Origin: Gammaproteobacteria bacterium
GTDB lineage: Bacteria; Pseudomonadota; Gammaproteobacteria; Pseudomonadales; JAUIET01
Direction: 5' to 3'
DNA: 64,000 bases
Assembly (NCBI GenBank): GCA_030429735.1
Contig: JAUIET010000002.1
Location: 604,414 to 668,413 of the forward strand
Shown here: positions 1 to 64,000 of the stretch, in pieces
Layout: every line of letters begins with the position of its first letter
Position numbering within the stretch: position 1 is the first letter of the stretch
Made by a program: the position numbers and the translations under genes
The notes under the pieces: model-generated
What the model was told of the DNA's origin: nothing
Databases searched by the model: none
What the model saw: the letters and a program-made list of their open reading frames with translations, nothing else

Positions 1-1
1 G

Positions 2-1471
2 GCCGCTGCCGACAGCGTTACGGCCTTACGTGACATGATTATGAATAATTTTCTTTGGCTGTATCTGTTGCTTGGTATGGGTGCTTTGCTGTTCTGTGGC
101 TGGTTGGCTTTTGGGCGGTTCGCTCATGTGAAATTGGGCGCTCCCGGAGAAAAACCGGAGTATTCAGATGGCCACTGGGTGGCGATGATGTTTACTGCGG
201 CGATTGGTGCCAGCATCATTGCCTGGGGCTTTGCCGAACCCATTTTCTACTTGCAAACTCCGCCACTGGGCATTGAGGTAGGTTCCAGTAAGTCGTTTGA
301 ATGGGCGCATATGTACCCAATGCTGCATTGGGGCTTGGTGCCATGGGCTTTTTATACGGTACCGGCTATTCCAATTGCTTACATGCTGTATGTAAAAAAG
401 AGTCCAACGCTGCGAATAAGCAGTGCTTGCGATGGTGCCTTACCAATGCGCGGCAGGGAAGGAATTAAAACGGCGATTGATATTTTCATTGTGCTCGGTA
501 TTGTCAGCGGGGTTGCTACTACGCTGGGCCTCGGCGTGCCTTTATTGTCCGCGATGATCAGCACCCTGTTTGATGCGCAAGATACCGTAGCTATAAAGCT
601 TGGTGTTTTATTTCTTTGGACGGCTTTGTTCGGCGCAAGCGTTTTCCGCGGGCTTAAGAAAGGCATCAAACTGCTTGCCGATATCAACATAGTGCTGGGC
701 GGTGCGGCTTTGTTGTTTGTACTCTTTGTTGGTCCAACGTTGTTCATTCTGGACTTAACGGTTAACAGTATTGGCCTCATGTTCAATAATTTCCTGGCTA
801 CCGCGACCTGGACTGATCCCATCGACAAAAGCAGTTTTCCAAAAGACTGGACCGGCTTTTACTGGGCCTGGTGGATAGCTTATACAGGCATGGTAGGGTT
901 GTTCTTTGGGCGTATATCCAGAGGCAGAACCATTCGTCAGGTTGTATTCGGGATTATTGGCTGGGGGTGTCTGGGTACTTGGTTGTTTTTGGCAATAATG
1001 GGCGGTTATTCACTGTATCTGGAAGCCAATGGCCATATGTCGGTGACTGACATTCTGAACAATCAGGGAATGTCGTTTGTGAACGCGTTGGTTATCAACA
1101 ATCTGCCTTATGGAAAGTTAACGTTGTTTGTATTCTGCATCCTTATACTGGTGTTTGGTGCGACGACAATCGACTCGTCCGCTTATGTGTTAGCCAGTGT
1201 GTGTGCAAAAAATATGCGTAACGATCAGGAACCACAGCGCTGGACACGTATGACCTGGGCGGTTCTGCTGGCACTGGTTACGGCTGGCATTATCCAGTCC
1301 GGTGCGCTTGATGTCGTTACCTCGATTACGGTAGTTGGCTCGCTGCCACTGGTACCCATCGTCATCTTATTGTGCTGGTCATTGGTTCGCTGGCTCAACC
1401 AGGATTTCGGGCCACTGGTAAACCCTAAAGAGCTGTCGCTACACAGCGAGCAGCTTAAGTCTAATTCTTAA
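2..1471 (+). CDS. BCCT family transporter, 5' end cut by window edge
   Basis: Secondary transporter of the betaine/carnitine/choline family, in the inner membrane and usually driven by Na+ or H+. The reading frame is open to the window edge, and the residues before the first ATG (position 35) read as the normal BCCT loop into helix 2, so the true start lies upstream and helix 1 is missing. Seen: the conserved stretch after helix 2 with the AMMFTAAIGASIIAWGFAEP segment, and the family signature around WAWWIAYTGM...FGRISRGRTIRQ in the second half. About eleven hydrophobic helices are visible. It converges on a choline-dehydrogenase-like gene with only 6 nt between the stops. That suggests choline or a related quaternary amine as substrate, which is inference from context. 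Confidence 0.9.
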   Translation, partial: AAADSVTALRDMIMNNFLWLYLLLGMGALLFCGWLAFGRFAHVKLGAPGEKPEYSDGHWVAMMFTAAIGASIIAWGFAEPIFYLQTPPLGIEVGSSKSFEWAHMYPMLHWGLVPWAFYTVPAIPIAYMLYVKKSPTLRISSACDGALPMRGREGIKTAIDIFIVLGIVSGVATTLGLGVPLLSAMISTLFDAQDTVAIKLGVLFLWTALFGASVFRGLKKGIKLLADINIVLGGAALLFVLFVGPTLFILDLTVNSIGLMFNNFLATATWTDPIDKSSFPKDWTGFYWAWWIAYTGMVGLFFGRISRGRTIRQVVFGIIGWGCLGTWLFLAIMGGYSLYLEANGHMSVTDILNNQGMSFVNALVINNLPYGKLTLFVFCILILVFGATTIDSSAYVLASVCAKNMRNDQEPQRWTRMTWAVLLALVTAGIIQSGALDVVTSITVVGSLPLVPIVILLCWSLVRWLNQDFGPLVNPKELSLHSEQLKSNS

Positions 1472-1477
1472 CGCAGC

Positions 1478-3148
1478 CTAGGCAAGCACACTGGCACGTT
1501 GACGATGCTGCCACTGCGAATCCATGATAATCGGTACGTCAAGCGGGGGTTGCACAATGCCCTTGATCAGGTCAGCAGCACGCTCGGCCAACATCATGGT
1601 TGGTGCATTCAGATTACCATTTGGGATACTTGGGAAAACTGAGGAATCAACCACTCTGAGCCCGTCAACGCCATGCACGCATGTTTCGGGGTCCACCACC
1701 GACATGTCATCAATGCCCATTTTACAGCTGCACGAGGGATGGTAGGCGCTTTCAACGGCTTGACGCACGAACGCATCAATCTCGGCATCGCTCTGCACAT
1801 GCTCTCCGGGCTGTATTTCATTACCTCTAAAATCATCAAACGCAGCTTGCTTGATGATTTCACGAGTCAGGCGAACACAGGCCCGGAAGCCTTCTCGGTC
1901 TTCCTTAGTTTGCAGATAATTAAACACAATCTCCGGTTTGTCTCGAACGTCGGCTGATCGGGCGTGCAACCAACCGCGGCTACTGGCTTTGTTATGTCCG
2001 ACATGAACCTGAAAGCCATGCCCATCGAAAGCAAGCTGACCGTCGTAACGCATGGCGGCTGGCAGGAAATGGTACTGGATATCCGGCCATTCAACGCCTT
2101 CGCGCGAGCGTATAAACGCACAGGACTCGAAGTGGTTGGTTGCACCAAGCCCGGAGCGGGCCATTAACCAACGCGCGCCAATCATTCCTTTGCTGATAAG
2201 GCCCAGTTGACTGTTCAAGGTGATGGCTTGCTTACACCGGTATTGAAAATAAAATTCGAGATGGTCTTGCAAGTTGGCGCCCACGCCTGGCAAGTGCTGC
2301 TGCACGGGAATACCGGCTTTTTCAAGAACGTCGGCGGGACCTACACCAGAAACCTGCAATAGATGGGGTGAGCCAATTGAACCAGCGCTCAGAATAACCT
2401 CGCGTTGCGCACGCACCTGGACAGAGCGGCCGGAATGTTTGTAACTGACCCCAACCGCGCGTCCATTTTCCATATCTATGCGTTCCACAAGCACCCCGGA
2501 CCGGACCGTCAGATTGCTGCGTTTCATGGCGGGTCTTAAGTAGGCATTTGCTGTGGACCATCGCCGCCCTCGGTGTACATTCATTTGCATGGCACCAAAG
2601 CCTTCTTGCTGAGCGCCGTTATAGTCCTTGGTCAGGGCGTAGCCCGCTTGCCCGCCTGCCTCGATAAATGCATTATAGAGCGGGTTTTGTCGATTATTGC
2701 CATTGTTTACTGCCACCGGCCCGCTGCCTCCGCGATACTCGTCGTCGCCATGCATCCAGCTTTCGAGTTTGCGAAAGTAGGGCAGGCAATAACGGTAACC
2801 CCAGTTGCTGGCGCCAAGAGTTTCCCAGTGGTCGAAATCTTTGGCATGACCGCGCACAAAAACCATACCATTAATAGACGACGACCCACCTAACACCTTT
2901 CCACGCGGGCAGTGCAGTCGACGCTTGTCGAGGAAAGGCTCTGGTTCCGATTCAAAATGCCAATTGTATTTTTGGGTGTTCATAGGGATGGACAATGCGC
3001 TCGGCATCTGTATAAACACACTACGGTCACTGCCGCCAGCTTCCAGCAGCAGCACCGAACAATCACTTTGCTCGCTCAGGCGGTTGGCGAGTATGCAGCC
3101 GGCGGATCCGGCACCGACAATGATGTAGTCGAATGGCTTGTTGCTCAT
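1478..3148 (-). CDS. betA: GMC family oxidoreductase, choline dehydrogenase-like
   Basis: FAD-dependent glucose-methanol-choline oxidoreductase of 556 residues, the usual length of BetA. Seen: N-terminal FAD-binding GAGSAGC with LLLEAGG following, GMC signature 1 ([12 protein letters not shown], about residues 83-94), signature 2 ([17 protein letters not shown]), and the C-terminal HPSCSCKMG with [17 protein letters not shown]. Family members oxidise choline to betaine aldehyde, but the GMC family is broad and other alcohols (for example PEG or long-chain alcohols) are possible. No betaine aldehyde dehydrogenase gene (betB) or betI regulator lies beside it. The neighbouring BCCT carrier is the main contextual support for choline. 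The ATG at 3148 lacks a clear Shine-Dalgarno sequence. Confidence 0.82.
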
Positions 3149-3224
3149 GGTGCAATTTGAACCGATGGTTAAAGCGTCCGCATTCTAACTCAAGCAGACT
3201 GCCGGCAAACAGGAGAACGAATAA

Positions 3225-4205
3225 ATGATTGAGTCAGGGTTGAAAATCGGATTTATCGGTTTGGGAAATGTCGGCGGCAAGTTGGCCGGCACACTGCTGC
3301 GAAACGGCGCCGATCTGTATGTGCGTGATCTAAACCCGGATAGTGTCGCTGATTTTGTGACACGTGGTGCACAGGCCAGTGCTAGCCCAAAAGCCATGGC
3401 AGAGACTGTTGACGTAGTGGTTACCTGTTTACCGTCCCCCGCAGCGTGTTCGGCGGTTATGGAAGCGGATGACGGTGTCATTGCTGGCCTGTCAGAAGGC
3501 AAGGTGTGGCTGGAAATGAGTACGACCGATTCGGGGGAAGTGGCGCGCATAGGAAAACGCGTCACTGACGCGGGCGCCATGCCTGTTGACTGTCCGGTAT
3601 CTGGTGGTTGCCATCGCGCTGCCACTGGCAATATATCCATCTTCGCAGGGTGTAGTCGAGCCGCGTTTGAACGCGTTCTACCAGTGCTCACAACAATGGG
3701 CAGACGAGTGATACACACTGGCGAGCTTGGCAGTGCATCGGTTCTGAAAGTGCTGACAAACTACCTGTGTACCATGCATCTGGCAGCACTGGCAGAAGCG
3801 CTTACCGTGGCTAAAAAAGTGGGCCTGGATATGAATGTAGCCTATGAAGCCATTAAAGCGTCTTCTGGCAATTCCTTTGTTCATGAAACAGAATCGCAAG
3901 TCATTCTTAACGGCAGTCGGGATATAAACTTCACTATGGATCTGGTCGTCAAAGACATAGGTTTGTTCGACCAGCTTGCCAAAGACAACAATGTTACCCT
4001 CGATTTTTCGCCGCTGCTGGTCAGCGTGTTTGAGCAGGCCATGCAGGAGTACGGGCCGAGAGAATTCTCACCCAATATCATTCGCCGGTATGAAGAACCG
4101 TGTGGAATCAAGGTGCTGGGTCATCAGTTTCCCGATGAAATGGTGGATGATGAACCTGAAGAGCAGGGGGCGGAAGTGGTTGTTGCCGGGCGGCAAGATT
4201 ACTGA
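3225..4205 (+). CDS. beta-hydroxyacid dehydrogenase (3-hydroxyisobutyrate dehydrogenase family)
   Basis: NAD(P)-dependent oxidoreductase of the 6-phosphogluconate/3-hydroxyisobutyrate dehydrogenase superfamily. Seen: N-terminal Rossmann motif GFIGLGNVGG, the substrate-binding CPVSGG (where most relatives have DAPVSGG), and the catalytic Lys in SVLKVLTN near residue 175. A GGAG ribosome-binding site precedes the ATG. At 326 residues it is about 30 longer than typical members, with an acidic C-terminal tail (DDEPEEQG). It is divergent from the GMC gene and 86 nt upstream of a class II aldolase on the same strand, so the two may be co-transcribed. The substrate cannot be told from sequence: glyoxylate/succinic semialdehyde reductases and tartronate semialdehyde reductases look alike. 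Confidence 0.85.
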   Translation: MIESGLKIGFIGLGNVGGKLAGTLLRNGADLYVRDLNPDSVADFVTRGAQASASPKAMAETVDVVVTCLPSPAACSAVMEADDGVIAGLSEGKVWLEMSTTDSGEVARIGKRVTDAGAMPVDCPVSGGCHRAATGNISIFAGCSRAAFERVLPVLTTMGRRVIHTGELGSASVLKVLTNYLCTMHLAALAEALTVAKKVGLDMNVAYEAIKASSGNSFVHETESQVILNGSRDINFTMDLVVKDIGLFDQLAKDNNVTLDFSPLLVSVFEQAMQEYGPREFSPNIIRRYEEPCGIKVLGHQFPDEMVDDEPEEQGAEVVVAGRQDY

Positions 4206-4291
4206 TTCAGACCCACAAAACTGCGCGATTGTGCAATAAGTTACTCACTGTGTACCATAGGTAGCACATTTATACCGGCGGAGAGACGCTC

Positions 4292-5047
4292 GTGAAAACG
4301 GATTCCAAGAGCACACCAGGCAGTCGCGAATGGCAACTACGCGTTGACTTGGCTGCCGCTTTTCGACTGGCTGTGGAGTTTGATTGGCACGAATCCGTCG
4401 GTAATCATTTCAGTGCAGCGGTCAATGACGACGGCAGCCAGTTTCTGATCAATCCCAAGTGGCTGCATTTCTCGCGAATACGAGCCAGTGATTTGCAATT
4501 GCTCGACAGCAATGACTGTTCCGTGCTTGATCGCCCCGACGCGCCCGATACTACCGCCTGGTTTATTCATTCACATCTGCACCGGAGTGTGCCGGAGGCC
4601 AAGGTGCTGCTGCACTGCCATCCGCCATACGCAACTGCCTTGGCGACACTAAAGGATCCGAGCATTAAACCCATAGATCAGAACACCGCACGATTTTTTA
4701 ACCGGGTAATCATTGACTCGCAGTTTGATGGTATGGGAGACAATGAGAGTGAAGGCGCTCGCTTGGCCAATCTGTTTGGGCGGTGTAAGGCACTGATCAT
4801 GGGCAACCACGGCGTGACAACCTGCGGCGAAAGTGTGGCACATGCATTTGAAGAGCTTTATTTTTTGGAGCGCGCTTGCAAAACGCTGGTGCTGGCGTAC
4901 TCCACGGGTCAGCCCCTGTCCATGTTGAGCGACGAGCTTGCCGAGAAAACGGCCAGATCATGGGACGAATTCGAAGGCAGCGAAGCAAGGCATTTTGAGC
5001 AACTCAAGCTCATGCTGGACGATCGTGGTTCAAACTACGCCAGCTGA
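4292..5047 (+). CDS. class II aldolase/adducin family protein
   Basis: Zinc-dependent class II aldolase fold (fuculose-1-phosphate aldolase/adducin head). Seen: the glycine-less SVGNHFSAAV N-terminal region, metal-ligand histidines in IHSHLHRS and LLHCHPPYATALA, and MGNHGVTTCG with the third metal histidine. The start is GTG at 4292 with GGAG 8 nt upstream; no better ATG precedes it. The gene stops exactly where the convergent HMG-CoA lyase gene ends (5047/5048). With the beta-hydroxyacid dehydrogenase upstream it could act in sugar-acid or hydroxy-acid breakdown, but many family members are uncharacterised and the reaction is not assigned. Confidence 0.85.
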   Translation: MKTDSKSTPGSREWQLRVDLAAAFRLAVEFDWHESVGNHFSAAVNDDGSQFLINPKWLHFSRIRASDLQLLDSNDCSVLDRPDAPDTTAWFIHSHLHRSVPEAKVLLHCHPPYATALATLKDPSIKPIDQNTARFFNRVIIDSQFDGMGDNESEGARLANLFGRCKALIMGNHGVTTCGESVAHAFEELYFLERACKTLVLAYSTGQPLSMLSDELAEKTARSWDEFEGSEARHFEQLKLMLDDRGSNYAS

Positions 5048-5968
5048 CTACAACGCGCCTTTCTCAATTTGTCTTTTTAACCAACGGCTGGAATGCCCAC
5101 CGGCAGGGCTGCCAGTCATTTCACCGGCCAGGTCTGCGGCAGCGACCAGTTTTTTAAGATCAATCCCTGTTTCGTAACCGGCTTGCGACAGCATCAGTGC
5201 AAGGTCTTCTGTGGCTACGTTGCCAGTGGCGCCAGGCGCAAACGGGCAGCCGCCCAGTCCGCCCACTGACGCATCGAAGTGCCGTATACCAGCGCTGACT
5301 GCAGCATAGGTATTCGCTACACCCATGCCGCGGGTATCATGGAAATGGCAGGCCAGGTGCTCAGCTCCAAAACGTTGCACCAGTGAGTTCATCAATTCGT
5401 GAACAGCATCAGGCCCGGCTGCGCCGATGGTGTCGGCAATAACGACTCGTGTGGCTCCCCAGTTGAGCATTTGATCGCTCATTTTGATCACAATGTCGGC
5501 ATCAACCAGACCTTCAAACGGGCATTCCCAGGCAGTGGATATGCAGGCCAGCGAATCAATGCCGCCCTCTTTGGAAAGTCCGATCATTTGTTCGCAGCCC
5601 GCCATCGCCTGCTCGGTGGTGCGCCGGATGTTCTCGGTGTTCATGGTTTCGGTACTTGCAACCACCATTTCAACGCAGCGCACCCCAGCCGACTGAGCGA
5701 GCTGAAAGCCTTTCTGGTTTGGCACCAATACCGAGTAATACACCTGGCTGGAGGCAATGCCTCCGGGTAATGCCTCAATCACTTTATCGGTTCCTGCCAT
5801 GGCCGGAACTGCGCTGGGCAGCACAAAGCTACCCACCTCAATCGCCGTCAAACCGGCATCGACAAGCGCAGAAATCAACTGCACACGCTGCTCTGGCGTC
5901 AGTACTTTTGCCTGATTTTGCAGACCGTCGCGCGGGCCTACATCATTGATAAATACACGCTCACCCAT
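5048..5968 (-). CDS. mvaB: hydroxymethylglutaryl-CoA lyase
   Basis: Cleaves 3-hydroxy-3-methylglutaryl-CoA to acetyl-CoA and acetoacetate, the last step of leucine breakdown. Seen: DVGPRDGLQNQ at the N terminus (metal and substrate residues), the HFHDTRG metal histidines, and the diagnostic C-terminal GGLGGCPFAPGATGNVATED with the active-site Cys. The start is ATG 5968 because AGGAGA lies 9 nt upstream; an in-frame start 21 codons earlier would give an unrelated tail. The product is 306 residues, normal for the family. It would complete the pathway of liuA/B/D at 27-32 kb, but it is unlinked to them, and no LiuR-like operator is visible upstream. The region upstream is shared with the divergent B12 operon. 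Confidence 0.92.
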   Translation of the reverse strand: MGERVFINDVGPRDGLQNQAKVLTPEQRVQLISALVDAGLTAIEVGSFVLPSAVPAMAGTDKVIEALPGGIASSQVYYSVLVPNQKGFQLAQSAGVRCVEMVVASTETMNTENIRRTTEQAMAGCEQMIGLSKEGGIDSLACISTAWECPFEGLVDADIVIKMSDQMLNWGATRVVIADTIGAAGPDAVHELMNSLVQRFGAEHLACHFHDTRGMGVANTYAAVSAGIRHFDASVGGLGGCPFAPGATGNVATEDLALMLSQAGYETGIDLKKLVAAADLAGEMTGSPAGGHSSRWLKRQIEKGAL

Positions 5969-6179
5969 TGAGTGCTGTCTCCTGACTGCTGCTGGCAGGC
6001 TATCATAGCAGTCAGCTGCATTGGAAGGCACTCAATCCTTTTCGAGTGGATTCCTTCTTGATACTTCGCTGGGCAGCACCGCATTGGCATGCCCAGGGAC
6101 CTTAATGTTGCTGCCCAGCGAAAGCCTATTATCTTTCCGATTGACAGCGAAGCGTGTCAAGAGTACATTGCGCGCCAGA
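5969..6179. other. intergenic region between mvaB and the B12 operon, with a 14-bp inverted repeat
   Basis: Non-coding spacer that must hold the divergent promoters of mvaB (leftward) and the B12 operon (rightward). A perfect 14-bp inverted repeat, TTCGCTGGGCAGCA at 6065-6078 and its complement at 6109-6122, encloses a 30-nt loop containing GGCATGCC. No run of T follows either arm, so it is not a standard terminator. It could be an operator or an RNA structure in either leader. I could not fix -35/-10 hexamers with confidence. Confidence 0.5.
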
Positions 6180-6405
6180 TCTGAGGTGAACCCGCCATAT
6201 GGCCGGGTGAATGGGAAGACCGGTGCAAAACCGGCGCTGCCCCCGCAACGGTAAGCAAAACACGTTTTTTGTCAGCCCGAGACCAGCCTTGAATCGTTCG
6301 AACGATGGAGCGGAGGGCTACCATCCAAGGCTGCTGCAACACGGTGTTGCCATCCCTGTCCCCTCCCTTGATCGGCTGTTTTTGCTTAGCCATTGAGGTC
6401 CTAAC
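6180..6405 (+). promoter_or_regulatory. cobalamin riboswitch with downstream expression platform
   Basis: Adenosylcobalamin-class riboswitch controlling btuB and the genes after it. Seen in order: AGGTG at 6184, GGGAA at 6213, CGGTG at 6221, the nearly invariant GCTGCCCCCGCAAC core followed by GGTAA (6236-6254), and a B12 box AGCCCGAGACCAGCC at 6274-6288. Downstream, CAAGGCTG (6326-6333) is complementary to CAGCCTTG (6284-6291), which overlaps the B12 box, so the two can form a stem that excludes the ligand-bound fold. A hairpin with arms GCAACA/TGTTGC follows at about 6335-6349. A C-rich stretch (6358-6367) could pair with the btuB ribosome-binding site GAGG at 6395. The box motifs are seen; the switching mechanism is inferred. 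Confidence 0.95.
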
Positions 6406-8265
6406 ATGAAAAACCTACGATTTGCAGCACTTGGTCTGCTGCTTGCGCCTGCCATTGCTCACACCAGTGAACCTGAGCTTGAGACCACCATCATTACCGC
6501 CACGCGCACTCCAATGTTATTGTCAGAGGCGTTCGAGTCGATCAGTGTTTTCACGCGGCGTGATATTGAAAAACTGCAAGCGATCGATATTTTTGATTTG
6601 CTGGGGCGTGCCCCTGGCGTGTCCTTTGTGCGAAACGGTGGCCGAGGTGGTGCTACCGGGCTGGCGATACGTGGCAACCAGACTGATCATTCCCTGTTTC
6701 TGGTTGATGGTGTTCGAATTGGCAGCGCAACCTTGGGCAGCGCGACCTTGTCGGCGATCAATCTGAGAACGGTTGAGCGGGTAGAGATTATTCGTGGGCC
6801 AAAATCAGCGCTGTACGGTGCGGACGCAATCGGTGGTGTGGTCAATATAGTTACCCGAACGATGGATCGCGACCGACCTATTGCAATCGAAGCGAGCGTA
6901 GGCTCTAACGAAACCAGTGAAGTGACGGCGCTGGCGGGATACTCGTCTGACACCATGTCAGTCAATGTTGTAGCGAATTTCTTTGATACACAAGGCATCG
7001 ATCATACCGAAGCAACCAACGGTCTGCACGGCGATGAGGATGCTTACCGAAACAATTCCCTGGCGTTGAATTACCGGCAGCGGCTTAATGAAGTAGTCTC
7101 AGTTAAAGTAAGCTATAACCGCAATGAAGGCGAAAACGAATACGATTCGGATTGCCTTGATATGGGTTTTAACTCAGTTGCTTGTCAGATATATTCGGAA
7201 ACGCAAGTTGACTCACTGTCTGCCTTGCTGGCGTTTGACCTCAGCGATATCTATTCCACACGCATACAGATTGGCAGAACCACTGATGAGTCGATTAATC
7301 TGGCCGACAATATTGATTTGGCGGCTACCATCAATGGCGGTGAGTTTAATACCACCAAGTCGGAACTCACCTGGGTAAACACGTTCACGCTGCCGGCCAA
7401 CAATGTTGTTACTGCCGGAGTTGACTATCAACTCGATGAGGTGGATGGAACTACGGCCTACAGCGAGGATTCACGCGATAACCTGGCATTTTTCGGGCAG
7501 CTGCAATCTGAATTCAATATGCTCAATAGCATTGTTGGTGTGCGCTATGATGACAATGAGCAGTTCGGCGATGAGCTAACGCTGTCAGCGCTGCTGGGTT
7601 GGAACATCAATGATACGTATCGTGCCTATGTCTCCTACGGTGAAGGATTTAAACCGCCAACGTTCAATGATTTGTATTTCCCGAATTTCGGTGACCCAAC
7701 GTTTCAGCCGGAGGAGTCGCGGAATATTGAACTTGGCCTCAAGGCAGATTTCGATACTGTTCAGCTATCCGTTGCGGCGTATCAAAATGAGATTGAAAAT
7801 CTGATTCAGTTTAACAACACCACTTTCCAGACTGACCAGACCGCAGAGGCGGAGATTTCAGGCCTGGAGTTCAGTGTCAATGTGGCCGTACTTGGCATTG
7901 AGTGGGCGTTGAACGGCAGTCTTATTGACCCAGAAAATAAAGTAAATGGTCAAAACCTGCGCCGCCGCGCTGAACGCACAGTGTCTCTGGACATTGATAA
8001 ACGTTGGGACCGCTTTGGGCTGGGTGTTAGCGTCAGGGCCGAAAGCGAACGGTTTGACGACCCTGCAAACACACGTAAATTGGCTGGTTATTCCACCACT
8101 GCTGTGCGTGCCAGCTACCAGGTGTCTTCTGCACTGTCTGTTGAAGCAAGGGTCGACAACGCATTCGATCGTGAATATTCGAGTGCGGTGGATTTCTCGC
8201 TGGGGCGTTATCAGGCGATTGGCCGCGAAGTCTTTCTGACCCTTCGTTATACTCCCAGGTTCTAA
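6406..8265 (+). CDS. btuB: TonB-dependent vitamin B12 outer-membrane receptor
   Basis: Outer-membrane transporter for cobalamin. Seen: a signal peptide (about residues 1-19, ending AIAHTS), a TonB box ETTIITATR just after it, a plug domain with LLGRAPGVSFVR, IRGNQTDHSLFLVDGVR and IIRGPKSALYGADAIGGVVNIVT, a beta-barrel, and the C-terminal GREVFLTLRYTPRF ending in Phe as outer-membrane proteins do. The length of 619 residues matches BtuB. GAGG lies 7 nt before the ATG. The upstream cobalamin riboswitch and the downstream corrinoid genes fix the substrate class more firmly than the sequence alone. Confidence 0.95.
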   Translation: MKNLRFAALGLLLAPAIAHTSEPELETTIITATRTPMLLSEAFESISVFTRRDIEKLQAIDIFDLLGRAPGVSFVRNGGRGGATGLAIRGNQTDHSLFLVDGVRIGSATLGSATLSAINLRTVERVEIIRGPKSALYGADAIGGVVNIVTRTMDRDRPIAIEASVGSNETSEVTALAGYSSDTMSVNVVANFFDTQGIDHTEATNGLHGDEDAYRNNSLALNYRQRLNEVVSVKVSYNRNEGENEYDSDCLDMGFNSVACQIYSETQVDSLSALLAFDLSDIYSTRIQIGRTTDESINLADNIDLAATINGGEFNTTKSELTWVNTFTLPANNVVTAGVDYQLDEVDGTTAYSEDSRDNLAFFGQLQSEFNMLNSIVGVRYDDNEQFGDELTLSALLGWNINDTYRAYVSYGEGFKPPTFNDLYFPNFGDPTFQPEESRNIELGLKADFDTVQLSVAAYQNEIENLIQFNNTTFQTDQTAEAEISGLEFSVNVAVLGIEWALNGSLIDPENKVNGQNLRRRAERTVSLDIDKRWDRFGLGVSVRAESERFDDPANTRKLAGYSTTAVRASYQVSSALSVEARVDNAFDREYSSAVDFSLGRYQAIGREVFLTLRYTPRF

Positions 8266-8299
8266 TGATGAGAGTCTCTCAAGACGTCAGGTACATCTT

Positions 8300-8908
8300 A
8301 TGAGTGAAGACAAGAAGAATCGCAAACACAAAGCATCCATGCAAAAGCAGAAGGAGAAGGTGGATGCCCGAATTGAAGAAGCATCCGAGCAGCGCGGCGT
8401 TGCGGTGCTTCTGACCGGCGATGGCAAAGGCAAATCAAGTTCGGCGTTTGGTATGGTGTTACGTGCCCTCGGTTACGGGCAGAAGGTGGGTGTTGTGCAA
8501 TTTATCAAAGGTGTGCAACTGTCTGGTGAAGAAATATATCTCAAAGAAAAATGCCCAGAGGTGGATTTTTATCAAATGGGCACGGGCTTCACCTGGAACA
8601 CTCAGGACCGATCGTCAGATATTGAGGCAGCGGAGCGAACATGGAAAGAAGCATCACGAATGTTGCGAGATGCAACACTGGATCTTGTCGTGCTTGATGA
8701 GCTGACCTACATGCTTGCCTATAAGTATCTTGACGAGGCCATGGTGATTGACGCGATCCGAGCGCGCCCGATTGAACAGAGTGTGGTGGTTACCGGGCGT
8801 GGTGGTGGCTCGGCCTTGCGTGACGTGGTTGATACAGTCTCCGAAGTGAAAGACGTTAAACACGCGTTCAAAGCGGGTGTGATGGCACGTAAGGGTGTCG
8901 ACTACTAA
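8300..8908 (+). CDS. cobO: cob(I)yrinic acid a,c-diamide adenosyltransferase
   Basis: CobA/CobO/BtuR-type ATP:corrinoid adenosyltransferase, cytoplasmic, transferring the 5'-deoxyadenosyl group of ATP to the cobalt of corrinoids. Seen: a lysine/glutamate-rich N-terminal helix, the P-loop GDGKGKSSSAFG (about residues 37-48), VVQFIKG, the TWNTQDR segment and LVVLDELTYML, and TGRGG near the C terminus. Its 202 residues match the family. It lies 35 nt behind btuB on the same strand and ahead of cobQ, within the riboswitch-led unit. Confidence 0.95.
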   Translation: MSEDKKNRKHKASMQKQKEKVDARIEEASEQRGVAVLLTGDGKGKSSSAFGMVLRALGYGQKVGVVQFIKGVQLSGEEIYLKEKCPEVDFYQMGTGFTWNTQDRSSDIEAAERTWKEASRMLRDATLDLVVLDELTYMLAYKYLDEAMVIDAIRARPIEQSVVVTGRGGGSALRDVVDTVSEVKDVKHAFKAGVMARKGVDY

Positions 8909-8947
8909 CTGGCTGTGTTAAAAGCCAGCTGACGCCAAGCACATATT

Positions 8948-10420
8948 ATGCTGACCAATATGCTGATGGTGCAGGGCACCACTTCCGATGCCGGTAAATC
9001 AATTCTGGTCGCAGGTTTAGGGCGAGTGCTTCAACGCCGAGGTGTTCATGTGGCGCCATTCAAGCCACAAAACATGGCCTTAAACAGCGCGGTTACCCGC
9101 GGTGGCGGCGAGATTGGCCGGGCTCAAGCCTTACAAGCGCAGGCATGTAAAGTAGAGCCAAGTACTGATATGAACCCCGTATTGATCAAGCCAAGCAGTG
9201 ATACTGGCGCTCAGATCATCGTTGAAGGTAAAGCCTTGTCATCGATGCAGGCTGCTGAGTTCCACGATTTCAAAACCAGGTTGTTACCTGTTGTAGTGCG
9301 TTGCGCGCAGCGCTTGCTGGCAGATTACGATTGTGTCGTGGTAGAGGGTGCGGGAAGCCCAGCTGAAATCAATTTGCGCGACAAAGATATTGCCAACATG
9401 GGGTTTGCTGAAGCGATTGACTGCCCCGTGATCATTGTTACCGATATTGACAAAGGTGGTGTGTTTGCGCACCTCGTAGGCACCTTGCAGTTGTTGTCCG
9501 AGTCGGAACAAAGAAGAGTGTTAGGGTTTGTTATTAATAAGTTCCGGGGCGATATTGAGCTACTGTTACCGGGAATTGACTGGCTTGAAAGGTACACTAA
9601 AAAACCAGTCTTTGGTGTGCTGCCCTTTCTGCAAGGCTTCTACCTGGACGCCGAAGACGCCATCGATGCTCAGCAGGAATCTTGTGCGGACGGTAATGCG
9701 CTGCGGGTGATCGTGCCAGTGTTGCCGAGAATCAGTAACCACACCGATTTTGACCCCTTGCGTTTACACCCCGGTGTCAATTTGGAATTTATCGGGCCGG
9801 ACAGGAGTATACCAGCCGCTGATTTGATCATTTTACCGGGCAGTAAAAGTGTGCGGCAGGATCGCGCGTGGCTACGCGAGCAAGGGTGGGACAAAGCAAT
9901 ATCCAAGCATCTTCGCTACGGTGGCAAATTGCTTGGAATCTGCGGTGGTTATCAAATGTTGGGTATGCGCATTGATGACCCCTTGGGTATTGAGGGAAGT
10001 GCCGGCCAGGAAAACGGTTTAGGGCTTTTTGCGATGCATACCGAGCTTAGGGAGCACAAACAACTGCGCTGTGTACAGGGACAAATCACAGGGCTGGATG
10101 GTGCTCGCTTCTCAGCGTATGAGATACATTGTGGCGAAACGCAATTTGACGAAAGTGTGCGTCCGCTGGTGGAGGTTGATGGCGGTATCGGCGGTGTTGA
10201 TGGTGCCGTTTCAGACGACGGGCAAGTGATCGGTACCTATTTACACGGCCTGTTCGACGAGCCAACTGCTTGCAATGCGTTATTAGCGTGGGCGGGGGTG
10301 GACAGTATGGAGTCACCTGACGTGAATGCGCTCCGAGAGCAACAGATAAATCGTTTGGCCGACGCTCTCGAACAGCACTTGCGCATTGATGAATTACTAT
10401 CGCGAGTGGGAATACAGTGA
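8948..10420 (+). CDS. cobQ: cobyric acid synthase, glutamine-hydrolysing
   Basis: Amidates carboxyl groups of adenosylcobyrinic acid a,c-diamide to give cobyric acid. Seen: N-terminal dethiobiotin-synthetase-like ATPase domain beginning [22 protein letters not shown] and [25 protein letters not shown], then a C-terminal class I-like glutamine amidotransferase domain with the nucleophile Cys in [11 protein letters not shown] and the His in GTYLHGLFD. Its 490 residues are typical. The start at 8948 gives an N terminus like those of relatives. The stop overlaps the GTG start of the next gene by 3 nt. No other de novo or nucleotide-loop genes (cbiB, cobU, cobS, cobT, cobC) are in the window. Confidence 0.96.
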
Positions 10421-11475
10421 CTACTGGCGTTCCTTTATCGCCTGGCGGAAAAAACTATGCGCCTGTGCGCCCCACGTTTTTTGTTCTAGCACTTCTTATC
10501 CCCGTCGTATTGTTACTGGCGATCGCGATTGGTGCAGTGTCGCTGCCAGTCAAGGATACCCTGTTGGCGTTGTTTGGCGCATCGAGCGACGCTCAGACCC
10601 AGGCTATCGTCACAAGAATACGTGTACCGCGCGCTTTGCTGGCAGCACTGGTTGGAGCGCTGCTGGGCATCAGTGGAGCCGCAACGCAAGGACTGTTCAG
10701 GAATCCACTGGCTGATCCCTCACTGATTGGCGTGACGGGCGGCGCAGTGTTTGGTGCCAGCCTCGCTATTGTTATTGGCGGATCGGCTATGGCTGGCATG
10801 GTCAGCTTTGCTGGCTTGTCCGTGGTCGCTTTTGGCGCGTTTCTGGGAGGTGGGCTGGCCGTGATTCTGGTTTATCGGCTGGCAACTACGGTTCATGGTA
10901 CATCCGTAACAACCATGCTGTTGGCAGGTATTGCTATCACCGCATTGGCTGGCAGCTTTTCCAATTTCCTGGAGTTTATTGCCAGCAATGACATGCTGCG
11001 TCGCATCAGTTTGTGGAAAATGGGTGGCCTGGACGGAGCGACAGCGGCGCGGGTATGGATAGCCGTTGTGGCGTGCATGTTTACGCTGGGATTATTGCCA
11101 CGCTTCGCTCAAGCATTAAATGCCCTGTTGCTGGGCGAGTCTGAGGCCAGACATCTGGGCATTGATGTGGCGAGGGTAAAGCGCGGTTTAATTCTGTTGG
11201 TTGCGGTGGCCGTCGGTACCAGCGTTGCGCTGGCGGGTACAATCGCTTTCGTAGGGCTGATTGTGCCGCATATTATGCGTTTGATCATTGGGCCGGATCA
11301 CCGCCGGCTACTGTGGGCGTCTGCACTGGCCGGGGCTATTCTTCTACCACTGGCTGATACCTTTGCTCGAGTGGTATTGGCACCAACGGAATTACCGGTC
11401 GGTATGATTACGGCTGCAATCGGCGCGCCGTTCTTCATCATTTTGCTTCGAAACAGACCTGATCATGGGCGTTGA
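10417..11475 (+). CDS. btuC: cobalamin ABC transporter permease (FecCD family)
   Basis: Inner-membrane permease subunit of a type II ABC importer. Seen: about ten hydrophobic helices, [33 protein letters not shown] (the FecCD signature, split here: [10 protein letters not shown], then [15 protein letters not shown]), the [11 protein letters not shown] segment, and [15 protein letters not shown] with the coupling-helix region before DHRRLL. The GTG start overlaps the cobQ stop (GTGA). The end overlaps the ATPase gene by 11 nt, which implies translational coupling. B12 specificity rests on the operon; heme and siderophore permeases are close relatives. Confidence 0.9.
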
Positions 11476-12262
11476 GATCACACCGATACTTCGCTTGGAA
11501 AATCTGAGCGCGCAGGTGCAAAGCACTGAATTGATTCGAAACGTCAATCTGGATATTTCTGCCGGCGAGATTGTTGCTCTGATTGGGCCCAACGGCGCCG
11601 GTAAGAGCAGCCTGTTGCGTGCGGCGGTCGGTGATCTCGACAGCTTCGAAGGTCGGGTACTGTTCGCCGATCGCGACCGCACTTTATATAAACCACGGGA
11701 GCTGGCACGACACCTGGCCTACTTGCCGCAGAACAGCGAGTTAAGCTTTGCGTTCGAAAGCCGCGAGGTGGTGTTGATGGGGCGAATTCCGCATTCTTGC
11801 GGTGCGCGCAAGGATCTGCAGATAGCTGACGAAGCGCTGGCCATGGTAGATATGAGCCATCATGCACACAGGCTGTACACTCATCTTTCCGGAGGCGAAC
11901 GACAACGTGTGCAATTGGCCCGAGTGTTGGCGCAAGTCTGGCGTGGGCAGGATGCAACTCCTCGTTTACTTCTTCTCGATGAACCTTGCGCGTCGCTTGA
12001 TGTTGCGCATACCCAGGCATTAATGGATGGCTTGCGGTCGCTGGTTTCCGAAGGGCTCGCGGTAGTGATGGTGCTGCACGACTTCACGCTTGCCGCGCGT
12101 CACGCCACACGAGTTGCGGCCATCCATAACGGTGAAATAGCTGCTATCGGTACGGCCGAGCAAGTGATCACGCCACGAACTATTAAAACCCTGTTTGGTG
12201 TGGACGCAAGTATTGTTGCGCACCCGAAGAGTGGCAAGACGGTGGTGTTGGTGGATGACTAG
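11465..12262 (+). CDS. btuD: cobalamin ABC transporter ATP-binding protein
   Basis: ATPase subunit partner of the preceding permease. Seen: Walker A GPNGAGKSS (residues 41-49), the Q-loop in YLPQNSE, the ABC signature LSGGERQRVQLAR, Walker B LLLLDEPCASLD, and the switch His in MVLHDFTLAARH. Its 265 residues are usual for the HmuV/BtuD/FecE group. The ATG at 11465 lies inside the permease gene, and the stop overlaps the start of the binding-protein gene by 8 nt. The sequence alone would also fit a hemin importer; riboswitch control and neighbours favour B12. Confidence 0.9.
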   Translation: MGVEITPILRLENLSAQVQSTELIRNVNLDISAGEIVALIGPNGAGKSSLLRAAVGDLDSFEGRVLFADRDRTLYKPRELARHLAYLPQNSELSFAFESREVVLMGRIPHSCGARKDLQIADEALAMVDMSHHAHRLYTHLSGGERQRVQLARVLAQVWRGQDATPRLLLLDEPCASLDVAHTQALMDGLRSLVSEGLAVVMVLHDFTLAARHATRVAAIHNGEIAAIGTAEQVITPRTIKTLFGVDASIVAHPKSGKTVVLVDD

Positions 12263-13166
12263 TTCACTGCATGATCTAAGTGCATTGCACACTGTGGGGA
12301 TGTTACTTGTCATCCTATGCTTGAGCAATATCGCGCGGGCAGAGCCCATTGAAGTTGTTGATTTTCTGGGCCGGGAAGTAATTCTGCAATCACCTGCCAA
12401 GCGCGTGATTGCCCTGGCGCCGCATATTGTTGAAAACGTGTATAGCGCAGGGGCGGGTGATAAGTTGGTCGGGGTAGTGAGCTACAGTAACTTCCCCGTC
12501 GAGGCGAAAGCCATTCCAGTTGTCGGCGGCTACAAATCCTATAGTGTGGAAACCATCATCGCGTTGCAGCCGGATCTGATTCTGATGTGGGCATCGGGGA
12601 ATGGCGACAAGGCTTTACAGCACTTAACGGCGCTGGGGTTTACGGTCTACGTTGATGAACTGTCCAGCCTGGAGGACATTGCTCATTTTGTTCACGACAT
12701 TGGTCTAATGACCGGCGCAGAAACTGTGGCAAACGCTCGCGTTGATGAGTATCTGCATACGCTCTCGGCATTGCGCTCGAAATACAGTCACCGTGAACCG
12801 GTAAGCGTGTTTTATCAAGTGTGGAACGAGCCCTTGCAAACCATTAACGGAGAGCATGTTATCAACGACGTGATCAATTTATGTGGTGGTAAAAACATCT
12901 TTGCAGACGCAGCGGTACTGGCGCCCAAAATAAATCTGGAGTCGGTTATTGTAGCGAACCCACGAGCCATTGTTGCCAGTGGTATGGACGAAGCTCGCCC
13001 GGAATGGTTGGATGATTGGCGACAATGGCCACAATTGCAGGCCGTGCAACGGGGACATGTGTATTTTATTCCACCCGACGTTTTGCAACGTCATTCCTTC
13101 CGTTTGCTAGAAGGTGCGCAGCAGATGTGTCAGCAATTCGCTAACATTCGGCGCCAGGCGGAATAA
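12255..13166 (+). CDS. btuF: periplasmic cobalamin-binding protein
   Basis: Substrate-binding protein of the type II ABC importer, with a helical-backbone metal-receptor fold. Seen: signal peptide MTSSLHDLSALHTVGMLLVI...NIARA with cleavage before EPIEV, then VVDFLGREV, KRVIALAPHIVENVYSAGAGDKLVGV (seen as shorter blocks), VVGGYKSYSVETIIALQPDLIL and the WNEPLQTING...CGG segment typical of BtuF/vitamin-B12 receptors. The chosen ATG at 12255 overlaps the btuD stop by 8 nt; an alternative ATG at 12300 with GGGG before it would give a shorter signal peptide. It ends the riboswitch-led operon, 17 nt before the stop of the convergent anti-sigma-like gene. Confidence 0.88.
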   Translation: MTSSLHDLSALHTVGMLLVILCLSNIARAEPIEVVDFLGREVILQSPAKRVIALAPHIVENVYSAGAGDKLVGVVSYSNFPVEAKAIPVVGGYKSYSVETIIALQPDLILMWASGNGDKALQHLTALGFTVYVDELSSLEDIAHFVHDIGLMTGAETVANARVDEYLHTLSALRSKYSHREPVSVFYQVWNEPLQTINGEHVINDVINLCGGKNIFADAAVLAPKINLESVIVANPRAIVASGMDEARPEWLDDWRQWPQLQAVQRGHVYFIPPDVLQRHSFRLLEGAQQMCQQFANIRRQAE

Positions 13167-13183
13167 TGAATTCTTCACAACGT

Positions 13184-14806
13184 TCAGGCTTCCCGATAGT
13201 TTTGCGCGTCCCAGAACTCACGCAGCCATCGCACAATAATGCCCAGTCCCATAATCAACGCGATCAAGCGCACCGCTGATCCCACAAACGGAATACTGGC
13301 CAATACGAACAGAATCAGCAGACCGAGCAACAGGGCCAGCACAGGCTTGTGGTGTTCATTATTGCCGAGTATCGCATCGCCCAGGTAAGCACCCGCCACA
13401 ACAGGCGCCGCATATAAGGCGATGATCCACAATAACAGCGCCGCAATGCCAATCGGTAAGCCGATTAGCGTGAACATCACCAGTACGGCAAGCAGTGGCG
13501 TGGTTATCAAAGCGATAGCGCCCAGCGCACTGGCGCCCAGTAAGTCTCTGCCATCAAGTGCCGACATGAATCGCAATGAAGGGAGCAACCAGTACAGCAA
13601 CAGACCAAACAGAAAAGCGGCCAGCAGTTTCATCAGTCGTTCAAAGTAATAGTCAAACGTGGAGTGTTTACTGGTTTCTTCCGGAACAAGTTCAACCGTG
13701 CGTTCGCCCAATATCTGCGCAGTGTCATGCACCTTGACCGAGGCCTCATCAGCAACCATTGCTCGCAGATGACCACCTATCTTTGCCTGGCCTGATAACT
13801 CCAATTCGCCACCGTAATAGCGCAAGTCTTTTGCGATAGTGCCTGAGAAAACAAGACTGGATGTCGCAGCCCAAAGTTCGCGACCTATGTCCGCACCCAA
13901 CTCCGCATCTTTAGCAGCCAGCAGAACATTTCCGCTGATGATAACTGGCGAGTCGTTGCGAAACTTTTCGCCGGCAAGGAATAAATTGCCGCTTATGCTG
14001 GTGTCGTTAATCTCTACACTTTCGCCGAGTGCAAAGACGGTTCCATTGATGGCCGATTCTATTTCCAGCTCTTCGGCAAAGGCAAATACGTTGCCGCCAA
14101 TCTTGGAGCGAATCGTCACTTTCTCACCTACCGCGATTAGATCACCACTTACGTCACCTTCAACCACTACCTCGTTGGCGGCGACAATCAATGTGTCATC
14201 GATCACTTCGTTGGCCGAGACAGTGATTCGATCATCATCATGTCTAATGTCCAACGCAGAGCTTTCAGGCGCATAAGCGACCGACACCACAATGCACAAC
14301 AGCAGGGCTGGCATAGACGCGTTGTGCCGGGCATGGCGGTGTACGAATGCAAACAACAATATCACTGGTGTTAGCCATAACAGCGTTGTTTGCAGCGAGC
14401 GCCCGCCATTGCCCAACGCGGCCTGCAGCAAACCGGCAAAGAAATCCAGAGCATTAAATGCGGTATCAACAACGCCGGGGACAAGCCAATTCAACCAGCC
14501 AGGAAAGCTAAGCGCGACACCCAGCTTCTGCCAGGCGATGTCGATCAGGACTGCGCCTGTAATCACAAGCGCAATAGTGAGAAAAGCGTACCGGGCTGAT
14601 GGCGCGGTATGCAACTGAGGCACAGTAAGCACCTCGACATCAGTGCGCAGTGCCGTTTTAAGGGCTTCGGTTTCCATCATAAAATGGTGTTGCCGTGTTT
14701 TGCACGCATCGCAATGTGACCTATGCGCTTCAAATACCAGCGCTTGTTTGCTGTCGAGTTCGCCATCGGCGTAATGTGATTGAACCAGTAGGGTAGGGCA
14801 GTTCAT
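13184..14806 (-). CDS. membrane anti-sigma-like protein: zinc-finger, bactofilin-like beta-helix, C-terminal helices
   Basis: A 540-residue protein with three parts. Residues 1-45 hold a zinc anti-sigma (ZAS) motif, H28-x3-C32-x2-C35, preceded by YADGELD. Three hydrophobic segments follow between about 70 and 185. Residues about 195-370 are a run of short imperfect repeats rich in V, G, A and charged residues (VVVEGDVSGDLIAVGEKV, IGGNVFAFAEELEI, INGTVFALGESVEI, ISGNLFLAGEKF) as in bactofilin-type beta-helices. Residues about 395-530 hold four to five more hydrophobic segments. The ATG at 14806 has GGAG 7 nt upstream and starts 1 nt after the sigma stop. The likely role is holding the ECF sigma at the membrane, with the beta-helix as sensor or scaffold; this is inferred from the motif and gene order. 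Confidence 0.78.
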   Translation of the reverse strand: MNCPTLLVQSHYADGELDSKQALVFEAHRSHCDACKTRQHHFMMETEALKTALRTDVEVLTVPQLHTAPSARYAFLTIALVITGAVLIDIAWQKLGVALSFPGWLNWLVPGVVDTAFNALDFFAGLLQAALGNGGRSLQTTLLWLTPVILLFAFVHRHARHNASMPALLLCIVVSVAYAPESSALDIRHDDDRITVSANEVIDDTLIVAANEVVVEGDVSGDLIAVGEKVTIRSKIGGNVFAFAEELEIESAINGTVFALGESVEINDTSISGNLFLAGEKFRNDSPVIISGNVLLAAKDAELGADIGRELWAATSSLVFSGTIAKDLRYYGGELELSGQAKIGGHLRAMVADEASVKVHDTAQILGERTVELVPEETSKHSTFDYYFERLMKLLAAFLFGLLLYWLLPSLRFMSALDGRDLLGASALGAIALITTPLLAVLVMFTLIGLPIGIAALLLWIIALYAAPVVAGAYLGDAILGNNEHHKPVLALLLGLLILFVLASIPFVGSAVRLIALIMGLGIIVRWLREFWDAQNYREA

Positions 14807-14807
14807 T

Positions 14808-15326
14808 TTAGATCTCCGCAATGGTACTGTTTAAAACGTGGCGTAACTGTTGTCGCGCACGCAGCAATAAAACACCAACATGGTTTTTCTTTATGCCTAG
14901 TTTGTTCGCTATGTCTTCGTAGCTGGCGTCTGAGTAATAGGCCATCACAATCGGCAAGCGGTACTTTTCCGGGAGCGCGATCACGGCTTCGTTGATTGAA
15001 TGAGCGTCATGCTCGTTGATCAGCGCGTCTTCAGTCGCTAGTGCTGTGTCAATTGGTTCGGCCTGCGAGCCGTCAATGTCTGAAAACACCGCCGCCAGGC
15101 GTTTGCGGCGACGCAACAAGTCGATGCAGTAGTTGCTTGCAATACTTTTGATCCATGGACCAAAAGGTCGATGCTGCCGGTAGTGCGCGTAGGATCGATA
15201 GCCCTTCATAAAAACCTCCTGTGTGGCGTCCTCGGCGTCTTGTGTGCTACCCAGCATGCGTCTGCACAAGCCAAACACTTGGTGATAATGCGCGCGATAC
15301 TGGGCTTTGAATGCCGCCTTGTTCAT
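14808..15326 (-). CDS. ECF-type RNA polymerase sigma factor
   Basis: Group IV sigma-70 factor of 172 residues. Seen: region 2 (about residues 5-75) with LGSTQDAEDATQEVFMK and FGPWIKSIASNYCIDLLRRRKR, a short acidic linker, and region 4 (about 115-165) with LPEKYRLPIVMAYYSDASYEDIA (split at the helix) and the HTH VGVLLLRARQQL. An AAGG lies upstream of the ATG. The next gene downstream starts 1 nt after its stop and encodes a ZAS-motif membrane protein, the standard arrangement of sigma with its anti-sigma. A candidate autoregulated promoter lies 46-73 nt upstream. Confidence 0.93.
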   Translation of the reverse strand: MNKAAFKAQYRAHYHQVFGLCRRMLGSTQDAEDATQEVFMKGYRSYAHYRQHRPFGPWIKSIASNYCIDLLRRRKRLAAVFSDIDGSQAEPIDTALATEDALINEHDAHSINEAVIALPEKYRLPIVMAYYSDASYEDIANKLGIKKNHVGVLLLRARQQLRHVLNSTIAEI

Positions 15327-15371
15327 TAAGGAGCCTTAACTTCCAGTGATGGAGTTACCGTCTTGCTAAGT

Positions 15372-15399
15372 AATACGAAACGGCCAGAGGTTTATTACA
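15372..15399 (-). promoter_or_regulatory. candidate ECF promoter upstream of the sigma gene
   Basis: On the minus strand, TGTAAT (complement of 15394-15399) and CGTATT (complement of 15372-15377) are 16 nt apart, and the -10 element lies 46 nt before the sigma start. The layout and the CGT-type -10 resemble promoters used by ECF sigma factors, so autoregulation is possible. This is pattern matching on a single site. Confidence 0.35.
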
Positions 15400-15596
15400 A
15401 AAGATTTTACAGTGCGCCAAATTGCTCAAAAAATGCTCTATTTTCAATCACTTACAGTCGATACTCTTTACAACTGCGGCTGATTAAAAAGCAATCAATG
15501 ACTGCAAGGTCTTGTAATTCAGTGCTTTTTTAGTAATGGCACAGTTGATGCATTCTGTCTCTGCAGAACAACACGCGTTTACTGGCAGCAAGTACT

Positions 15597-15800
15597 ATGA
15601 AAACTATAATCTGGATGACTCTCTTTATCAGCGGCGGAATCGTGTTTGCGGATGTATCGCTGCGCTCGCTTAATTCCGCGGCATTTAGCGCCACGCCGGA
15701 TCACGCGCTTGAGCTTGATCAGGCAGAGGTGACCGCACGTGGCGGCCACAACTACTATTCTGGATTCTCCAGCTTGTCTTCGCTGAGCAGCGCTGATTAA
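15597..15800 (+). CDS. small exported protein of unknown function
   Basis: A 67-residue reading frame starting MKTIIWMTLFISGGIVFADV, which reads as a clean signal peptide with cleavage after about residue 18. The remaining 49 residues have no recognisable domain and end in a Ser/Leu-rich tail (GFSSLSSLSSAD). There is no strong ribosome-binding site (GGCAGCAAG is the best). It sits divergently from the ECF sigma gene, and its stop shares the TTAA at 15797-15800 with the convergent amidohydrolase gene. TTGTAATT at 15512-15519 resembles the -35 of the sigma-gene promoter, but no matching -10 follows. It may be a target of that sigma factor, but could also be spurious. Confidence 0.45.
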   Translation: MKTIIWMTLFISGGIVFADVSLRSLNSAAFSATPDHALELDQAEVTARGGHNYYSGFSSLSSLSSAD

Positions 15801-18800
15801 TGTCGCCAATGGTGCTTGTGTGCTTTTCTTTGTTGAGCTGCTTGCCGGGCTGGAGGCAAGAACGCCGCGTTGTTTTGCTCAAAGAAGAAACGCTGCCTTG
15901 GCCGTTTGCCGCTCACTTCGTTCATGCTGCTTGCTTCATACACGCGCCCGTTAATGATTGTGTGACTGACGTATTCGCTTAAGCGTAGGTCTGACAGCAC
16001 ATCACCATCAATTAGCACCAGGTCAGCCAGTTTTCCGACTTCAATACTGCCTATGTGCTGATCCATACCCAGGTGCCTGGCGCCGTCGATGGTACCCGCA
16101 CGCAGTGCTTCCCATGCACTGAAGCCACCTTGTTGCATGATCCACATTTCCCAGTGCGCACCCAATCCCTCACGCTGACCATGGGCACCAATATGCACGC
16201 TTACGCCATTGTCTCTTAGCCGCTTGGCGTATCTAGCCACGCTAAAGTGATTGTATTGCTCATCGGGGGCTTTCTGGCGCCGTATCGCGCGGCCATCTAA
16301 CAAATAATGCGGGGTGTAGCGCAATAAGCGTGGGTTTTCCCACACCTTATCCCGATCGTACCAGTACTCTTCCCCCATCAGACCGCCATAAGAGACAACA
16401 AACGTCGGTGTATAACCAAACTCGGTTGCAGACCACAGGGAGGTAAGGTCGTGGTAACCGGTTGGAATTGGCAGGGAGTGTTCCAGCCCCGTGTGCCCGT
16501 CTATCAGCATGCTGATGTTCTGATGCAACTTACCACCGCCTTCCGGAACAACCATCATATTCAGTTCACGGGCAGCAGCCAGAATCTGCTGGCGTTGATC
16601 ACGGCGCGGCTGGTTGTAGCTCTTGACTGAGATTGCGCCCACGTCTTTCATTCTTTGCATGTGAAACAGCGCGTCTTCGTAGTTATCGACTATGGCTTTC
16701 ACGCCCAGAGATTCGGCACCATAAAGAATCGAGCCGGTGGAAAATAGTCGTGGTGCAACCAGCAAACCCGCTTTTTGCAATTCGGCCGCTGCAAAAATCT
16801 CTGAGGTATCGTTCGACGGATCATGCAGTGTGGTTACTCCAAAGGCCAAATTGGAATACTGCATCCAGTTTTGTTGCGGAATAATCTCTTCACTGCCCAT
16901 CGATCCGTGAGCATGGGTGTCAACCAATCCAGGAATAATCGTTTTACCTTCGGCGTTGATTACCAGTGCTTTGTCAGGTATTTCCAGCTCAGACATGGGC
17001 CCGACATAGCGTATGCGGTTTTCGTGGATTAAAACGCCTGCGTTGTAAAGCACTTCCCGCTGGGCGTTGGCGTCACGCATGGTGACAACGGTTGCATTGA
17101 CAAGGGCGACGGTTTGCGCGGGAGAATCACTGTCAACCTTGAATGAGAGTGACCGCGCAAGCAATGGCGGGGGCTCCTCAAGGTAGGCATCGGTAACAGT
17201 ACGTTGGTAATAATTGGGCCCATACGACCAGCCAACACGAGTACTGTTTTTATCCCAATGCAAAAATTCCCCGGCGTGATCAGACAATTGCTTGACCTGT
17301 ACTGATTTACTCTCCGGCCCAATATCACGGCGTTTGCCATCGGGCTTGAATGGCGCCAGGTAGGCTTTGAACTGGTAGGCAAATGCGACCCATTTGCCGT
17401 CGGGTGACAAACGATACTCACTGACTTTGTCTGCACCGTACAGATGCTCGCGGCGATCATTGCCTTGAGCGTTTACGCTGACAAGCTGTGTTTCGGGGTA
17501 GGCTGCATCGACAAGGTATTCGGTAAAGAACACGCGGTCGCTGCCTAGCACAAACTGTGGGGCATAACCTGCCAAGGACACTCTGGTGTGATTCTCACCA
17601 TTAGTCGAAGCCACGTATATGCCAGGGTCCAGCGACCACTCCGGGCTCAGTAGATAGCCGCCTGAAAACTTCCGGTACGCAAAGCGTTTACCATCGGGTG
17701 CAAAGCTGGGCTCAGCATAGTGCCCAGGTTGTTTACTGACAGTCTTCCCTTTGCCGCCACTGGAGGACACGATTTTTATACTGCCCAGCGCCTGGTCACT
17801 CCATGTGGTGTATATAATGCGTCGGCCATCGGCGGAGTAGCGCGGATAAAACTCATCATGATCATTCTGTTGAGTCAAACGTTTCGATTGACCACTCTTT
17901 ACGTCGTGCACATACAATTTGCCCAGCGCCTGGAATAGAATACTTCTTCCATTGGGCGACTTTTGCGCCCAGCGCGTCATCTTTAGGTCAAACTGATCCG
18001 GGGCAACATCAACCGCGACACGTTGCGCATCGGCAAAACGCAGCGTTGACTTGACCCGAACCGGAATGCCCTGCACCGTTCCATCGGTGACATTGATTTT
18101 ATGAAAGCCGCCCGCGGACCAGAACACTATATGGCGGGCATCCGGGGTCCAGTCGAAGTAGGCAAAGTAACCCTCGCTGCCAAACCCTTCCTGCATATCG
18201 CGCTCAAGCTCGGTGTAAATAGCGCGTTCGGCCCCGCTATCCAGTTCTTTTATGAACAGCGCGGTTTTGTCGCGAATGCGACGAATAAATGCCAGCTTTT
18301 TGCCATCCGGTGACGGGGTGGGAACGATTGCACCGCCCATACCGCCTGCAATAGCCGTTTCCTCAGCGTCGCTCATGTCATAGCGCTGGATTCCAAACAC
18401 GGCTTTTAACGGGTCACGGTTGTAACTGAAGGTGCTGCCCGGGGTCAGATCTTGTGTGTAGTACACATAGCGGCCGTCGTGAGAAAACGCCGGGTCGGCG
18501 ATGTTTTTTTGTTCCTTCTTACCACCGTTGCGCTCTTTTAAGGGCACACCAGCGCCACCATTCTTGTGATACAACCAGATTTCTCCGGCTGGAATGCTGC
18601 GGCTGGACATAATGCCTTTATTGGCAACCAGATAGTCGCCATCCGGACTCCATTTTGGCGAATGAATCAGATGTTTGGTTTCTTCGCTGACCGCACGTAT
18701 ATTGTCTCCATTCAGGTCCATTACCCAAATATTGGAGAGCCCGCCACGGTCTGATATGAAGGCTATCGATTGGCCGTCTGGACTGACGCTGGGTTGAATA

Positions 18801-19081
18801 TTCCAGGCCAAGTCCTGAGTCAGTGCCTTTGCATCACCACCTGCTATTCCAACGACAAAAATATCGCCCAGCATATCGAACACAATCTGCTTGCCGTCCG
18901 GTGTTACATCCAGGCTGGACCAGGTTGTGCTTTGTGTATCAATTGCTACCTCGTTTAACTGAAACGGCGGATTTAGAACGTCCCACTTGGGTTCTTCCTG
19001 GTCGGTCTCATCGGCAATAGAACCGGCAGATAAAAAGGCACTCAGTACCAGTACAGTGATTGCTGGAAAAAACGCTGGCAT
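15797..19081 (-). CDS. exported amidohydrolase with N-terminal PD40/TolB-like propeller
   Basis: A large secreted enzyme of 1094 residues. A signal peptide (MPAFFPAITVLVLSAFLSAGS) is followed by about 600 residues of WD40-like PD40 repeats with recurring SPDG motifs (SVSPDGQSIAFISDRGG, KWSPDGDYLVAN, TPSPDGKKLAFIRR). A metal-dependent amidohydrolase domain comes next, with GLVDTHAHG near residue 718 (HxH), later metal histidines in GLEHSLP and IGAHGQ, and the C-terminal GSIEVGKLADLVLIDGD. The start is ATG 19081, preceded by GGAG; an earlier TTG is less likely. Relatives are annotated as Tol-dependent periplasmic amidohydrolases, often imidazolonepropionase-like; the substrate is unknown. A separate S9 peptidase with the same type of propeller lies beyond the cardiolipin synthase gene. 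Confidence 0.88.
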   Translation of the reverse strand: MPAFFPAITVLVLSAFLSAGSIADETDQEEPKWDVLNPPFQLNEVAIDTQSTTWSSLDVTPDGKQIVFDMLGDIFVVGIAGGDAKALTQDLAWNIQPSVSPDGQSIAFISDRGGLSNIWVMDLNGDNIRAVSEETKHLIHSPKWSPDGDYLVANKGIMSSRSIPAGEIWLYHKNGGAGVPLKERNGGKKEQKNIADPAFSHDGRYVYYTQDLTPGSTFSYNRDPLKAVFGIQRYDMSDAEETAIAGGMGGAIVPTPSPDGKKLAFIRRIRDKTALFIKELDSGAERAIYTELERDMQEGFGSEGYFAYFDWTPDARHIVFWSAGGFHKINVTDGTVQGIPVRVKSTLRFADAQRVAVDVAPDQFDLKMTRWAQKSPNGRSILFQALGKLYVHDVKSGQSKRLTQQNDHDEFYPRYSADGRRIIYTTWSDQALGSIKIVSSSGGKGKTVSKQPGHYAEPSFAPDGKRFAYRKFSGGYLLSPEWSLDPGIYVASTNGENHTRVSLAGYAPQFVLGSDRVFFTEYLVDAAYPETQLVSVNAQGNDRREHLYGADKVSEYRLSPDGKWVAFAYQFKAYLAPFKPDGKRRDIGPESKSVQVKQLSDHAGEFLHWDKNSTRVGWSYGPNYYQRTVTDAYLEEPPPLLARSLSFKVDSDSPAQTVALVNATVVTMRDANAQREVLYNAGVLIHENRIRYVGPMSELEIPDKALVINAEGKTIIPGLVDTHAHGSMGSEEIIPQQNWMQYSNLAFGVTTLHDPSNDTSEIFAAAELQKAGLLVAPRLFSTGSILYGAESLGVKAIVDNYEDALFHMQRMKDVGAISVKSYNQPRRDQRQQILAAARELNMMVVPEGGGKLHQNISMLIDGHTGLEHSLPIPTGYHDLTSLWSATEFGYTPTFVVSYGGLMGEEYWYDRDKVWENPRLLRYTPHYLLDGRAIRRQKAPDEQYNHFSVARYAKRLRDNGVSVHIGAHGQREGLGAHWEMWIMQQGGFSAWEALRAGTIDGARHLGMDQHIGSIEVGKLADLVLIDGDVLSDLRLSEYVSHTIINGRVYEASSMNEVSGKRPRQRFFFEQNNAAFLPPARQAAQQRKAHKHHWRH

Positions 19082-19251
19082 GTGGACTCCAAAGCTCAAA
19101 CTTGTGATTGGCGCGGTGGCTGTATATGCTGCGCCAGCTAATGAAGCAGAGTTTACTTGAGAATGGAGTGAGAGTGCAGACCAAACCCGCTGGAAAACAG
19201 TTATCGCGTATTGGCCTGTTCGGCGCTTCTTGCTGAGCGCTTCGTACAGTC

Positions 19252-20571
19252 ATGACCTGGACGACACTCGCATTGCTGGCAATGGTCTTTGGGCTGGGTG
19301 TACTTAGCACGCACTCCAGTATGCGCCTGCTTGCCCGCCGATTATTTTCTGGCAGAGAAGTGGGCGCCAGCGTTACACCATCCGTAACAGGCGAAAACAG
19401 CGTAGAACGTTTTTGTGGCCTACACGAGTCGGCCAGTGGTGTACCCATTAGCTATGGAAACTCCGTCGAGCTCTTGCTGGATGGGCCAGGCACCTACAGG
19501 GAAATGTTGAGTGCGATTCGAACAGCGCGTGATCATGTGCATCTTCAATCGTATACGTTTATTGATGGCGAGGCGGCACAGCAGTTCGTTGAATTGCTCA
19601 TTGAAAAAGCGAGTAACGGCGTCACCGTTAAAATTATTTTTGATGCACTGGGTTCTTTCGAGATAAGCCGGGAGTTAATCCAGCAACTGCGAGGGGCAGG
19701 TGTGCAGGTGCGTTCGTTTCAACGTTCCCTGGACCTGCGCTTTTGGCGAATGCATCAGCGTGATCATCGAAAAATGTTAGTGGTTGACGGTCGAATCGGG
19801 TTTGTTGGCGGAATTAACATCACCGATGAATATCTGAGTGAGAACAGTGCATTTGATCGCAGTCATCAGGCACGGGAACAACGTGGTTGGCACGATATTC
19901 ATGCGCTCACCCGTGGCCCGATCGTCGCTGAACTGCAGCGACTGTTTTTGGCAGTTTGGATGAATATGGGCCGTGACCCAGCCCTTGATAACTGCTTGTT
20001 TCCAAAACCGGAGTCGGCGGGTAGCTGTTTGGCATCGATTGTCGCCAGTGATCGTCTGGATTCTGAATCGCGCATTGTTGACGGTCAAATTGCGGCCATA
20101 CAGGCGGCAACTCAAACAGTATTTATTACGCACGCTTATTTTGTGCCACCAAGAGAGTTTGTTGATGCGCTCACGGCAGCAGCAGGGCGAGGTGTTGATG
20201 TGCAGCTGATATTGCCGAGCTTTAGTGATAACCCGCCAGCACTCTATGCGTCCAGAGCACATTTTACGGAGCTACTCAACGCCGGTATTCGCTTGTTTCA
20301 GTTCATGCCTGCGATGTTGCACAGTAAAACGATGGTGATTGATACTCTATGGTCGACCTTAGGGTCGAGTAACCTGGACATACGCAGCCTTGAGCATAAC
20401 AACGAGGCTAACCTGGTTGTAATTGACGCGGATCTTGCTCAGAAAATGACGCAGCGTTTCAAGGACGATTTGGAACACAGCGAAGAAATACTTCTGGACA
20501 ACTGGATGAATCGCTCAGTTGTCCAGCGCATCAAAGAACGACTGGCACTGGTATTGAAATACTGGCTTTAA
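19252..20571 (+). CDS. cls: cardiolipin synthase / phospholipase D family protein
   Basis: Membrane enzyme condensing two phosphatidylglycerols, or phosphatidyl groups with other alcohols. Seen: an N-terminal hydrophobic anchor (about residues 4-22) and two HxKx4D motifs, H172-x-K174-x4-D179 in DHRKMLVVDG followed by IGFVGGINI, and the second in HSKTMVIDT followed by LGSSNLDIRS near the C terminus. The 439 residues fit the ClsA/Cls group with one anchor rather than two. It has the gene order of a single transcription unit, and its stop shares TTAA with the convergent S9 peptidase gene. Confidence 0.9.
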   Translation: MTWTTLALLAMVFGLGVLSTHSSMRLLARRLFSGREVGASVTPSVTGENSVERFCGLHESASGVPISYGNSVELLLDGPGTYREMLSAIRTARDHVHLQSYTFIDGEAAQQFVELLIEKASNGVTVKIIFDALGSFEISRELIQQLRGAGVQVRSFQRSLDLRFWRMHQRDHRKMLVVDGRIGFVGGINITDEYLSENSAFDRSHQAREQRGWHDIHALTRGPIVAELQRLFLAVWMNMGRDPALDNCLFPKPESAGSCLASIVASDRLDSESRIVDGQIAAIQAATQTVFITHAYFVPPREFVDALTAAAGRGVDVQLILPSFSDNPPALYASRAHFTELLNAGIRLFQFMPAMLHSKTMVIDTLWSTLGSSNLDIRSLEHNNEANLVVIDADLAQKMTQRFKDDLEHSEEILLDNWMNRSVVQRIKERLALVLKYWL

Positions 20572-22634
20572 CGTGCAGGTTCCGGGTTTTCATCACGCAG
20601 CAAATACTGCTCAAACCAGGCCAGATTTCGCCGCATTCGATCTTCCAGGTAGCTGGGAATATCCAATCCGTGGTACTGGTTCGGGTAGATCACCAGTCGT
20701 GTTGGAATATTCAGAATTTTCAAAGACTGATACATCTGCTCTGCACCAATGCACGGCACGTTGAAGTCGAGCTGCGTGCATTGAAACAGGGTGGGTGTTT
20801 TTATTTTGTTTGCCTGTAAAAACGGCTGACTGACTCGTTGATAAGCCGCCATGTTCTCCCAGGGCGTCCCAAGCTCGTACAGGTATTCGCGAATATACAT
20901 ATCATGGCCGAAAGTTGCGAACACGTTGGTCGCACCCGCACCGCTGATTGCCGCCTTGAAGCGAGTATCCCTGGCGATAAGGTAGTGGGTTAGCATGCCG
21001 CCGTAGCTCCATCCCTCCACGCCAATGCTCTGGGGATCTACCAGCCCTTTTCTTTGTAGCTCGTTCAGTCCGGCAAGAACATCACTGCTGTCTTTATTGC
21101 CCCAGTCTGCATAAATTGCTCGTGCAAAATCAAATCCCTTGCCTGAAGAGCCTCGTGGATTGATTGAGACCACCAGGTAGCCGTTGTTTGCGTAGAGCTG
21201 TCTATCCACGCTGAACTCGCGCGAATACTGATACACGGGCCCACCATGCAGCTCAACAATTGTTGGGTAACCGCTTGTTGGCTTCTCCCCCGGAGGTTTG
21301 GTGATGAACCCGTGTATATTGACGCCGTCATTGTCAAACGCGATGTTCTCCGCCGGTAGCAGATTTTTATCCGCCAGCCACTTATTGTGATTGCTCAGCT
21401 GGCGTTGTTTAGCACCCTCCAAAGCAAACAGCTCTGCTGGTTGCCGGTCGCTGGACGAAAGAGCAACCAGTCGATCTTGCTTGCCCAGGGCGATGGCGCT
21501 GATAAACTGTGGTCCAGCAGACAGATACGAAATACTGCCATTGGCTACGTTGATTTGCTGCACGTGTGCTTCGCGGTTTTCTTCAACTATGGCAAAGATC
21601 GACTTGCCGTCTTCTGACCACAAAGGGTGGTTCATCCAGCGATCTTGCCAGGCAAGCTTGCGCACCAGTCCAGTGTCCAGGTTTGCCACGGCCAGTTGCA
21701 GTGGCGCGTAATAAATCCATTTCGACTCGTCTCCCTGAAGCCAGACCAGTTGGCGGCCATTCGGAGACCATTGCGGTCTGAGCATCCAGTAGGGGTCTGC
21801 ATCAACGCCGCTGAACTGACTGATCTGCCGAGGTGCGGGCAGAGTGGGGCGAGCACCGTCTGTATTTTCTGTCTGCTCGATCGTTTGCACAAAAACGTCG
21901 TAGTTGAAATGCCTGTCCGGTCGCTCACCGGTTTTTTCAACAAATGCCAGTTGCGAGCTGTCTGGCGACCAGCTGGGAAGCCAGGAGTTTCGGTCTTTGC
22001 GACCTATCGGCACCGTGCGACCGTCATTTAGGGAGCGAAGGAAGATCAGGCTACGGCGTGAATCCAGATAGCCGCTGTAATCCTCTTTGAAATAAAAGCG
22101 CTCGGTTACTATCGGCGCTGGCGTTGCGTCTTCGTCGCGCTGCGCTGTTTCGTTTTCAGCCTCCACGCTGACAAAGGCCAGGTATTTTCCATCCGGAGAC
22201 AGGCTGTAATCCTCAACGCTTTCCGGCCATTCAGAAATGTTTGTTGCTGCGCCACCGGTAACGGGCATCATCCATACCTGAGTGCTTTCCTGTTCGCCTC
22301 TGTCTGAAAGGAAAACAATATGGCGGCCATCAGCTGTGTATTGCGCGGCCCATTCGCTGGCCTCAGGAGTATTGGTAAGAGCTGATTGATTTGGTCTGGC
22401 AAAATTGAGAGTAAACAGGTCGCGGCTTATGGAGTCGTCATCGGTATTATGGGTTTCAACGGTATACACAAGTGATCGCCCGTCAGGTGAAAATGCGGGC
22501 TCGCTAACGCTCGCCAGCTTGTGCATATCGTGCAAGAGCAGGGGGCTTTGGGCTGAGGCGTTGAGCGCGGCAAAAAAAGAGAGTGTCTGAACGAAAACTG
22601 CGCACACCATGTGCGGGACAAAAAGACGTTTCAC
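20568..22634 (-). CDS. exported S9 family serine peptidase
   Basis: Prolyl-oligopeptidase-family peptidase (acylaminoacyl-peptidase or dipeptidyl-peptidase type) of 688 residues. Seen: a signal peptide ending ALNASA, an N-terminal seven-bladed propeller with PD40 motifs (AFSPDGRSLVYTVE, SLSPDGKYLAFVS, SWSPDSSQLAFVE), and a C-terminal alpha/beta-hydrolase domain with EGWSYGGM giving the nucleophile S543. The acid is in QLDFNVPC (where most have DxxVP) and the His is in YHGLD. It acts in the periplasm or outside the cell on small peptides; exact specificity is unknown. No operon partner is evident; the racemase gene upstream is divergent. Confidence 0.92.
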   Translation of the reverse strand: MKRLFVPHMVCAVFVQTLSFFAALNASAQSPLLLHDMHKLASVSEPAFSPDGRSLVYTVETHNTDDDSISRDLFTLNFARPNQSALTNTPEASEWAAQYTADGRHIVFLSDRGEQESTQVWMMPVTGGAATNISEWPESVEDYSLSPDGKYLAFVSVEAENETAQRDEDATPAPIVTERFYFKEDYSGYLDSRRSLIFLRSLNDGRTVPIGRKDRNSWLPSWSPDSSQLAFVEKTGERPDRHFNYDVFVQTIEQTENTDGARPTLPAPRQISQFSGVDADPYWMLRPQWSPNGRQLVWLQGDESKWIYYAPLQLAVANLDTGLVRKLAWQDRWMNHPLWSEDGKSIFAIVEENREAHVQQINVANGSISYLSAGPQFISAIALGKQDRLVALSSSDRQPAELFALEGAKQRQLSNHNKWLADKNLLPAENIAFDNDGVNIHGFITKPPGEKPTSGYPTIVELHGGPVYQYSREFSVDRQLYANNGYLVVSINPRGSSGKGFDFARAIYADWGNKDSSDVLAGLNELQRKGLVDPQSIGVEGWSYGGMLTHYLIARDTRFKAAISGAGATNVFATFGHDMYIREYLYELGTPWENMAAYQRVSQPFLQANKIKTPTLFQCTQLDFNVPCIGAEQMYQSLKILNIPTRLVIYPNQYHGLDIPSYLEDRMRRNLAWFEQYLLRDENPEPAR

Positions 22635-22762
22635 TATTGAGGCTTTCCTTATTGAAGGTCGGCAATATACACTGAAGCTCGCTGATGGGTAAGCGTTGCG
22701 GTGATAAGTTGTACGGCTTTTCTGAATCGGCGCACATATCGCGGTCAGTGGTGAGGAGAGCG

Positions 22763-23467
22763 ATGTCCAGTAAAGTAGTTGGTGTTATCGGTGGCATGGG
22801 GCCGGATGCAACACTTGCATTCATGCAACGAGTGATCGAGTTAACACCTGCGCAAGACGACTGCGATCACATCCATATGTTGGTCGACAACAACCCAAAA
22901 GTGCCTTCGCGGTTAAAAGCCTTGCTCGGCGAAAGCTGCAATGAGGCCGAAAATCCGGGCCCTGTGATTGCAGAAATGGCAGCACGCCTTGAAATTGCGG
23001 GTGCGGATTTTCTGGTTATGCCCTGTAACACCGCACACCATTACCACCACTACGCTCAAAAAGCAGTCCGGATACCGGTATGGCACTTGATTGAATTATG
23101 CGCCGAGGTAATCAGGCGTGACCATCCTGCTTATGCGAAGATCGGGGTGCTTGCCTCAAGTGCTACCCACGACATCCATTTGTTTGAACCCCACTTTGCG
23201 AAACACGGTTTGATACCGGTGTACCCGAGTCGCCAGGTGCAAACCATCGTCATGCAGCTTATCGTTGCGGTCAAGGCAGGCAAGACTGACGAGCAGCTAT
23301 TGAACTCATACAATGCGGCTGTCGGAGGTTTTGTGGAGCAGGGGGTCGATTGTCTTTTTCTCGGCTGCTCGGAATTATCCACCGTTTGGTCTCGGCACAC
23401 TCAGGTGTTGCCTGTTGTCGATTCGCTGCAGATTCTTGCCGAAGCGGTGGTCGCAGCGGCTGCTTAA
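22763..23467 (+). CDS. aspartate/glutamate racemase family protein
   Basis: Cofactor-independent amino acid racemase of 234 residues. Seen: N-terminal GVIGGMGPDATLAFMQRV, the first catalytic Cys at 88 in VMPCNTAHH, and the second in FLGCSELS, both with typical surrounding residues. The start is ATG 22763 because GAGGAGAG lies just upstream; an earlier in-frame start has no site. It belongs to the aspartate racemase (YgeA/RacX-like) branch rather than MurI, judged by the GGMGP motif. Its role might be D-Asp or D-Glu supply or broad-spectrum racemisation; the substrate is not assigned. Confidence 0.9.
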   Translation: MSSKVVGVIGGMGPDATLAFMQRVIELTPAQDDCDHIHMLVDNNPKVPSRLKALLGESCNEAENPGPVIAEMAARLEIAGADFLVMPCNTAHHYHHYAQKAVRIPVWHLIELCAEVIRRDHPAYAKIGVLASSATHDIHLFEPHFAKHGLIPVYPSRQVQTIVMQLIVAVKAGKTDEQLLNSYNAAVGGFVEQGVDCLFLGCSELSTVWSRHTQVLPVVDSLQILAEAVVAAAA

Positions 23468-23494
23468 ACGGCTGGCAAAAACGCGCACTGACAC

Positions 23495-24049
23495 CTAGCG
23501 CGGATTATCCATGAGCTCGCGCTTGCAAGCGGCATCCGGGTTAGGGTTGCGCTCCGCAAGAATGTCTATTTCGAAGCTAAATACACGCTCGTTGTACTGA
23601 TTGAAAGCTTCATTCCGGCTGCGAATGATGCCCCATTTATCGCGAATGATTTTTTCAGGCTTGGCGATAATCTCATACGTGTACGTCAAGGTATGCCCGG
23701 GGCGCACCGGATGAAACCACACCATATCTTCTACGCCTATGCCTGCACCATTGCGGCGGCCGTCTTGTACGCCATCGGCGAAGCGCTCCATATACGACAC
23801 CATCAGTTTCATCCAGATGGCTGCCACATGGAAGCCCGACGCGACTATTCCGCGGTGCGGTGTATCGAACGCCGCTTGCGGGTCGGTATGGTAGGCCTCG
23901 GGGGCGTATTTCGTGCCAAATTCAATAATCTCTTTTTCGCTGAACGTGTGCGAGCCGAATACGTGAAACTCTCCCACCGGAATGTCTTCAAACCAGCGGC
24001 TGCGAATATAACGTTTTTGTTCCAGATTTTGTGTGTCTTTTTTATTCAC
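23495..24049 (-). CDS. MaoC-like dehydratase, lacking the catalytic Asp
   Basis: Hot-dog-fold protein of 184 residues in the MaoC/R-hydratase family. Aligning the active-site block with the paralogue encoded just upstream, YAPEAYH (residues 48-54) stands where the hydratase motif has D-x-N/Q-P-x-H, so the Asp position is Ala while His54 is kept. Other family blocks are present: IVASGFHVAA and VWFHPVRPGHTLTYTYEI. It starts within the stop codon of the upstream MaoC gene (ATGA overlap), so the two are co-translated. I infer a non-catalytic or altered partner in a heterodimer; an independent function is possible. Confidence 0.87.
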   Translation of the reverse strand: MNKKDTQNLEQKRYIRSRWFEDIPVGEFHVFGSHTFSEKEIIEFGTKYAPEAYHTDPQAAFDTPHRGIVASGFHVAAIWMKLMVSYMERFADGVQDGRRNGAGIGVEDMVWFHPVRPGHTLTYTYEIIAKPEKIIRDKWGIIRSRNEAFNQYNERVFSFEIDILAERNPNPDAACKRELMDNPR

Positions 24050-24501
24050 AGTGATGCCTGCGCGCTGTGTGCCACATACAGACTTGCTTGCAGAGCAATC
24101 ACGTATTCGTTTTTCTGGTTTTTTACCTTCACGTCACAGATCATCAGGCCGCTGTCATCCCGATCCGAGGAGTGCTGCAAAGACGCTACCTCAATATCAC
24201 CTGACAAGCTGTCGCCCGCGAAAACCGGGATTTTCCAGCGCATTGAAGGGACGCCTTGCACACCAATAAGCACGATATCGTTATTTTTGAACGTGTCGGT
24301 GAGCAGTCGCATCATCAGAGCACAGACCTGCCAGCCACTGGCACATAAGCCACCAAAGATTGAATTGTCGCCTGCCTCTCGGTCCAGATGATAGGGTTGT
24401 GGATCGAACTCAGCGGCAAACTCAAAAATATCGCGTTCGCTCAGAGTTATCTGATCGGTGTGATAGGTTTCGCCTTCCTTGCAATGGTGCCAATAACGCA
24501 T
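24046..24501 (-). CDS. MaoC-like dehydratase
   Basis: Hot-dog-fold hydratase/dehydratase of 151 residues. Seen: the active-site block FDPQPYHLD with D33 and H38 in the spacing of R-specific enoyl-CoA hydratases, LCASGWQVCALMMRLL, and PVFAGDSLSGDIEV. Members add or remove water from acyl-CoA thioesters. The stop overlaps the start of a second MaoC gene by 4 nt, and no other gene is in this unit. The substrate is unknown; branched or beta-methyl acyl-CoAs are typical of this subfamily (inference). Confidence 0.9.
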   Translation of the reverse strand: MRYWHHCKEGETYHTDQITLSERDIFEFAAEFDPQPYHLDREAGDNSIFGGLCASGWQVCALMMRLLTDTFKNNDIVLIGVQGVPSMRWKIPVFAGDSLSGDIEVASLQHSSDRDDSGLMICDVKVKNQKNEYVIALQASLYVAHSAQASL

Positions 24502-24666
24502 AGGTGTTCACTGCTGCCGCGAGTGTGGTTGAACAAAACCGTATTCTACCGAAAATAAGCGCTGTTCGGCGATTATTCATGGGCAAGCATTCCTGTATCA
24601 TTCCACGCGTGTTGAGTGGGCTGTTGAATTGGCCTGTTATCAGTGTTTTACCCCGAGATTAGCTTT

Positions 24667-25212
24667 ATGCCGCCAGGGCCGCATCCGCCGCTGCAATTCA
24701 TATTGGACGATACAAACTGGCTTAGTTATCCGCAACTGCAGCAGTCCGCGGAATATCAGCAGCATTGTGAGTCTTTGTCGTGGAAAGGTCTGTTTACCGA
24801 ACAGTTAGCAGCTCTTGCCAGCGGCGCGATCAGGGTTGATCTGGTGCGACAAGGTACTATCCTTGACATGCCCGACATGAACCGAAGAGATGTGCGAATA
24901 CATGTTGGCGATTCATTGGCTGCGATTGCGTCAACCTTGATTTCCGAGCAGGTACTGCAAAGTGAATTCTGGTTGAATACCTTGGGCAATCAGCCAATAG
25001 GGGAAATGTTGGAGAAGAAGCTCGGTGCACGGCGTACCAATATTCGTTATGCAGTATTGCCCAGCCATTCTGAGCTGTTTGCGAACTTCCCGGGTGAATC
25101 AGCGCTGTGGGCGCGTCGCTATCGTTATCAATTTGATAGCGGTGATCTGAGTATAACGGAGATTATTCCGGACAGTATTGTACAGCGTTTGTTTAACGGT
25201 GCCGGGGGATAA
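24667..25212 (+). CDS. ubiC: chorismate lyase (UbiC-like)
   Basis: Chorismate--pyruvate lyase fold, making 4-hydroxybenzoate for ubiquinone. Seen: the central RRDVRIHVGD segment with the Arg equivalent to the substrate-binding Arg of E. coli UbiC, LGNQPIGEMLEKKLG, ALWARRYRYQF and the C-terminal LSITEIIPDS with the catalytic Glu. The order and spacing match UbiC; overall identity looks low. The start is uncertain: ATG 24667 has CGAGAT upstream, while an in-frame GTG at 24643 would add 8 residues. In many gammaproteobacteria ubiC is next to ubiA; here ubiA is absent and the downstream gene is a convergent transporter. Confidence 0.75.
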   Translation: MPPGPHPPLQFILDDTNWLSYPQLQQSAEYQQHCESLSWKGLFTEQLAALASGAIRVDLVRQGTILDMPDMNRRDVRIHVGDSLAAIASTLISEQVLQSEFWLNTLGNQPIGEMLEKKLGARRTNIRYAVLPSHSELFANFPGESALWARRYRYQFDSGDLSITEIIPDSIVQRLFNGAGG

Positions 25213-25272
25213 ATGCTTTTTTTGACCTGCACAGTAAGGCGGTTGCCGCAAGTTTCGAGTCAGAGACGATCC

Positions 25273-26550
25273 TCATTCTTTTCGTTCATAGGCCCTACCT
25301 AACATCACACCCACCAATGCCCACAGCGCAGCGATACCGGCGCCCACTGCGGCAACGGCCGCCAAGCCCAGGCCAAGACCCTGGGTTAAACCGGTGAACA
25401 ACCAGCCCATCATTACATCGCCGCCACGATAAGCCACGATATCAATAACCGGTTTCGTTTTGAACCGGCTTGCATGGTCTACCTGCGTGAACAGCATCTC
25501 GCGGGCTGGCCGAGTTAACCCATAGTTGCCCGCCCGCGAGACCACATGCAGACCCACCGCTATGATCAAAACCGGTGAGAACGCCAGTACCAACATACCG
25601 AATATGATAATGACGGGTACCAGTGGCAGTGTTTTCGGCATGCCCAGCTTGCTCACCATGCGACCGGTGACAAAAAAGGCCAACACAAAGGTGAGGGTAT
25701 TAACCGCAAGGTCTCGCCAACCGTAAATCGTGGTGCGTGCAGCGCGGTCATAATCAACCAGCAGATTCTTCTGTTCAAAATAGATAAACGAACCGATGCC
25801 CGTGTACAAAATAATGAACAGGCCAATACCCAGCAGATACGGATTGGTAAAAAACTCCACGAAACCATTGAGCGGATTACCACCTATTCGTTTGGTACTG
25901 TCATCCAGGTTGAGTGCCTGGTTACCCAGTTCGGTGGTTTTCAGGCGCTGCAGAATCATGATTAATGGAATTGGCAACAACAGCATGCTTGCCGCAATCA
26001 GCATCAGCGACTGTATGCCCAGGTTGTTCGCAAACAATGCGGTAAACGCGGGCCCGGCAATTGCACCCAGGCTGGCGCCTGCTCCAATGCTGCCAAACAA
26101 GCGGCCAGCCTGGTTTTTGTTGAAGGTATCGGCCATAAAACTCCAGAATACCGACGCATGAAACAGTGCAAACACGCTGACCCACACATAAAAACTCTTG
26201 TCGACAAGCTCGCCAGCGGCAGAGCTGACTAATAAATAGAAGACGACAAAACTAGCGGCAAAGCACAGATATACCGTTGGCACCAGGCGCGAAAAGCGGA
26301 CGTGGGACACCAGCACACCATAAAGGGCAACGATGGCAGTGCTGATAAAAAAGTTGATTGTCCACAGCCAGCTGACCTCAGCGTCCGTCCAGTCGCTTGC
26401 CATGGCATCACGTACTGGTCTAAGCACGTAGTAGGCAGCCATCAGTACAAACACGAATAAAAATGAGCAAACGGTTGCCTTGAGTTCATTTTCACGCACA
26501 TCAATGCTGCGTTGCAGAGCGCCGAGTACTGCGTTTTTACCTGCGGCCAT
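25273..26550 (-). CDS. MFS-like carrier related to NTP/NDP (Npt/TLC) transporters
   Basis: Inner-membrane protein of 425 residues with about 11-12 hydrophobic helices. The N-terminal helix 1 carries YYVLRPVRDAMASDW, a motif characteristic of a bacterial group related to plastid/rickettsial ATP-ADP translocases, and the loop after helix 4 has GRLFGSIGAGASLGAIAGP as in MFS members. The start is ATG 26550, with AGGAGA 8 nt upstream; a longer frame has no site. Free-living bacteria carry such homologues with unknown substrates, and nucleotide exchange should not be assumed. It is divergent from liuR, separated by 263 nt. Confidence 0.7.
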   Translation of the reverse strand: MAAGKNAVLGALQRSIDVRENELKATVCSFLFVFVLMAAYYVLRPVRDAMASDWTDAEVSWLWTINFFISTAIVALYGVLVSHVRFSRLVPTVYLCFAASFVVFYLLVSSAAGELVDKSFYVWVSVFALFHASVFWSFMADTFNKNQAGRLFGSIGAGASLGAIAGPAFTALFANNLGIQSLMLIAASMLLLPIPLIMILQRLKTTELGNQALNLDDSTKRIGGNPLNGFVEFFTNPYLLGIGLFIILYTGIGSFIYFEQKNLLVDYDRAARTTIYGWRDLAVNTLTFVLAFFVTGRMVSKLGMPKTLPLVPVIIIFGMLVLAFSPVLIIAVGLHVVSRAGNYGLTRPAREMLFTQVDHASRFKTKPVIDIVAYRGGDVMMGWLFTGLTQGLGLGLAAVAAVGAGIAALWALVGVMLGRAYERKE

Positions 26551-26761
26551 TGCGTTTGTCTCCTGACACGGTTTTAGGCACATTGAGTCGTTGCGCAAAT
26601 GCGTGCTGGATTTGCGATGAAGCAGGCTACTCTATGGCCCCATCAGTTGTGAGTAAAGGCCGATCGCAAGCGCCGGGGGGTGTAATTGGCCGCCGATCCT
26701 GCTAGTAACAATGGCGCGGCTCGGATAGCGCGGCTTAGACGGTCTGCTATAAAGGTTAACG

Positions 26762-26790
26762 TTGACGTTAACGTAAACTATAGCTATAGT
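26762..26790 (+). promoter_or_regulatory. liu promoter with LiuR-like operator
   Basis: TTGACG at 26762-26767 and TATAGT at 26785-26790 are 17 nt apart, a good sigma-70 promoter. The imperfect palindrome TTGACGTTAACGTAAA (26762-26777) overlaps the -35 and the spacer and resembles the ACGT-rich sites described for LiuR in proteobacteria. A second GTTAACGTT half-site starts at 26755. It lies 24 nt before the liuR ATG, so liuR probably controls itself and the genes after it. Confidence 0.75.
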
Positions 26791-26813
26791 CTGCTCTGAA
26801 ACGGAACCCACAC

Positions 26814-27248
26814 ATGACTGAGCCTACGCATTTCACCATTTCTGAACTCGCCAAAGAATTCGAAGTGACCAGCCGAACTATTCGCTTCTACGAAGAGAAG
26901 GGCTTGCTGAGTCCCACACGCAATGGTCAGCACCGTATCTACGACAAAGCCGACAGAGTACGTTTGGAGCTGATTCTTCGTGGCAAGCGAGCGGGGCTGT
27001 CACTGGATGAGAGTCGCGAGATAATTGATATGTACGCGCCGGGCAGCAGCAATGAACGGCAGTATCGATTTTTACTCGACAAGGTGAACAACAAGCAGGC
27101 GCAACTGGAGCGGCAGATAGAAGATATACAGCAGCTCATTGTAGGCTTAGAGGAAGTGCGCGACCGCTGTGAAACAGCGCTCAAATCGAACAAGGGCAGC
27201 TCTGAAAAATACCCGATGCCTCTGGCATACAGGCGAATCCAGCATTGA
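26814..27248 (+). CDS. liuR: MerR-family regulator of leucine/branched-chain catabolism
   Basis: DNA-binding regulator. Seen: the MerR winged-helix HTH at residues 7-30 (ISELAKEFEVTSRTIRFYEEKGLL), the second HTH region with DRVRLELILRGKRAGLSLDE, and a coiled-coil dimerisation helix (about 85-125). The liu operon follows directly and an ACGT-palindrome operator precedes it. The last 17 or so residues ([17 protein letters not shown]) are encoded by the left arm of a 180-bp inverted-repeat element, so the native C terminus appears to have been replaced. The truncation lies beyond the DNA-binding and dimerisation parts, so function may be kept. Confidence 0.9.
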   Translation: MTEPTHFTISELAKEFEVTSRTIRFYEEKGLLSPTRNGQHRIYDKADRVRLELILRGKRAGLSLDESREIIDMYAPGSSNERQYRFLLDKVNNKQAQLERQIEDIQQLIVGLEEVRDRCETALKSNKGSSEKYPMPLAYRRIQH

Positions 27249-27373
27249 GGCGCGAGTTTGCAGGCATACTGGCCGTACGCCAAAAACTCGCAACGAAAAG
27301 GCTGGATTCGCCTGTAAGCCCCGGAGGGCGCGGCCTGTAGCGCAGAGGCATTGGGTATTTTTCAGAGCTGCCC
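27194..27373. repeat. 180-bp inverted-repeat element between liuR and liuA
   Basis: Terminal arms of 31 nt, from 27194 (GGGCAGCTCTGAAAAATACC...) and ending at 27373, match as complements with one mismatch. A second nested pair, ACAGGCGAATCCAGC (from 27230) with its complement near 27301-27315, and a third, GCGAGTTT with AAACTCGC, complete a long imperfect hairpin. The right arm carries about 22 extra nt. It has the size and structure of a MITE or an ERIC-like palindromic repeat. No clear target-site duplication is visible, and I found no second copy in this window. Confidence 0.8.
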
Positions 27374-27389
27374 AAGCATTGAGGACGAT

Positions 27390-28559
27390 ATGGCAATCAC
27401 ATACCCCACATTAAATTTTGATCTCGGCGAAGAGATCGACATGTTGCGCGACAGTGTTCGTGCGTTTTGCGACGCCGAGCTGGCACCGCGCGCTGCTGAG
27501 ATTGACCACAGCAATAGCTTTCCCATGGATATGTGGCGCAAGTTTGGTGATATGGGCTTGCTAGGCATTACCGTGAGCGAACAATACGGTGGTTCGGATA
27601 TGGGATATCTGGCCCATGTGGTCGCCATGGAAGAGATTTCCCGTGCGTCAGCGTCAGTTGGTCTTTCTTATGGCGCACACTCGAATTTGTGCGTAAACCA
27701 GATTTTTCGCAATGGCAATGACGTGCAGAAAGAGAAGTACCTGCCAGGGCTTTGCTCTGGCGAACAGATTGGTGCCTTGGCCATGTCTGAACCCGGTGCC
27801 GGCTCAGACGTGGTCAGTATGAAACTGAAAGCGGTCAGGCAGGGTGACAAGTACATTCTAAACGGCAATAAAATGTGGATTACCAATGGGCCGGATGCAC
27901 ATACTTATGTGATCTATGCGAAGACCGATCCGGAAGGTGGTTCCAGAGGCATCACCGCCTTCATTGTCGAGCACGATTTTCCGGGTTTCTCCAGGGCGCA
28001 AAAGCTGGATAAACTGGGAATGCGTGGCTCTAACACCTGTGAGCTGGTGTTCGAAGACTGTGAAGTGCCTGCGGAGAACGTACTTGGCAGTGAAGGCCAG
28101 GGCGTCGGAATTTTGATGAGCGGACTGGATTTTGAACGCACCGTCCTGTCCGGCGGGCCAACTGGCATCATGTTGGCCTGTGTGGATGCAGTACTGCCTT
28201 ATATTCATGACCGCAAGCAATTCGGTCAGGCGATTGGTGAGTTTCAGCTTATCCAGGGCAAGGTAGCTGATATGTACACCGTAATGAATGCATCGCGAGC
28301 CTTTTTGTATACCGTTGCCAAAGCCTGCGATCGAGGCGAAAGCAGTCGTAAAGATGCTGCTGCTGTCATTCTGTACACGGCAGAGCAGGCCACTAAAATG
28401 GCGCTTGATGCGATTCAGTTGCTGGGTGGTAACGGCTACATCAACGAGTTTCCAACTGGGCGCTTGTTGCGTGATGCAAAACTGTACGAGATTGGTGCAG
28501 GTACGTCAGAGATTCGACGTATGCTGATCGGTCGCGAATTGTTTAACGATACACAATAG
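27390..28559 (+). CDS. liuA: isovaleryl-CoA dehydrogenase
   Basis: FAD-dependent acyl-CoA dehydrogenase oxidising isovaleryl-CoA to 3-methylcrotonyl-CoA in leucine breakdown. Seen: [33 protein letters not shown], and [14 protein letters not shown] carrying the catalytic Glu at the isovaleryl-CoA-dehydrogenase position. The C-terminal [12 protein letters not shown] has Gly where medium-chain enzymes have the catalytic Glu. This swap distinguishes the family. The ATG at 27390 has GAGG 5 nt upstream; 389 residues is the normal length. It is the first enzyme gene of the liu operon, 141 nt after liuR and just beyond the inverted-repeat element. Confidence 0.96.
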
Positions 28560-28570
28560 AGGCGCCTGCC

Positions 28571-30181
28571 ATGCCGGTAATACAAACCAAACTTAACACC
28601 AGAGCGGCTGATTTTGCCGACAATACAGCGCATATGCAGGCGCAAGTGGATGACCTTGGGGAAAAGCTGGCCGAGATCAGTTTGGGTGGCAATGAAAAAT
28701 CGCGTGAGCGTCATGTGAGTCGCGGAAAACTGCTGCCCAGAGACCGGGTTGCTGGCTTGTTGGACCCAGGTTCACCATTCCTGGAATTCTCTCAGCTTGC
28801 GGGTTACAAGTTGTACGGCAAAGATCAGGTAAACGCCGGAGGTGTTATCACCGGGATCGGCAGAGTCAGCGGGCAGGAGTGCTTGATTGTCGCAAATGAT
28901 GCAACCATCAAAGGCGGCAGTTATTACCCGATCACAGTCAAAAAGCATTTGCGTGCACAGACTATTGCTGCGGAAAATCACCTGCCGTGTATTTATCTGG
29001 TGGATTCGGGCGGGGCGAACCTGCCATTGCAGGATGATATTTTTCCGGACCGGGATCACTTTGGTCATATCTTTTTCAATCAGGCCAATATGTCGGCTAA
29101 CGGTATTCCGCAAATTGCAGCTGTTATGGGCTCATGTACAGCAGGCGGTGCCTATGTACCGGCTATGGCAGATGAATCCATTATTGTGAAGGAGCAGGGT
29201 ACGATATTTCTAGGCGGGCCACCGTTGGTCAAGGCTGCCACGGGTGAAGAAGTGACGGCCGAAGAATTGGGCGGCGGCGACGTGCACACCCGCATCTCGG
29301 GCGTGGCGGATCACCTGGCACAAAATGATCACCACGCCCTGCAGTTAGTGCGTGATGCGGTCGCCAGACTGAATCGAAAGAAAACCGTGTCTCTGGATGT
29401 CACTGACGCTGAGGAACCACTGTATGACGCAACAGAGCTTTATGGCGTTATACCGAAGGACAAACGCCAACCCTATGATGTTCGCGAAGTAATTGCGCGC
29501 ATAGTAGACGGGTCAGAGTTTGACGAATTCAAGGCCCGCTTTGGTACAACGCTGGTGTGCGGTTTTGCCCGCATCTTTGGATACCCGGTTGGTATTGTGG
29601 CGAACAATGGCATTTTATTCAGCGACTCAGCACAAAAAGGCGCTCATTTTGTTGAACTCTGCGGCCAGCGAAAAATACCATTGGTGTTTCTGCAGAACAT
29701 CACCGGTTTTATGGTGGGTAAGCAGTACGAACATGAAGGCATCGCCAAGCATGGTGCGAAGATGGTCACCGCAGTATCAACGGTTGCCGTTCCAAAATTT
29801 ACGGTACTCATTGGTGGCTCGTTTGGCGCAGGCAACTACGGTATGTGCGGGCGAGCCTATGATCCCAGATTTTTATTTATGTGGCCGAACGCCCGTATTT
29901 CAGTTATGGGTGGCGAACAAGCTGCCGGCGTGCTCGCCCAAATCAAGCGCGAACAGATTTCCGCAGCGGGCGGGTCTTGGTCGGACGCAGAAGAGGCAGA
30001 GTTCAAGCAACCAATTATTGATAACTACGAGCACCAGGGGCACCCGTATTATGCGTCCGCACGATTGTGGGATGACGGCGTTATTGACCCGGCAGATACT
30101 CGTATGGTGCTGGGGTTATCCATTTCTGCCAGTCTAAACCGTCCGATCGGCGAAAGCCGTTTTGGCGTGTTCCGAATGTAG
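28571..30181 (+). CDS. liuB: methylcrotonoyl-CoA carboxylase, carboxyltransferase (beta) subunit
   Basis: Transfers the carboxyl group from biotin to 3-methylcrotonyl-CoA. Seen: the N-terminal [49 protein letters not shown] and [17 protein letters not shown] (the MCC-beta type, not propionyl-CoA carboxylase), and [14 protein letters not shown] in the C-terminal half. Its 536 residues match LiuB. It lies 11 nt after liuA and 9 nt before liuD, so the three are one transcript. The hydratase gene liuC, often between liuB and liuD, is missing here. Confidence 0.97.
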
Positions 30182-30190
30182 GGGGGCATC

Positions 30191-32203
30191 ATGAAAACGA
30201 AGCAGTTTGATAAAATCCTGATTGCCAACCGCGGTGAAATTGCCTGTAGGGTAATTCGCACTGCCGCGAAGCGGGGCATCTCTACAGTCGCGGTTTACAG
30301 TGACGCCGATCGTGACGCCTTGCATGTACGCATGGCCGATGAGGCTATCTACATAGGCGGTTCACCCTCGCGCGAATCGTATTTACAGTTTGAGCGTGTG
30401 CTGCATGCAGCTCACAGCACCGGTGCTCAAGCTATTCATCCCGGCTACGGTTTCCTGTCGGAAAATGCGGCATTTTGCCGCGCCTGTGAACAAGCGGGCA
30501 TCGTGTTTATCGGTCCACCGATAGCTGCTATCGAGGCCATGGGTTCGAAATCGGCCGCCAAGCAAATCATGGAAAAAGCCGGTGTGCCGCTGGTGCCCGG
30601 CTATCATGGCGATGATCAAGATGATGCGGTTCTAAAGCAATCGGCTGATGACATGGGCTATCCCGTATTGCTAAAAGCGGTTGCTGGTGGCGGTGGTAAA
30701 GGCATGCGTCAGGTCTGGTCATCTGACGAATTTGATGAGGCATTGGCGGCAGCAAGACGAGAAGCCAAAAGCAGTTTCGACGATGATGATATGTTGGTTG
30801 AGAAGTATCTCACGCAGCCGCGCCACGTTGAGATTCAGGTGTTCTGCGACTCACATGGCAATGCTGTTTATCTATTTGAACGCGATTGCTCAGTGCAGCG
30901 TCGACACCAAAAGGTCATTGAGGAAGCACCTGCGCCGGGCATGAGCGCGCAGTTGCGCCAGAAAATGGGTGAAGCGGCCATTCGTGCAGCGCAGGCCATT
31001 CAATACGAAGGCGCTGGAACCGTTGAGTTTCTGCTGGACAGCGACGGCTCCTTTTACTTTATGGAAATGAACACGCGCCTGCAGGTAGAGCACCCGGTGA
31101 CTGAAATGATCACCGGCGAAGACCTGGTGGATTGGCAGTTGCGTGTTGCGGCCGGTGAAACGCTCCCTAAAACACAAGATGAACTGAGCATGTCGGGTCA
31201 TGCATTCGAGGCGCGTATCTATGCTGAAGACCCCGATAATGATTTTTTACCGGTAACCGGTCGGTTGGCCTTCTTAAGCGTACCTCCGCAATCGAAATAC
31301 GTTCGTGTAGATACCGGGGTTGTACAAGGCGATGATGTCAGTGTGTACTACGACCCGATGATTGCGAAACTTGTTTGCTGGGATGAAAGCCGGGATAAAG
31401 CGTTGCAACGTTTGATAGCGGCGCTTAAGCAGTACCGCATAGCTGGCATGAAGACCAACGTGGCGTTTTTGACGAATTTAGCGAGCAGTGAACCGTTTCG
31501 GGAAGCCGAGCTGGATACCGGATTTATCGAAAAACATCACCAGCTTATATTTAGACAACAGCAAATCAATGCCTGCAAGGTGCTGTCACTCGCGGCTTTG
31601 TTCCTCAGTCTCAGTGCGCAACAACAGATGGAATTATCGCGCCGAAAATCGACTGATGCGAACTCTCCCTGGTTTAACAGCCAGCGCTGGCGGCACCTGG
31701 GTGCTGCCAAATTGGCCCATCAGATCTCTTTTAATGGAGTTGAATACGGCGTCGACATAGCTAATCAGGGAAATGGTTGTTTTGCTATTGGCGTACTCGA
31801 TGCCGTGGTGAAAGCAACTGGCTGGCTTGAGGAGGATTGTTTGCACGCCTGCCTGGATGGCCATGTCTTCGACGTGGCCGTTGCGCAATACAACGGTGAA
31901 GTCACGCTGTTTCTTGAAGAAGGTGAAGCTAGGTTTCAGCGCGTTTTCGCAGACCTGGGTAATAATAACGAATCAGCTCGTGGCAATGGCTTGCGTGCAC
32001 CGATGAATGGCACCATGGTCAGCCTGCTGGTTGACGAGGGGGCTCGCGTGAATGCGGGTGATTCATTGCTGGTAATGGAGGCCATGAAAATGGAGCACAC
32101 CATTCGCGCACCCAGTGATGGTACAGTGAAGCAGTTTTACTTCAAAGCTGGCGAGTTGGTAGATGGCGGTGCAGAACTACTGGACTTTGAACCTGGCGGT
32201 TAA
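30191..32203 (+). CDS. liuD: methylcrotonoyl-CoA carboxylase, biotin-carrying (alpha) subunit
   Basis: Carries out ATP-dependent carboxylation of biotin. Seen: biotin carboxylase domain (residues 1-450) with ANRGEIACRVIRTA, IHPGYGFLSENA, the ATP-grasp glycine loop KAVAGGGGKGMRQV, and NTRLQVEHPVTE; a linker (450-590); and a C-terminal biotinyl domain with the biotin Lys at 633 in MEAMKMEHTI. The 670 residues fit MccA/LiuD. The stop shares TTAA at 32200-32203 with the convergent BCCT gene, so the operon ends without room for an intrinsic terminator. Confidence 0.97.
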   Translation: MKTKQFDKILIANRGEIACRVIRTAAKRGISTVAVYSDADRDALHVRMADEAIYIGGSPSRESYLQFERVLHAAHSTGAQAIHPGYGFLSENAAFCRACEQAGIVFIGPPIAAIEAMGSKSAAKQIMEKAGVPLVPGYHGDDQDDAVLKQSADDMGYPVLLKAVAGGGGKGMRQVWSSDEFDEALAAARREAKSSFDDDDMLVEKYLTQPRHVEIQVFCDSHGNAVYLFERDCSVQRRHQKVIEEAPAPGMSAQLRQKMGEAAIRAAQAIQYEGAGTVEFLLDSDGSFYFMEMNTRLQVEHPVTEMITGEDLVDWQLRVAAGETLPKTQDELSMSGHAFEARIYAEDPDNDFLPVTGRLAFLSVPPQSKYVRVDTGVVQGDDVSVYYDPMIAKLVCWDESRDKALQRLIAALKQYRIAGMKTNVAFLTNLASSEPFREAELDTGFIEKHHQLIFRQQQINACKVLSLAALFLSLSAQQQMELSRRKSTDANSPWFNSQRWRHLGAAKLAHQISFNGVEYGVDIANQGNGCFAIGVLDAVVKATGWLEEDCLHACLDGHVFDVAVAQYNGEVTLFLEEGEARFQRVFADLGNNNESARGNGLRAPMNGTMVSLLVDEGARVNAGDSLLVMEAMKMEHTIRAPSDGTVKQFYFKAGELVDGGAELLDFEPGG

Positions 32204-33816
32204 GTTCCGGATTTCGGCGACACAGATGCGGCGTTACCAGATTGTGTTGTGCCTGCGTATTCAAGCCAAAGGCCTTTGGCGATGCTGAAACACATGACAA
32301 CCATGATTGCGCAGAAGGGCAATCCGGTGGTTAATGCAAGCGCTTGTAGCGAGGCCAACCCGCCGCCGAGCAGAAGCGCCGCTCCAAGCAAGCCCAAAAA
32401 GATACACCAGAACAGTCGTTGCGGTGTGGCTGTCTCGATTTTGCCACCCGCGGTCAGGGTGTCCATAACCAGCGAGCCTGAATCCATCGACGTTATAAAG
32501 AATACTAACACCAACAATATGCCAACGACAGAGCTCATATTGCTGAATGGCAGCTCTTGCAGGAACGCGAACAGCGATAATTCCGGTTGCCAATTATTAA
32601 CAGTGTCGACAACACCGGTATATCTATCAATTAAATACTGGTCCATCGCAAAGTTGCCAAACACTGTCATCCAAACCACAAAAATAGCAGAGGGCGCCAG
32701 CAGTGTGCCAAACACAAATTGGCGAACAGTGCGGCCGATAGAAATACGGGCGATAAACATCCCCACAAAAGGGGAAAATGCAATCCACCATGACCAGTAG
32801 AACGTGGTCCAGTCATGCATGAAATATCCGTCATCACGTCCTGCCCAACTACTTAACTTGGGCAGTTCTGTCACGTAAGCGATACTGGAATGGAACACAC
32901 CTTTCAAGGTGTCAATTGTTGGCCCTACTGCCAGCACAAACAGGCAAAGTAACAGAGCGAGTAGCATATTTAACTCGCTAAGCCGTTTAATGCCGCCATC
33001 CAGGCCGCGCAACACCGAGATCGATGCGGCGCAAGTTATTAAAGCCACGATGGTCACCTTGAGCGCTGAGCCTCCGGGAATGCCAAACAAATAGTACAAC
33101 CCACCCGCTGATTGCTCGGCTCCATAACCCAGTGATGTGGCCAGTCCAAACATTGTTGCGAAAACTGCGAGAATATCAATGATGTGACCGGGCCAGCCCC
33201 ATATGCGCTCGCCAAGCAATGGATAAAAGGCTGAGCGGATCAGTAGAGGCAAGCCTTTGTTGTAACAAAAAAAAGCAAGCGCCAGGCCAACAACCGCATA
33301 CACAGCCCAGGGATGAAATGCCCAGTGGTACAAAGTGGCTGCCATCGCAAGCTTGCGTGCGGCTTGGTCGGATTGGTATTCCAGGCCAAATGGTGGTTTA
33401 AGAAAGTGATTCATGGGTTCCAGCACCGCATAGAACATGATGCCAATACCTATACCCGCAGCAAACAACATCGCAACCCAGCTGAGATTGGAATATTGTG
33501 GGCGCGCGTCAGCACCACCTAGCCGAATAGAGCCCATAGGTGATAACGCCACGGCGACTACGAAGATCAGAAAAAAGTTTGCTGAATAGATGAAAAACCA
33601 ATCCAGGTTTTCCGTTACCCAGGGACGCATTGTGCCGAATTGCTCTGCGGCTTGTTGTGGGAATGTCAGCGTGTAAAGTACGAAAACAACGATGGAGGAA
33701 GCCGAAATAGCGAATACCGGGTTATGTACGTCGAGCCCAAACAACTGAACGTTATGTTCACCCATGCGGTGATCGGTCTGATAGTTCTCGTCGTCAGTGG
33801 AGATCTGTTCGGTCAC
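32200..33816 (-). CDS. BCCT family transporter (second copy)
   Basis: Quaternary-amine or osmolyte carrier of 538 residues, full length. Seen: the cytoplasmic N terminus, about twelve hydrophobic helices, the block AMLFAAGIGIGIMFYAVLEP after helix 2, and WSWWIAFSPFVGMFIARISIGRT in the centre. It differs from the carrier at 1-1471 (which has GASIIAW), so the substrates may differ; the GxGxG glycine stretch here is the usual betaine-type form. The start GTG 33816 has GAGAG upstream at short distance, and an ATG at 33765 is possible. No enzyme gene of amine metabolism is adjacent. Confidence 0.92.
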   Translation of the reverse strand: MTEQISTDDENYQTDHRMGEHNVQLFGLDVHNPVFAISASSIVVFVLYTLTFPQQAAEQFGTMRPWVTENLDWFFIYSANFFLIFVVAVALSPMGSIRLGGADARPQYSNLSWVAMLFAAGIGIGIMFYAVLEPMNHFLKPPFGLEYQSDQAARKLAMAATLYHWAFHPWAVYAVVGLALAFFCYNKGLPLLIRSAFYPLLGERIWGWPGHIIDILAVFATMFGLATSLGYGAEQSAGGLYYLFGIPGGSALKVTIVALITCAASISVLRGLDGGIKRLSELNMLLALLLCLFVLAVGPTIDTLKGVFHSSIAYVTELPKLSSWAGRDDGYFMHDWTTFYWSWWIAFSPFVGMFIARISIGRTVRQFVFGTLLAPSAIFVVWMTVFGNFAMDQYLIDRYTGVVDTVNNWQPELSLFAFLQELPFSNMSSVVGILLVLVFFITSMDSGSLVMDTLTAGGKIETATPQRLFWCIFLGLLGAALLLGGGLASLQALALTTGLPFCAIMVVMCFSIAKGLWLEYAGTTQSGNAASVSPKSGT

Positions 33817-34033
33817 GGAGCTCTCGGTTTGCGTTGCGCGGGTGAATCGGAGACCGTATCATAATCAGAGCAACCAGAGTATGACTGAGCGGTTTATTCG
33901 ATCGGTAAGCGGTCGCACGAGGTGCGTTAACTGTCATCGCGATATACCTAATTGATCTGTAGACTGTGTGGGTTAATCACGCGCTAAATGTTGGCGCGGC
34001 AGCGATAAAGGCGTTACAGGTGAGAGCAAACCA

Positions 34034-34723
34034 ATGAACTCGATTACTTCCAGTACCTGCGTGCTGGCGGATTTACTGCCGCTAGCCGGTGCAAGAGTGC
34101 TGGATATCGGCTCCGGTGACGGAAACATGGTTCGTTTTATGACGGAGTCTGGCGCCCGCGTCGTCGGTCTGGAATGCGGGCTGGAGCAACTTGATGAAGC
34201 TCAGTCACACCCGGCGGTGGGCGATGAAAAGTATATGCAAGGAGTTGCGCAGGCACTGCCCTTTGGTAACGGTTCGTTTGATGCAACCACGTTCTTTATG
34301 TCACTGCACCATGTTCCGGAAGTCTATATGCACAGCGCATTGCAAGAAGCGGCCAGGGTATTGAAACCCCATGGCATTGTGTATATTGCTGAACCGCTGG
34401 CACAGGGCAGCGGGTATGAGGTTCATGCGCCAATTGATGATGAGACCCTTGTGCGACAGCAAGCGCTGGAGGCGATGCAGCATGCGAGTGAATTCGGCTT
34501 GCAGCAAATACAGGAATTGTATTACGACACGTGTTACTACTACGCGGATTTTTCTGAATATAAGAATCAGCTTATTCGAATTGAACCCGCCCGTGCGGAG
34601 CCTTTCCAGCGCCTGGAAAGTGAACTCAGAGAGCTGTTTGAACGCTTGGGCAGGGTAACCGATCAAGGCGTAGAGTTCGATCAACCCATGCGGGTAAATA
34701 TGTTTCGGAAAGTATCTGGTTGA
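34034..34723 (+). CDS. class I SAM-dependent methyltransferase
   Basis: Small-molecule methyltransferase of 229 residues. Seen: motif I VLDIGSGDGNMV (about residues 22-33), the acidic loop VVGLECG, AQALPFGNGSFDAT as motif II, and HHVPEVYMHSALQEAARVLKPHGIVYIAEP as motif III region (seen in shorter blocks). This is the UbiE/Methyltransf_11 type. The C-terminal third has an unusual YYDTCYYYADF and no recognised domain. GAGAG precedes the ATG. It is 46 nt upstream of an MFS carrier on the same strand; a shared small-molecule pathway is possible but not shown. Confidence 0.87.
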   Translation: MNSITSSTCVLADLLPLAGARVLDIGSGDGNMVRFMTESGARVVGLECGLEQLDEAQSHPAVGDEKYMQGVAQALPFGNGSFDATTFFMSLHHVPEVYMHSALQEAARVLKPHGIVYIAEPLAQGSGYEVHAPIDDETLVRQQALEAMQHASEFGLQQIQELYYDTCYYYADFSEYKNQLIRIEPARAEPFQRLESELRELFERLGRVTDQGVEFDQPMRVNMFRKVSG

Positions 34724-34768
34724 TCCGTATTTGCAGTCGCATTTCAACGCAATCAAGCAACTGATTTC

Positions 34769-36049
34769 ATGACAAACTCTCATTCCGACTATTCGCCAGC
34801 CTATAGAAGCTATGTGCTGTTCGTTCTTTGGCTGACTTACATACTGAATTTCGTCGACCGTCAGTTAATCAATATTCTGTTGGAGCCGATAAAAACGGAG
34901 TTTGGCGCAAGTGATACGGCCATGGGCTTTTTAACCGGGTTTGCCTTTGCCCTGTTCTACGCAAGTTTGGGGGTGCCTATCGCGCGCTTAGCCGATCGAT
35001 GGTCGCGCCGTAATGTAATCGCAATTTCGGTAGGTATCTGGAGCGCAATGACCGCTATCAGTGGCTTGGCCAACAGCTTTACCCAACTGGCGTTGGCGCG
35101 AATTGGTGTGGGTGTGGGAGAAGCAGGGGGAACGCCCCCCTCACACAGTTTGATCGCTGACTATTTTCCACGCGAAAAACGCACAACTGCACTGAGTATT
35201 CACAGTACCGGCACGCACTTCGGCATACTCATTGGCATGGTTGTCGGCGCTTATATCGCGTCGCAGTATGGTTGGCGTATGGCTTTTTTGCTGTTTGGGA
35301 TACCTGGTGTACTGGTCAGTCTGCTGGTGGCATTGACGATTAAAGAGCCACCTCGGCAGCACCCACTGCCTGACAGTAATATGCTGGCCGATATACGCCA
35401 CGTTTGGCATCTCCCTGGTTTTGCGTTGATTGCTGTAGCCGGTTCGGTCACTGCCATTGCGACCTATGGCTTGGGAAATTGGACACCCAGCTTTTTAATG
35501 CGAACGCACGGTCTAAGCCTGGTTCACACCGGTTTGCTGATGGGGGTTACCGGTGCGCTTAGCGGCATTATCGGGGCGGTACTCAGTGGCATGCTCTGCG
35601 ATCGGCTTTCGCAAAGAGACAAGCGCTGGCAATGTTGGCTACCTGCGATCGGAGCGCTTGCCACCGCACCTTTAATGCTGGCCTTCCTGCTATGGCCTGA
35701 GTCGCAGCGGTTCTCATTGGGTGAACTGTCGATACCTGTTGCCATGCTGTTTACATTTGTTGGCGGAATTGTTGCCAGTTTCTGGATTGGCCCGACTTAT
35801 GCTGCTATTCAGACATTGGCCCCACCTTTGATGCGCACCCAGGCGTCCGCCGTTTTTCTGTTTATGTTCAATTTGCTCGGTTTGGGACTTGGTCCGTTGC
35901 TGGTTGGCATGCTCAGCGATGCGTTGCTGCCGATGTATGGCGCCAATAGCTTGCGCTATGCCTTATCGCTGTCGATGGGCCTGGTGTTGCTGGGCGGCTA
36001 TTTTTTCTGGCGCGCGGCTCCAGGCTATGCCAGCGCAAAGCATCAATAA
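34769..36049 (+). CDS. MFS transporter, Spinster-like
   Basis: Twelve-helix inner-membrane carrier of 426 residues. Seen: helix 1 with LTYILNFVDRQLINILLEPIK, the loop 2-3 motif GVPIARLADRWSRRNVIA (MFS motif A), GVGVGEAGGTPPSHSLIADYFP in helix 4, and RTTALSIHSTGTHFG. The DRQ motif and VGEAG block are typical of Spinster-related bacterial MFS carriers of sugars, lipids or aromatic acids. It follows the methyltransferase at 46 nt, and an AT-rich 400-nt spacer comes after. The substrate is unassigned. Confidence 0.9.
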   Translation: MTNSHSDYSPAYRSYVLFVLWLTYILNFVDRQLINILLEPIKTEFGASDTAMGFLTGFAFALFYASLGVPIARLADRWSRRNVIAISVGIWSAMTAISGLANSFTQLALARIGVGVGEAGGTPPSHSLIADYFPREKRTTALSIHSTGTHFGILIGMVVGAYIASQYGWRMAFLLFGIPGVLVSLLVALTIKEPPRQHPLPDSNMLADIRHVWHLPGFALIAVAGSVTAIATYGLGNWTPSFLMRTHGLSLVHTGLLMGVTGALSGIIGAVLSGMLCDRLSQRDKRWQCWLPAIGALATAPLMLAFLLWPESQRFSLGELSIPVAMLFTFVGGIVASFWIGPTYAAIQTLAPPLMRTQASAVFLFMFNLLGLGLGPLLVGMLSDALLPMYGANSLRYALSLSMGLVLLGGYFFWRAAPGYASAKHQ

Positions 36050-36127
36050 TCAATTTAATTGACTGTTAGAATCAAATCTAACGATGGTGCATTCTCCAGG
36101 TATCCGGCTTATACGCCTGCATCAACG

Positions 36128-36166
36128 CTGATTTCATCTACCTAACAATGTAGATCAGGTATTTTT
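36128..36166 (+). terminator. weak terminator candidate after the MFS gene
   Basis: Stem ATCTAC/GTAGAT (36136-36141 with 36150-36155), extended by CTG/CAG across a bulge, followed within 5 nt by ATTTTT. Low stem G+C makes it a poor terminator, but it is the only hairpin with a T-run in this spacer. Confidence 0.3.
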
Positions 36167-36250
36167 AATTATCCATGCCTGTACGGAAAGCATAAACCTA
36201 TATTAGGCATATCGCTATGTAGAAAGAGAGTGTTGTGAAAATTCTCTTTG

Positions 36251-36264
36251 GCAGAAATTTCTGC
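36251..36264. promoter_or_regulatory. perfect 14-bp palindrome GCAGAAATTTCTGC
   Basis: Candidate operator 189 nt before the KAS III start. It is the longest perfect palindrome in the spacer, and it lies in the control region of a unit that encodes a HTH protein. There is no direct evidence for binding. Confidence 0.35.
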
Positions 36265-36452
36265 AGGGATTATTAGCTTTCTATTGTTCTAACGAATATT
36301 TAATTGATCGTTCCATACAGAAATGTTAGGTAATAAACACATATTTGAATCGTTATTAATTTCCGTTGTCTACCCTTATGTAGCTTCGTTGTCAGCCAGA
36401 TTTTCCGGTTGCGGCTATGCATTTCAATTGTTCGTTATAAGAGGGAGAGACA

Positions 36453-37460
36453 ATGGATCAGCTTGCAGTATCAAAAATCGCGGGAGTCGGGCATTTTGTT
36501 CCGGACAATATTGTATTATCGTCAGATCTTATGGAAGCGTTTGACAGTGAGCATCGTTTTGGTCTGCCAGCGCGATATTTGGCAACCCTGGTAGGTGTTC
36601 AGGAACGCCGGTGGGCAGATCATGGCAGCATGCCATCGTCATTAGCTATTCGTGCCAGCGAACGCGCCATTTGCAACGCCGGTATTTCCGCGAATGAGAT
36701 CGACTTCGTACTGTACTGTGGTATTGAACGTGACTGGCAGGAACCTGCGACCTCGCATCGCATTCAGCACGAGATTGGTGCTGTAAACGCTACCTGTCTG
36801 GATCTTACCAACGCGTGTCATGGCTTTATGAACGGGCTCAGTTTTGCAGATGCGTATATCGCGTCAGGCAATGCGCAGACTTTCTTGGTGTGTACGGCTG
36901 AAATTGGCTCACGATTGTCCAGGGCGGCGCTGGCACGATTGCAGAGCCCTGACACTACTAAAGACCAACTCAGACGGCTGCTTGGGGCGCTGACGATAGG
37001 TGATGCGGGCGCTGCCATGGTAATACAGCGGTCGTCAAACGATTCCGGGTTCAAGAAATTCAAGTTTGAGAGTGCCGGTCAGCATACCGAGCTTTGTCAC
37101 TATACGTCAGCGGCGAACGACGAATTTCATGGCCAGATGTTAATGGAGGCTATCTGCAAGGAGACCCTGTCATTCCATACGAACGTGATGGCAAGTACCT
37201 ATCAGTCATTACAATGGCACGCATCAGACGTAGATAGGCTGTACGCCCACCAGGTGGGCACCCGTGTGCATCGTAGCGTTTGCCAGCTAACTGGGGTTTC
37301 ACCTGACAGGGCTCCGTCTATTGTCGAACGGTTTGGTAATATCGCGAGCGCCACCATACCGGTTTTATTCAGTTTGTATCCTCCGGCAAAAGGCGATAAA
37401 GTGCTCATTATAAGCTCAGGCAGTGGGATGACCATAGGGCAGTCCGCACTGGTGGCATAA
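36453..37460 (+). CDS. beta-ketoacyl-ACP synthase III-like enzyme
   Basis: Thiolase-fold condensing enzyme of 335 residues in the FabH family. The catalytic triad is complete: Cys122 in TNACHGFMNGL, His266 in YAHQVGT and Asn296 in RFGNIASAT. The N-terminal GVGHFVPDNIV and C-terminal SSGSGMTIG are also present. It is unlike housekeeping FabH in the His block (AHQVG rather than PHQAN) and is not beside other fab genes. Such stand-alone KAS III enzymes often make or transfer acyl groups in signal or secondary-metabolite synthesis. It is followed at 31 nt by a seven-helix HTH protein, suggesting one transcript. The product is unknown. Confidence 0.87.
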   Translation: MDQLAVSKIAGVGHFVPDNIVLSSDLMEAFDSEHRFGLPARYLATLVGVQERRWADHGSMPSSLAIRASERAICNAGISANEIDFVLYCGIERDWQEPATSHRIQHEIGAVNATCLDLTNACHGFMNGLSFADAYIASGNAQTFLVCTAEIGSRLSRAALARLQSPDTTKDQLRRLLGALTIGDAGAAMVIQRSSNDSGFKKFKFESAGQHTELCHYTSAANDEFHGQMLMEAICKETLSFHTNVMASTYQSLQWHASDVDRLYAHQVGTRVHRSVCQLTGVSPDRAPSIVERFGNIASATIPVLFSLYPPAKGDKVLIISSGSGMTIGQSALVA

Positions 37461-37491
37461 AACAACTCTCCTAGGGGGCGGTAGGCAGCAC

Positions 37492-38421
37492 GTGACCTTG
37501 TATATCATTCCATCGTTGATTGCGATAATCGCTAAGCTTTTTTTGCTGTGGATTGCACGGCGTAATTTCGCTGAGAACCTGGTGTTTACCGCTCTGTTGG
37601 GCGCTCTGTTAGTAATGAATGCGGTGGAGTTTTCGTCCTACTTCATCACAAATGACATGCTTAACGATTATGTGTGGCTGATGCAGTTGTATTTTTTGTC
37701 TGCACTCGTCGCCACTGCAACCATTACTGACTTGTGCCTGGTGATAACTGGCCTGGCGCAACCACTGTGGCGCCAAATCAACGCACTCCTCACGGTCACC
37801 GTTGCACTGCTGACCATAGTGCCAGGCACGGTAATTGCTGGCGTGGAGCCCATGGGTGAGTTCGTACGACGAATTCCGGGCCCAGCGCTTCCGGTCTGGA
37901 CCACTTATGTGGTGCTTGCTATTGCTGCGAGCGTTGGCTTGTTGCTTCGCGGCGTGCGGCGGGCTCCTAGCCGACACCAGCAAAGGCAAAGCTGCGCGTT
38001 GGCGCTTGCGTTCCTTCCTGGCTTGTTAAGTGCTGGCTTGATTGTGGTTCTAATGAGTTTTGGGTACCGGGTTAACGGCGCGGTGACCATGTCGATTATG
38101 TCGACTCTGCTGGCCGTCGTGTTTTTTCTATCCGAGTCGCGTTACCATTTATTTCGACTGCTGAGTGCGATTCCTTCAACAGTGGAATACCAAACTAACC
38201 GTCGCGTGCAGACGCTGGTTAACAAGCTTAAATACATTGCTTCAATGCCAGACCGACAATCTGAGCTGAAAGCCATTCTTGCCGAACTTGAACAGGCCAG
38301 TATCGCGATGGCCATTGATGCGAACGATGGAAATGTCTCTAAAACGGCACGCGCGATGAAGGTAAGTCGAAATACCATCCTTAGAAAACGTCAGTCAACA
38401 GCCAGCCCAACGAATAAATAG
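37492..38421 (+). CDS. seven-helix membrane protein with C-terminal Fis-type HTH
   Basis: Protein of 309 residues. Seven hydrophobic segments fall at about 2-20, 28-50, 60-85, 93-115, 131-152, 169-192 and 196-218. The layout and the block around NAVEFSSYF and LMQLYFLSAL resemble the N-terminal 7TM sensor of some histidine kinases. No kinase or transmitter follows. A linker helix (about 225-275) leads to a Fis/NtrC-type HTH at 276-302 (DGNVSKTARAMKVSRNTILRKR), which would be cytoplasmic. I therefore predict a membrane-bound one-component transcription regulator. The start is GTG 37492. It is 31 nt behind the KAS III gene, so ligand and enzyme may be linked (inference). Confidence 0.72.
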   Translation: MTLYIIPSLIAIIAKLFLLWIARRNFAENLVFTALLGALLVMNAVEFSSYFITNDMLNDYVWLMQLYFLSALVATATITDLCLVITGLAQPLWRQINALLTVTVALLTIVPGTVIAGVEPMGEFVRRIPGPALPVWTTYVVLAIAASVGLLLRGVRRAPSRHQQRQSCALALAFLPGLLSAGLIVVLMSFGYRVNGAVTMSIMSTLLAVVFFLSESRYHLFRLLSAIPSTVEYQTNRRVQTLVNKLKYIASMPDRQSELKAILAELEQASIAMAIDANDGNVSKTARAMKVSRNTILRKRQSTASPTNK

Positions 38422-38488
38422 CTTTTTCTCCGTGAATTAGGCAGCTTGGCCAGAGGGCGACCAGGCTGCACTTGAACGGAGTTAGTGC

Positions 38489-40024
38489 CTAACGGCGCAC
38501 CGGTTTTCCGGGCAGCACATCAGTATTCAGTTCACCGTGTTCAATCAATGGCACGCCATTAACAATAACGTAATGCATGCCCAGACTGTGTGGCAGCGGG
38601 TTTTTCAGGTCAGCGCGCACCTTTATGTCATCCAGTTTGAACATGATTAAATCCGCATCGGCACCTGGTTTGATTCGTCCTTTATTGGCAAGTGCCGGCA
38701 CCTGGTCTTGCAATGACGTAGCAGCATTGAATGAACCCATGCGAAACGCATCCATTAGGTCAAATTCCTGCCATTCTCGGACCCAAAGCTGAAGAAAACG
38801 AGTGAATGTGGCCTGCGAACGCGGGTGTGCCCATGCATCTTCCGGTAATGGCCAGGCAGCTCCTGGAATGTATTTGCCCTTTCGATCTTGCCATGGCATG
38901 CCATCTGAGCCGAGTATGGTACCCGGCAAGCTGAAGGACTGGCGCTGTGTGGCGCGATGCGCCAGGTTGTTTTCCGAATCGCGATGAAGCAGAAAGATCA
39001 GTGCGGCGGGGTCTTTTTGCCTAAGACGTTTTAGCTCCTCGTTATCTTTGATCGGTTTACCGTAGTAAAGGATGTCATGTGGTTTAAAGCCGCGACTGAA
39101 ATAAGGCAATACTTCGGGTGCAAGAAATTCTGCGCCCAAAAATGTAGAGCCGGTCTCTGATACCAGTGCCTCTACGCTAATTCGCGCACCCTTGTTGCGC
39201 GCCGCATGAATCATTGGCTGCGTAACATCAACCGTTGCCAGCGACAGGTGGCAGATGTACCAATGAGCGCCTGTTGTAATTGCGTTGGAGATGATTTCCT
39301 GGGTTGCTGCTATGTCCCCGCCCGGGTCCGAGTCACCCCAAAAACGTTGATGCGTCATTATTGGCACGTTGTGTCTGGCCGCCAGTGCAGACAGCTTCAG
39401 TATTTCGCGATGACTGACGGTAGGTGCGTAACCATTCACCAGACCGATGCCTAAGGCGCCTTGCTTAATGCTCTGTTCTACCAATTCCAGAATCTGCTGT
39501 TCCTGTTCAGGGTTGGCTTTTTTAGTCCAACGGTTGTCGTGAAGTGCGCTGGTAAACCGTCCCATAGTACCGTCGGCAATCACACCGCTCATTACCTGCA
39601 TTCGAGCTGGTCCCCAACCGGCAGTCCAGCCATAATGGGTTGCACGGCCTTCCCGGGCTGCTGTTTCATAGGCTTTAGCTACCGGCAGCTGGCCGACTTC
39701 GGCTTCGATAGCGGTTGTTACACCATCGAACGCTTGCAGGCGACCGCTGAGCAAGGTGCCGCCATGGGCGTGTAAATCGATAAATCCTGGCCCAACAACG
39801 TAGCCACTTCCGTCGATCGTTTTTCTGGAAGATAAGGGTTCGGACGACAAGGCGGCAATCTTGCCATCATGAATACCTATGCTGCGTACCGCGTCCAACC
39901 CGGATTCGGGGTCGAGCACCCGCGCGCCTTCGATTACCAAATCATAGGTCGTATCGGTGTCCGCGTTGCCGATCAGCGCGAACAGAAGCAAGGTTAAAGT
40001 AGCTGCTGACAGTGTCTTTTTCAT
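38489..40024 (-). CDS. exported amidohydrolase, D-aminoacylase-like
   Basis: Metal-dependent amidohydrolase of 511 residues with a signal peptide (MKKTLSAATLTLLLFALIG). Seen: IEGARVLDPESGLDAVRSIGI and GSGYVVGPGFIDLHAHGG with metal ligands H85 and H87, MTHQRFWGDSDPGG, ICHLSLATVD, and the C-terminal GRIKPGADADLIMFKLDD. The family includes N-acyl-D-amino-acid deacylases and dihydroorotase-like enzymes; the fit to D-aminoacylase is by overall pattern. The start ATG 40024 has GGAG 9 nt upstream. It lies 23 nt behind a TraB-like gene on the same strand. Confidence 0.85.
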   Translation of the reverse strand: MKKTLSAATLTLLLFALIGNADTDTTYDLVIEGARVLDPESGLDAVRSIGIHDGKIAALSSEPLSSRKTIDGSGYVVGPGFIDLHAHGGTLLSGRLQAFDGVTTAIEAEVGQLPVAKAYETAAREGRATHYGWTAGWGPARMQVMSGVIADGTMGRFTSALHDNRWTKKANPEQEQQILELVEQSIKQGALGIGLVNGYAPTVSHREILKLSALAARHNVPIMTHQRFWGDSDPGGDIAATQEIISNAITTGAHWYICHLSLATVDVTQPMIHAARNKGARISVEALVSETGSTFLGAEFLAPEVLPYFSRGFKPHDILYYGKPIKDNEELKRLRQKDPAALIFLLHRDSENNLAHRATQRQSFSLPGTILGSDGMPWQDRKGKYIPGAAWPLPEDAWAHPRSQATFTRFLQLWVREWQEFDLMDAFRMGSFNAATSLQDQVPALANKGRIKPGADADLIMFKLDDIKVRADLKNPLPHSLGMHYVIVNGVPLIEHGELNTDVLPGKPVRR

Positions 40025-40047
40025 AGTTTTGCACTCCATTTATGTGC

Positions 40048-40857
40048 TTAATCGCGCAATCGCAGCAATGCACTCCACGGCAGAATAAGATGGTATTTGC
40101 TGCTTGTTGTGGTGTAGCCAAGGTTGAACAGTGATTGTTGTATCCCAGGTCCGTGCATAGCACCCCAGGGAATAACAACGCTATCGTAATATTTGCCGGC
40201 TTCCAAAAAAGAATCCACAAGATGGTCGTTACGCGTGTCGATTATATCGTCCCACACTTGCCTGGGTATCGCGTTCGATAATTGCTCAATCAACAAACGC
40301 CAGTTGAGACTGTCGAAGTCACCCTTGGTGATTTGCTCGAGCAACTCAAGGTTTTGTTTTATCCACGTTTGTGTTTCTGGCGACAGTTCGTGCAGGTAGA
40401 CATCGGCATTAACAATATCAATGCCGGAGCTGCCTCGTGCTTGAGAGACATCTGCGACCCGGTGTGCGCCCTGAACAATGCACAGGCTCGGTTGTTCTAT
40501 TACGCTACGCGCCAAGTTCAGCCTTGTTTCAGAGGCGCATTTGTAATTGGTTCGGGCGGGTCTTCGCGTATCGCTGATACCTTCTTCAAGAATCAGGGAA
40601 GAGGGCGTTGCGAATGAACGGTACAGAGCGTCGTAACTCCTTGCCGCACCGAAATGCATCATGCCAACCAAGCGCACGTTGGCGTGACCGTCTCGTTGCA
40701 GCTGAGTCTCCAGAGTGTGTACGCCACTCGCACTGAACTTTATGTAAGAGCCGCTTAGCTCCACAACCATGGACAGTGCTGCGTAGGCCAGATACGCCAG
40801 CAGCACACACAAAGCGGTAGCTACCAGACTGAAACCCAGCAGCACCTTCTTCAGCAT
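40048..40857 (-). CDS. membrane-anchored TraB-like protein
   Basis: A 269-residue protein with an N-terminal transmembrane anchor (about residues 4-28) and a domain that fits the TraB/GumN superfamily. Conserved-looking blocks are VRLVGMMHFGA, LILEEGISD, and near the C terminus DSVVIPWGAMHGPGIQQSLFNLGY, which carries the GxxH-xxG pattern of the family. TraB-family members are often taken as metalloproteases, but activity is not established for most. It is 23 nt upstream of a D-aminoacylase-like gene, so the pair may act on the same peptide or acyl-amino-acid substrate in the periplasm. Confidence 0.62.
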   Translation of the reverse strand: MLKKVLLGFSLVATALCVLLAYLAYAALSMVVELSGSYIKFSASGVHTLETQLQRDGHANVRLVGMMHFGAARSYDALYRSFATPSSLILEEGISDTRRPARTNYKCASETRLNLARSVIEQPSLCIVQGAHRVADVSQARGSSGIDIVNADVYLHELSPETQTWIKQNLELLEQITKGDFDSLNWRLLIEQLSNAIPRQVWDDIIDTRNDHLVDSFLEAGKYYDSVVIPWGAMHGPGIQQSLFNLGYTTTSSKYHLILPWSALLRLRD

Positions 40858-40875
40858 AAAGAGATCAGGGCGTTA

Positions 40876-42339
40876 TCAGTCGTCGATACCACCCATGCAG
40901 ATGTACTTCATTTCAAGATAATCGTCGATGCCGTATTTACTGCCCTCACGGCCGCTCCCTGATTCCTTAACACCGCCAAATGGTGCAACTTCGGTTGAAA
41001 TAATCCCTTCGTTGACGCCAACAATACCGTATTCAATACCTTCGCTGACCCGCCAGATACGGCCAATATCGCGCGCGTAAAAGTACGCGGCCAGACCAAA
41101 CTCAGTATCATTGGCCATGGCGATTGCTTCCTCTTCAGTTGTAAAGCGAAACAATGGCGCGACCGGGCCGAATATTTCCTCGCGGAAAACACGCATGTCA
41201 TCGCTGACATTACTGAGTATGGTGGGTTGTACGTAACCCGGCCCTAACTCCGAGCGCTGTCCGCCAATAACAACCTTGGCGCCTTTCGCTACCGCGTCGT
41301 CTATAAATGCGTAGATGTCATTGGCGGCTTTCTCATCGATCACAGGACCAATGTTGACGCCTTCGCTCGTGCCATCACCCATTTGGAATTTTGCCACGGC
41401 GGCTTCAAGCTTTGCGGCGAACTCATCGTATACAGCGTCTTGAACCATCAGCCGGTTCGCGCATACGCAGGTCTGTCCGGCGTTACGATACTTGGACGCA
41501 ATCGCACCTTGCACCGCGGCGTCCAGGTCAGCGTCGTCAAATACTATAAACGGTGCGTTACCCCCCAATTCCATCGACGTGCGTTTCACAGTTGCAGCGC
41601 ACTCCGCCATCAACTGCTTGCCTACCGGTGTTGAGCCGGTAAACGTGACTTTGCGAATAATCGGGTTGCCAGTCAACTCTGCGCCAATCTCGCTGGTGCG
41701 ACCTGTGACAATGTTCAGTACGCCCGGCGGAAAGCCGGCGCGTTCAGCCAGCACACCAATCGCATAGGCTGATAATGGAGTCGCATTGGCTGGTTTACAC
41801 ACCACGGTACATCCGCTGGCAAGTGCCGGGCCTATTTTTCGCCCCAGCATGGCACTGGGGAAATTCCATGGCGTGATTGAGGCAACCACGCCAATGGCTT
41901 GCTTGATCACGACAATCCGTTTGTCGCTGCCGTGAGCAGGAATGGTGTCACCATAAACCCGCTTGGCTTCCTCACCAAACCATTCCAGAAAACTGGCGCT
42001 ATAGGCAATTTCACCTCTGGCCTCCGCCAAGGGCTTGCCTTGCTCAGCGGTCAGGATTTGCGCCAGGTCTTCCTGGTTTTCCATCATCAGATCAAACAGC
42101 TTGCGCAACAGGCCCGCGCGATGTTTCGCCGTTGTTGCTCGCCATTCGACCATGGCGGCTTCGGCGAACTCGATCGCGCGGCGGGTTTCATTGGTTCCGC
42201 ATTTAGCCACGTCAGCCACTACGTCACCGGTTGCCGGGTTGTGCACGGCGAGTGTTTCACCACTATCCGAGTTAACCCATTCACCGTTGATTAATGCCTG
42301 ACCACGAAGCAGCGACGGGTCATTAAGTTGCAGAGCCAT
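40876..42339 (-). CDS. gabD: succinate-semialdehyde dehydrogenase (NADP+)
   Basis: Aldehyde dehydrogenase of 487 residues that oxidises succinate semialdehyde to succinate. Seen: GVVASITPWNFPSAMLGRKIGPALA, FTGSTPVGKQL, the catalytic Glu in MELGGNAPFIVFDDAD, the nucleophile in GQTCVCANR (near residue 290), and the C-terminal FGGVKESGSGREGSKYGIDDY. The EVAPFGGVKESG ending and the CVCANR site are typical of GabD. GGAG lies 9 nt before the ATG. No gabT or gabP is nearby, so the source of the semialdehyde is open. The neighbours do not suggest a pathway. Confidence 0.93.
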   Translation of the reverse strand: MALQLNDPSLLRGQALINGEWVNSDSGETLAVHNPATGDVVADVAKCGTNETRRAIEFAEAAMVEWRATTAKHRAGLLRKLFDLMMENQEDLAQILTAEQGKPLAEARGEIAYSASFLEWFGEEAKRVYGDTIPAHGSDKRIVVIKQAIGVVASITPWNFPSAMLGRKIGPALASGCTVVCKPANATPLSAYAIGVLAERAGFPPGVLNIVTGRTSEIGAELTGNPIIRKVTFTGSTPVGKQLMAECAATVKRTSMELGGNAPFIVFDDADLDAAVQGAIASKYRNAGQTCVCANRLMVQDAVYDEFAAKLEAAVAKFQMGDGTSEGVNIGPVIDEKAANDIYAFIDDAVAKGAKVVIGGQRSELGPGYVQPTILSNVSDDMRVFREEIFGPVAPLFRFTTEEEAIAMANDTEFGLAAYFYARDIGRIWRVSEGIEYGIVGVNEGIISTEVAPFGGVKESGSGREGSKYGIDDYLEMKYICMGGIDD

Positions 42340-42384
42340 ACAACCGATCTCCAGAAGATGTTATTAATCTGGGCGCAGTATACC

Positions 42385-43659
42385 TCAACGGTGCAGGTGC
42401 CTGAGTGAATCGAGAGTGTGTTTACCCGGTCGGGAAACTCTTTCCCCGTCGCGATAATCCAGAAAATCCAGATTGACGTCTTCGTCAGCGATAGTGCCTT
42501 TTTGCACCAGATCCGTGGCGCGCACAACAACCCCTTTACCAAAGCGGTCCGCAAGCTGATCTACAATGGTTTCCAATTTTCGAGAGCTCTGATTTTCGAA
42601 TAAATCAGGCTGGCTGGATTCCGCACGCCAATCCAGGTCATACACTGTCATGCCCACCAGGCGGAATGGGCCCGGATGCTCAAATTCCTGCAGCAATTGG
42701 CACGCGGCGGCCAGGAAGCACTCGGCGGTGTCACTGGCGTGGGGCAGACGGCTTTGCCGTGTGATCATCTCGAAGCGATTGGTTTTAAGCCGCACACGCA
42801 CGCCCCTGGCAACATACTGTTTAGCTCGTACACGGCGCGCAATGCGCTCTGCTGCGCGCCGCAAATGCATTTGTATATCGGCCATATCACTGACGTCTGC
42901 ACGCAAGGTTCGGTCTGAACCAATGCTTTTCGCCGCACGGCCACGACTGACCGGTCGATCGTCAATGCCATTTGCGAGTTTGTGAAAATGCATGCCGGAC
43001 GTGCCCAGGCGCCGGCGTAACTCGTTTTGTTCCATTCTGGCAATGTCGCCAATCGTTCGCAGTCCAAGCGCATGCAATCTTGCAGTGGTTACTTTGCCCA
43101 CGCCCCACAGCCGGTTAACGGGTAAAGGCGCTAACCATTTCACAGCATCCTCTGGCGGAATCACTGTCAGTCCGTTAGGTTTTTCATGAGCGCTGGCGAC
43201 TTTCGCCACGTATTTCGTCGCCGACACACCAACCGATATATGCAAACCGGTGGCATCAAATACGGCTTGCTTTATCTTCTGACCCATAGCCTTCGGGGAG
43301 CCGAAGATATGCTCTGAGCCGGACATATCTAAGAACGCTTCATCCAGGGAGATGGGCTCAATCGCCGCGGCGAAATCACCGAACGCGTCCATCACCCGTT
43401 CAGACACTTCTTTATAGCGCTCAAACCGCGGTGGCACCATAATCGCCTGGGGGCAACGCCGTCTGGCTTCAACGACGGGCATGGCGCTGCCGACCCCAAA
43501 GGGCCTGGCTTCATAACTGGCAGTCAGCACCACGCCTCGCTGGCTGTTCGGACCAACGAGAATGGCCCTGCCACGCAGACTCGGATCATCCAGCTGTTCA
43601 ACGGCCGCATAAAATGCATCCATATCAGCGTGTACGATGATTCTTGGCCAACTTTTCAT
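42385..43659 (-). CDS. dinB: DNA polymerase IV
   Basis: Y-family translesion polymerase of 424 residues. Seen: palm-domain metal motifs HADMDAFYAAVEQLDD and SLDEAFLDM, the VGVSATKYVAKVASAHEKPNG finger region, the helix-hairpin-helix LWGVGKVTTARLHALGLRTIGDIA, and the little-finger domain. At 424 residues it is longer than the 351 of E. coli because of an extended C terminus with a QPDLFE motif resembling a beta-clamp binding site. A LexA box lies just upstream, so SOS control is expected. It is transcribed on its own. Confidence 0.96.
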   Translation of the reverse strand: MKSWPRIIVHADMDAFYAAVEQLDDPSLRGRAILVGPNSQRGVVLTASYEARPFGVGSAMPVVEARRRCPQAIMVPPRFERYKEVSERVMDAFGDFAAAIEPISLDEAFLDMSGSEHIFGSPKAMGQKIKQAVFDATGLHISVGVSATKYVAKVASAHEKPNGLTVIPPEDAVKWLAPLPVNRLWGVGKVTTARLHALGLRTIGDIARMEQNELRRRLGTSGMHFHKLANGIDDRPVSRGRAAKSIGSDRTLRADVSDMADIQMHLRRAAERIARRVRAKQYVARGVRVRLKTNRFEMITRQSRLPHASDTAECFLAAACQLLQEFEHPGPFRLVGMTVYDLDWRAESSQPDLFENQSSRKLETIVDQLADRFGKGVVVRATDLVQKGTIADEDVNLDFLDYRDGERVSRPGKHTLDSLRHLHR

Positions 43660-43679
43660 GTGCCCAATGTAGCATTGGT

Positions 43680-43695
43680 CTGTATATAAATACAG
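43680..43695 (-). promoter_or_regulatory. LexA (SOS) box upstream of dinB
   Basis: CTGTATATAAATACAG is an exact CTGT-N8-ACAG match to the gammaproteobacterial SOS consensus, 20 nt before the dinB start. The AT-rich centre fits strong LexA sites. Confidence 0.9.
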
Positions 43696-43733
43696 GTGTC
43701 GTAAGCAATTCGCTCGAACAGCGACGTAGCTAT

Positions 43734-44837
43734 CTAAACGGCGGGAATATAGCGCTGATCCAGTCCCAGATACGCAGGCCCAAATGCCTTTAGCCCGGCG
43801 GGGGTTGTGAAGTGAGCGGGGGCGGGCAGTACCAGCACGGCGACCTTCATCCCAAGTTCGGCATTCGGGTTGGTCAGGGCCTGATTGGACTCTGTGTTCA
43901 ACACGCAGATGAGATCCGGGATGCTCACTTGCAGCACGCCGTTGATCGTTGCCAGCATGTTCTCGTTCTTGAATTCGATTCTTGCGGTCTTGCCAAGGCA
44001 GGATTCAATGCCAGCTGCCTCAATGTATCCCAGGGTAAACCCTGACTCTATGCGCGAGTCGCAAGCCGTGATGACCCCTTTAAACAAAAGCTTGCCTTTG
44101 GCAGCCTCGGCAAGTGCTGTAAGATCTTGCGTATTGTTTGGGCGCATTGTTCTCATCAACGAACCCAATTGCGCCGCTAGCGACAGGCTGCCGTGATACA
44201 GCGCGTGTTCCAATGCAGAGAGTGTGGCGGCGTGGTCAACGGCCACAATGTCGTTGCGGCTGACCATTGCGAACGAACGGGCAATGTCTTCCGCGCGCAG
44301 ATCATCAAAGATATGCTCGCACAGAAGCGTTTCTCCGAATTCGTTCGACAGCACTAGAGGCGCGGCGGGCAGGCCGGCAAGATAGTAAGTGGAATGACTG
44401 ATTTCTGGAACCGCACGACCTGCAGCATCGGCGTCAAGCAAAACGCCATCAATCATGGCGGCAGCGTAGGCGGCAACTGCGGTATTCTCACCGCCGAGTT
44501 CGCAGGCAATGGTGGCACTAAACTCCGAACCTACATGTTGTTGCAGACGTTTGATTGCGGTGACTATAGGTGCCTGGGTGGCGGTGGGCAGGCGTCTGTG
44601 TTCTTCGCCAGCAGCACTCGCTTGAGTTGCGCCCAGTGCATAGGGTGTGCACAACATTGTCTCCGGCGCCAACTCCCGGGCTGAAGCGATGCGAAACTGC
44701 TTGCCGGCTGCCAGGGCCTCATCAATATAACGCATGCCCGCGCTGACCTCTCCACCACCACCGGTGCCCATCAATGCGCAACCGTGCAACAGGTCTTGCA
44801 AACATTCACGATCCAGCAATTTCGTTACACCTGGCAA
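43734..44837 (-). CDS. DUF917 family protein
   Basis: A 367-residue protein of the DUF917 family, often found near hydantoinase-type or thiopyrimidine genes; the function is unknown. Seen: the N-terminal GCALMGTGGGGE block, IACELGGENTAVA and the C-terminal IPDLICVLNTESNQALT and PAYLGLDQRYIP. The start is TTG at 44837, preceded by TTAGG; there is no in-frame ATG upstream before a stop. It is 29 nt behind the P450 gene on the same strand, which is an unusual partner for this family. No hydantoinase gene is present. Confidence 0.78.
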   Translation of the reverse strand: MPGVTKLLDRECLQDLLHGCALMGTGGGGEVSAGMRYIDEALAAGKQFRIASARELAPETMLCTPYALGATQASAAGEEHRRLPTATQAPIVTAIKRLQQHVGSEFSATIACELGGENTAVAAYAAAMIDGVLLDADAAGRAVPEISHSTYYLAGLPAAPLVLSNEFGETLLCEHIFDDLRAEDIARSFAMVSRNDIVAVDHAATLSALEHALYHGSLSLAAQLGSLMRTMRPNNTQDLTALAEAAKGKLLFKGVITACDSRIESGFTLGYIEAAGIESCLGKTARIEFKNENMLATINGVLQVSIPDLICVLNTESNQALTNPNAELGMKVAVLVLPAPAHFTTPAGLKAFGPAYLGLDQRYIPAV

Positions 44838-44866
44838 CAGCTTGGCCTAAGGCATTCGTATTTTAA

Positions 44867-46120
44867 TTACTTTGCGTGCAGCTTTACGGGCAAATGGGTA
44901 TAGCCCATCACAAAGTTTGATCTAACCCGCTGTGGTTCAGCTGTTACCTCAATACGGCTGAAGCGCGGCAGCAGCTCTTCCCACAATATGCGCAGTTGCA
45001 TTTCGGCCAGGCGGTTACCCATGCAGCGATGCACGCCAAAGCCAAAAGACACGTGGTGCCTGGCTCGCTTTCGGTCGATCAGAAAGTCATCCGGGTTCTC
45101 GATCACGTCCTGGTCCCGGTTGCCGGAAATGTACCACATGATGACTTTATCGCCTTTGCGAATTGTCTTGCCGCCAATCTCGTAGTCTTCTTTCGCGATC
45201 CTGCGCATGTGGGCAAGCGGCGTTTGCCAGCGAATTATTTCCGACACCATGTTCGGTATCAGCTTGGGGTTTTCTTGTAGTTTTTTAAATTCAGCGGGAA
45301 ATTTATTCATTGCGTACACACCGCCAGACATTGAGCTGCGCGTTGTGTCATTGCCGCCAACAATCAGCAGCATCAGATTTCCCAGGTATTCCAGGGGGTC
45401 CATTTCAGCGGTTGCTGAACTGTGAGCAAGCAATGAAATAAAGTCATTCTTCTTAGGCCGCTTGATGCGTTCGTTCCAAAGCCCCGTAAAATACTCAAGG
45501 CATTCAAGCATCACATCGCGGCGTTTTTCTTCACTCACCCCATATTCCTCAACATTGGGGCTGGTGACCGCAATATCCGACCAATAGGTCAGTTTTCTGC
45601 GCTCTTCGAATGGAAAATCAAACAAGGTAGCCAGCATTTGCGTGGTTAGCTCGATAGACACTGCGTCGACCCAATTGAAGGTCTCTCCAACAGGCAAGTT
45701 ATCCAGCACTGTTGCCACACGACCCCGAATCAGGCTCTCCAGCTCGGCGAGTTGCATCGGGGCCACGGCTGGTGACACAACCTTTCGCTGTGCGTCGTGT
45801 TTGGGGTTGTCCATCGCAATGAACATGGGGGGTGAGAAGTCGATTTTGCTTTCACCAATAGTGATGTTGGGTTCCGATGAAAAGACCTCGTTGTTGCTGT
45901 CGACTTCAACAATGTCATTAAACTTGGTGATATTCCAGAACCCGCCGAACGCCTCATTCTCACAATAATGCACGGGCGCTTCATTGCGCAGGCGTTCAAA
46001 ATACGCCCAATGCTGGCCGCTGTCGTACAGGGCTTCCGGGCTTGGGTCCAGTTCTTGCAGCGGCACATCATAGGGGTTCGGAAATGCCACTGGCTTCATC
46101 AAATCATTGACTGCGTTCAT
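44867..46120 (-). CDS. cytochrome P450, CYP153-type alkane/fatty-acid omega-hydroxylase
   Basis: Soluble heme monooxygenase of 417 residues. Seen: oxygen-binding I-helix VGGNDTTRSSMSGG, ExxR in SEIIRWQTPLAHMRR, and heme-ligand Cys366 in FGFGVHRCMGNR. The MFIAMDNPKHDAQR, NMVSEIIRWQTPLA and CMGNRLAEMQLRILWEE blocks match the CYP153 family, known for terminal hydroxylation of alkanes and fatty acids. A ferredoxin gene lies 9 nt upstream and DUF917 29 nt downstream. No ferredoxin reductase is in the window, so electron delivery must come from elsewhere. The likely role is terminal oxidation of alkyl chains (family knowledge plus context). Confidence 0.92.
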   Translation of the reverse strand: MNAVNDLMKPVAFPNPYDVPLQELDPSPEALYDSGQHWAYFERLRNEAPVHYCENEAFGGFWNITKFNDIVEVDSNNEVFSSEPNITIGESKIDFSPPMFIAMDNPKHDAQRKVVSPAVAPMQLAELESLIRGRVATVLDNLPVGETFNWVDAVSIELTTQMLATLFDFPFEERRKLTYWSDIAVTSPNVEEYGVSEEKRRDVMLECLEYFTGLWNERIKRPKKNDFISLLAHSSATAEMDPLEYLGNLMLLIVGGNDTTRSSMSGGVYAMNKFPAEFKKLQENPKLIPNMVSEIIRWQTPLAHMRRIAKEDYEIGGKTIRKGDKVIMWYISGNRDQDVIENPDDFLIDRKRARHHVSFGFGVHRCMGNRLAEMQLRILWEELLPRFSRIEVTAEPQRVRSNFVMGYTHLPVKLHAK

Positions 46121-46129
46121 GGTCTGCTC

Positions 46130-46450
46130 CTAAAACTGTGATTCTGGCATTCGCACTTTAATGCCATCAAGCGCATCAGTTACCTCAATTTGGCAAGCTA
46201 ATCGGCTGGTATCAGTAACCTCAGCGGCCAGAGCTAACATGCTTTCTTCGGTCGCCTCACGATCCCCCAATGCTTCAAACCAATCCTTATCGAGCATGAC
46301 ATGACAGGTCGCACATGCGCAGGCACCGCCGCAATCGGCATCAATACCGGGCACGTCGTTGTCGACCGCTGCCTCCATCAGACTGATTCCGCTATTGACT
46401 GTAACGCTGTGTTCGGTTCCGTCGTGTTCAACAAAGCAAATTGTCGGCAT
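46130..46450 (-). CDS. 2Fe-2S ferredoxin, P450 redox partner
   Basis: Adrenodoxin/putidaredoxin-type ferredoxin of 106 residues. Cluster ligands C40, C46 and C49 lie in DCGGACACATC, and the distal Cys is in RLACQIEV. The start at 46450 (AGGA 8 nt upstream) gives an N terminus MPTICFVEHDGTEH like those of CYP153 ferredoxins; an upstream ATG at 46477 would add 9 residues. It ends 9 nt before the P450 gene, so it almost certainly donates electrons to that enzyme. Confidence 0.93.
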   Translation of the reverse strand: MPTICFVEHDGTEHSVTVNSGISLMEAAVDNDVPGIDADCGGACACATCHVMLDKDWFEALGDREATEESMLALAAEVTDTSRLACQIEVTDALDGIKVRMPESQF

Positions 46451-46577
46451 AAAGGTGTCCTGTTCGTTGTTTGCCATAGTGTACCTTAGCTCCGGCTATG
46501 CCCAAAGCGTAGAAATAAACGTTGAGTTGCCGTCGACACCATCAAGTGTTGGGCATCCGCTCGATCGCAAATGGGCA

Positions 46578-46603
46578 GGCAGTTGTTCGTCCTGGCAACT
46601 GCC
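46578..46603 (+). other. hairpin in the leader of the MTHFR-like gene
   Basis: GGCAGTTG (46578-46585) pairs perfectly with CAACTGCC (46596-46603) across a 10-nt loop. GTTTTC follows after 6 nt, at 46610-46615. It lies 53 nt before the chosen ATG. It could be an attenuator or chance; nothing else in the 200-nt spacer is recognisable. Confidence 0.3.
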
Positions 46604-46655
46604 GGTGTCGTTTTCAAGAATGGCTTTTTACAGTGGCTGTCGATATGGTTCGTCA

Positions 46656-47546
46656 ATGAGAACCTTGCAAGAAAAAACCGCCGCGGGTGACTTCGTCATA
46701 ACCGCGGAAATAGTGCCGGCGGCAGCCGGCGGAACACGCAAACTGCTGCAGTCGGCTGAGCCGCTTCGTGGCCTGGTTGATGCTATTAATGTGACCGATG
46801 GCGCCGCTGCCAGCACGGCAATGAGCAGTGCAGCCGCCTCGGCCATTCTTGCCGCGCATGGCTTCGAGTCGGTAGTGCAACTAACCTGCCGAGACAGAAA
46901 CAGACTGGCCTTATGCGCTGATATGTTAGGTGCTGCCGCTCAGGGCGTGCGGAATATGTTGGTACTTACCGGTGATGATCCGGCCAAAGGTGATCAGCCG
47001 GAAGCAAAACCGGTGTTCGACCTTAACTCAGGTGAGGTCATGCAAATCGCTCGTGCAATGCGTGATGACGCGTCCTTGCCCAACGGAAAAGCCGTTGACG
47101 AGCCGCCGGCATTTTTTATCGGTTGTGCCGACGTGCCGATTGACCCGCCGGCTGATTGGGAACCAGACGGCCTGCGTGCAAAGATCAGCAACGGCGCCCA
47201 ATTTGCACAAACCCAGTTCTGCTTTGACCCGGCGATGGCTGTCAAATACCTTGCCGCACTGCAAAACTCAGGAATTACCGATCAACTCAGCATTATTCTT
47301 GGAATTGGTCCAATCGCGTCTGCCAAGTCTGCTCGGTGGATGGATCAAAACCTGTTTGGCGTTTCCGTACCCGAAGCGATAATTGATCGCATTGAATCTG
47401 CTGGCGACGCCGCGGCCCAAAAACGGGAAGGCATCAAAATCTGTCGGGAACTTCTTGAAGAATATCGCGCACTCGACGGGGTAGCGGGTGTGCACATTAT
47501 GGCACCGGCTGCGAGCACTAAAGCGATTGCCGACGTATTGGCTTGA
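46656..47546 (+). CDS. methylenetetrahydrofolate reductase-like protein
   Basis: TIM-barrel flavoprotein of 296 residues in the MetF family. Seen: VITAEIVPAAAGG (N terminus), DAINVTDGAAAS, VVQLTCRDRNRLALCADMLGAAAQGVRNMLVLTGDDP (in blocks QLTCRDRNR and LVLTGDDP) with the flavin-binding region, and the C-terminal VAGVHIMAP. It is not a canonical MetF by its shorter N terminus and the AGG loop; relatives occur beside C1-transfer and methyltransferase genes. The start is uncertain: ATG 46656 has no clear ribosome-binding site, and a much longer frame back to 46359 overlaps the ferredoxin gene and has no family similarity. Confidence 0.78.
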   Translation: MRTLQEKTAAGDFVITAEIVPAAAGGTRKLLQSAEPLRGLVDAINVTDGAAASTAMSSAAASAILAAHGFESVVQLTCRDRNRLALCADMLGAAAQGVRNMLVLTGDDPAKGDQPEAKPVFDLNSGEVMQIARAMRDDASLPNGKAVDEPPAFFIGCADVPIDPPADWEPDGLRAKISNGAQFAQTQFCFDPAMAVKYLAALQNSGITDQLSIILGIGPIASAKSARWMDQNLFGVSVPEAIIDRIESAGDAAAQKREGIKICRELLEEYRALDGVAGVHIMAPAASTKAIADVLA

Positions 47547-47668
47547 CCGGCCAATTGCCATCAAAACCAGCGCTTCACTCCTGAGTAATTTATTGGCATA
47601 ATGCCTGCCAATAGTTTGTCGAGCTGTTTGTTGCACAGCTCATCATCACACCAGCCGGAGAGCTTCGC

Positions 47669-48604
47669 ATGGCCATTCACAATCGTGTTACCAGCATTCT
47701 TGGTACGCAGTACCCAATTATTCAGGCGCCCATGGGTTGGATAGCACGCGCGCAGCTGGCATCTGCGGTCAGTAACGCCGGTGGTATGGGAATCATTGAA
47801 ACCTCGTCCGGCGAGTTGGACAATATCAAGAATGAAGTGGCTAAAATGCGCGAGTTAACCGACAAGCCGTTCGGCATGAATGTCGCTCTATCGTACGTTA
47901 AAGGCACAAATATAGTCGACTTTGTGATTGAGCAAGGTATTAAGTTTGTCACCACATCATCGGGCAGCCCCAAGGTGTGTACCGAGGCATTTCAACAGGC
48001 GGGTATCAAGGTGTTTCACGTAGTGCCAACGCTGGAGATGGCCATGAAAGCTCTGGACGCTGGTGTTGATGGGCTGGTTGTTGAAGGCGGAGAGGGCGGT
48101 GGTTTTAAGAACCCCAGCCCGGTATCGACTATGGTGTTGCTGCCGCTGATTCGATCGCGCACTGACGTTCCTATTATTGCGGCCGGCGGTATTTCTGACG
48201 GGCTGTCTATGGCAGGGGTGTTTGCGATGGGTGCTGAAGGGGTGCAAATGGGCACTCGAATGTTATCCAGCTCTGATTCCCCGGTGCATGATAACTGGAA
48301 GCAGGCTGTGGTTGACGCCAAGGAAACCGATACAGTGTTTTTGAACCAGCAATCCAGACCAGCCTTGCGAGCGTTGCGCACTGAGCGCACGGCCGAGCTC
48401 GCGAAAGTAGGCAGTTTTCCAATGGCCGAGCATATGGCCAACCTTCAGGAGCTGTACTTTGGCGGCAACATGGAGGCCGCTATCCCCTTGTCGGGGCAGG
48501 TCGCAGGACGAATTGATGAGATCAAATCTGCGCAGCAGATTATTGCTGAAATGGTCGCAGAATTTGAAGCGATTATGTCGTCTTTGTCGGAACAATATTG
48601 CTAA
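47669..48604 (+). CDS. nitronate monooxygenase family FMN protein
   Basis: FMN-dependent TIM-barrel protein of 311 residues (2-nitropropane dioxygenase/nitronate monooxygenase family; some members are enoyl reductases). Seen: QAPMGWIARAQLASAVSNAGGMGI, VTTSSGSP, GVDGLVVEGGEGGGF and PIIAAGGISDG with EGVQMGTRML near residues 180-200. The ATG has GGAG upstream. It lies 122 nt behind the MTHFR-like gene and converges with the acyl-CoA dehydrogenase gene. Role not assigned: detoxification of nitroalkanes or reduction of enoyl groups are both possible. Confidence 0.85.
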   Translation: MAIHNRVTSILGTQYPIIQAPMGWIARAQLASAVSNAGGMGIIETSSGELDNIKNEVAKMRELTDKPFGMNVALSYVKGTNIVDFVIEQGIKFVTTSSGSPKVCTEAFQQAGIKVFHVVPTLEMAMKALDAGVDGLVVEGGEGGGFKNPSPVSTMVLLPLIRSRTDVPIIAAGGISDGLSMAGVFAMGAEGVQMGTRMLSSSDSPVHDNWKQAVVDAKETDTVFLNQQSRPALRALRTERTAELAKVGSFPMAEHMANLQELYFGGNMEAAIPLSGQVAGRIDEIKSAQQIIAEMVAEFEAIMSSLSEQYC

Positions 48605-48628
48605 CTCCGCCACAAGCCATCATCGTGT

Positions 48629-49858
48629 CTAATTCAGGTAAGAGCGGATAGTTGACTTGCCGAGACGAGACATGTGAACTTCATCGGGGCCATCAGCAAT
48701 ACGGCAAAAACGACTGCTCGCAAAAATTTGCGCAACCGGTGTGTCTGACGATACTCCCATGCCACCTAGAATTTGCATCGCTCGACTGGCAACGGTTTCG
48801 CACATTTGCGGCGCTACGATTTTCAGCATGGTGACATCATCTACTATGGCATCGATGCCGTATTTATCCATTTTCTCCGCCGCTGACAGGACCAGCAAGC
48901 GGCACTGTTCGATATCGCAACGGCTGCGCGCGATTTCGTGCTGAATGCTGGTTTTTTTGCTGAGCTTCTCGCCAAATGCCACCCGCTCGTCAGCGCGTTT
49001 GCACATAATTTCAAGACACCGCTCCGCCATGCCCACAAACATCATTGCGTATTGGAAACGGCCCGGTCCCAAACGACCCTGGGCAATTTCGAAACCCCTA
49101 CCTTCGCCAAGAATCAGGTTGTCAACGGGCACACGCACGTTGTTGAACACCATATCGCCTTCGCCCTTGGGTGAATGCAGACTGCCAAACACGTGCAGTG
49201 CTCGCTTGATGGTGACGCCAGGCGTGTCTTTGGGCACCAGAATCGTGGAGTGCTGATTATGCCTGCCGGCATCAGGGTTGGATTTGCCCATCACCAGCAG
49301 CAGTTTGCACTTGGGGTTCAGCGCGCCAGTAGTCCACCATTTTTTACCGTTGAGCACGTACTCGTCACCGTCGCGCTCAATCTTCAGTTCCATGTTGGTT
49401 GCGTCACTTGAGGCAACCTGCGGCTCGGTCATTGCATAGGCAGAACGAATTTCACCGGCAAGCAAAGGCTCCAGCCACTGTTTTTGTTGTGCCTCGGTGC
49501 CGTACTTTGCCAGTACTTCCATGTTGCCACGGTCAGGCGCATTACAATTGAACACTTCTTGAGACCAGGCGGAACGACACATCGTTTCAAACAAGGGGGC
49601 AATTTCTGCGTTGCTGAGGCCGGGACTCCAGGGTGCATATTCCTCAGGAAGGAACAGGTTCCACAGGCCTTGTTCTCTTGCCTTTGCTTTTAGATCTTCG
49701 TACCAAGGCGGGTATTGCCACAAATTATTCTGGTCAGACGTGAACAGCTCGAATTCGTGTTCACGCGGATAAATGTGTTCTTCCATAAACGCCCGCAGGC
49801 GCATTTGTAAGTCGCTTGCGCGCTCACTCAGTTCAAAGCCCATCTCTTGTTTACTCAA
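48629..49858 (-). CDS. acyl-CoA dehydrogenase family protein
   Basis: FAD-dependent acyl-CoA dehydrogenase of 409 residues, of the long-chain/ACAD11-like type. Seen: AYAMTEPQVASSDATNMEL, LNGKKWWTTGALNPKC, GRLGPGRFQYAMMFVGMAE, and the C-terminal MQILGGMGVSSDTPVAQ with RIADGPDEVHMSRLG. The catalytic residue is Asp or Glu near DGPDEVH, as in ACAD10/11-like proteins (family knowledge). It overlaps the SDR gene upstream by 8 nt. Together with SDR and GST upstream, and thiolase divergent, it suggests breakdown of an unusual acyl chain. Confidence 0.92.
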   Translation of the reverse strand: MSKQEMGFELSERASDLQMRLRAFMEEHIYPREHEFELFTSDQNNLWQYPPWYEDLKAKAREQGLWNLFLPEEYAPWSPGLSNAEIAPLFETMCRSAWSQEVFNCNAPDRGNMEVLAKYGTEAQQKQWLEPLLAGEIRSAYAMTEPQVASSDATNMELKIERDGDEYVLNGKKWWTTGALNPKCKLLLVMGKSNPDAGRHNQHSTILVPKDTPGVTIKRALHVFGSLHSPKGEGDMVFNNVRVPVDNLILGEGRGFEIAQGRLGPGRFQYAMMFVGMAERCLEIMCKRADERVAFGEKLSKKTSIQHEIARSRCDIEQCRLLVLSAAEKMDKYGIDAIVDDVTMLKIVAPQMCETVASRAMQILGGMGVSSDTPVAQIFASSRFCRIADGPDEVHMSRLGKSTIRSYLN

Positions 49859-50627
49859 CCCCTCTGATGCGTTTCATAAGTCTGTTCATACCACCAATCC
49901 AGCGATCATAGTCGGCGGTTTTACGCTGCATGTATTGCAGAACCTCGGCGTGTGGCAGAATCAGAAATGACTCTTCGTGCAGCTTCGCAACCACGATGTC
50001 AGCGAGTTGTTCCGGTTCCATCATGCCATCGTTTGCAGCCGCTCTGGTGGATGGCTCGTCGTTGTCGGTCATCGCCGTTCTGACGGCTTGCGGACACAAC
50101 ATGGACACTTTTATACCTTGGTGTGCGTGATGTATCGCCAACCATTCGCCGAATCCAACCGCCGCGTGCTTGGTTACACCGTAGGCGGCACCGTCAATCT
50201 GGTTAAGGAGGCCTGCTGCAGATGCGGTATTCAGGAAATAGCCTCCCCCGCGTGCAATCATTCTCGGTAATAGATGGCGTGCGGCGTAAACATGTGACAT
50301 GACATTGATGTCCCAACTGGCTTGCCATTGTTCGTTGGGAGAGTCTATTGCCGGGGCCAGGCCGACACCCGCATTCGAGCAGAACAGGTCGATTGGTCCT
50401 ATGCCATCTTCAACGCGTTCAATCAAGGTGGCGATATGCTGTTCCTTGCTCACATCGGCGGTCATTGCCGTGCATTTAAGCTCATCTGCCACGGCCTGCA
50501 CCGGGGCGGCGTTGATATCCACTGCAACAATGTGTTTCGGCTTCTCCGCTGAGAAGCGATGCGCCAGTGCGCGGCCGATACCGCTGCCGGCACCGGTGAT
50601 CACGATTATTTTATCGTTGAGTTCCAT
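49851..50627 (-). CDS. SDR family oxidoreductase
   Basis: Classical short-chain dehydrogenase/reductase of 258 residues. Seen: TGAGSGIGR (residues 11-19), the NAG motif in CSNAGVGLAP, and the Ser/Tyr/Lys catalytic set in NTASAAGLL and YGVTK near residue 155. The cofactor loop VAVDINAAP fits NAD+. It precedes and overlaps the acyl-CoA dehydrogenase gene, and an alcohol or 3-hydroxyacyl-CoA substrate is plausible. The substrate is unknown. Confidence 0.9.
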   Translation of the reverse strand: MELNDKIIVITGAGSGIGRALAHRFSAEKPKHIVAVDINAAPVQAVADELKCTAMTADVSKEQHIATLIERVEDGIGPIDLFCSNAGVGLAPAIDSPNEQWQASWDINVMSHVYAARHLLPRMIARGGGYFLNTASAAGLLNQIDGAAYGVTKHAAVGFGEWLAIHHAHQGIKVSMLCPQAVRTAMTDNDEPSTRAAANDGMMEPEQLADIVVAKLHEESFLILPHAEVLQYMQRKTADYDRWIGGMNRLMKRIRGVE

Positions 50628-50712
50628 AGGGGCCTCTTTTCCTGAGCACGCGCGGCAAGCTTATTAATTTGTTGCTAGGGTGGCTTGCCGACAGCCTCGT
50701 ACGTTTTGTTCG

Positions 50713-51348
50713 CTAAGCCAGTAATTCAGCTATGCGTTCTTTGTGCGCCGCCAGCGCCGGATGTTGCTCCGGGTCCAGTTTCTGTTTGATGATGGCGGCA
50801 AAGTTACAAACAATATAGCAATCCACATCAGCCTGAGTGACTGAATCGCCAACCAAAAACTCTTTGCCTTGCAGTTCGCTGTTCACTGAATCGAAAAAGA
50901 ACGCGAGTTTGGTGCGCCCGCGATCGATCAACTCGGGTATCTGCGCAATGTTCAGGGGGCCGGGCAGTGCTCTGTCTTCAAAGCCAGGCGCGTAGCCGTT
51001 GCGCAGCACTTCGGCAATACTCATCAGGCCAGCCGTGAAAATGCGGTGCAGCCAGCCCAACACCAGCGCCTGCTCGACGGTATCCCGCCCCATCAACGGT
51101 GGTTCCGGATATTCAGCTTCCACGTAGTAAAGCATGCTGATCACCTGGTTCAGTACCGTTCCATCGTCCAGCAGCATGGCCGGAATGGTTTGCTCGGGGT
51201 TAATCGCTTTATAGTCCTCAGAAAACTGCTCGCCCTTCATCATATTGATGTCGACATAGTCCAGGTCTACGCCTTTCAGTTTAAGCATATGATTCACGCG
51301 CAACGCATTGGGCGGAAAGTCGCTGGAGTAGAACGTTTTAATGGACAT
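50713..51348 (-). CDS. glutathione S-transferase family protein
   Basis: GST-fold protein of 211 residues. Seen: N-terminal thioredoxin-like domain with FYSSDFPPNALRVNHMLKLKG, the cis-Pro loop PEQTIPAMLL and LNQVISMLYYVEAEYPEPPL, then an alpha-helical C-terminal domain with EFLVGDSVTQADVD (the conserved SxADVD capping motif). It stands 85 nt before the SDR gene and may begin a gst-sdr-acad unit. It could conjugate or dehalogenate; the substrate is unknown. Confidence 0.88.
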   Translation of the reverse strand: MSIKTFYSSDFPPNALRVNHMLKLKGVDLDYVDINMMKGEQFSEDYKAINPEQTIPAMLLDDGTVLNQVISMLYYVEAEYPEPPLMGRDTVEQALVLGWLHRIFTAGLMSIAEVLRNGYAPGFEDRALPGPLNIAQIPELIDRGRTKLAFFFDSVNSELQGKEFLVGDSVTQADVDCYIVCNFAAIIKQKLDPEQHPALAAHKERIAELLA

Positions 51349-51538
51349 GTTGCAAGAGCTCCTGGTGTATGGATGTGACGCAAAGTGTAACTGAATACAG
51401 GAACGACTGGCGCACTGAATTGATTTATGCGGATCATTATGGCAGACTTTATGCCAATATATTACCGGCCTTTACTTTTTCGGCTAAAAGCCCGACAGAC
51501 TGTTATCCATCCAATCCAGAGCAGAACGAGGAATCACC

Positions 51539-52717
51539 ATGATCGACGCAGTGATCGTATCAACCGCCCGTACACCAATTGGTAAAGCTTATCGTGGCAG
51601 TTTCAATAATTTGGGAGGTGCCACGCTCGGTGCTGCATCGGTGGCAGAGGCGGTTCGACGCGCCGGTATCGATCCTGGGGAAGTGGAAGATGTGATTATG
51701 GGTTCCGCGTTGCAGCAGGGTGCAACAGGGTCAAATGTGGCGCGCCAGATTGCGCTGCGGGCAGGTTTACCCACAACGGTTGCTGGTATGACAATTGACC
51801 GCCAGTGTTCATCAGGGCTGATGGCAGTGGCTACAGCCGCGAAGCAGATTACCCAAGATGGTATGAGCTGCGTTGTTGGGGGCGGTCTGGAGTCAATCTC
51901 TCTGGTTCAGAATGAACATATGAATGTTCACCGAATGGTGGATGAAGAACTGATGGCAATGCACCCGAACATCCACATGCCAATGCTGCAAACCGCCGAG
52001 GTTGTCGCTGAACGGTACAAGGTGTCGCGCGAAGCGATGGATGAATATGGCTTGCAGTCACAGCAGCGCACGGCGGCTGCTTATGAAGAAGGCCGCTATG
52101 CTGACGAATTGGTGGACGTGACATGTACCCGCACAGTATGGGACAAGGAAACGGGCGAAGCCTCTGAGGCAGAAGTGACCGTATCGGCCGACGAGGGCTT
52201 GCGGGCAACCACTGCTGAGGGACTGGCGGGCCTGAAAACTGTGATTGAAGGCGGCACGATTACCGCAGGCAACGCCTCACAGCTGTCAGACGGATCATCG
52301 GCTCAAGTGGTCATGAGCTCAAAGCTCGCGGAACAAAAGGGCTTGCAGCCTCTGGGTATTTACCGTGGCATGGCCGTGGCTGGGTGCGAGCCCGATGAAA
52401 TGGGCATAGGCCCTGTATTTGCCGTACCCAAGTTGCTCAAACAAACCGGGCTCAGTATGGATGATATCGGCTTGTGGGAATTGAATGAGGCTTTTGCCGT
52501 TCAGGTCATTTACTGCCGTGATCAGTTGGGTATAGACAATGACAAACTCAATGTCAGTGGTGGTGCAATATCCGTTGGCCACCCTTATGGTATGAGTGGC
52601 TCGCGGATGATTGGTCATGCTCTTATCGAAGGTAAACGGCGTGGCGTGAAGTACGTTGTTGTCACTATGTGCGTGGGCGGTGGTATGGGAGCGGCCGGGC
52701 TGTTTGAGGTCGCGTAG
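51539..52717 (+). CDS. acetyl-CoA acyltransferase / thiolase
   Basis: Type II thiolase of 392 residues. Seen: N-terminal [13 protein letters not shown], nucleophile Cys90 in [25 protein letters not shown] with the active-site His, and [14 protein letters not shown] with the second active Cys. The HPYGMSG block (rather than HPIGASG) is typical of the FadA-like/acetyl-CoA acyltransferase branch; which chain length it prefers is not visible. It is divergent from the gst-sdr-acad unit and 43 nt ahead of an alpha/beta hydrolase. Confidence 0.94.
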
Positions 52718-52760
52718 CGAAGCGATTGGTATTGTTGAACAGCCAGGAACCAGTGGTCCG

Positions 52761-53654
52761 ATGACACACAAAACACTGCAAGCCAATGGCATTGAGTTGG
52801 CCTACGATGAATTTGGGGAAGTTGGTCAGCCCGCTGTGCTGCTGATTATGGGCCTGGGTACGCAAATGATCGCCTGGCCCGAGCCGTTTTGCCAGGCGCT
52901 TGCCCAACACGGTCTGCGAGTTATTCGCTTCGATAACCGTGATGTAGGCCTGTCCAGCAAGATGGATACGCACCCTGTACCCAATATCGCCAAACTCGCT
53001 GTGTTGTCGCGCCTGAATCGAAAGATTCAGGTGCCCTACACCTTGCACACCATGGCCGAAGACGCAACGGCGCTGATGGATGCGTTGGATATCGATGCGG
53101 CGCACATTGTGGGCGCATCAATGGGAGGTATGATCGCACAACTGCTGGCTGCCCATTCACCTTATCGCGTGCGTTCGCTCACGTCGATCATGTCGACCAC
53201 GGGGCGCCGTTCCTTACCCCAGGCACAATCGAAAGTGTTCCTGCATATGGCTCGCCGGCCGCGTAATGCCAGCCCCGAGGCGCTGATGCGTTATTCCATG
53301 CGGACCTGGCGTTTGATCGGCAGCCCGGCCTATCAGCCCACTGATGACGAGTTGCGCGAAAAAATACTGGCCGGCTATGAGCGCTGTTATTATCCCGACG
53401 GCTATACCCGCCACATGGCGGCGATTATGGCGGGAGGAGACCGCGTGTCAGATCTGGCCAAGGTGATGGCACCGACGCTGGTGATACACGGTAAACAAGA
53501 CCCTCTGGTCCCTGTGGAGGGCGGCATCGATACCGCGAATCTGATCAGCGGTGCGAAACTTGAAATAATTGACGGCATGGGGCATGACCTGCCGAAGCAA
53601 CTGTTGCCCAGGTTTGTAGATTTGATCTCAAGTCACATTAAAAAAACTATTTAA
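52761..53654 (+). CDS. alpha/beta hydrolase
   Basis: Hydrolase of 297 residues. Seen: oxyanion block LIMGLGTQM, FDNRDVGLSSKM, nucleophile Ser120 in GASMGGMIAQ, Asp in HGKQDPLVP and His in DGMGHDLP. These match small esterase/lactonase-type members (RdmC-like), not lipases. The start is ATG 52761; AGGA lies 12 nt upstream. A longer in-frame extension overlaps the thiolase and lacks family similarity. It lies 43 nt behind the thiolase gene and may free acids from esters feeding that pathway (inference). Confidence 0.85.
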   Translation: MTHKTLQANGIELAYDEFGEVGQPAVLLIMGLGTQMIAWPEPFCQALAQHGLRVIRFDNRDVGLSSKMDTHPVPNIAKLAVLSRLNRKIQVPYTLHTMAEDATALMDALDIDAAHIVGASMGGMIAQLLAAHSPYRVRSLTSIMSTTGRRSLPQAQSKVFLHMARRPRNASPEALMRYSMRTWRLIGSPAYQPTDDELREKILAGYERCYYPDGYTRHMAAIMAGGDRVSDLAKVMAPTLVIHGKQDPLVPVEGGIDTANLISGAKLEIIDGMGHDLPKQLLPRFVDLISSHIKKTI

Positions 53655-53659
53655 ATCAA

Positions 53660-54250
53660 TTACATAGCTACCGAACCAAATGTGGCTTCTGGTTTTGGTT
53701 GGCCATGTTCAAAGTAAATTGCAGTGACTGCAAAACGGCTGGTGCACGCGCAGTGTAGCGCGAACCAGAGGTAAAAATACGCGGGTTCGAACAGGTAATG
53801 TGCCATGTTACTGATGGGGTGATCCAGCAGGATGTACGCGCTAAAACACACGCCAATCAGCACAAATAGGGTCAGCAATTCTGAAACGCTGGCATGAGAA
53901 CCAATGCTTGTTCGCGAACAGCGCAGCTGTCGCAGGACGCAGTGGTAAGCACAGTAGCAAAGAAACACTACAGCCATTATCTCGTGTGGCACCCTGGCGT
54001 CCAGCCAATGCGCCCAGCCGATAATAACGTTAGAGCCAACAACCGCGCCACACAGTGCCAGCGTGCGAAGATAAAACGAAGTGTCGATAACTGTCGTGCG
54101 TAATGTATCGCCCAGCGCTGAGAGGAAATAGGCGTGCCCAAACACCACCATCAATGCCAGCGCCAGCGGGGTGGGTGCGATGCCACAAATGAGCAGCACC
54201 AGGCCAAGCGCTGTGCACTGAATTAAAAGATACTTGCTGTCTACAAACAC
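53660..54250 (-). CDS. multi-helix membrane protein of unknown function
   Basis: A 196-residue hydrophobic protein with about six predicted helices (first ones around residues 8-30, 34-50, 60-80 and 88-106). It is rich in Cys and His (FLCYCAYHC, ALHCACTS). No family recognised. It converges with the hydrolase gene, 5 nt apart, and lies upstream of nothing on its strand. The 242-nt spacer to its right holds short inverted repeats but no recognised signal. Confidence 0.6.
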   Translation of the reverse strand: MFVDSKYLLIQCTALGLVLLICGIAPTPLALALMVVFGHAYFLSALGDTLRTTVIDTSFYLRTLALCGAVVGSNVIIGWAHWLDARVPHEIMAVVFLCYCAYHCVLRQLRCSRTSIGSHASVSELLTLFVLIGVCFSAYILLDHPISNMAHYLFEPAYFYLWFALHCACTSRFAVTAIYFEHGQPKPEATFGSVAM

Positions 54251-54492
54251 GCGAGAATATCGTTGGTTAATGATTGAGCAATAATAATAGCGTGCTGGTC
54301 AATAAATAACCGCACCTGGGGTCGCGTTTATCTGATAAGTTTGGTGCCGTTGGTCGTGTTCCGCCCCACAGGGCGCGCAGTGAGGCGAATAACACCAAAT
54401 CTTAATTCGCCAAACTTTGACGGAACATGGCCGGCTTCTTACACTCGCTGCGCCGCTTATCTGTGCCCGTTCTCCACTAAGGAACAAAGAAT

Positions 54493-55557
54493 ATGAACAA
54501 CGCCTGCCATCCTGAATTGAGTTGTTATCTGCTGCCGGGTCATACCAGCAGCCCGGCGGATGCGATAAATGAAGCGCGCGCCGCGGAAGCCATGGGCCTG
54601 GGCAAGGTCTGGCTGTCTGAGCGATTCGACGTTAAAGATGCCGGTGTGATTTGTGCTGCAGCGCTGTCAGTGACCGAACGAATCCAGGTGGCGACTGCGG
54701 CGACCAATATCCACACCCGTCACCCCTTGGTGTTAGCGAGTATGTGCGCTTCGCTGCACTATCTGTCTGGCGGGCGATTTGAGCTGGGGCTCGCGCGGGG
54801 TGTGGCTATTCGTAATCAGCTGATGGGCCTGGAAAGTGTCAGCAATGGCAAAATTGTTGAGGCACTGGAGGTTCTCCGCACCCTGTGGAAGGGCGGTAAA
54901 GTCATGGGTCACAAAGGCGAGCTGGGCGAATTGCCTTACTTGAGCATGGGCGACTGGATGAATGCGGATATTCCACTGCATTTTGTTGGCTTTGGCCCGG
55001 CAAGCCTGCGTTTTGCCGGTGCTCATTTTGATGGGGTACATTTGCATACGTTCATCAGTGATGCGGGCTTACGCAAAGCTCGAGCTCTTATTCAGGAGGG
55101 CGCCGAGCGCGCTGGTCGAAACCCTGACAATATTCAAGTGTATTCCGTGTTTGCGACGGCCCTGGAGCCAAACCGAGAGGACTATCTGCGCAAGTTGGTG
55201 GCGCGCATGGCGACATACATGCAAGCCCCTGGTTACGCGGAACTGCTGATAGAATTGAATGGCTGGGACCCCGAAGTGCTCACCGCGTTTCGCGCCAACG
55301 ACACCGTAGCCGGCATGCTGGGCGGCATCGACAGTGTCGCAACGCTTGAACAGCTGGAAGAGATGAGCGAGCTGATCCCGAAAGAATGGCTGCCTGCTGC
55401 AGTTGGCACTGCTTCTGAGTGTGCCAGCGCCTGGCAACAACAACTTGCATTGGGCGCCACGGGTCTTGTTATTCACGGTTCAACCCCTGCTGAGTTCGCG
55501 CCGATTGTCGAGGCTTATGGTCAACTGAAGCGCGCCCAAACTGAGGGATCGAACTGA
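54493..55557 (+). CDS. LLM-class flavin-dependent oxidoreductase
   Basis: Luciferase-like TIM-barrel protein of 354 residues. Seen: SCYLLPGHTSSPADAINEARAAEAMGLGKVWLSERF (in blocks) with the LLM-fold N terminus, RIQVATAATNIHTRHP, SGGRFELGLARGV and a C-terminal ALGATGLVIHG. The R-F-x-LGLARG block resembles a TIGR03857-like group found in actinobacteria and proteobacteria, some F420-dependent, some FMN-dependent. F420 use is not shown. An exported Rossmann protein of the F420:NADP-oxidoreductase family is convergent with it, and the stops abut (55557/55558). Confidence 0.82.
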   Translation: MNNACHPELSCYLLPGHTSSPADAINEARAAEAMGLGKVWLSERFDVKDAGVICAAALSVTERIQVATAATNIHTRHPLVLASMCASLHYLSGGRFELGLARGVAIRNQLMGLESVSNGKIVEALEVLRTLWKGGKVMGHKGELGELPYLSMGDWMNADIPLHFVGFGPASLRFAGAHFDGVHLHTFISDAGLRKARALIQEGAERAGRNPDNIQVYSVFATALEPNREDYLRKLVARMATYMQAPGYAELLIELNGWDPEVLTAFRANDTVAGMLGGIDSVATLEQLEEMSELIPKEWLPAAVGTASECASAWQQQLALGATGLVIHGSTPAEFAPIVEAYGQLKRAQTEGSN

Positions 55558-56376
55558 TTACCGGGTCTTGGTGCAGTGTACTGGTGCTTTTCCGTTGCCG
55601 GGCAGGTCCGCCTTATCCGGGCTGGCGGCATTCGCCCCATACAGATGGCCGCCTGCTAGGGTGCACGGCCAGTGGGGATGTTCATGAACGAAAAATTCCC
55701 AGCCCTGTTGCCGCCCTTGTAGCAGGGGTACCATGTAAAGAAGCCCCATCGATTCAATATGGCGGGCATTTCTAAGTGGTCCTGCGTCCAGCGGCGTCAG
55801 GCCTATCGCATCGATCAGTTTGGCCACACGCTCCTTTGATGTTCTGTGATCACCGGCGATCAAGGCTGAGGGTGTGGCGCCCATTAACTGTGGATTATCA
55901 ATAAGAAACGAGCCTGGAAAGCCAACTTTGATCACGTGGGAGTCGTTGTTCCAGGCCTGAATCAGTTCGGAGCTTGAGCTGCTAACACTGCTTTCCAGGT
56001 AGCCATCTTTGGCCATCTTGTAGGGGATAGAAGCATCAATGAGAATTTTGCCTTGTAGCTGACCAAGGCTTTGCGCCACTGTCTCCATTGCCGGCCACGG
56101 CACTGCCAATAGCACGATGTCACCTTGTTGGGCGGCCCGTCTCTGCGATGTTGCCGTCGCACCGGGTGTGGCTGCAAGCAGCTGCTTGATGCTTTCGCGT
56201 CCTGGGTCTCGGCTTCCGTAGATTACCTGATAGCCATTACGCGCCAGTTGCGGTCCAAGCGAATCGCCCATATCACCAGTGCCTATTACGGCAACTATCG
56301 TGGTTGTTTGCGCTACGGCATTCAGACTGCCGTTCAGACAAAGTAGCGCAATGACTAGCAATCGAAATACGCGCAT
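55558..56376 (-). CDS. exported NADP oxidoreductase, F420-dependent-family Rossmann protein
   Basis: A 273-residue protein: a signal peptide MRVFRLLVIALLCLNGSLNAVAQ followed by a Rossmann domain with VIGTGDMGDSLGPQLARNGY, YGSRDP, DIVLLAVPW and IDASIP, as in the family of F420H2:NADP oxidoreductase-like proteins. The signal peptide would place it in the periplasm, where free NADP is scarce. The start could also be at 56409 or 56418. The domain assignment is clear; function and location are uncertain. It stands beside an LLM flavoprotein, and downstream of nothing on its strand. Confidence 0.75.
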   Translation of the reverse strand: MRVFRLLVIALLCLNGSLNAVAQTTTIVAVIGTGDMGDSLGPQLARNGYQVIYGSRDPGRESIKQLLAATPGATATSQRRAAQQGDIVLLAVPWPAMETVAQSLGQLQGKILIDASIPYKMAKDGYLESSVSSSSSELIQAWNNDSHVIKVGFPGSFLIDNPQLMGATPSALIAGDHRTSKERVAKLIDAIGLTPLDAGPLRNARHIESMGLLYMVPLLQGRQQGWEFFVHEHPHWPCTLAGGHLYGANAASPDKADLPGNGKAPVHCTKTR

Positions 56377-56593
56377 GTGAGCGAAACCCTGATCATGTAG
56401 GTACGTCATGATAAACACTTTTCTGTATATTAGCCTTTCGCCCGTTTACTTTTGACAAGCATGAAGGAAGCAACTCGTCGCACATGCACCGGGTGCAGTC
56501 GGTCTGGATAAGGGTATACTTCAATGCGTACTGCAGAAATGGCATAATCCCTGCCACATTTCTGCTCTTCATCTGAGCTTCGAGGGAATTAAT

Positions 56594-58093
56594 ATGCAAC
56601 AGTTAACTGGAATGGACGCATCTTTCCTGTACCTGGAAACCCCCAATGCGCCTATGCATATTTCCGGGCTCGCCATTTACGATCAATCAACCGCGCCAGG
56701 TGGAAAAGTACGATTCAAAGATATTATTGAGAATTATCAGCATCGTGTTCGCGGCCTCGAGCCGATGACGCGACGTCTGATGGAAGTACCCTTCCAACTC
56801 GACCACCCCTATTGGGTGTCTGATGGTAATTTCGACGCCGAGTTTCATATTCGTCATATTGCATTGCCAAAACCCGGCGACTGGCGGCAGTTATGTATTT
56901 TGATCTCCAGGCTGCACGCCAGGCCGCTTGATCGAAGCCGGCCATTGTGGGAGGCCTACGTTATTGAAGGTCTTGATAATGTGGAAGGCGTGCCCGCTGG
57001 GAGCTTTGCGGTGTTTTCCAAAACGCACCATGCTGCCATCGATGGCACATCAGGAATGGAGATGACCGCGGCTATTCACGATTTGTCGCCAGACTACAAA
57101 TCGGAGCGTAAAGCCACCGTGGTCGAAGTGGACGCAGAACCCAGCAAAGTTGAACTGATGCTGCGCGCGCAATTCAATAATGTTCGCAAACCGTTTCACT
57201 TCCTGAGTGTTGCTCGCAATACCATTCCGGGGTTTGCCAAAGCCTACAACGCCACCCGTAAAGGTGAGCTTAAGACTGTTGACGATCTGCCGCGCACTCG
57301 CTTCAGTGGCGATGTTGGCCCACACCGAGTATTTCAGGCCATCACCGTTGAGCTTGATGACGTAAAAGCAATTAAGAATTCAATTCCGGGCACTACTGTG
57401 AACGATGTTGCACTGGCCATCGTCGGTGGCGGCTTGCGCAAGTATCTTGAACATCATGGGGAGTTGCCGAACAACTCGCTGGCAGCGATGGCACCCGTAA
57501 ACGTGCGTTCGGATAAAGATACCACGGGCGGCAATGTAGTCTCGTCGATGACGGTGGCCTTGAGAACCGACGTAGCGGACCCGCTTGAGCGACTCAAGGC
57601 AGTGCATGAAGGCACGCGTGATGCGAAAGAACTTGCCAATGCTATTGGTGCCAAATCGATGACGGATTATTCGCAGTTCATACCGTCAGTGCTCACTGCG
57701 CAAGCGGCAAAATTGGCGAGTCGCTGGGGGCTTATCAGCCGCATGAAACCCACGTTTAACTGCGTGGTAACTAACGTGCCTGGCCCGCCAGTGCCACTGT
57801 ACAGTACGGGGGCAAAGATGGTGGCCAACTATGGTACCGGGCCGGTATTGGATGGCTTGGGTTTGTTTCATGTGATCAGCAGTTACTGCGGGCAATTTGT
57901 TGTGTCAGCAACGTCCTGCAGGGACATGATGCCTGATCCGGATTTTTATCGTGATTGTTTGCAGGCGAGTTTTGATGAGCTGCATCAGGCGGTAAGTAAA
58001 GCTCAGAAGAAAACGCGTGGGAAGCCCGCTGTCCGTAAAACCAGTAGCAAGAAAAAAGCTGGCAAGACTGGCAAGAAAGCGAGAGCGATATGA
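56594..58093 (+). CDS. wax ester synthase/diacylglycerol acyltransferase
   Basis: Bifunctional WS/DGAT of 499 residues that joins acyl-CoA to fatty alcohols or diacylglycerol to make neutral storage lipid. Seen: N-terminal LTGMDASFLYLETPNAPMHISG, catalytic HHxxxDG (H145, H146, D150, G151) in KTHHAAIDGTSG, and VNDVALAIVGGGLRKYL with NVRSDKD and NVVSSM typical of the C-terminal domain. A tail of about 25 residues is extremely Lys-rich (KKTRGKPAVRKTSSKKKAGK), which is unusual and may aid membrane or lipid-droplet binding. The stop overlaps the start of a DUF3604 lipoprotein gene (ATGA). Confidence 0.94.
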   Translation: MQQLTGMDASFLYLETPNAPMHISGLAIYDQSTAPGGKVRFKDIIENYQHRVRGLEPMTRRLMEVPFQLDHPYWVSDGNFDAEFHIRHIALPKPGDWRQLCILISRLHARPLDRSRPLWEAYVIEGLDNVEGVPAGSFAVFSKTHHAAIDGTSGMEMTAAIHDLSPDYKSERKATVVEVDAEPSKVELMLRAQFNNVRKPFHFLSVARNTIPGFAKAYNATRKGELKTVDDLPRTRFSGDVGPHRVFQAITVELDDVKAIKNSIPGTTVNDVALAIVGGGLRKYLEHHGELPNNSLAAMAPVNVRSDKDTTGGNVVSSMTVALRTDVADPLERLKAVHEGTRDAKELANAIGAKSMTDYSQFIPSVLTAQAAKLASRWGLISRMKPTFNCVVTNVPGPPVPLYSTGAKMVANYGTGPVLDGLGLFHVISSYCGQFVVSATSCRDMMPDPDFYRDCLQASFDELHQAVSKAQKKTRGKPAVRKTSSKKKAGKTGKKARAI

Positions 58094-60111
58094 GGGGGCT
58101 GCTTTCTATTCCTGTGGTGGCTGCCACGGCGTGGCTTCTGGCTTCCTGCGGTGCGGAAAATTTGTCTGAGCAGGTTAACGATTTCGCAGGTCGTTCTGAC
58201 GCGAACACACCAAATACCCAAATTGAAGTTAATCATGACATCGTTGAACGGTCGCGACCAGACGCAAACCCTTTACGGAATGCTTATTATGGCGACTTGC
58301 ACGTGCATACGGAGTATTCGTTTGATGCGTATTCGTTTGGTACAACAGCAACACCTTATGACGCCTACCGCTACGCAAAAGGGGCTGCGTTAACTCATCC
58401 GCGCGGCTATAAGATTCAGTTGAAGCAGCCGCTGGATTTTTACGCGGTGACCGATCACGCCATGTTTTTGGGCGTCGTCAAGGAGGCTGCCGACACCAGT
58501 ACTGAGTTCTCAAAATACCCGGTGTCAGAGCTGGTGCACAATATCAATGCGCCCGATAACCTGGGCGATTCCAGCATGACCCAGCGGCTTGGCAATTTCG
58601 CCCAGTTTATTCCAGGCGCACTGGCTGGCTTGCAAGACGGCATTATCGACCCTGAGCTGACACTGAACATCAGCAAGCGCGCGTGGCTGGACACGATTAA
58701 TGCAGCCGATCAGTTTAATGACCCTGGACGTTTCACAACGTTTGCGGCGTACGAGTACACCACGTCTACCAATGACAGGGGCAATTTGCATCGCAACGTC
58801 ATTTTCAAGGGCACGGACAAACTACCCGCTGTGCCGTTTTCGCGTTTCAACTCGCAAAACCCTGAGGGGCTGTGGGACTGGATGGACAACTTGCGAGAGC
58901 AGGGCATTGAAAGTTTGGCCATACCGCACAACTCCAATGGTTCAAATGGCCAGATGTTCAAACTTGAAGATTGGGCTGGCAATCCGCTGACCGATGACTA
59001 CGCGAGGCAACGCTTGCGAAATGAACCACTGGTAGAGATCACGCAGATAAAAGGGACGTCAGATACCCACCCACAGTTGTCGCCCGCCGATGAATGGGCG
59101 GATTTTGAAATTTATCCGTATCGCGTTGGCACAACCCTGCCCAGTGATCCCAAAGGCGGCTATGTGCGTGAGGCATTATTAAATGGCTTGGCAATAGAAG
59201 AGCAGGGTGGTGTAAACCCGTTTCACTTTGGTTTGGTGGCAGCCAGTGACACCCATGTTGCGGCAACCACGGATGATGAAGAAACTTTCTTTAGCAAAGC
59301 CGGTATATTAGATGGTACGGCGCAAGGTCGCGGTTCTGTACCTGCGTCGTTTCTGCAATCGCTGGCGGCCAAAGTCACGGCTCCTGATTTTCTGCAAACC
59401 GTCGATGGCAACAGTTACTTTGGTGGTGGTGGGTTTGAAAGTTGGAGCGCAGCGGGTATTGCCGCCGTGTGGGCAGAGGAAAACACCCGCGATGCCATTT
59501 ATGCGGCATTTCGCCGCAAGGAGACTTTTGCTACAACCGGCCCGCGAATCAAGCTGCGTTTCTTTGCCGGTGACTATCCGGCCGGGCTGTTAGAGGACAA
59601 ACAACTGCTGTCGCTCGCGTATGCCAATGGTGTGCCGATGGGGGGTGATCTGGATGTGGCTGCTGATGCCGGGCCAAGTTTTCTGGTGTGGGCAACGGCG
59701 GCACCCGACGGCGCATTGTTGCAACGCGCGCAAATCATTAAAGGTTTTGTAAAAGATGGTGAGCCACAGGAAATTGTTTATGACGTTGCCTGTTCCGACG
59801 GCTTGCAGGTGGACCCGATAAGCGGGCGGTGCCCCGACAATGGCGCGAGTGTGAACCTCAGCGACTGTTCGATCAGCAAAGGCCAGGGCGCCGGAGAGCT
59901 GCGCACGCTCTGGCAGGACCCAGACTTTGATGCGAGGCAGACAGCGTTCTACTACCTTCGCGTACTTGAAAATCCAACCTGTCGCTGGTCAACCTGGGAT
60001 GCTTTGCGTGCTGGTGTGGAACCAAGGTCGGACCTTGCCAAAACCTTGCAGGAACGTGCCTGGTCATCACCTATCTGGTACAGGAATAAAGCGCGCGATG
60101 AGCGGCCCTGA
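58090..60111 (+). CDS. DUF3604 lipoprotein
   Basis: A 673-residue protein with a lipoprotein signal (LLASC, Cys20) and a DUF3604 domain from about residue 60 to the end. Seen: AYYGDLHVHTEYSFDAYSFG, YAVTDHAMFLG, AIPHNSNGSNGQMF, AASDTHVAATT and WAEENTRDAIYAAFRRKETFATTGPR (blocks). HxH and Asp/His patterns are of PHP-like metal sites. The function of DUF3604 is not established; a hydrolase role is likely. It starts inside the WS/DGAT stop codon, so the two are translationally coupled, which is not an obvious pairing. Confidence 0.88.
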   Translation: MRGLLSIPVVAATAWLLASCGAENLSEQVNDFAGRSDANTPNTQIEVNHDIVERSRPDANPLRNAYYGDLHVHTEYSFDAYSFGTTATPYDAYRYAKGAALTHPRGYKIQLKQPLDFYAVTDHAMFLGVVKEAADTSTEFSKYPVSELVHNINAPDNLGDSSMTQRLGNFAQFIPGALAGLQDGIIDPELTLNISKRAWLDTINAADQFNDPGRFTTFAAYEYTTSTNDRGNLHRNVIFKGTDKLPAVPFSRFNSQNPEGLWDWMDNLREQGIESLAIPHNSNGSNGQMFKLEDWAGNPLTDDYARQRLRNEPLVEITQIKGTSDTHPQLSPADEWADFEIYPYRVGTTLPSDPKGGYVREALLNGLAIEEQGGVNPFHFGLVAASDTHVAATTDDEETFFSKAGILDGTAQGRGSVPASFLQSLAAKVTAPDFLQTVDGNSYFGGGGFESWSAAGIAAVWAEENTRDAIYAAFRRKETFATTGPRIKLRFFAGDYPAGLLEDKQLLSLAYANGVPMGGDLDVAADAGPSFLVWATAAPDGALLQRAQIIKGFVKDGEPQEIVYDVACSDGLQVDPISGRCPDNGASVNLSDCSISKGQGAGELRTLWQDPDFDARQTAFYYLRVLENPTCRWSTWDALRAGVEPRSDLAKTLQERAWSSPIWYRNKARDERP

Positions 60112-60119
60112 ACAGGGCC
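60104..60119. terminator. bidirectional hairpin between convergent genes
   Basis: GGCCCTG-AA-CAGGGCC, a GC-rich perfect palindrome overlapping the stop codon of the DUF3604 gene. There is no T-run after it on either strand, so termination would be weak or Rho-assisted. It may merely separate two convergent transcripts. Confidence 0.35.
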
Positions 60120-60129
60120 GGGCGCGTGG

Positions 60130-60648
60130 TCAGTTGTATTCTTTAGCGAATCTGGCTTCCAGCTCAGGCATCAGTCGAACCGCCTGGCCCTGGCCTTTCT
60201 CTGCAGCGCGACCTACCCAGTAGTACGCCATCATAAAGTCAACGTCTACGCCTATGCCTTGCTGGTAGCATACGCCAGCATTGTATTGACCGTTAGGGTT
60301 ACCCAATTGCGCCGAGGCGAGATAATGCTCGAAGGCTTTTTTCTCATCTTTGGGCACCTGCACGCCTTTCCGATATTTGTTGCCCAGTAAGTACTCGTAA
60401 CCGCCATTCAGGAAGCGGTCATCTTCCGCACGCTGCTCTGACACTGATTTGGGTTCGGGCGTGACAACAGTTTTGGTGAAACACTTTGCGCACTGAAATC
60501 TGGCTTGGCGTCGCAAAAGCTTGTCAACCGCCGACAATTCCTGTTGGTCAAAACGCTGGCAATTACAATGTGGGCACTCATTTGGAACAAAGTGAACCGT
60601 GAGCGTTGAGGGTGATCTGTTGTGTTTGGCCAGATACTGCATCGGCAT
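60130..60648 (-). CDS. zinc-ribbon and Sel1-repeat protein
   Basis: Small protein of about 172 residues. Seen: an N-terminal zinc ribbon with CPHCNC (Cx2C) and FQCAKC (Cx2C) spaced by about 27 residues, then two Sel1-like repeats with GNKYRKGVQVPKDEKKAFEHYLASAQLG and YNAGVCYQQGIGVDVDFMMAYYW (in blocks). Such repeats usually mediate protein interactions. There is no strong ribosome-binding site; ATG 60648 or 60642 are both possible. Convergent with the DUF3604 gene, 18 nt apart, and 158 nt from the carboxylase gene's stop. Function unknown. Confidence 0.7.
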   Translation of the reverse strand: MPMQYLAKHNRSPSTLTVHFVPNECPHCNCQRFDQQELSAVDKLLRRQARFQCAKCFTKTVVTPEPKSVSEQRAEDDRFLNGGYEYLLGNKYRKGVQVPKDEKKAFEHYLASAQLGNPNGQYNAGVCYQQGIGVDVDFMMAYYWVGRAAEKGQGQAVRLMPELEARFAKEYN

Positions 60649-60806
60649 TTTTTCGTTTGAAGTCCATCTCGGCAAGCGATGATGCTTGAGCTTGCCCTGT
60701 GTGAGAAGTATCGCACAGGCGCCAAAAAAACGTCAGCACGGGTCTGTGGCAATAGCTCACAAAAAAATGCTTTGCTAAATGTTATCGCGGCGATCCATCA
60801 GCTGCC

Positions 60807-63800
60807 TTAGGCGTTTTTCAATAGAGTATTGATCCAGCGTCGCGACTCCACAGGATCGATCACGGCATCAATTTCGACAGTGGATGCACCATTGATAGCG
60901 CGAGTATGCTCCCATGCCTGGTCAACCATTGTCTTGAATTGTTTTTCACGCGCTTGCGGATCGGCAATAGCCTCTAACTCCTTGCGATAGCCAAGGCGGA
61001 TAGAGCCTTCAATACCCATCGGTCCGGCCTCGCCTGTTGGCCAGGAAATACAGAATGATGAGGCGCGAGAATGCCCGCCCATTGCTGCCATTGCGCCCAA
61101 ACCGTACGCCTTTCGAATAATGATTGCGCCGGTTGGAACGCGAAGACTGGCCGAGGTAATGTAAAAGTCACCGGCCGCTCGCGCGGTTCCCTGTGCGTCA
61201 AACTCCGGGCCCACCATCAGGCCAGGGCAATCAACCAGATACAACACACGAATTCCGAAACGTTCGCAGAGCTTTAAGAACCGATCCGCTTTACGAGCGC
61301 AATCCGCGTCGATCGCACCCGAAAGAAATTGATTGTTGTTGGCCAGAATTCCAATGGTCTCCCCTTCTATGCGGGCCAGGGCGGTGATGTAGCCGGGCGC
61401 AAAATCAGGCCGCAGCTCTAACACAGACCCACTGTCGCACAGAGTATCGATAATAGTACGCATGTTAAACGCGCGATTTCGATTTTCAGGTACTACGTGG
61501 CGCAACAGGCGTTGATCGTCGGTTTTCCATTCCTTGAGTGTGCCCTGGAAATACGATAAATACTGGCGTGCTTTTTCAACGGCATCGCGCTCATCGTTCG
61601 CCAGAATATCAATCGTTCCATTGGCAACGTGCACCTGGCTAGGGCCTATGTCGTTTTTATCAACAATGCCCAGCCCACCGCCTTCAATCATTGCAGGCCC
61701 GCCCATACCCAGGCGTGATTCCGGCGTAGCAATAATGACATCGTGCAGGCCAAGAAAAGCCGCATTGCCGGCGAAGCAGTAACCGGCATTGATGCCGACC
61801 ATTGGCACTTTGCCACTCAGTGACGCCAGGTTGCCAAAAGACGTGCAGCTGAGTCCGGTGCTATTCAGCGGTGCAGCGTCTACGTCACCAGGTCTGCCGC
61901 CGCCGCCTTCTGCAAAAAACACCAATGGCATAGGGGTTTGCTCAATGACTTCTATCATTCGGTCGGTCTTTTCGTGATTGAAAACCCCTTGAGTTCCGGC
62001 GAGCACTGAATAGTCATACGCCAGTATGGCTGTGCGCGACTCACGCGCGTTGAATAAACTGCGGTTGACTTCACCAACGCCAGTGACCAGCCCGTCGGCG
62101 GGCGTATTCTTCCGCAAATCTTCCAGATCTCTGCGACCCCGTTGCGCCGCCAGTGCCAGCGCGCCGTATTCGATAAAGTTACCACCTTCGGTCAGTTGGG
62201 CGATGTTTTCTCGTGCGCTCTGTTTGCCTCGTGCGTGCAATCCATCGATTTTCTCAGGGCGGTTTTCATCCAGGGTGTACGCGTGCAAGTCACGCACGGT
62301 CTGTAGATCAGAGCGAATGGCATCAAGATCGAGCGGTTGCGCTGTTTGCTCTTCAAGCGTGTCCCCGTGCCTGGCGAAATAGTGCAGCAAGGGATGGTCG
62401 CCGTACACGGTATCGCCGACAGCGACAGCAAGTGCGGCTACTTCTCCATTGCACGGTGCATGTATCAGATGCTCCAGTTTCATGGAGTCAATCACCATTA
62501 ACTCCTGACCTGAACGCATGGTGTCGCCTGTGCTTACATTGATTGCAATCACAGTTCCCTGCATTGGGGAGCGCAGGCAAGTGCTGCCATCTGGAGCTTT
62601 ATCATCCCTGTACTTTCTTGACTTGGCTTCCAGGCTGCTTTCATGGCTGGATCGTACAGACTGTCGGGGCGTTTGAAGCGCATCTAATAGATCGTAAACA
62701 TTCCGTTCAATAAAGCCGGTATCCATGTTTTTCGCAGCAACCGCCGGGTGTTGAATGACGCTTTTGAGGAAATCCAGATTGCTTTCAACCCCACCGAGTG
62801 TGCTAGCACACAATGCACGGTAGTGCGCTTTTAGAGCGCTAGGGAAATCACCCTGGCGGGAGTGGCTGACCAATTTTGCCAGCAAGGGGTCGAACCGTGG
62901 ATTAGTGGTGTATCCGGCATACACACAGTGATCAACCCTGATACCAGGACCCGAGGCGGGTTCGAAGCGTGTAATCGTTCCGCCCTGACTGGTTGCAGTT
63001 CCATCGGGTTGCATTGTTTCGGCGCAAATCCGGCTTTGCAGGGCAAAGCCGTGTTGCAAGGGCGGTGTGCCCAAACCTAAAGCCTCCAGTGTCATTTGCT
63101 GACTGAGTGAAAACTGCAGGCCGACAAGGTCCAGACCTGTCACTTCTTCGGTGACAGTATGCTCAACTTGCAGACGCGGATTGAGTTCAATAAATGCGAT
63201 ATCGCTAAAATGGTTCCAGACTAAAAACTCAACCGTACCGATACCTCGGTACCTAACGGCATCCGCCAGGGCGATTGCGTAGTCGTACAGAGTGTCTCTA
63301 CAGGCAGTTGGCAAGCCCGGCGCCGGCGCTATCTCAATGATTTTTTGGTGCCTGCGCTGCAGAGAGCAATCGCGATCGCCCAATACGATCGCGTGCTCAC
63401 CATCCCCTGCAATCTGGATTTCAATGTGCCTGGCGTTTGGCAGCAGACGTTCCACGTACAGTTCATCTCGGCCAAATGCAGACATCGCTTCTGATTGACA
63501 ACGTTGCCAATCACGCTCTAGTTGCTCACTATTGTGCACTTCGCGCATGCCTCTACCGCCACCGCCAGCAACGGCTTTCAGCATAATGCCGCCGTCGAAC
63601 TCGGCCAGGTAATCGCGCGCCTGGGCGAGCGATGTGTGTTCGAAACTGCCCGCTGCCACTGGAATGTTCAGATCATGAGCCAATCGTCTTGCCGCTAACT
63701 TATCGCCAAACTTGTCAAGGGTGTCCGCGTTCGGGCCGATAAAGACAAGCCCTTGTTTTGAGCAGGCGCGCGCAAACTCGGCACTTTCGCTAAGGAATCC

Positions 63801-64000
63801 GTAGCCCGGGTGAACCGCATCGGCACCACTTTGCTGAGCAATGCCAAGCACTTCGCCTTGATCCAGGTAGGCGGCTGCACCTTGCCCAGGCAACAGGCAG
63901 GCATGGTCTGCGTGCTCAATATGCAGCGAATTCGAGTCGTCGCTTGAATAGAGTGCCACTGTCTCCAACCCGTAATCTGCAGCCGCGTGCGCGATTCTGA
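60807..64000 (-). CDS. single-chain biotin-dependent acyl-CoA carboxylase, 5' end outside window
   Basis: More than 1060 residues, truncated at the right edge: the frame runs to the last bases and reads RIAHAAADYGLETVALYS, so about a dozen residues of the start (usual ANRGEIA) are missing. Seen in order: biotin carboxylase (ADAVHPGYGFLSES, KAVAGGGGRGMREV, NPRLQVEHTVTE), a biotinyl domain with K497 of the visible frame in VIDSMKLEHL (Ser where most have Ala), and a carboxyltransferase domain (GGRPGDVDAAPLNST, GGPAMIEGGGLG, GAIIIRKAYGLGAMAAMGG). Single-chain carboxylases of this layout exist, but the acyl-CoA is unknown; acetyl-, propionyl- or longer chains are all possible. Confidence 0.92.
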   Translation of the reverse strand, partial: RIAHAAADYGLETVALYSSDDSNSLHIEHADHACLLPGQGAAAYLDQGEVLGIAQQSGADAVHPGYGFLSESAEFARACSKQGLVFIGPNADTLDKFGDKLAARRLAHDLNIPVAAGSFEHTSLAQARDYLAEFDGGIMLKAVAGGGGRGMREVHNSEQLERDWQRCQSEAMSAFGRDELYVERLLPNARHIEIQIAGDGEHAIVLGDRDCSLQRRHQKIIEIAPAPGLPTACRDTLYDYAIALADAVRYRGIGTVEFLVWNHFSDIAFIELNPRLQVEHTVTEEVTGLDLVGLQFSLSQQMTLEALGLGTPPLQHGFALQSRICAETMQPDGTATSQGGTITRFEPASGPGIRVDHCVYAGYTTNPRFDPLLAKLVSHSRQGDFPSALKAHYRALCASTLGGVESNLDFLKSVIQHPAVAAKNMDTGFIERNVYDLLDALQTPRQSVRSSHESSLEAKSRKYRDDKAPDGSTCLRSPMQGTVIAINVSTGDTMRSGQELMVIDSMKLEHLIHAPCNGEVAALAVAVGDTVYGDHPLLHYFARHGDTLEEQTAQPLDLDAIRSDLQTVRDLHAYTLDENRPEKIDGLHARGKQSARENIAQLTEGGNFIEYGALALAAQRGRRDLEDLRKNTPADGLVTGVGEVNRSLFNARESRTAILAYDYSVLAGTQGVFNHEKTDRMIEVIEQTPMPLVFFAEGGGGRPGDVDAAPLNSTGLSCTSFGNLASLSGKVPMVGINAGYCFAGNAAFLGLHDVIIATPESRLGMGGPAMIEGGGLGIVDKNDIGPSQVHVANGTIDILANDERDAVEKARQYLSYFQGTLKEWKTDDQRLLRHVVPENRNRAFNMRTIIDTLCDSGSVLELRPDFAPGYITALARIEGETIGILANNNQFLSGAIDADCARKADRFLKLCERFGIRVLYLVDCPGLMVGPEFDAQGTARAAGDFYITSASLRVPTGAIIIRKAYGLGAMAAMGGHSRASSFCISWPTGEAGPMGIEGSIRLGYRKELEAIADPQAREKQFKTMVDQAWEHTRAINGASTVEIDAVIDPVESRRWINTLLKNA

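Follow-up and report, generated by a model that had tools for sequence, protein, structure and literature searches.

A gene pair present in many marine bacteria appears to encode a so far undescribed means of chemical communication, its receptor acting directly as the gene switch. The pair consists of a gene for an OleA-type ketosynthase of the KAS III fold and a gene for a seven-helix membrane protein ending in a helix-turn-helix (7TM-HTH protein). We analyzed the pair in a 64,000-nucleotide stretch of a Gammaproteobacteria bacterium genome (contig JAUIET010000002.1), referred to as the window. The ketosynthase gene (36453–37460, plus strand) encodes 335 amino acids and was assigned by Pfam, PDB sequence match, residue alignment and structure match. 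It is followed after a gap of 31 nt by the gene of the 7TM-HTH protein (37492–38421, plus strand; Pfam, AlphaFold), which has a GTG start and encodes 309 amino acids. An ORF check returned both reading frames and their spacing exactly as given in the original prediction, which had been made from the sequence alone. We regard it as fairly probable that the two genes encode a cognate acyl-signal synthase and its membrane-bound one-component receptor and transcription regulator.

The enzyme resembles OleA rather than FabH or PqsD

The enzyme matched the Pfam families ACP_syn_III (2e-12) and ACP_syn_III_C (2.2e-14), and its best sequence match in the PDB was OleA of Xanthomonas campestris (2.8e-33). 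OleA was also the top structural match of the AlphaFold model (pLDDT 91), with a Z score of 44.4 and an rmsd of 2.0 over 330 residues, compared to a Z score of about 41.5 for the best FabH and PqsD entries. The thiolase fold and the Cys-His-Asn triad expected of an OleA-type enzyme are present. The full triad claimed by the original prediction, C122 (codon 36816–36818), H266 (37248–37250) and N296 (37338–37340; all plus strand), aligned with the KAS III triad in the 41 homologues compared. The prediction had not mentioned E97 (codon 36741–36743, plus strand; motif CGIERDWQEPAT), which aligns with the position of the catalytic glutamates Glu117 of OleA and Glu105 of PpyS. All four residues are invariant across the 41 homologues. 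The glutamate of OleA acts as the base in head-to-head condensation, and its equivalent in PpyS is essential (PMC4578411). The enzyme probably joins two fatty-acyl chains. Since it scored 192.9 bits against NCBIfam PRK09258, below the curated cut-off of 285, its sequence marks it as OleA-like by predicted mechanism rather than as an OleA orthologue.

Against the fabH model TIGR00747 the enzyme reached 134.9 bits (cut-off 292.1), and a distinct FabH-type KAS III, matching NCBIfam NF005703 with 621.6 bits, is encoded on another contig of the genome. On the basis of the OleA-type glutamate, the low TIGR00747 score and the separate KAS III gene we rejected an ordinary FabH paralogue, the identity that had been named as fatal to the original prediction. 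That prediction had also drawn an analogy to PqsD. A PqsD-like identity was rejected, as PqsD scored below OleA in sequence and in structure; the reading as an acyl-signal synthase was kept, with OleA and its two-acyl Claisen condensation replacing PqsD as the nearest enzyme.

A GPCR-like membrane domain is fused to a Fis-type HTH

The AlphaFold model of the 7TM-HTH protein, built with 29 relatives, had a mean pLDDT of 91. The seven hydrophobic segments noted earlier appeared in it as seven transmembrane helices (residues 5–21, 30–49, 54–85, 91–109, 133–157, 161–189 and 197–215), which form a membrane domain with a predicted GPCR-like fold (residues 1–215; 37492–38136, plus strand). TM4 and TM5 are connected by a predicted beta-hairpin (residues 115–129; 37834–37878, plus strand) adjoining a conserved PG motif. 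With a cytoplasmic C-terminus, an orientation weakly favored by the charge distribution (positive-inside count), the hairpin would lie outside the membrane. A linker helix leads from the membrane domain to a three-helix Fis-type HTH (residues 256–304; 38257–38403, plus strand). This region matched Pfam HTH_8 (PF02954) with 2.4e-6 and 27.6 bits, above the gathering score of 22, and the family profile matched Fis (1fip, 1.1e-7) and structures of NtrC-family DNA-binding domains. Against HisKA_7TM (PF16927) the membrane domain scored 2.4e-6 and 28.0 bits, slightly short of the gathering score of 28.6, which the relatives L016, L017 and L105 exceed. A Pfam search detected neither a kinase nor an AAA+ domain, in agreement with the original prediction, and the protein lacks the AAA+ domain that identifies sigma-54 enhancer-binding proteins by its Walker A and GAFTGA motifs.

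The best PDB matches of the membrane domain in Foldseek were GPCRs, with modest scores (best E 9e-4). VIA-align superimposed the domain on mGlu2 with a Z score of 18.8 and an rmsd of 2.9 over 202 residues, which exceeds the Z score of about 14 that the tool gives for helical models when nothing clearly matches. All 50 matches listed by VIA-align were GPCRs (Z 16.2–18.8), in a comparison set restricted to Foldseek's top 1000, such that the absence of microbial rhodopsins from the list is uninformative. At the sequence level, the domain did not match GPCR families. The likeness seen in the model is best described as a resemblance of fold rather than as shown homology.

The two genes stay together in many genomic neighborhoods

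We scanned GTDB species genomes with the enzyme as seed, blind to its partner, and obtained 35 loci, six of them distant (L044–L049) and 29 close. The 7TM gene was located directly downstream on the same strand in 25 of the 28 evaluable close relatives, so that the adjacency on which the original prediction depended is retained. In this count, L041 was left out, as its contig ends inside the gene, and L022 was included with only the start of the 7TM gene on the contig. The three exceptions were L015 from the sister species, L038 on a short contig and the broken copy L043. About fifteen loci represent one syntenic block in Pseudohongiella-like genomes and were counted once; the pair then occurs in at least a dozen unrelated neighborhoods. 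The flanking genes differ between the pair in the window, the other pair found in its genome, L016/L039, L040, the three Exilibacterium pairs, the two Pseudomaricurvus pairs, the two pairs in L042, the Pseudohongiella-like block and the multiple pairs of G198, G310 and G405. Receptor-first searches agreed with the enzyme-seeded scan on the pairing, demonstrating linkage of the synthase gene to the receptor gene across species. No third gene such as oleB, oleC or oleD recurs with the pair, and comparison of the neighborhoods revealed no export, resistance or tailoring genes conserved beside it across lineages. In five pairs the two ORFs overlap by 25 nt, which suggests translational coupling.

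Several genomes contain more than one pair. G198 carries three KAS III genes of the enzyme's clade, each adjoining a 7TM gene, the maximum per genome. The second pair in the window genome is 51% (enzyme) and 26% (receptor) identical to the first. The distribution of the 7TM family is patchy, since a phylum-wide sample of 398 genomes yielded it in the window genome only; across the order it was present in 11 of 391 genomes. The sister genome (G001) encodes an enzyme 64% identical to that of the window without an adjacent 7TM gene. On another contig, its 7TM-HTH gene follows a gene for a GGDEF-EAL protein whose N-terminus is receiver-like, in place of a KAS III gene (L010:2109–4885). Receptors without a neighboring synthase also exist.

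Two further arrangements were observed. In Exilibacterium tricleocarpae, two extra tandem 7TM-HTH genes without their own synthase (L018:1000–2914) lie about 3 kb upstream of a complete pair. In the window itself, a 269-amino-acid ORF without NCBIfam match (40048–40857, minus strand) has an aldehyde dehydrogenase-like gene upstream and an amidohydrolase gene downstream on the same strand.

Receptors diverge with their enzymes and vary in their modules

Distance matrices of the enzyme and the 7TM domain correlated with r = 0.94 over 33 pairs, a value reached in none of 5000 permutations, with shared descent uncontrolled. The two trees agree broadly and contain the same groups. The receptor diverges faster than the enzyme: between window and sister species, the 7TM-HTH proteins are 31–32% identical, compared to the 64% of the enzymes.

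The receptors beside the enzyme occur in several forms, namely as 7TM-HTH proteins of 300–345 amino acids, as proteins of about 460–540 amino acids with an inserted domain, and as proteins of about 850 amino acids in which a region weakly similar to the sigma-54 activator domain precedes HTH_8. Walker A and GAFTGA motifs were absent from nine long receptor relatives. In the second pair of the window genome, the receptor (L011:9879–10754; G000:C21) has lost its HTH while the KAS III is intact; this receptor may be a decoy or may have a different output. The HTH of the L033 receptor is degenerate. The single layout of the original prediction, a seven-helix protein with HTH, was confirmed, and is amended by the GPCR-like fold and by an output domain that varies among relatives.

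The synthase varies as well. In three genomes of one genus (G837, G841 and G851), the gene directly upstream of the receptor encodes FeeM, an N-acyl amino acid synthase and thereby another type of acyl-signal synthase, in place of KAS III (G837 protein: PF21926, 9.6e-33). The receptors at these loci (L140:3497–5932, L143:2777–5218 and L144:4547–6992) have 510–540 amino acids.

A single metagenomic ORF of 916 amino acids (L145:4353–7103, minus strand; G817:C47) combines a Venus-flytrap domain, a 7TM domain and HTH_8. Its N-terminal periplasmic binding domain matched Peripla_BP_6 (3.9e-50) and ANF_receptor (3.5e-26), and its domains follow the order seen in class C GPCRs, with a bacterial DNA-binding domain attached. 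A separate binding-protein-like ORF is located nearby.

We tentatively propose, with a confidence just short of even, that there is a family of bacterial GPCR-fold receptors which are transcription factors, each provided with its own acyl-signal synthase, and that exchange within this family affects the synthase (OleA-type or FeeM) as well as the output module, and extends even to the domain that binds the ligand.

Candidate operators occur in a related clade

The original prediction had considered the palindrome-rich operon leader (36050–36452, plus strand; inverted repeats at 36064–36083, 36136–36155 and 36251–36264) as the operator. The leader contains five exact 6-bp inverted repeats, compared to 1.5 in dinucleotide shuffles, a count reached by 24 of 500 shuffles and by 4% of the 400-nt tiles of the window. 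No single palindrome in it exceeded chance, and no leader repeat common to the window and the sister species, or to the window and the second pair, was found. A pattern picked from the window itself, TGTTAGA-N6-TCTAACA, has its best match there but was no rarer than expected and was discarded.

In the Pseudohongiella-like clade (L017–L037), two inverted repeats are conspicuous in a leader that has diverged elsewhere. Allowing for one mismatch at most, TGTAGGA-N5-TCCTACA was present in 11 of 16 enzyme promoters, its center 123–158 bp (mostly 141–148 bp) upstream of a conserved GATAATG. ATTTCAT-N3-TGAAAT was also present in 11 of the 16, 70–80 bp upstream of GATAATG and mostly at the strikingly fixed distance of 78–80 bp. 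If no more than one mismatch is allowed, the first motif has 0–3 sites per genome, and where any is present, one usually precedes the enzyme gene; the second is about as rare. The remaining genomic sites are near varied genes at near-chance frequency, and a regulon could not be derived from the palindrome. Both repeats are degenerate in several members, and no site of the clade type was evident in the window leader or in other lineages. The two repeats, nearly restricted to the enzyme promoter, are candidate operators, but they might bind another regulator. The idea of a palindromic operator therefore finds candidates in the related clade, whereas the window leader is near chance and contains no convincing site.

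Proposed function and alternative explanations

In the proposed circuit, the enzyme would condense two acyl thioesters head to head and release a lipophilic product, a long-chain beta-keto acid or ketone or an alpha-pyrone. The 7TM domain would sense this product within the membrane, and binding would change how the HTH domains are arranged at the cytoplasmic face. The 7TM-HTH protein, which would remain membrane-bound and would probably act as a dimer, probably controls its own operon and may regulate a few other promoters, with no kinase or response regulator between sensing and DNA. Such a circuit would resemble an autoinducer loop of the LuxI/LuxR or CqsA/CqsS kind, with sensing and DNA binding united in a single protein that spans the membrane several times. 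The ligand, the binding to DNA and the signalling between cells are what we infer for the pair.

The same genes could serve a homeostatic feedback, in which the enzyme produces a membrane lipid, either a ketone, a pyrone or the precursor of a hydrocarbon. In the same cell, the 7TM-HTH protein would sense this lipid or the membrane state and adjust synthesis, without any intercellular signal. The very hydrophobic products of OleA, the fit of a membrane ligand to a membrane receptor, the ability of the FeeM partner to make aminolipids and conserved promoter elements indicative mainly of autoregulation all agree with this explanation. However, up to three divergent pairs per genome, fast-diverging receptors and the swap of the synthase type from KAS III to FeeM look more like signal-specific cognate pairs, and we consider homeostasis rather unlikely. 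A role in defense appears more doubtful still. Pseudomonas PyrS makes the pseudopyronine antibiotics by the same type of reaction (PMC4578411), and the enzyme might produce an antibiotic-like pyrone or ketone, with the 7TM-HTH protein as a local regulator answering another cue; conserved export, resistance or tailoring genes, though, do not accompany the pair in different lineages. That an ordinary FabH-like paralogue merely happens to lie beside an unrelated membrane protein, as the separated genes of the sister species might suggest, is highly improbable. It is already contradicted by the conserved pairing in most evaluable relatives and many neighborhoods, and the genome's separate FabH-type gene and the OleA-type glutamate of the enzyme also speak against it.

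The reading as a synthase with a one-component receptor is best supported, by the conserved pairing and by an enzyme distinct from FabH; what changed from the original prediction is the enzyme type, the fold of the 7TM domain, the variable output domain and the operator. If it is true, a bacterial receptor of GPCR fold binds a fatty-acyl-derived signal and regulates DNA directly, without kinase or G protein. OleA/PpyS-type ketosynthases without known product would gain a testable function, and simple synthase-receptor pairs, several per genome, would become available for the study of specificity co-evolution. It would also bear on the question whether bacterial GPCR-like 7TM domains are real relatives of the animal receptors.

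Comparison with known systems

The logic of a synthase paired with its receptor is already known; the function of the present pair is what we infer. OleA from the long-chain olefin pathway of X. campestris has the fold, the Cys-His-Asn triad and the catalytic glutamate in common with the enzyme. It is only 25–26% identical, and here the partner is a 7TM-HTH protein, with neither oleB, oleC nor oleD recurring beside the pair. PpyS and PyrS of Photorhabdus and Pseudomonas are OleA-like ketosynthases with the catalytic glutamate, as here, and the photopyrones made by PpyS are cell-cell signals read by PluR (PMC4578411). PluR is a LuxR-like receptor, whereas here the gene next to the synthase gene encodes a polytopic membrane protein that carries a Fis-type HTH.

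In the CqsA/CqsS and LqsA/LqsS systems, the synthase and receptor genes are adjacent and the synthases are PLP-dependent. In these alpha-hydroxyketone quorum-sensing systems, a receptor in the membrane reads an acyl-derived signal of the ketone type (PMC3285556, PMC3376566). CqsS and LqsS are histidine kinases; in contrast, the present synthase has a KAS III fold and the receptor is fused directly to a DNA-binding domain.

ToxR, CadC and TcpP contain a winged HTH and a periplasmic sensor domain. Like the 7TM-HTH protein, they are membrane-bound one-component DNA-binding proteins, and the main text of a survey of transmembrane regulators mentions neither HTH_8 nor seven-helix regulators (PMC10269533). 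In contrast to theirs, the HTH of the protein described here is of the Fis type, lies at the C-terminus and is attached to a GPCR-like 7TM domain. The sensor model of the HisKA_7TM histidine kinases (PF16927) matches many members of the receptor family, weakly to clearly; the kinase output of those proteins is replaced here by the Fis-type HTH.

The open-access papers searched yielded no described system with this gene layout. A 7TM-HTH regulator of GPCR-like fold is joined to a synthase of the OleA or FeeM type in none of the closest systems. PpyS/PluR and CqsA/CqsS are closest in logic, ToxR-like regulators and HisKA_7TM kinases closest in form.
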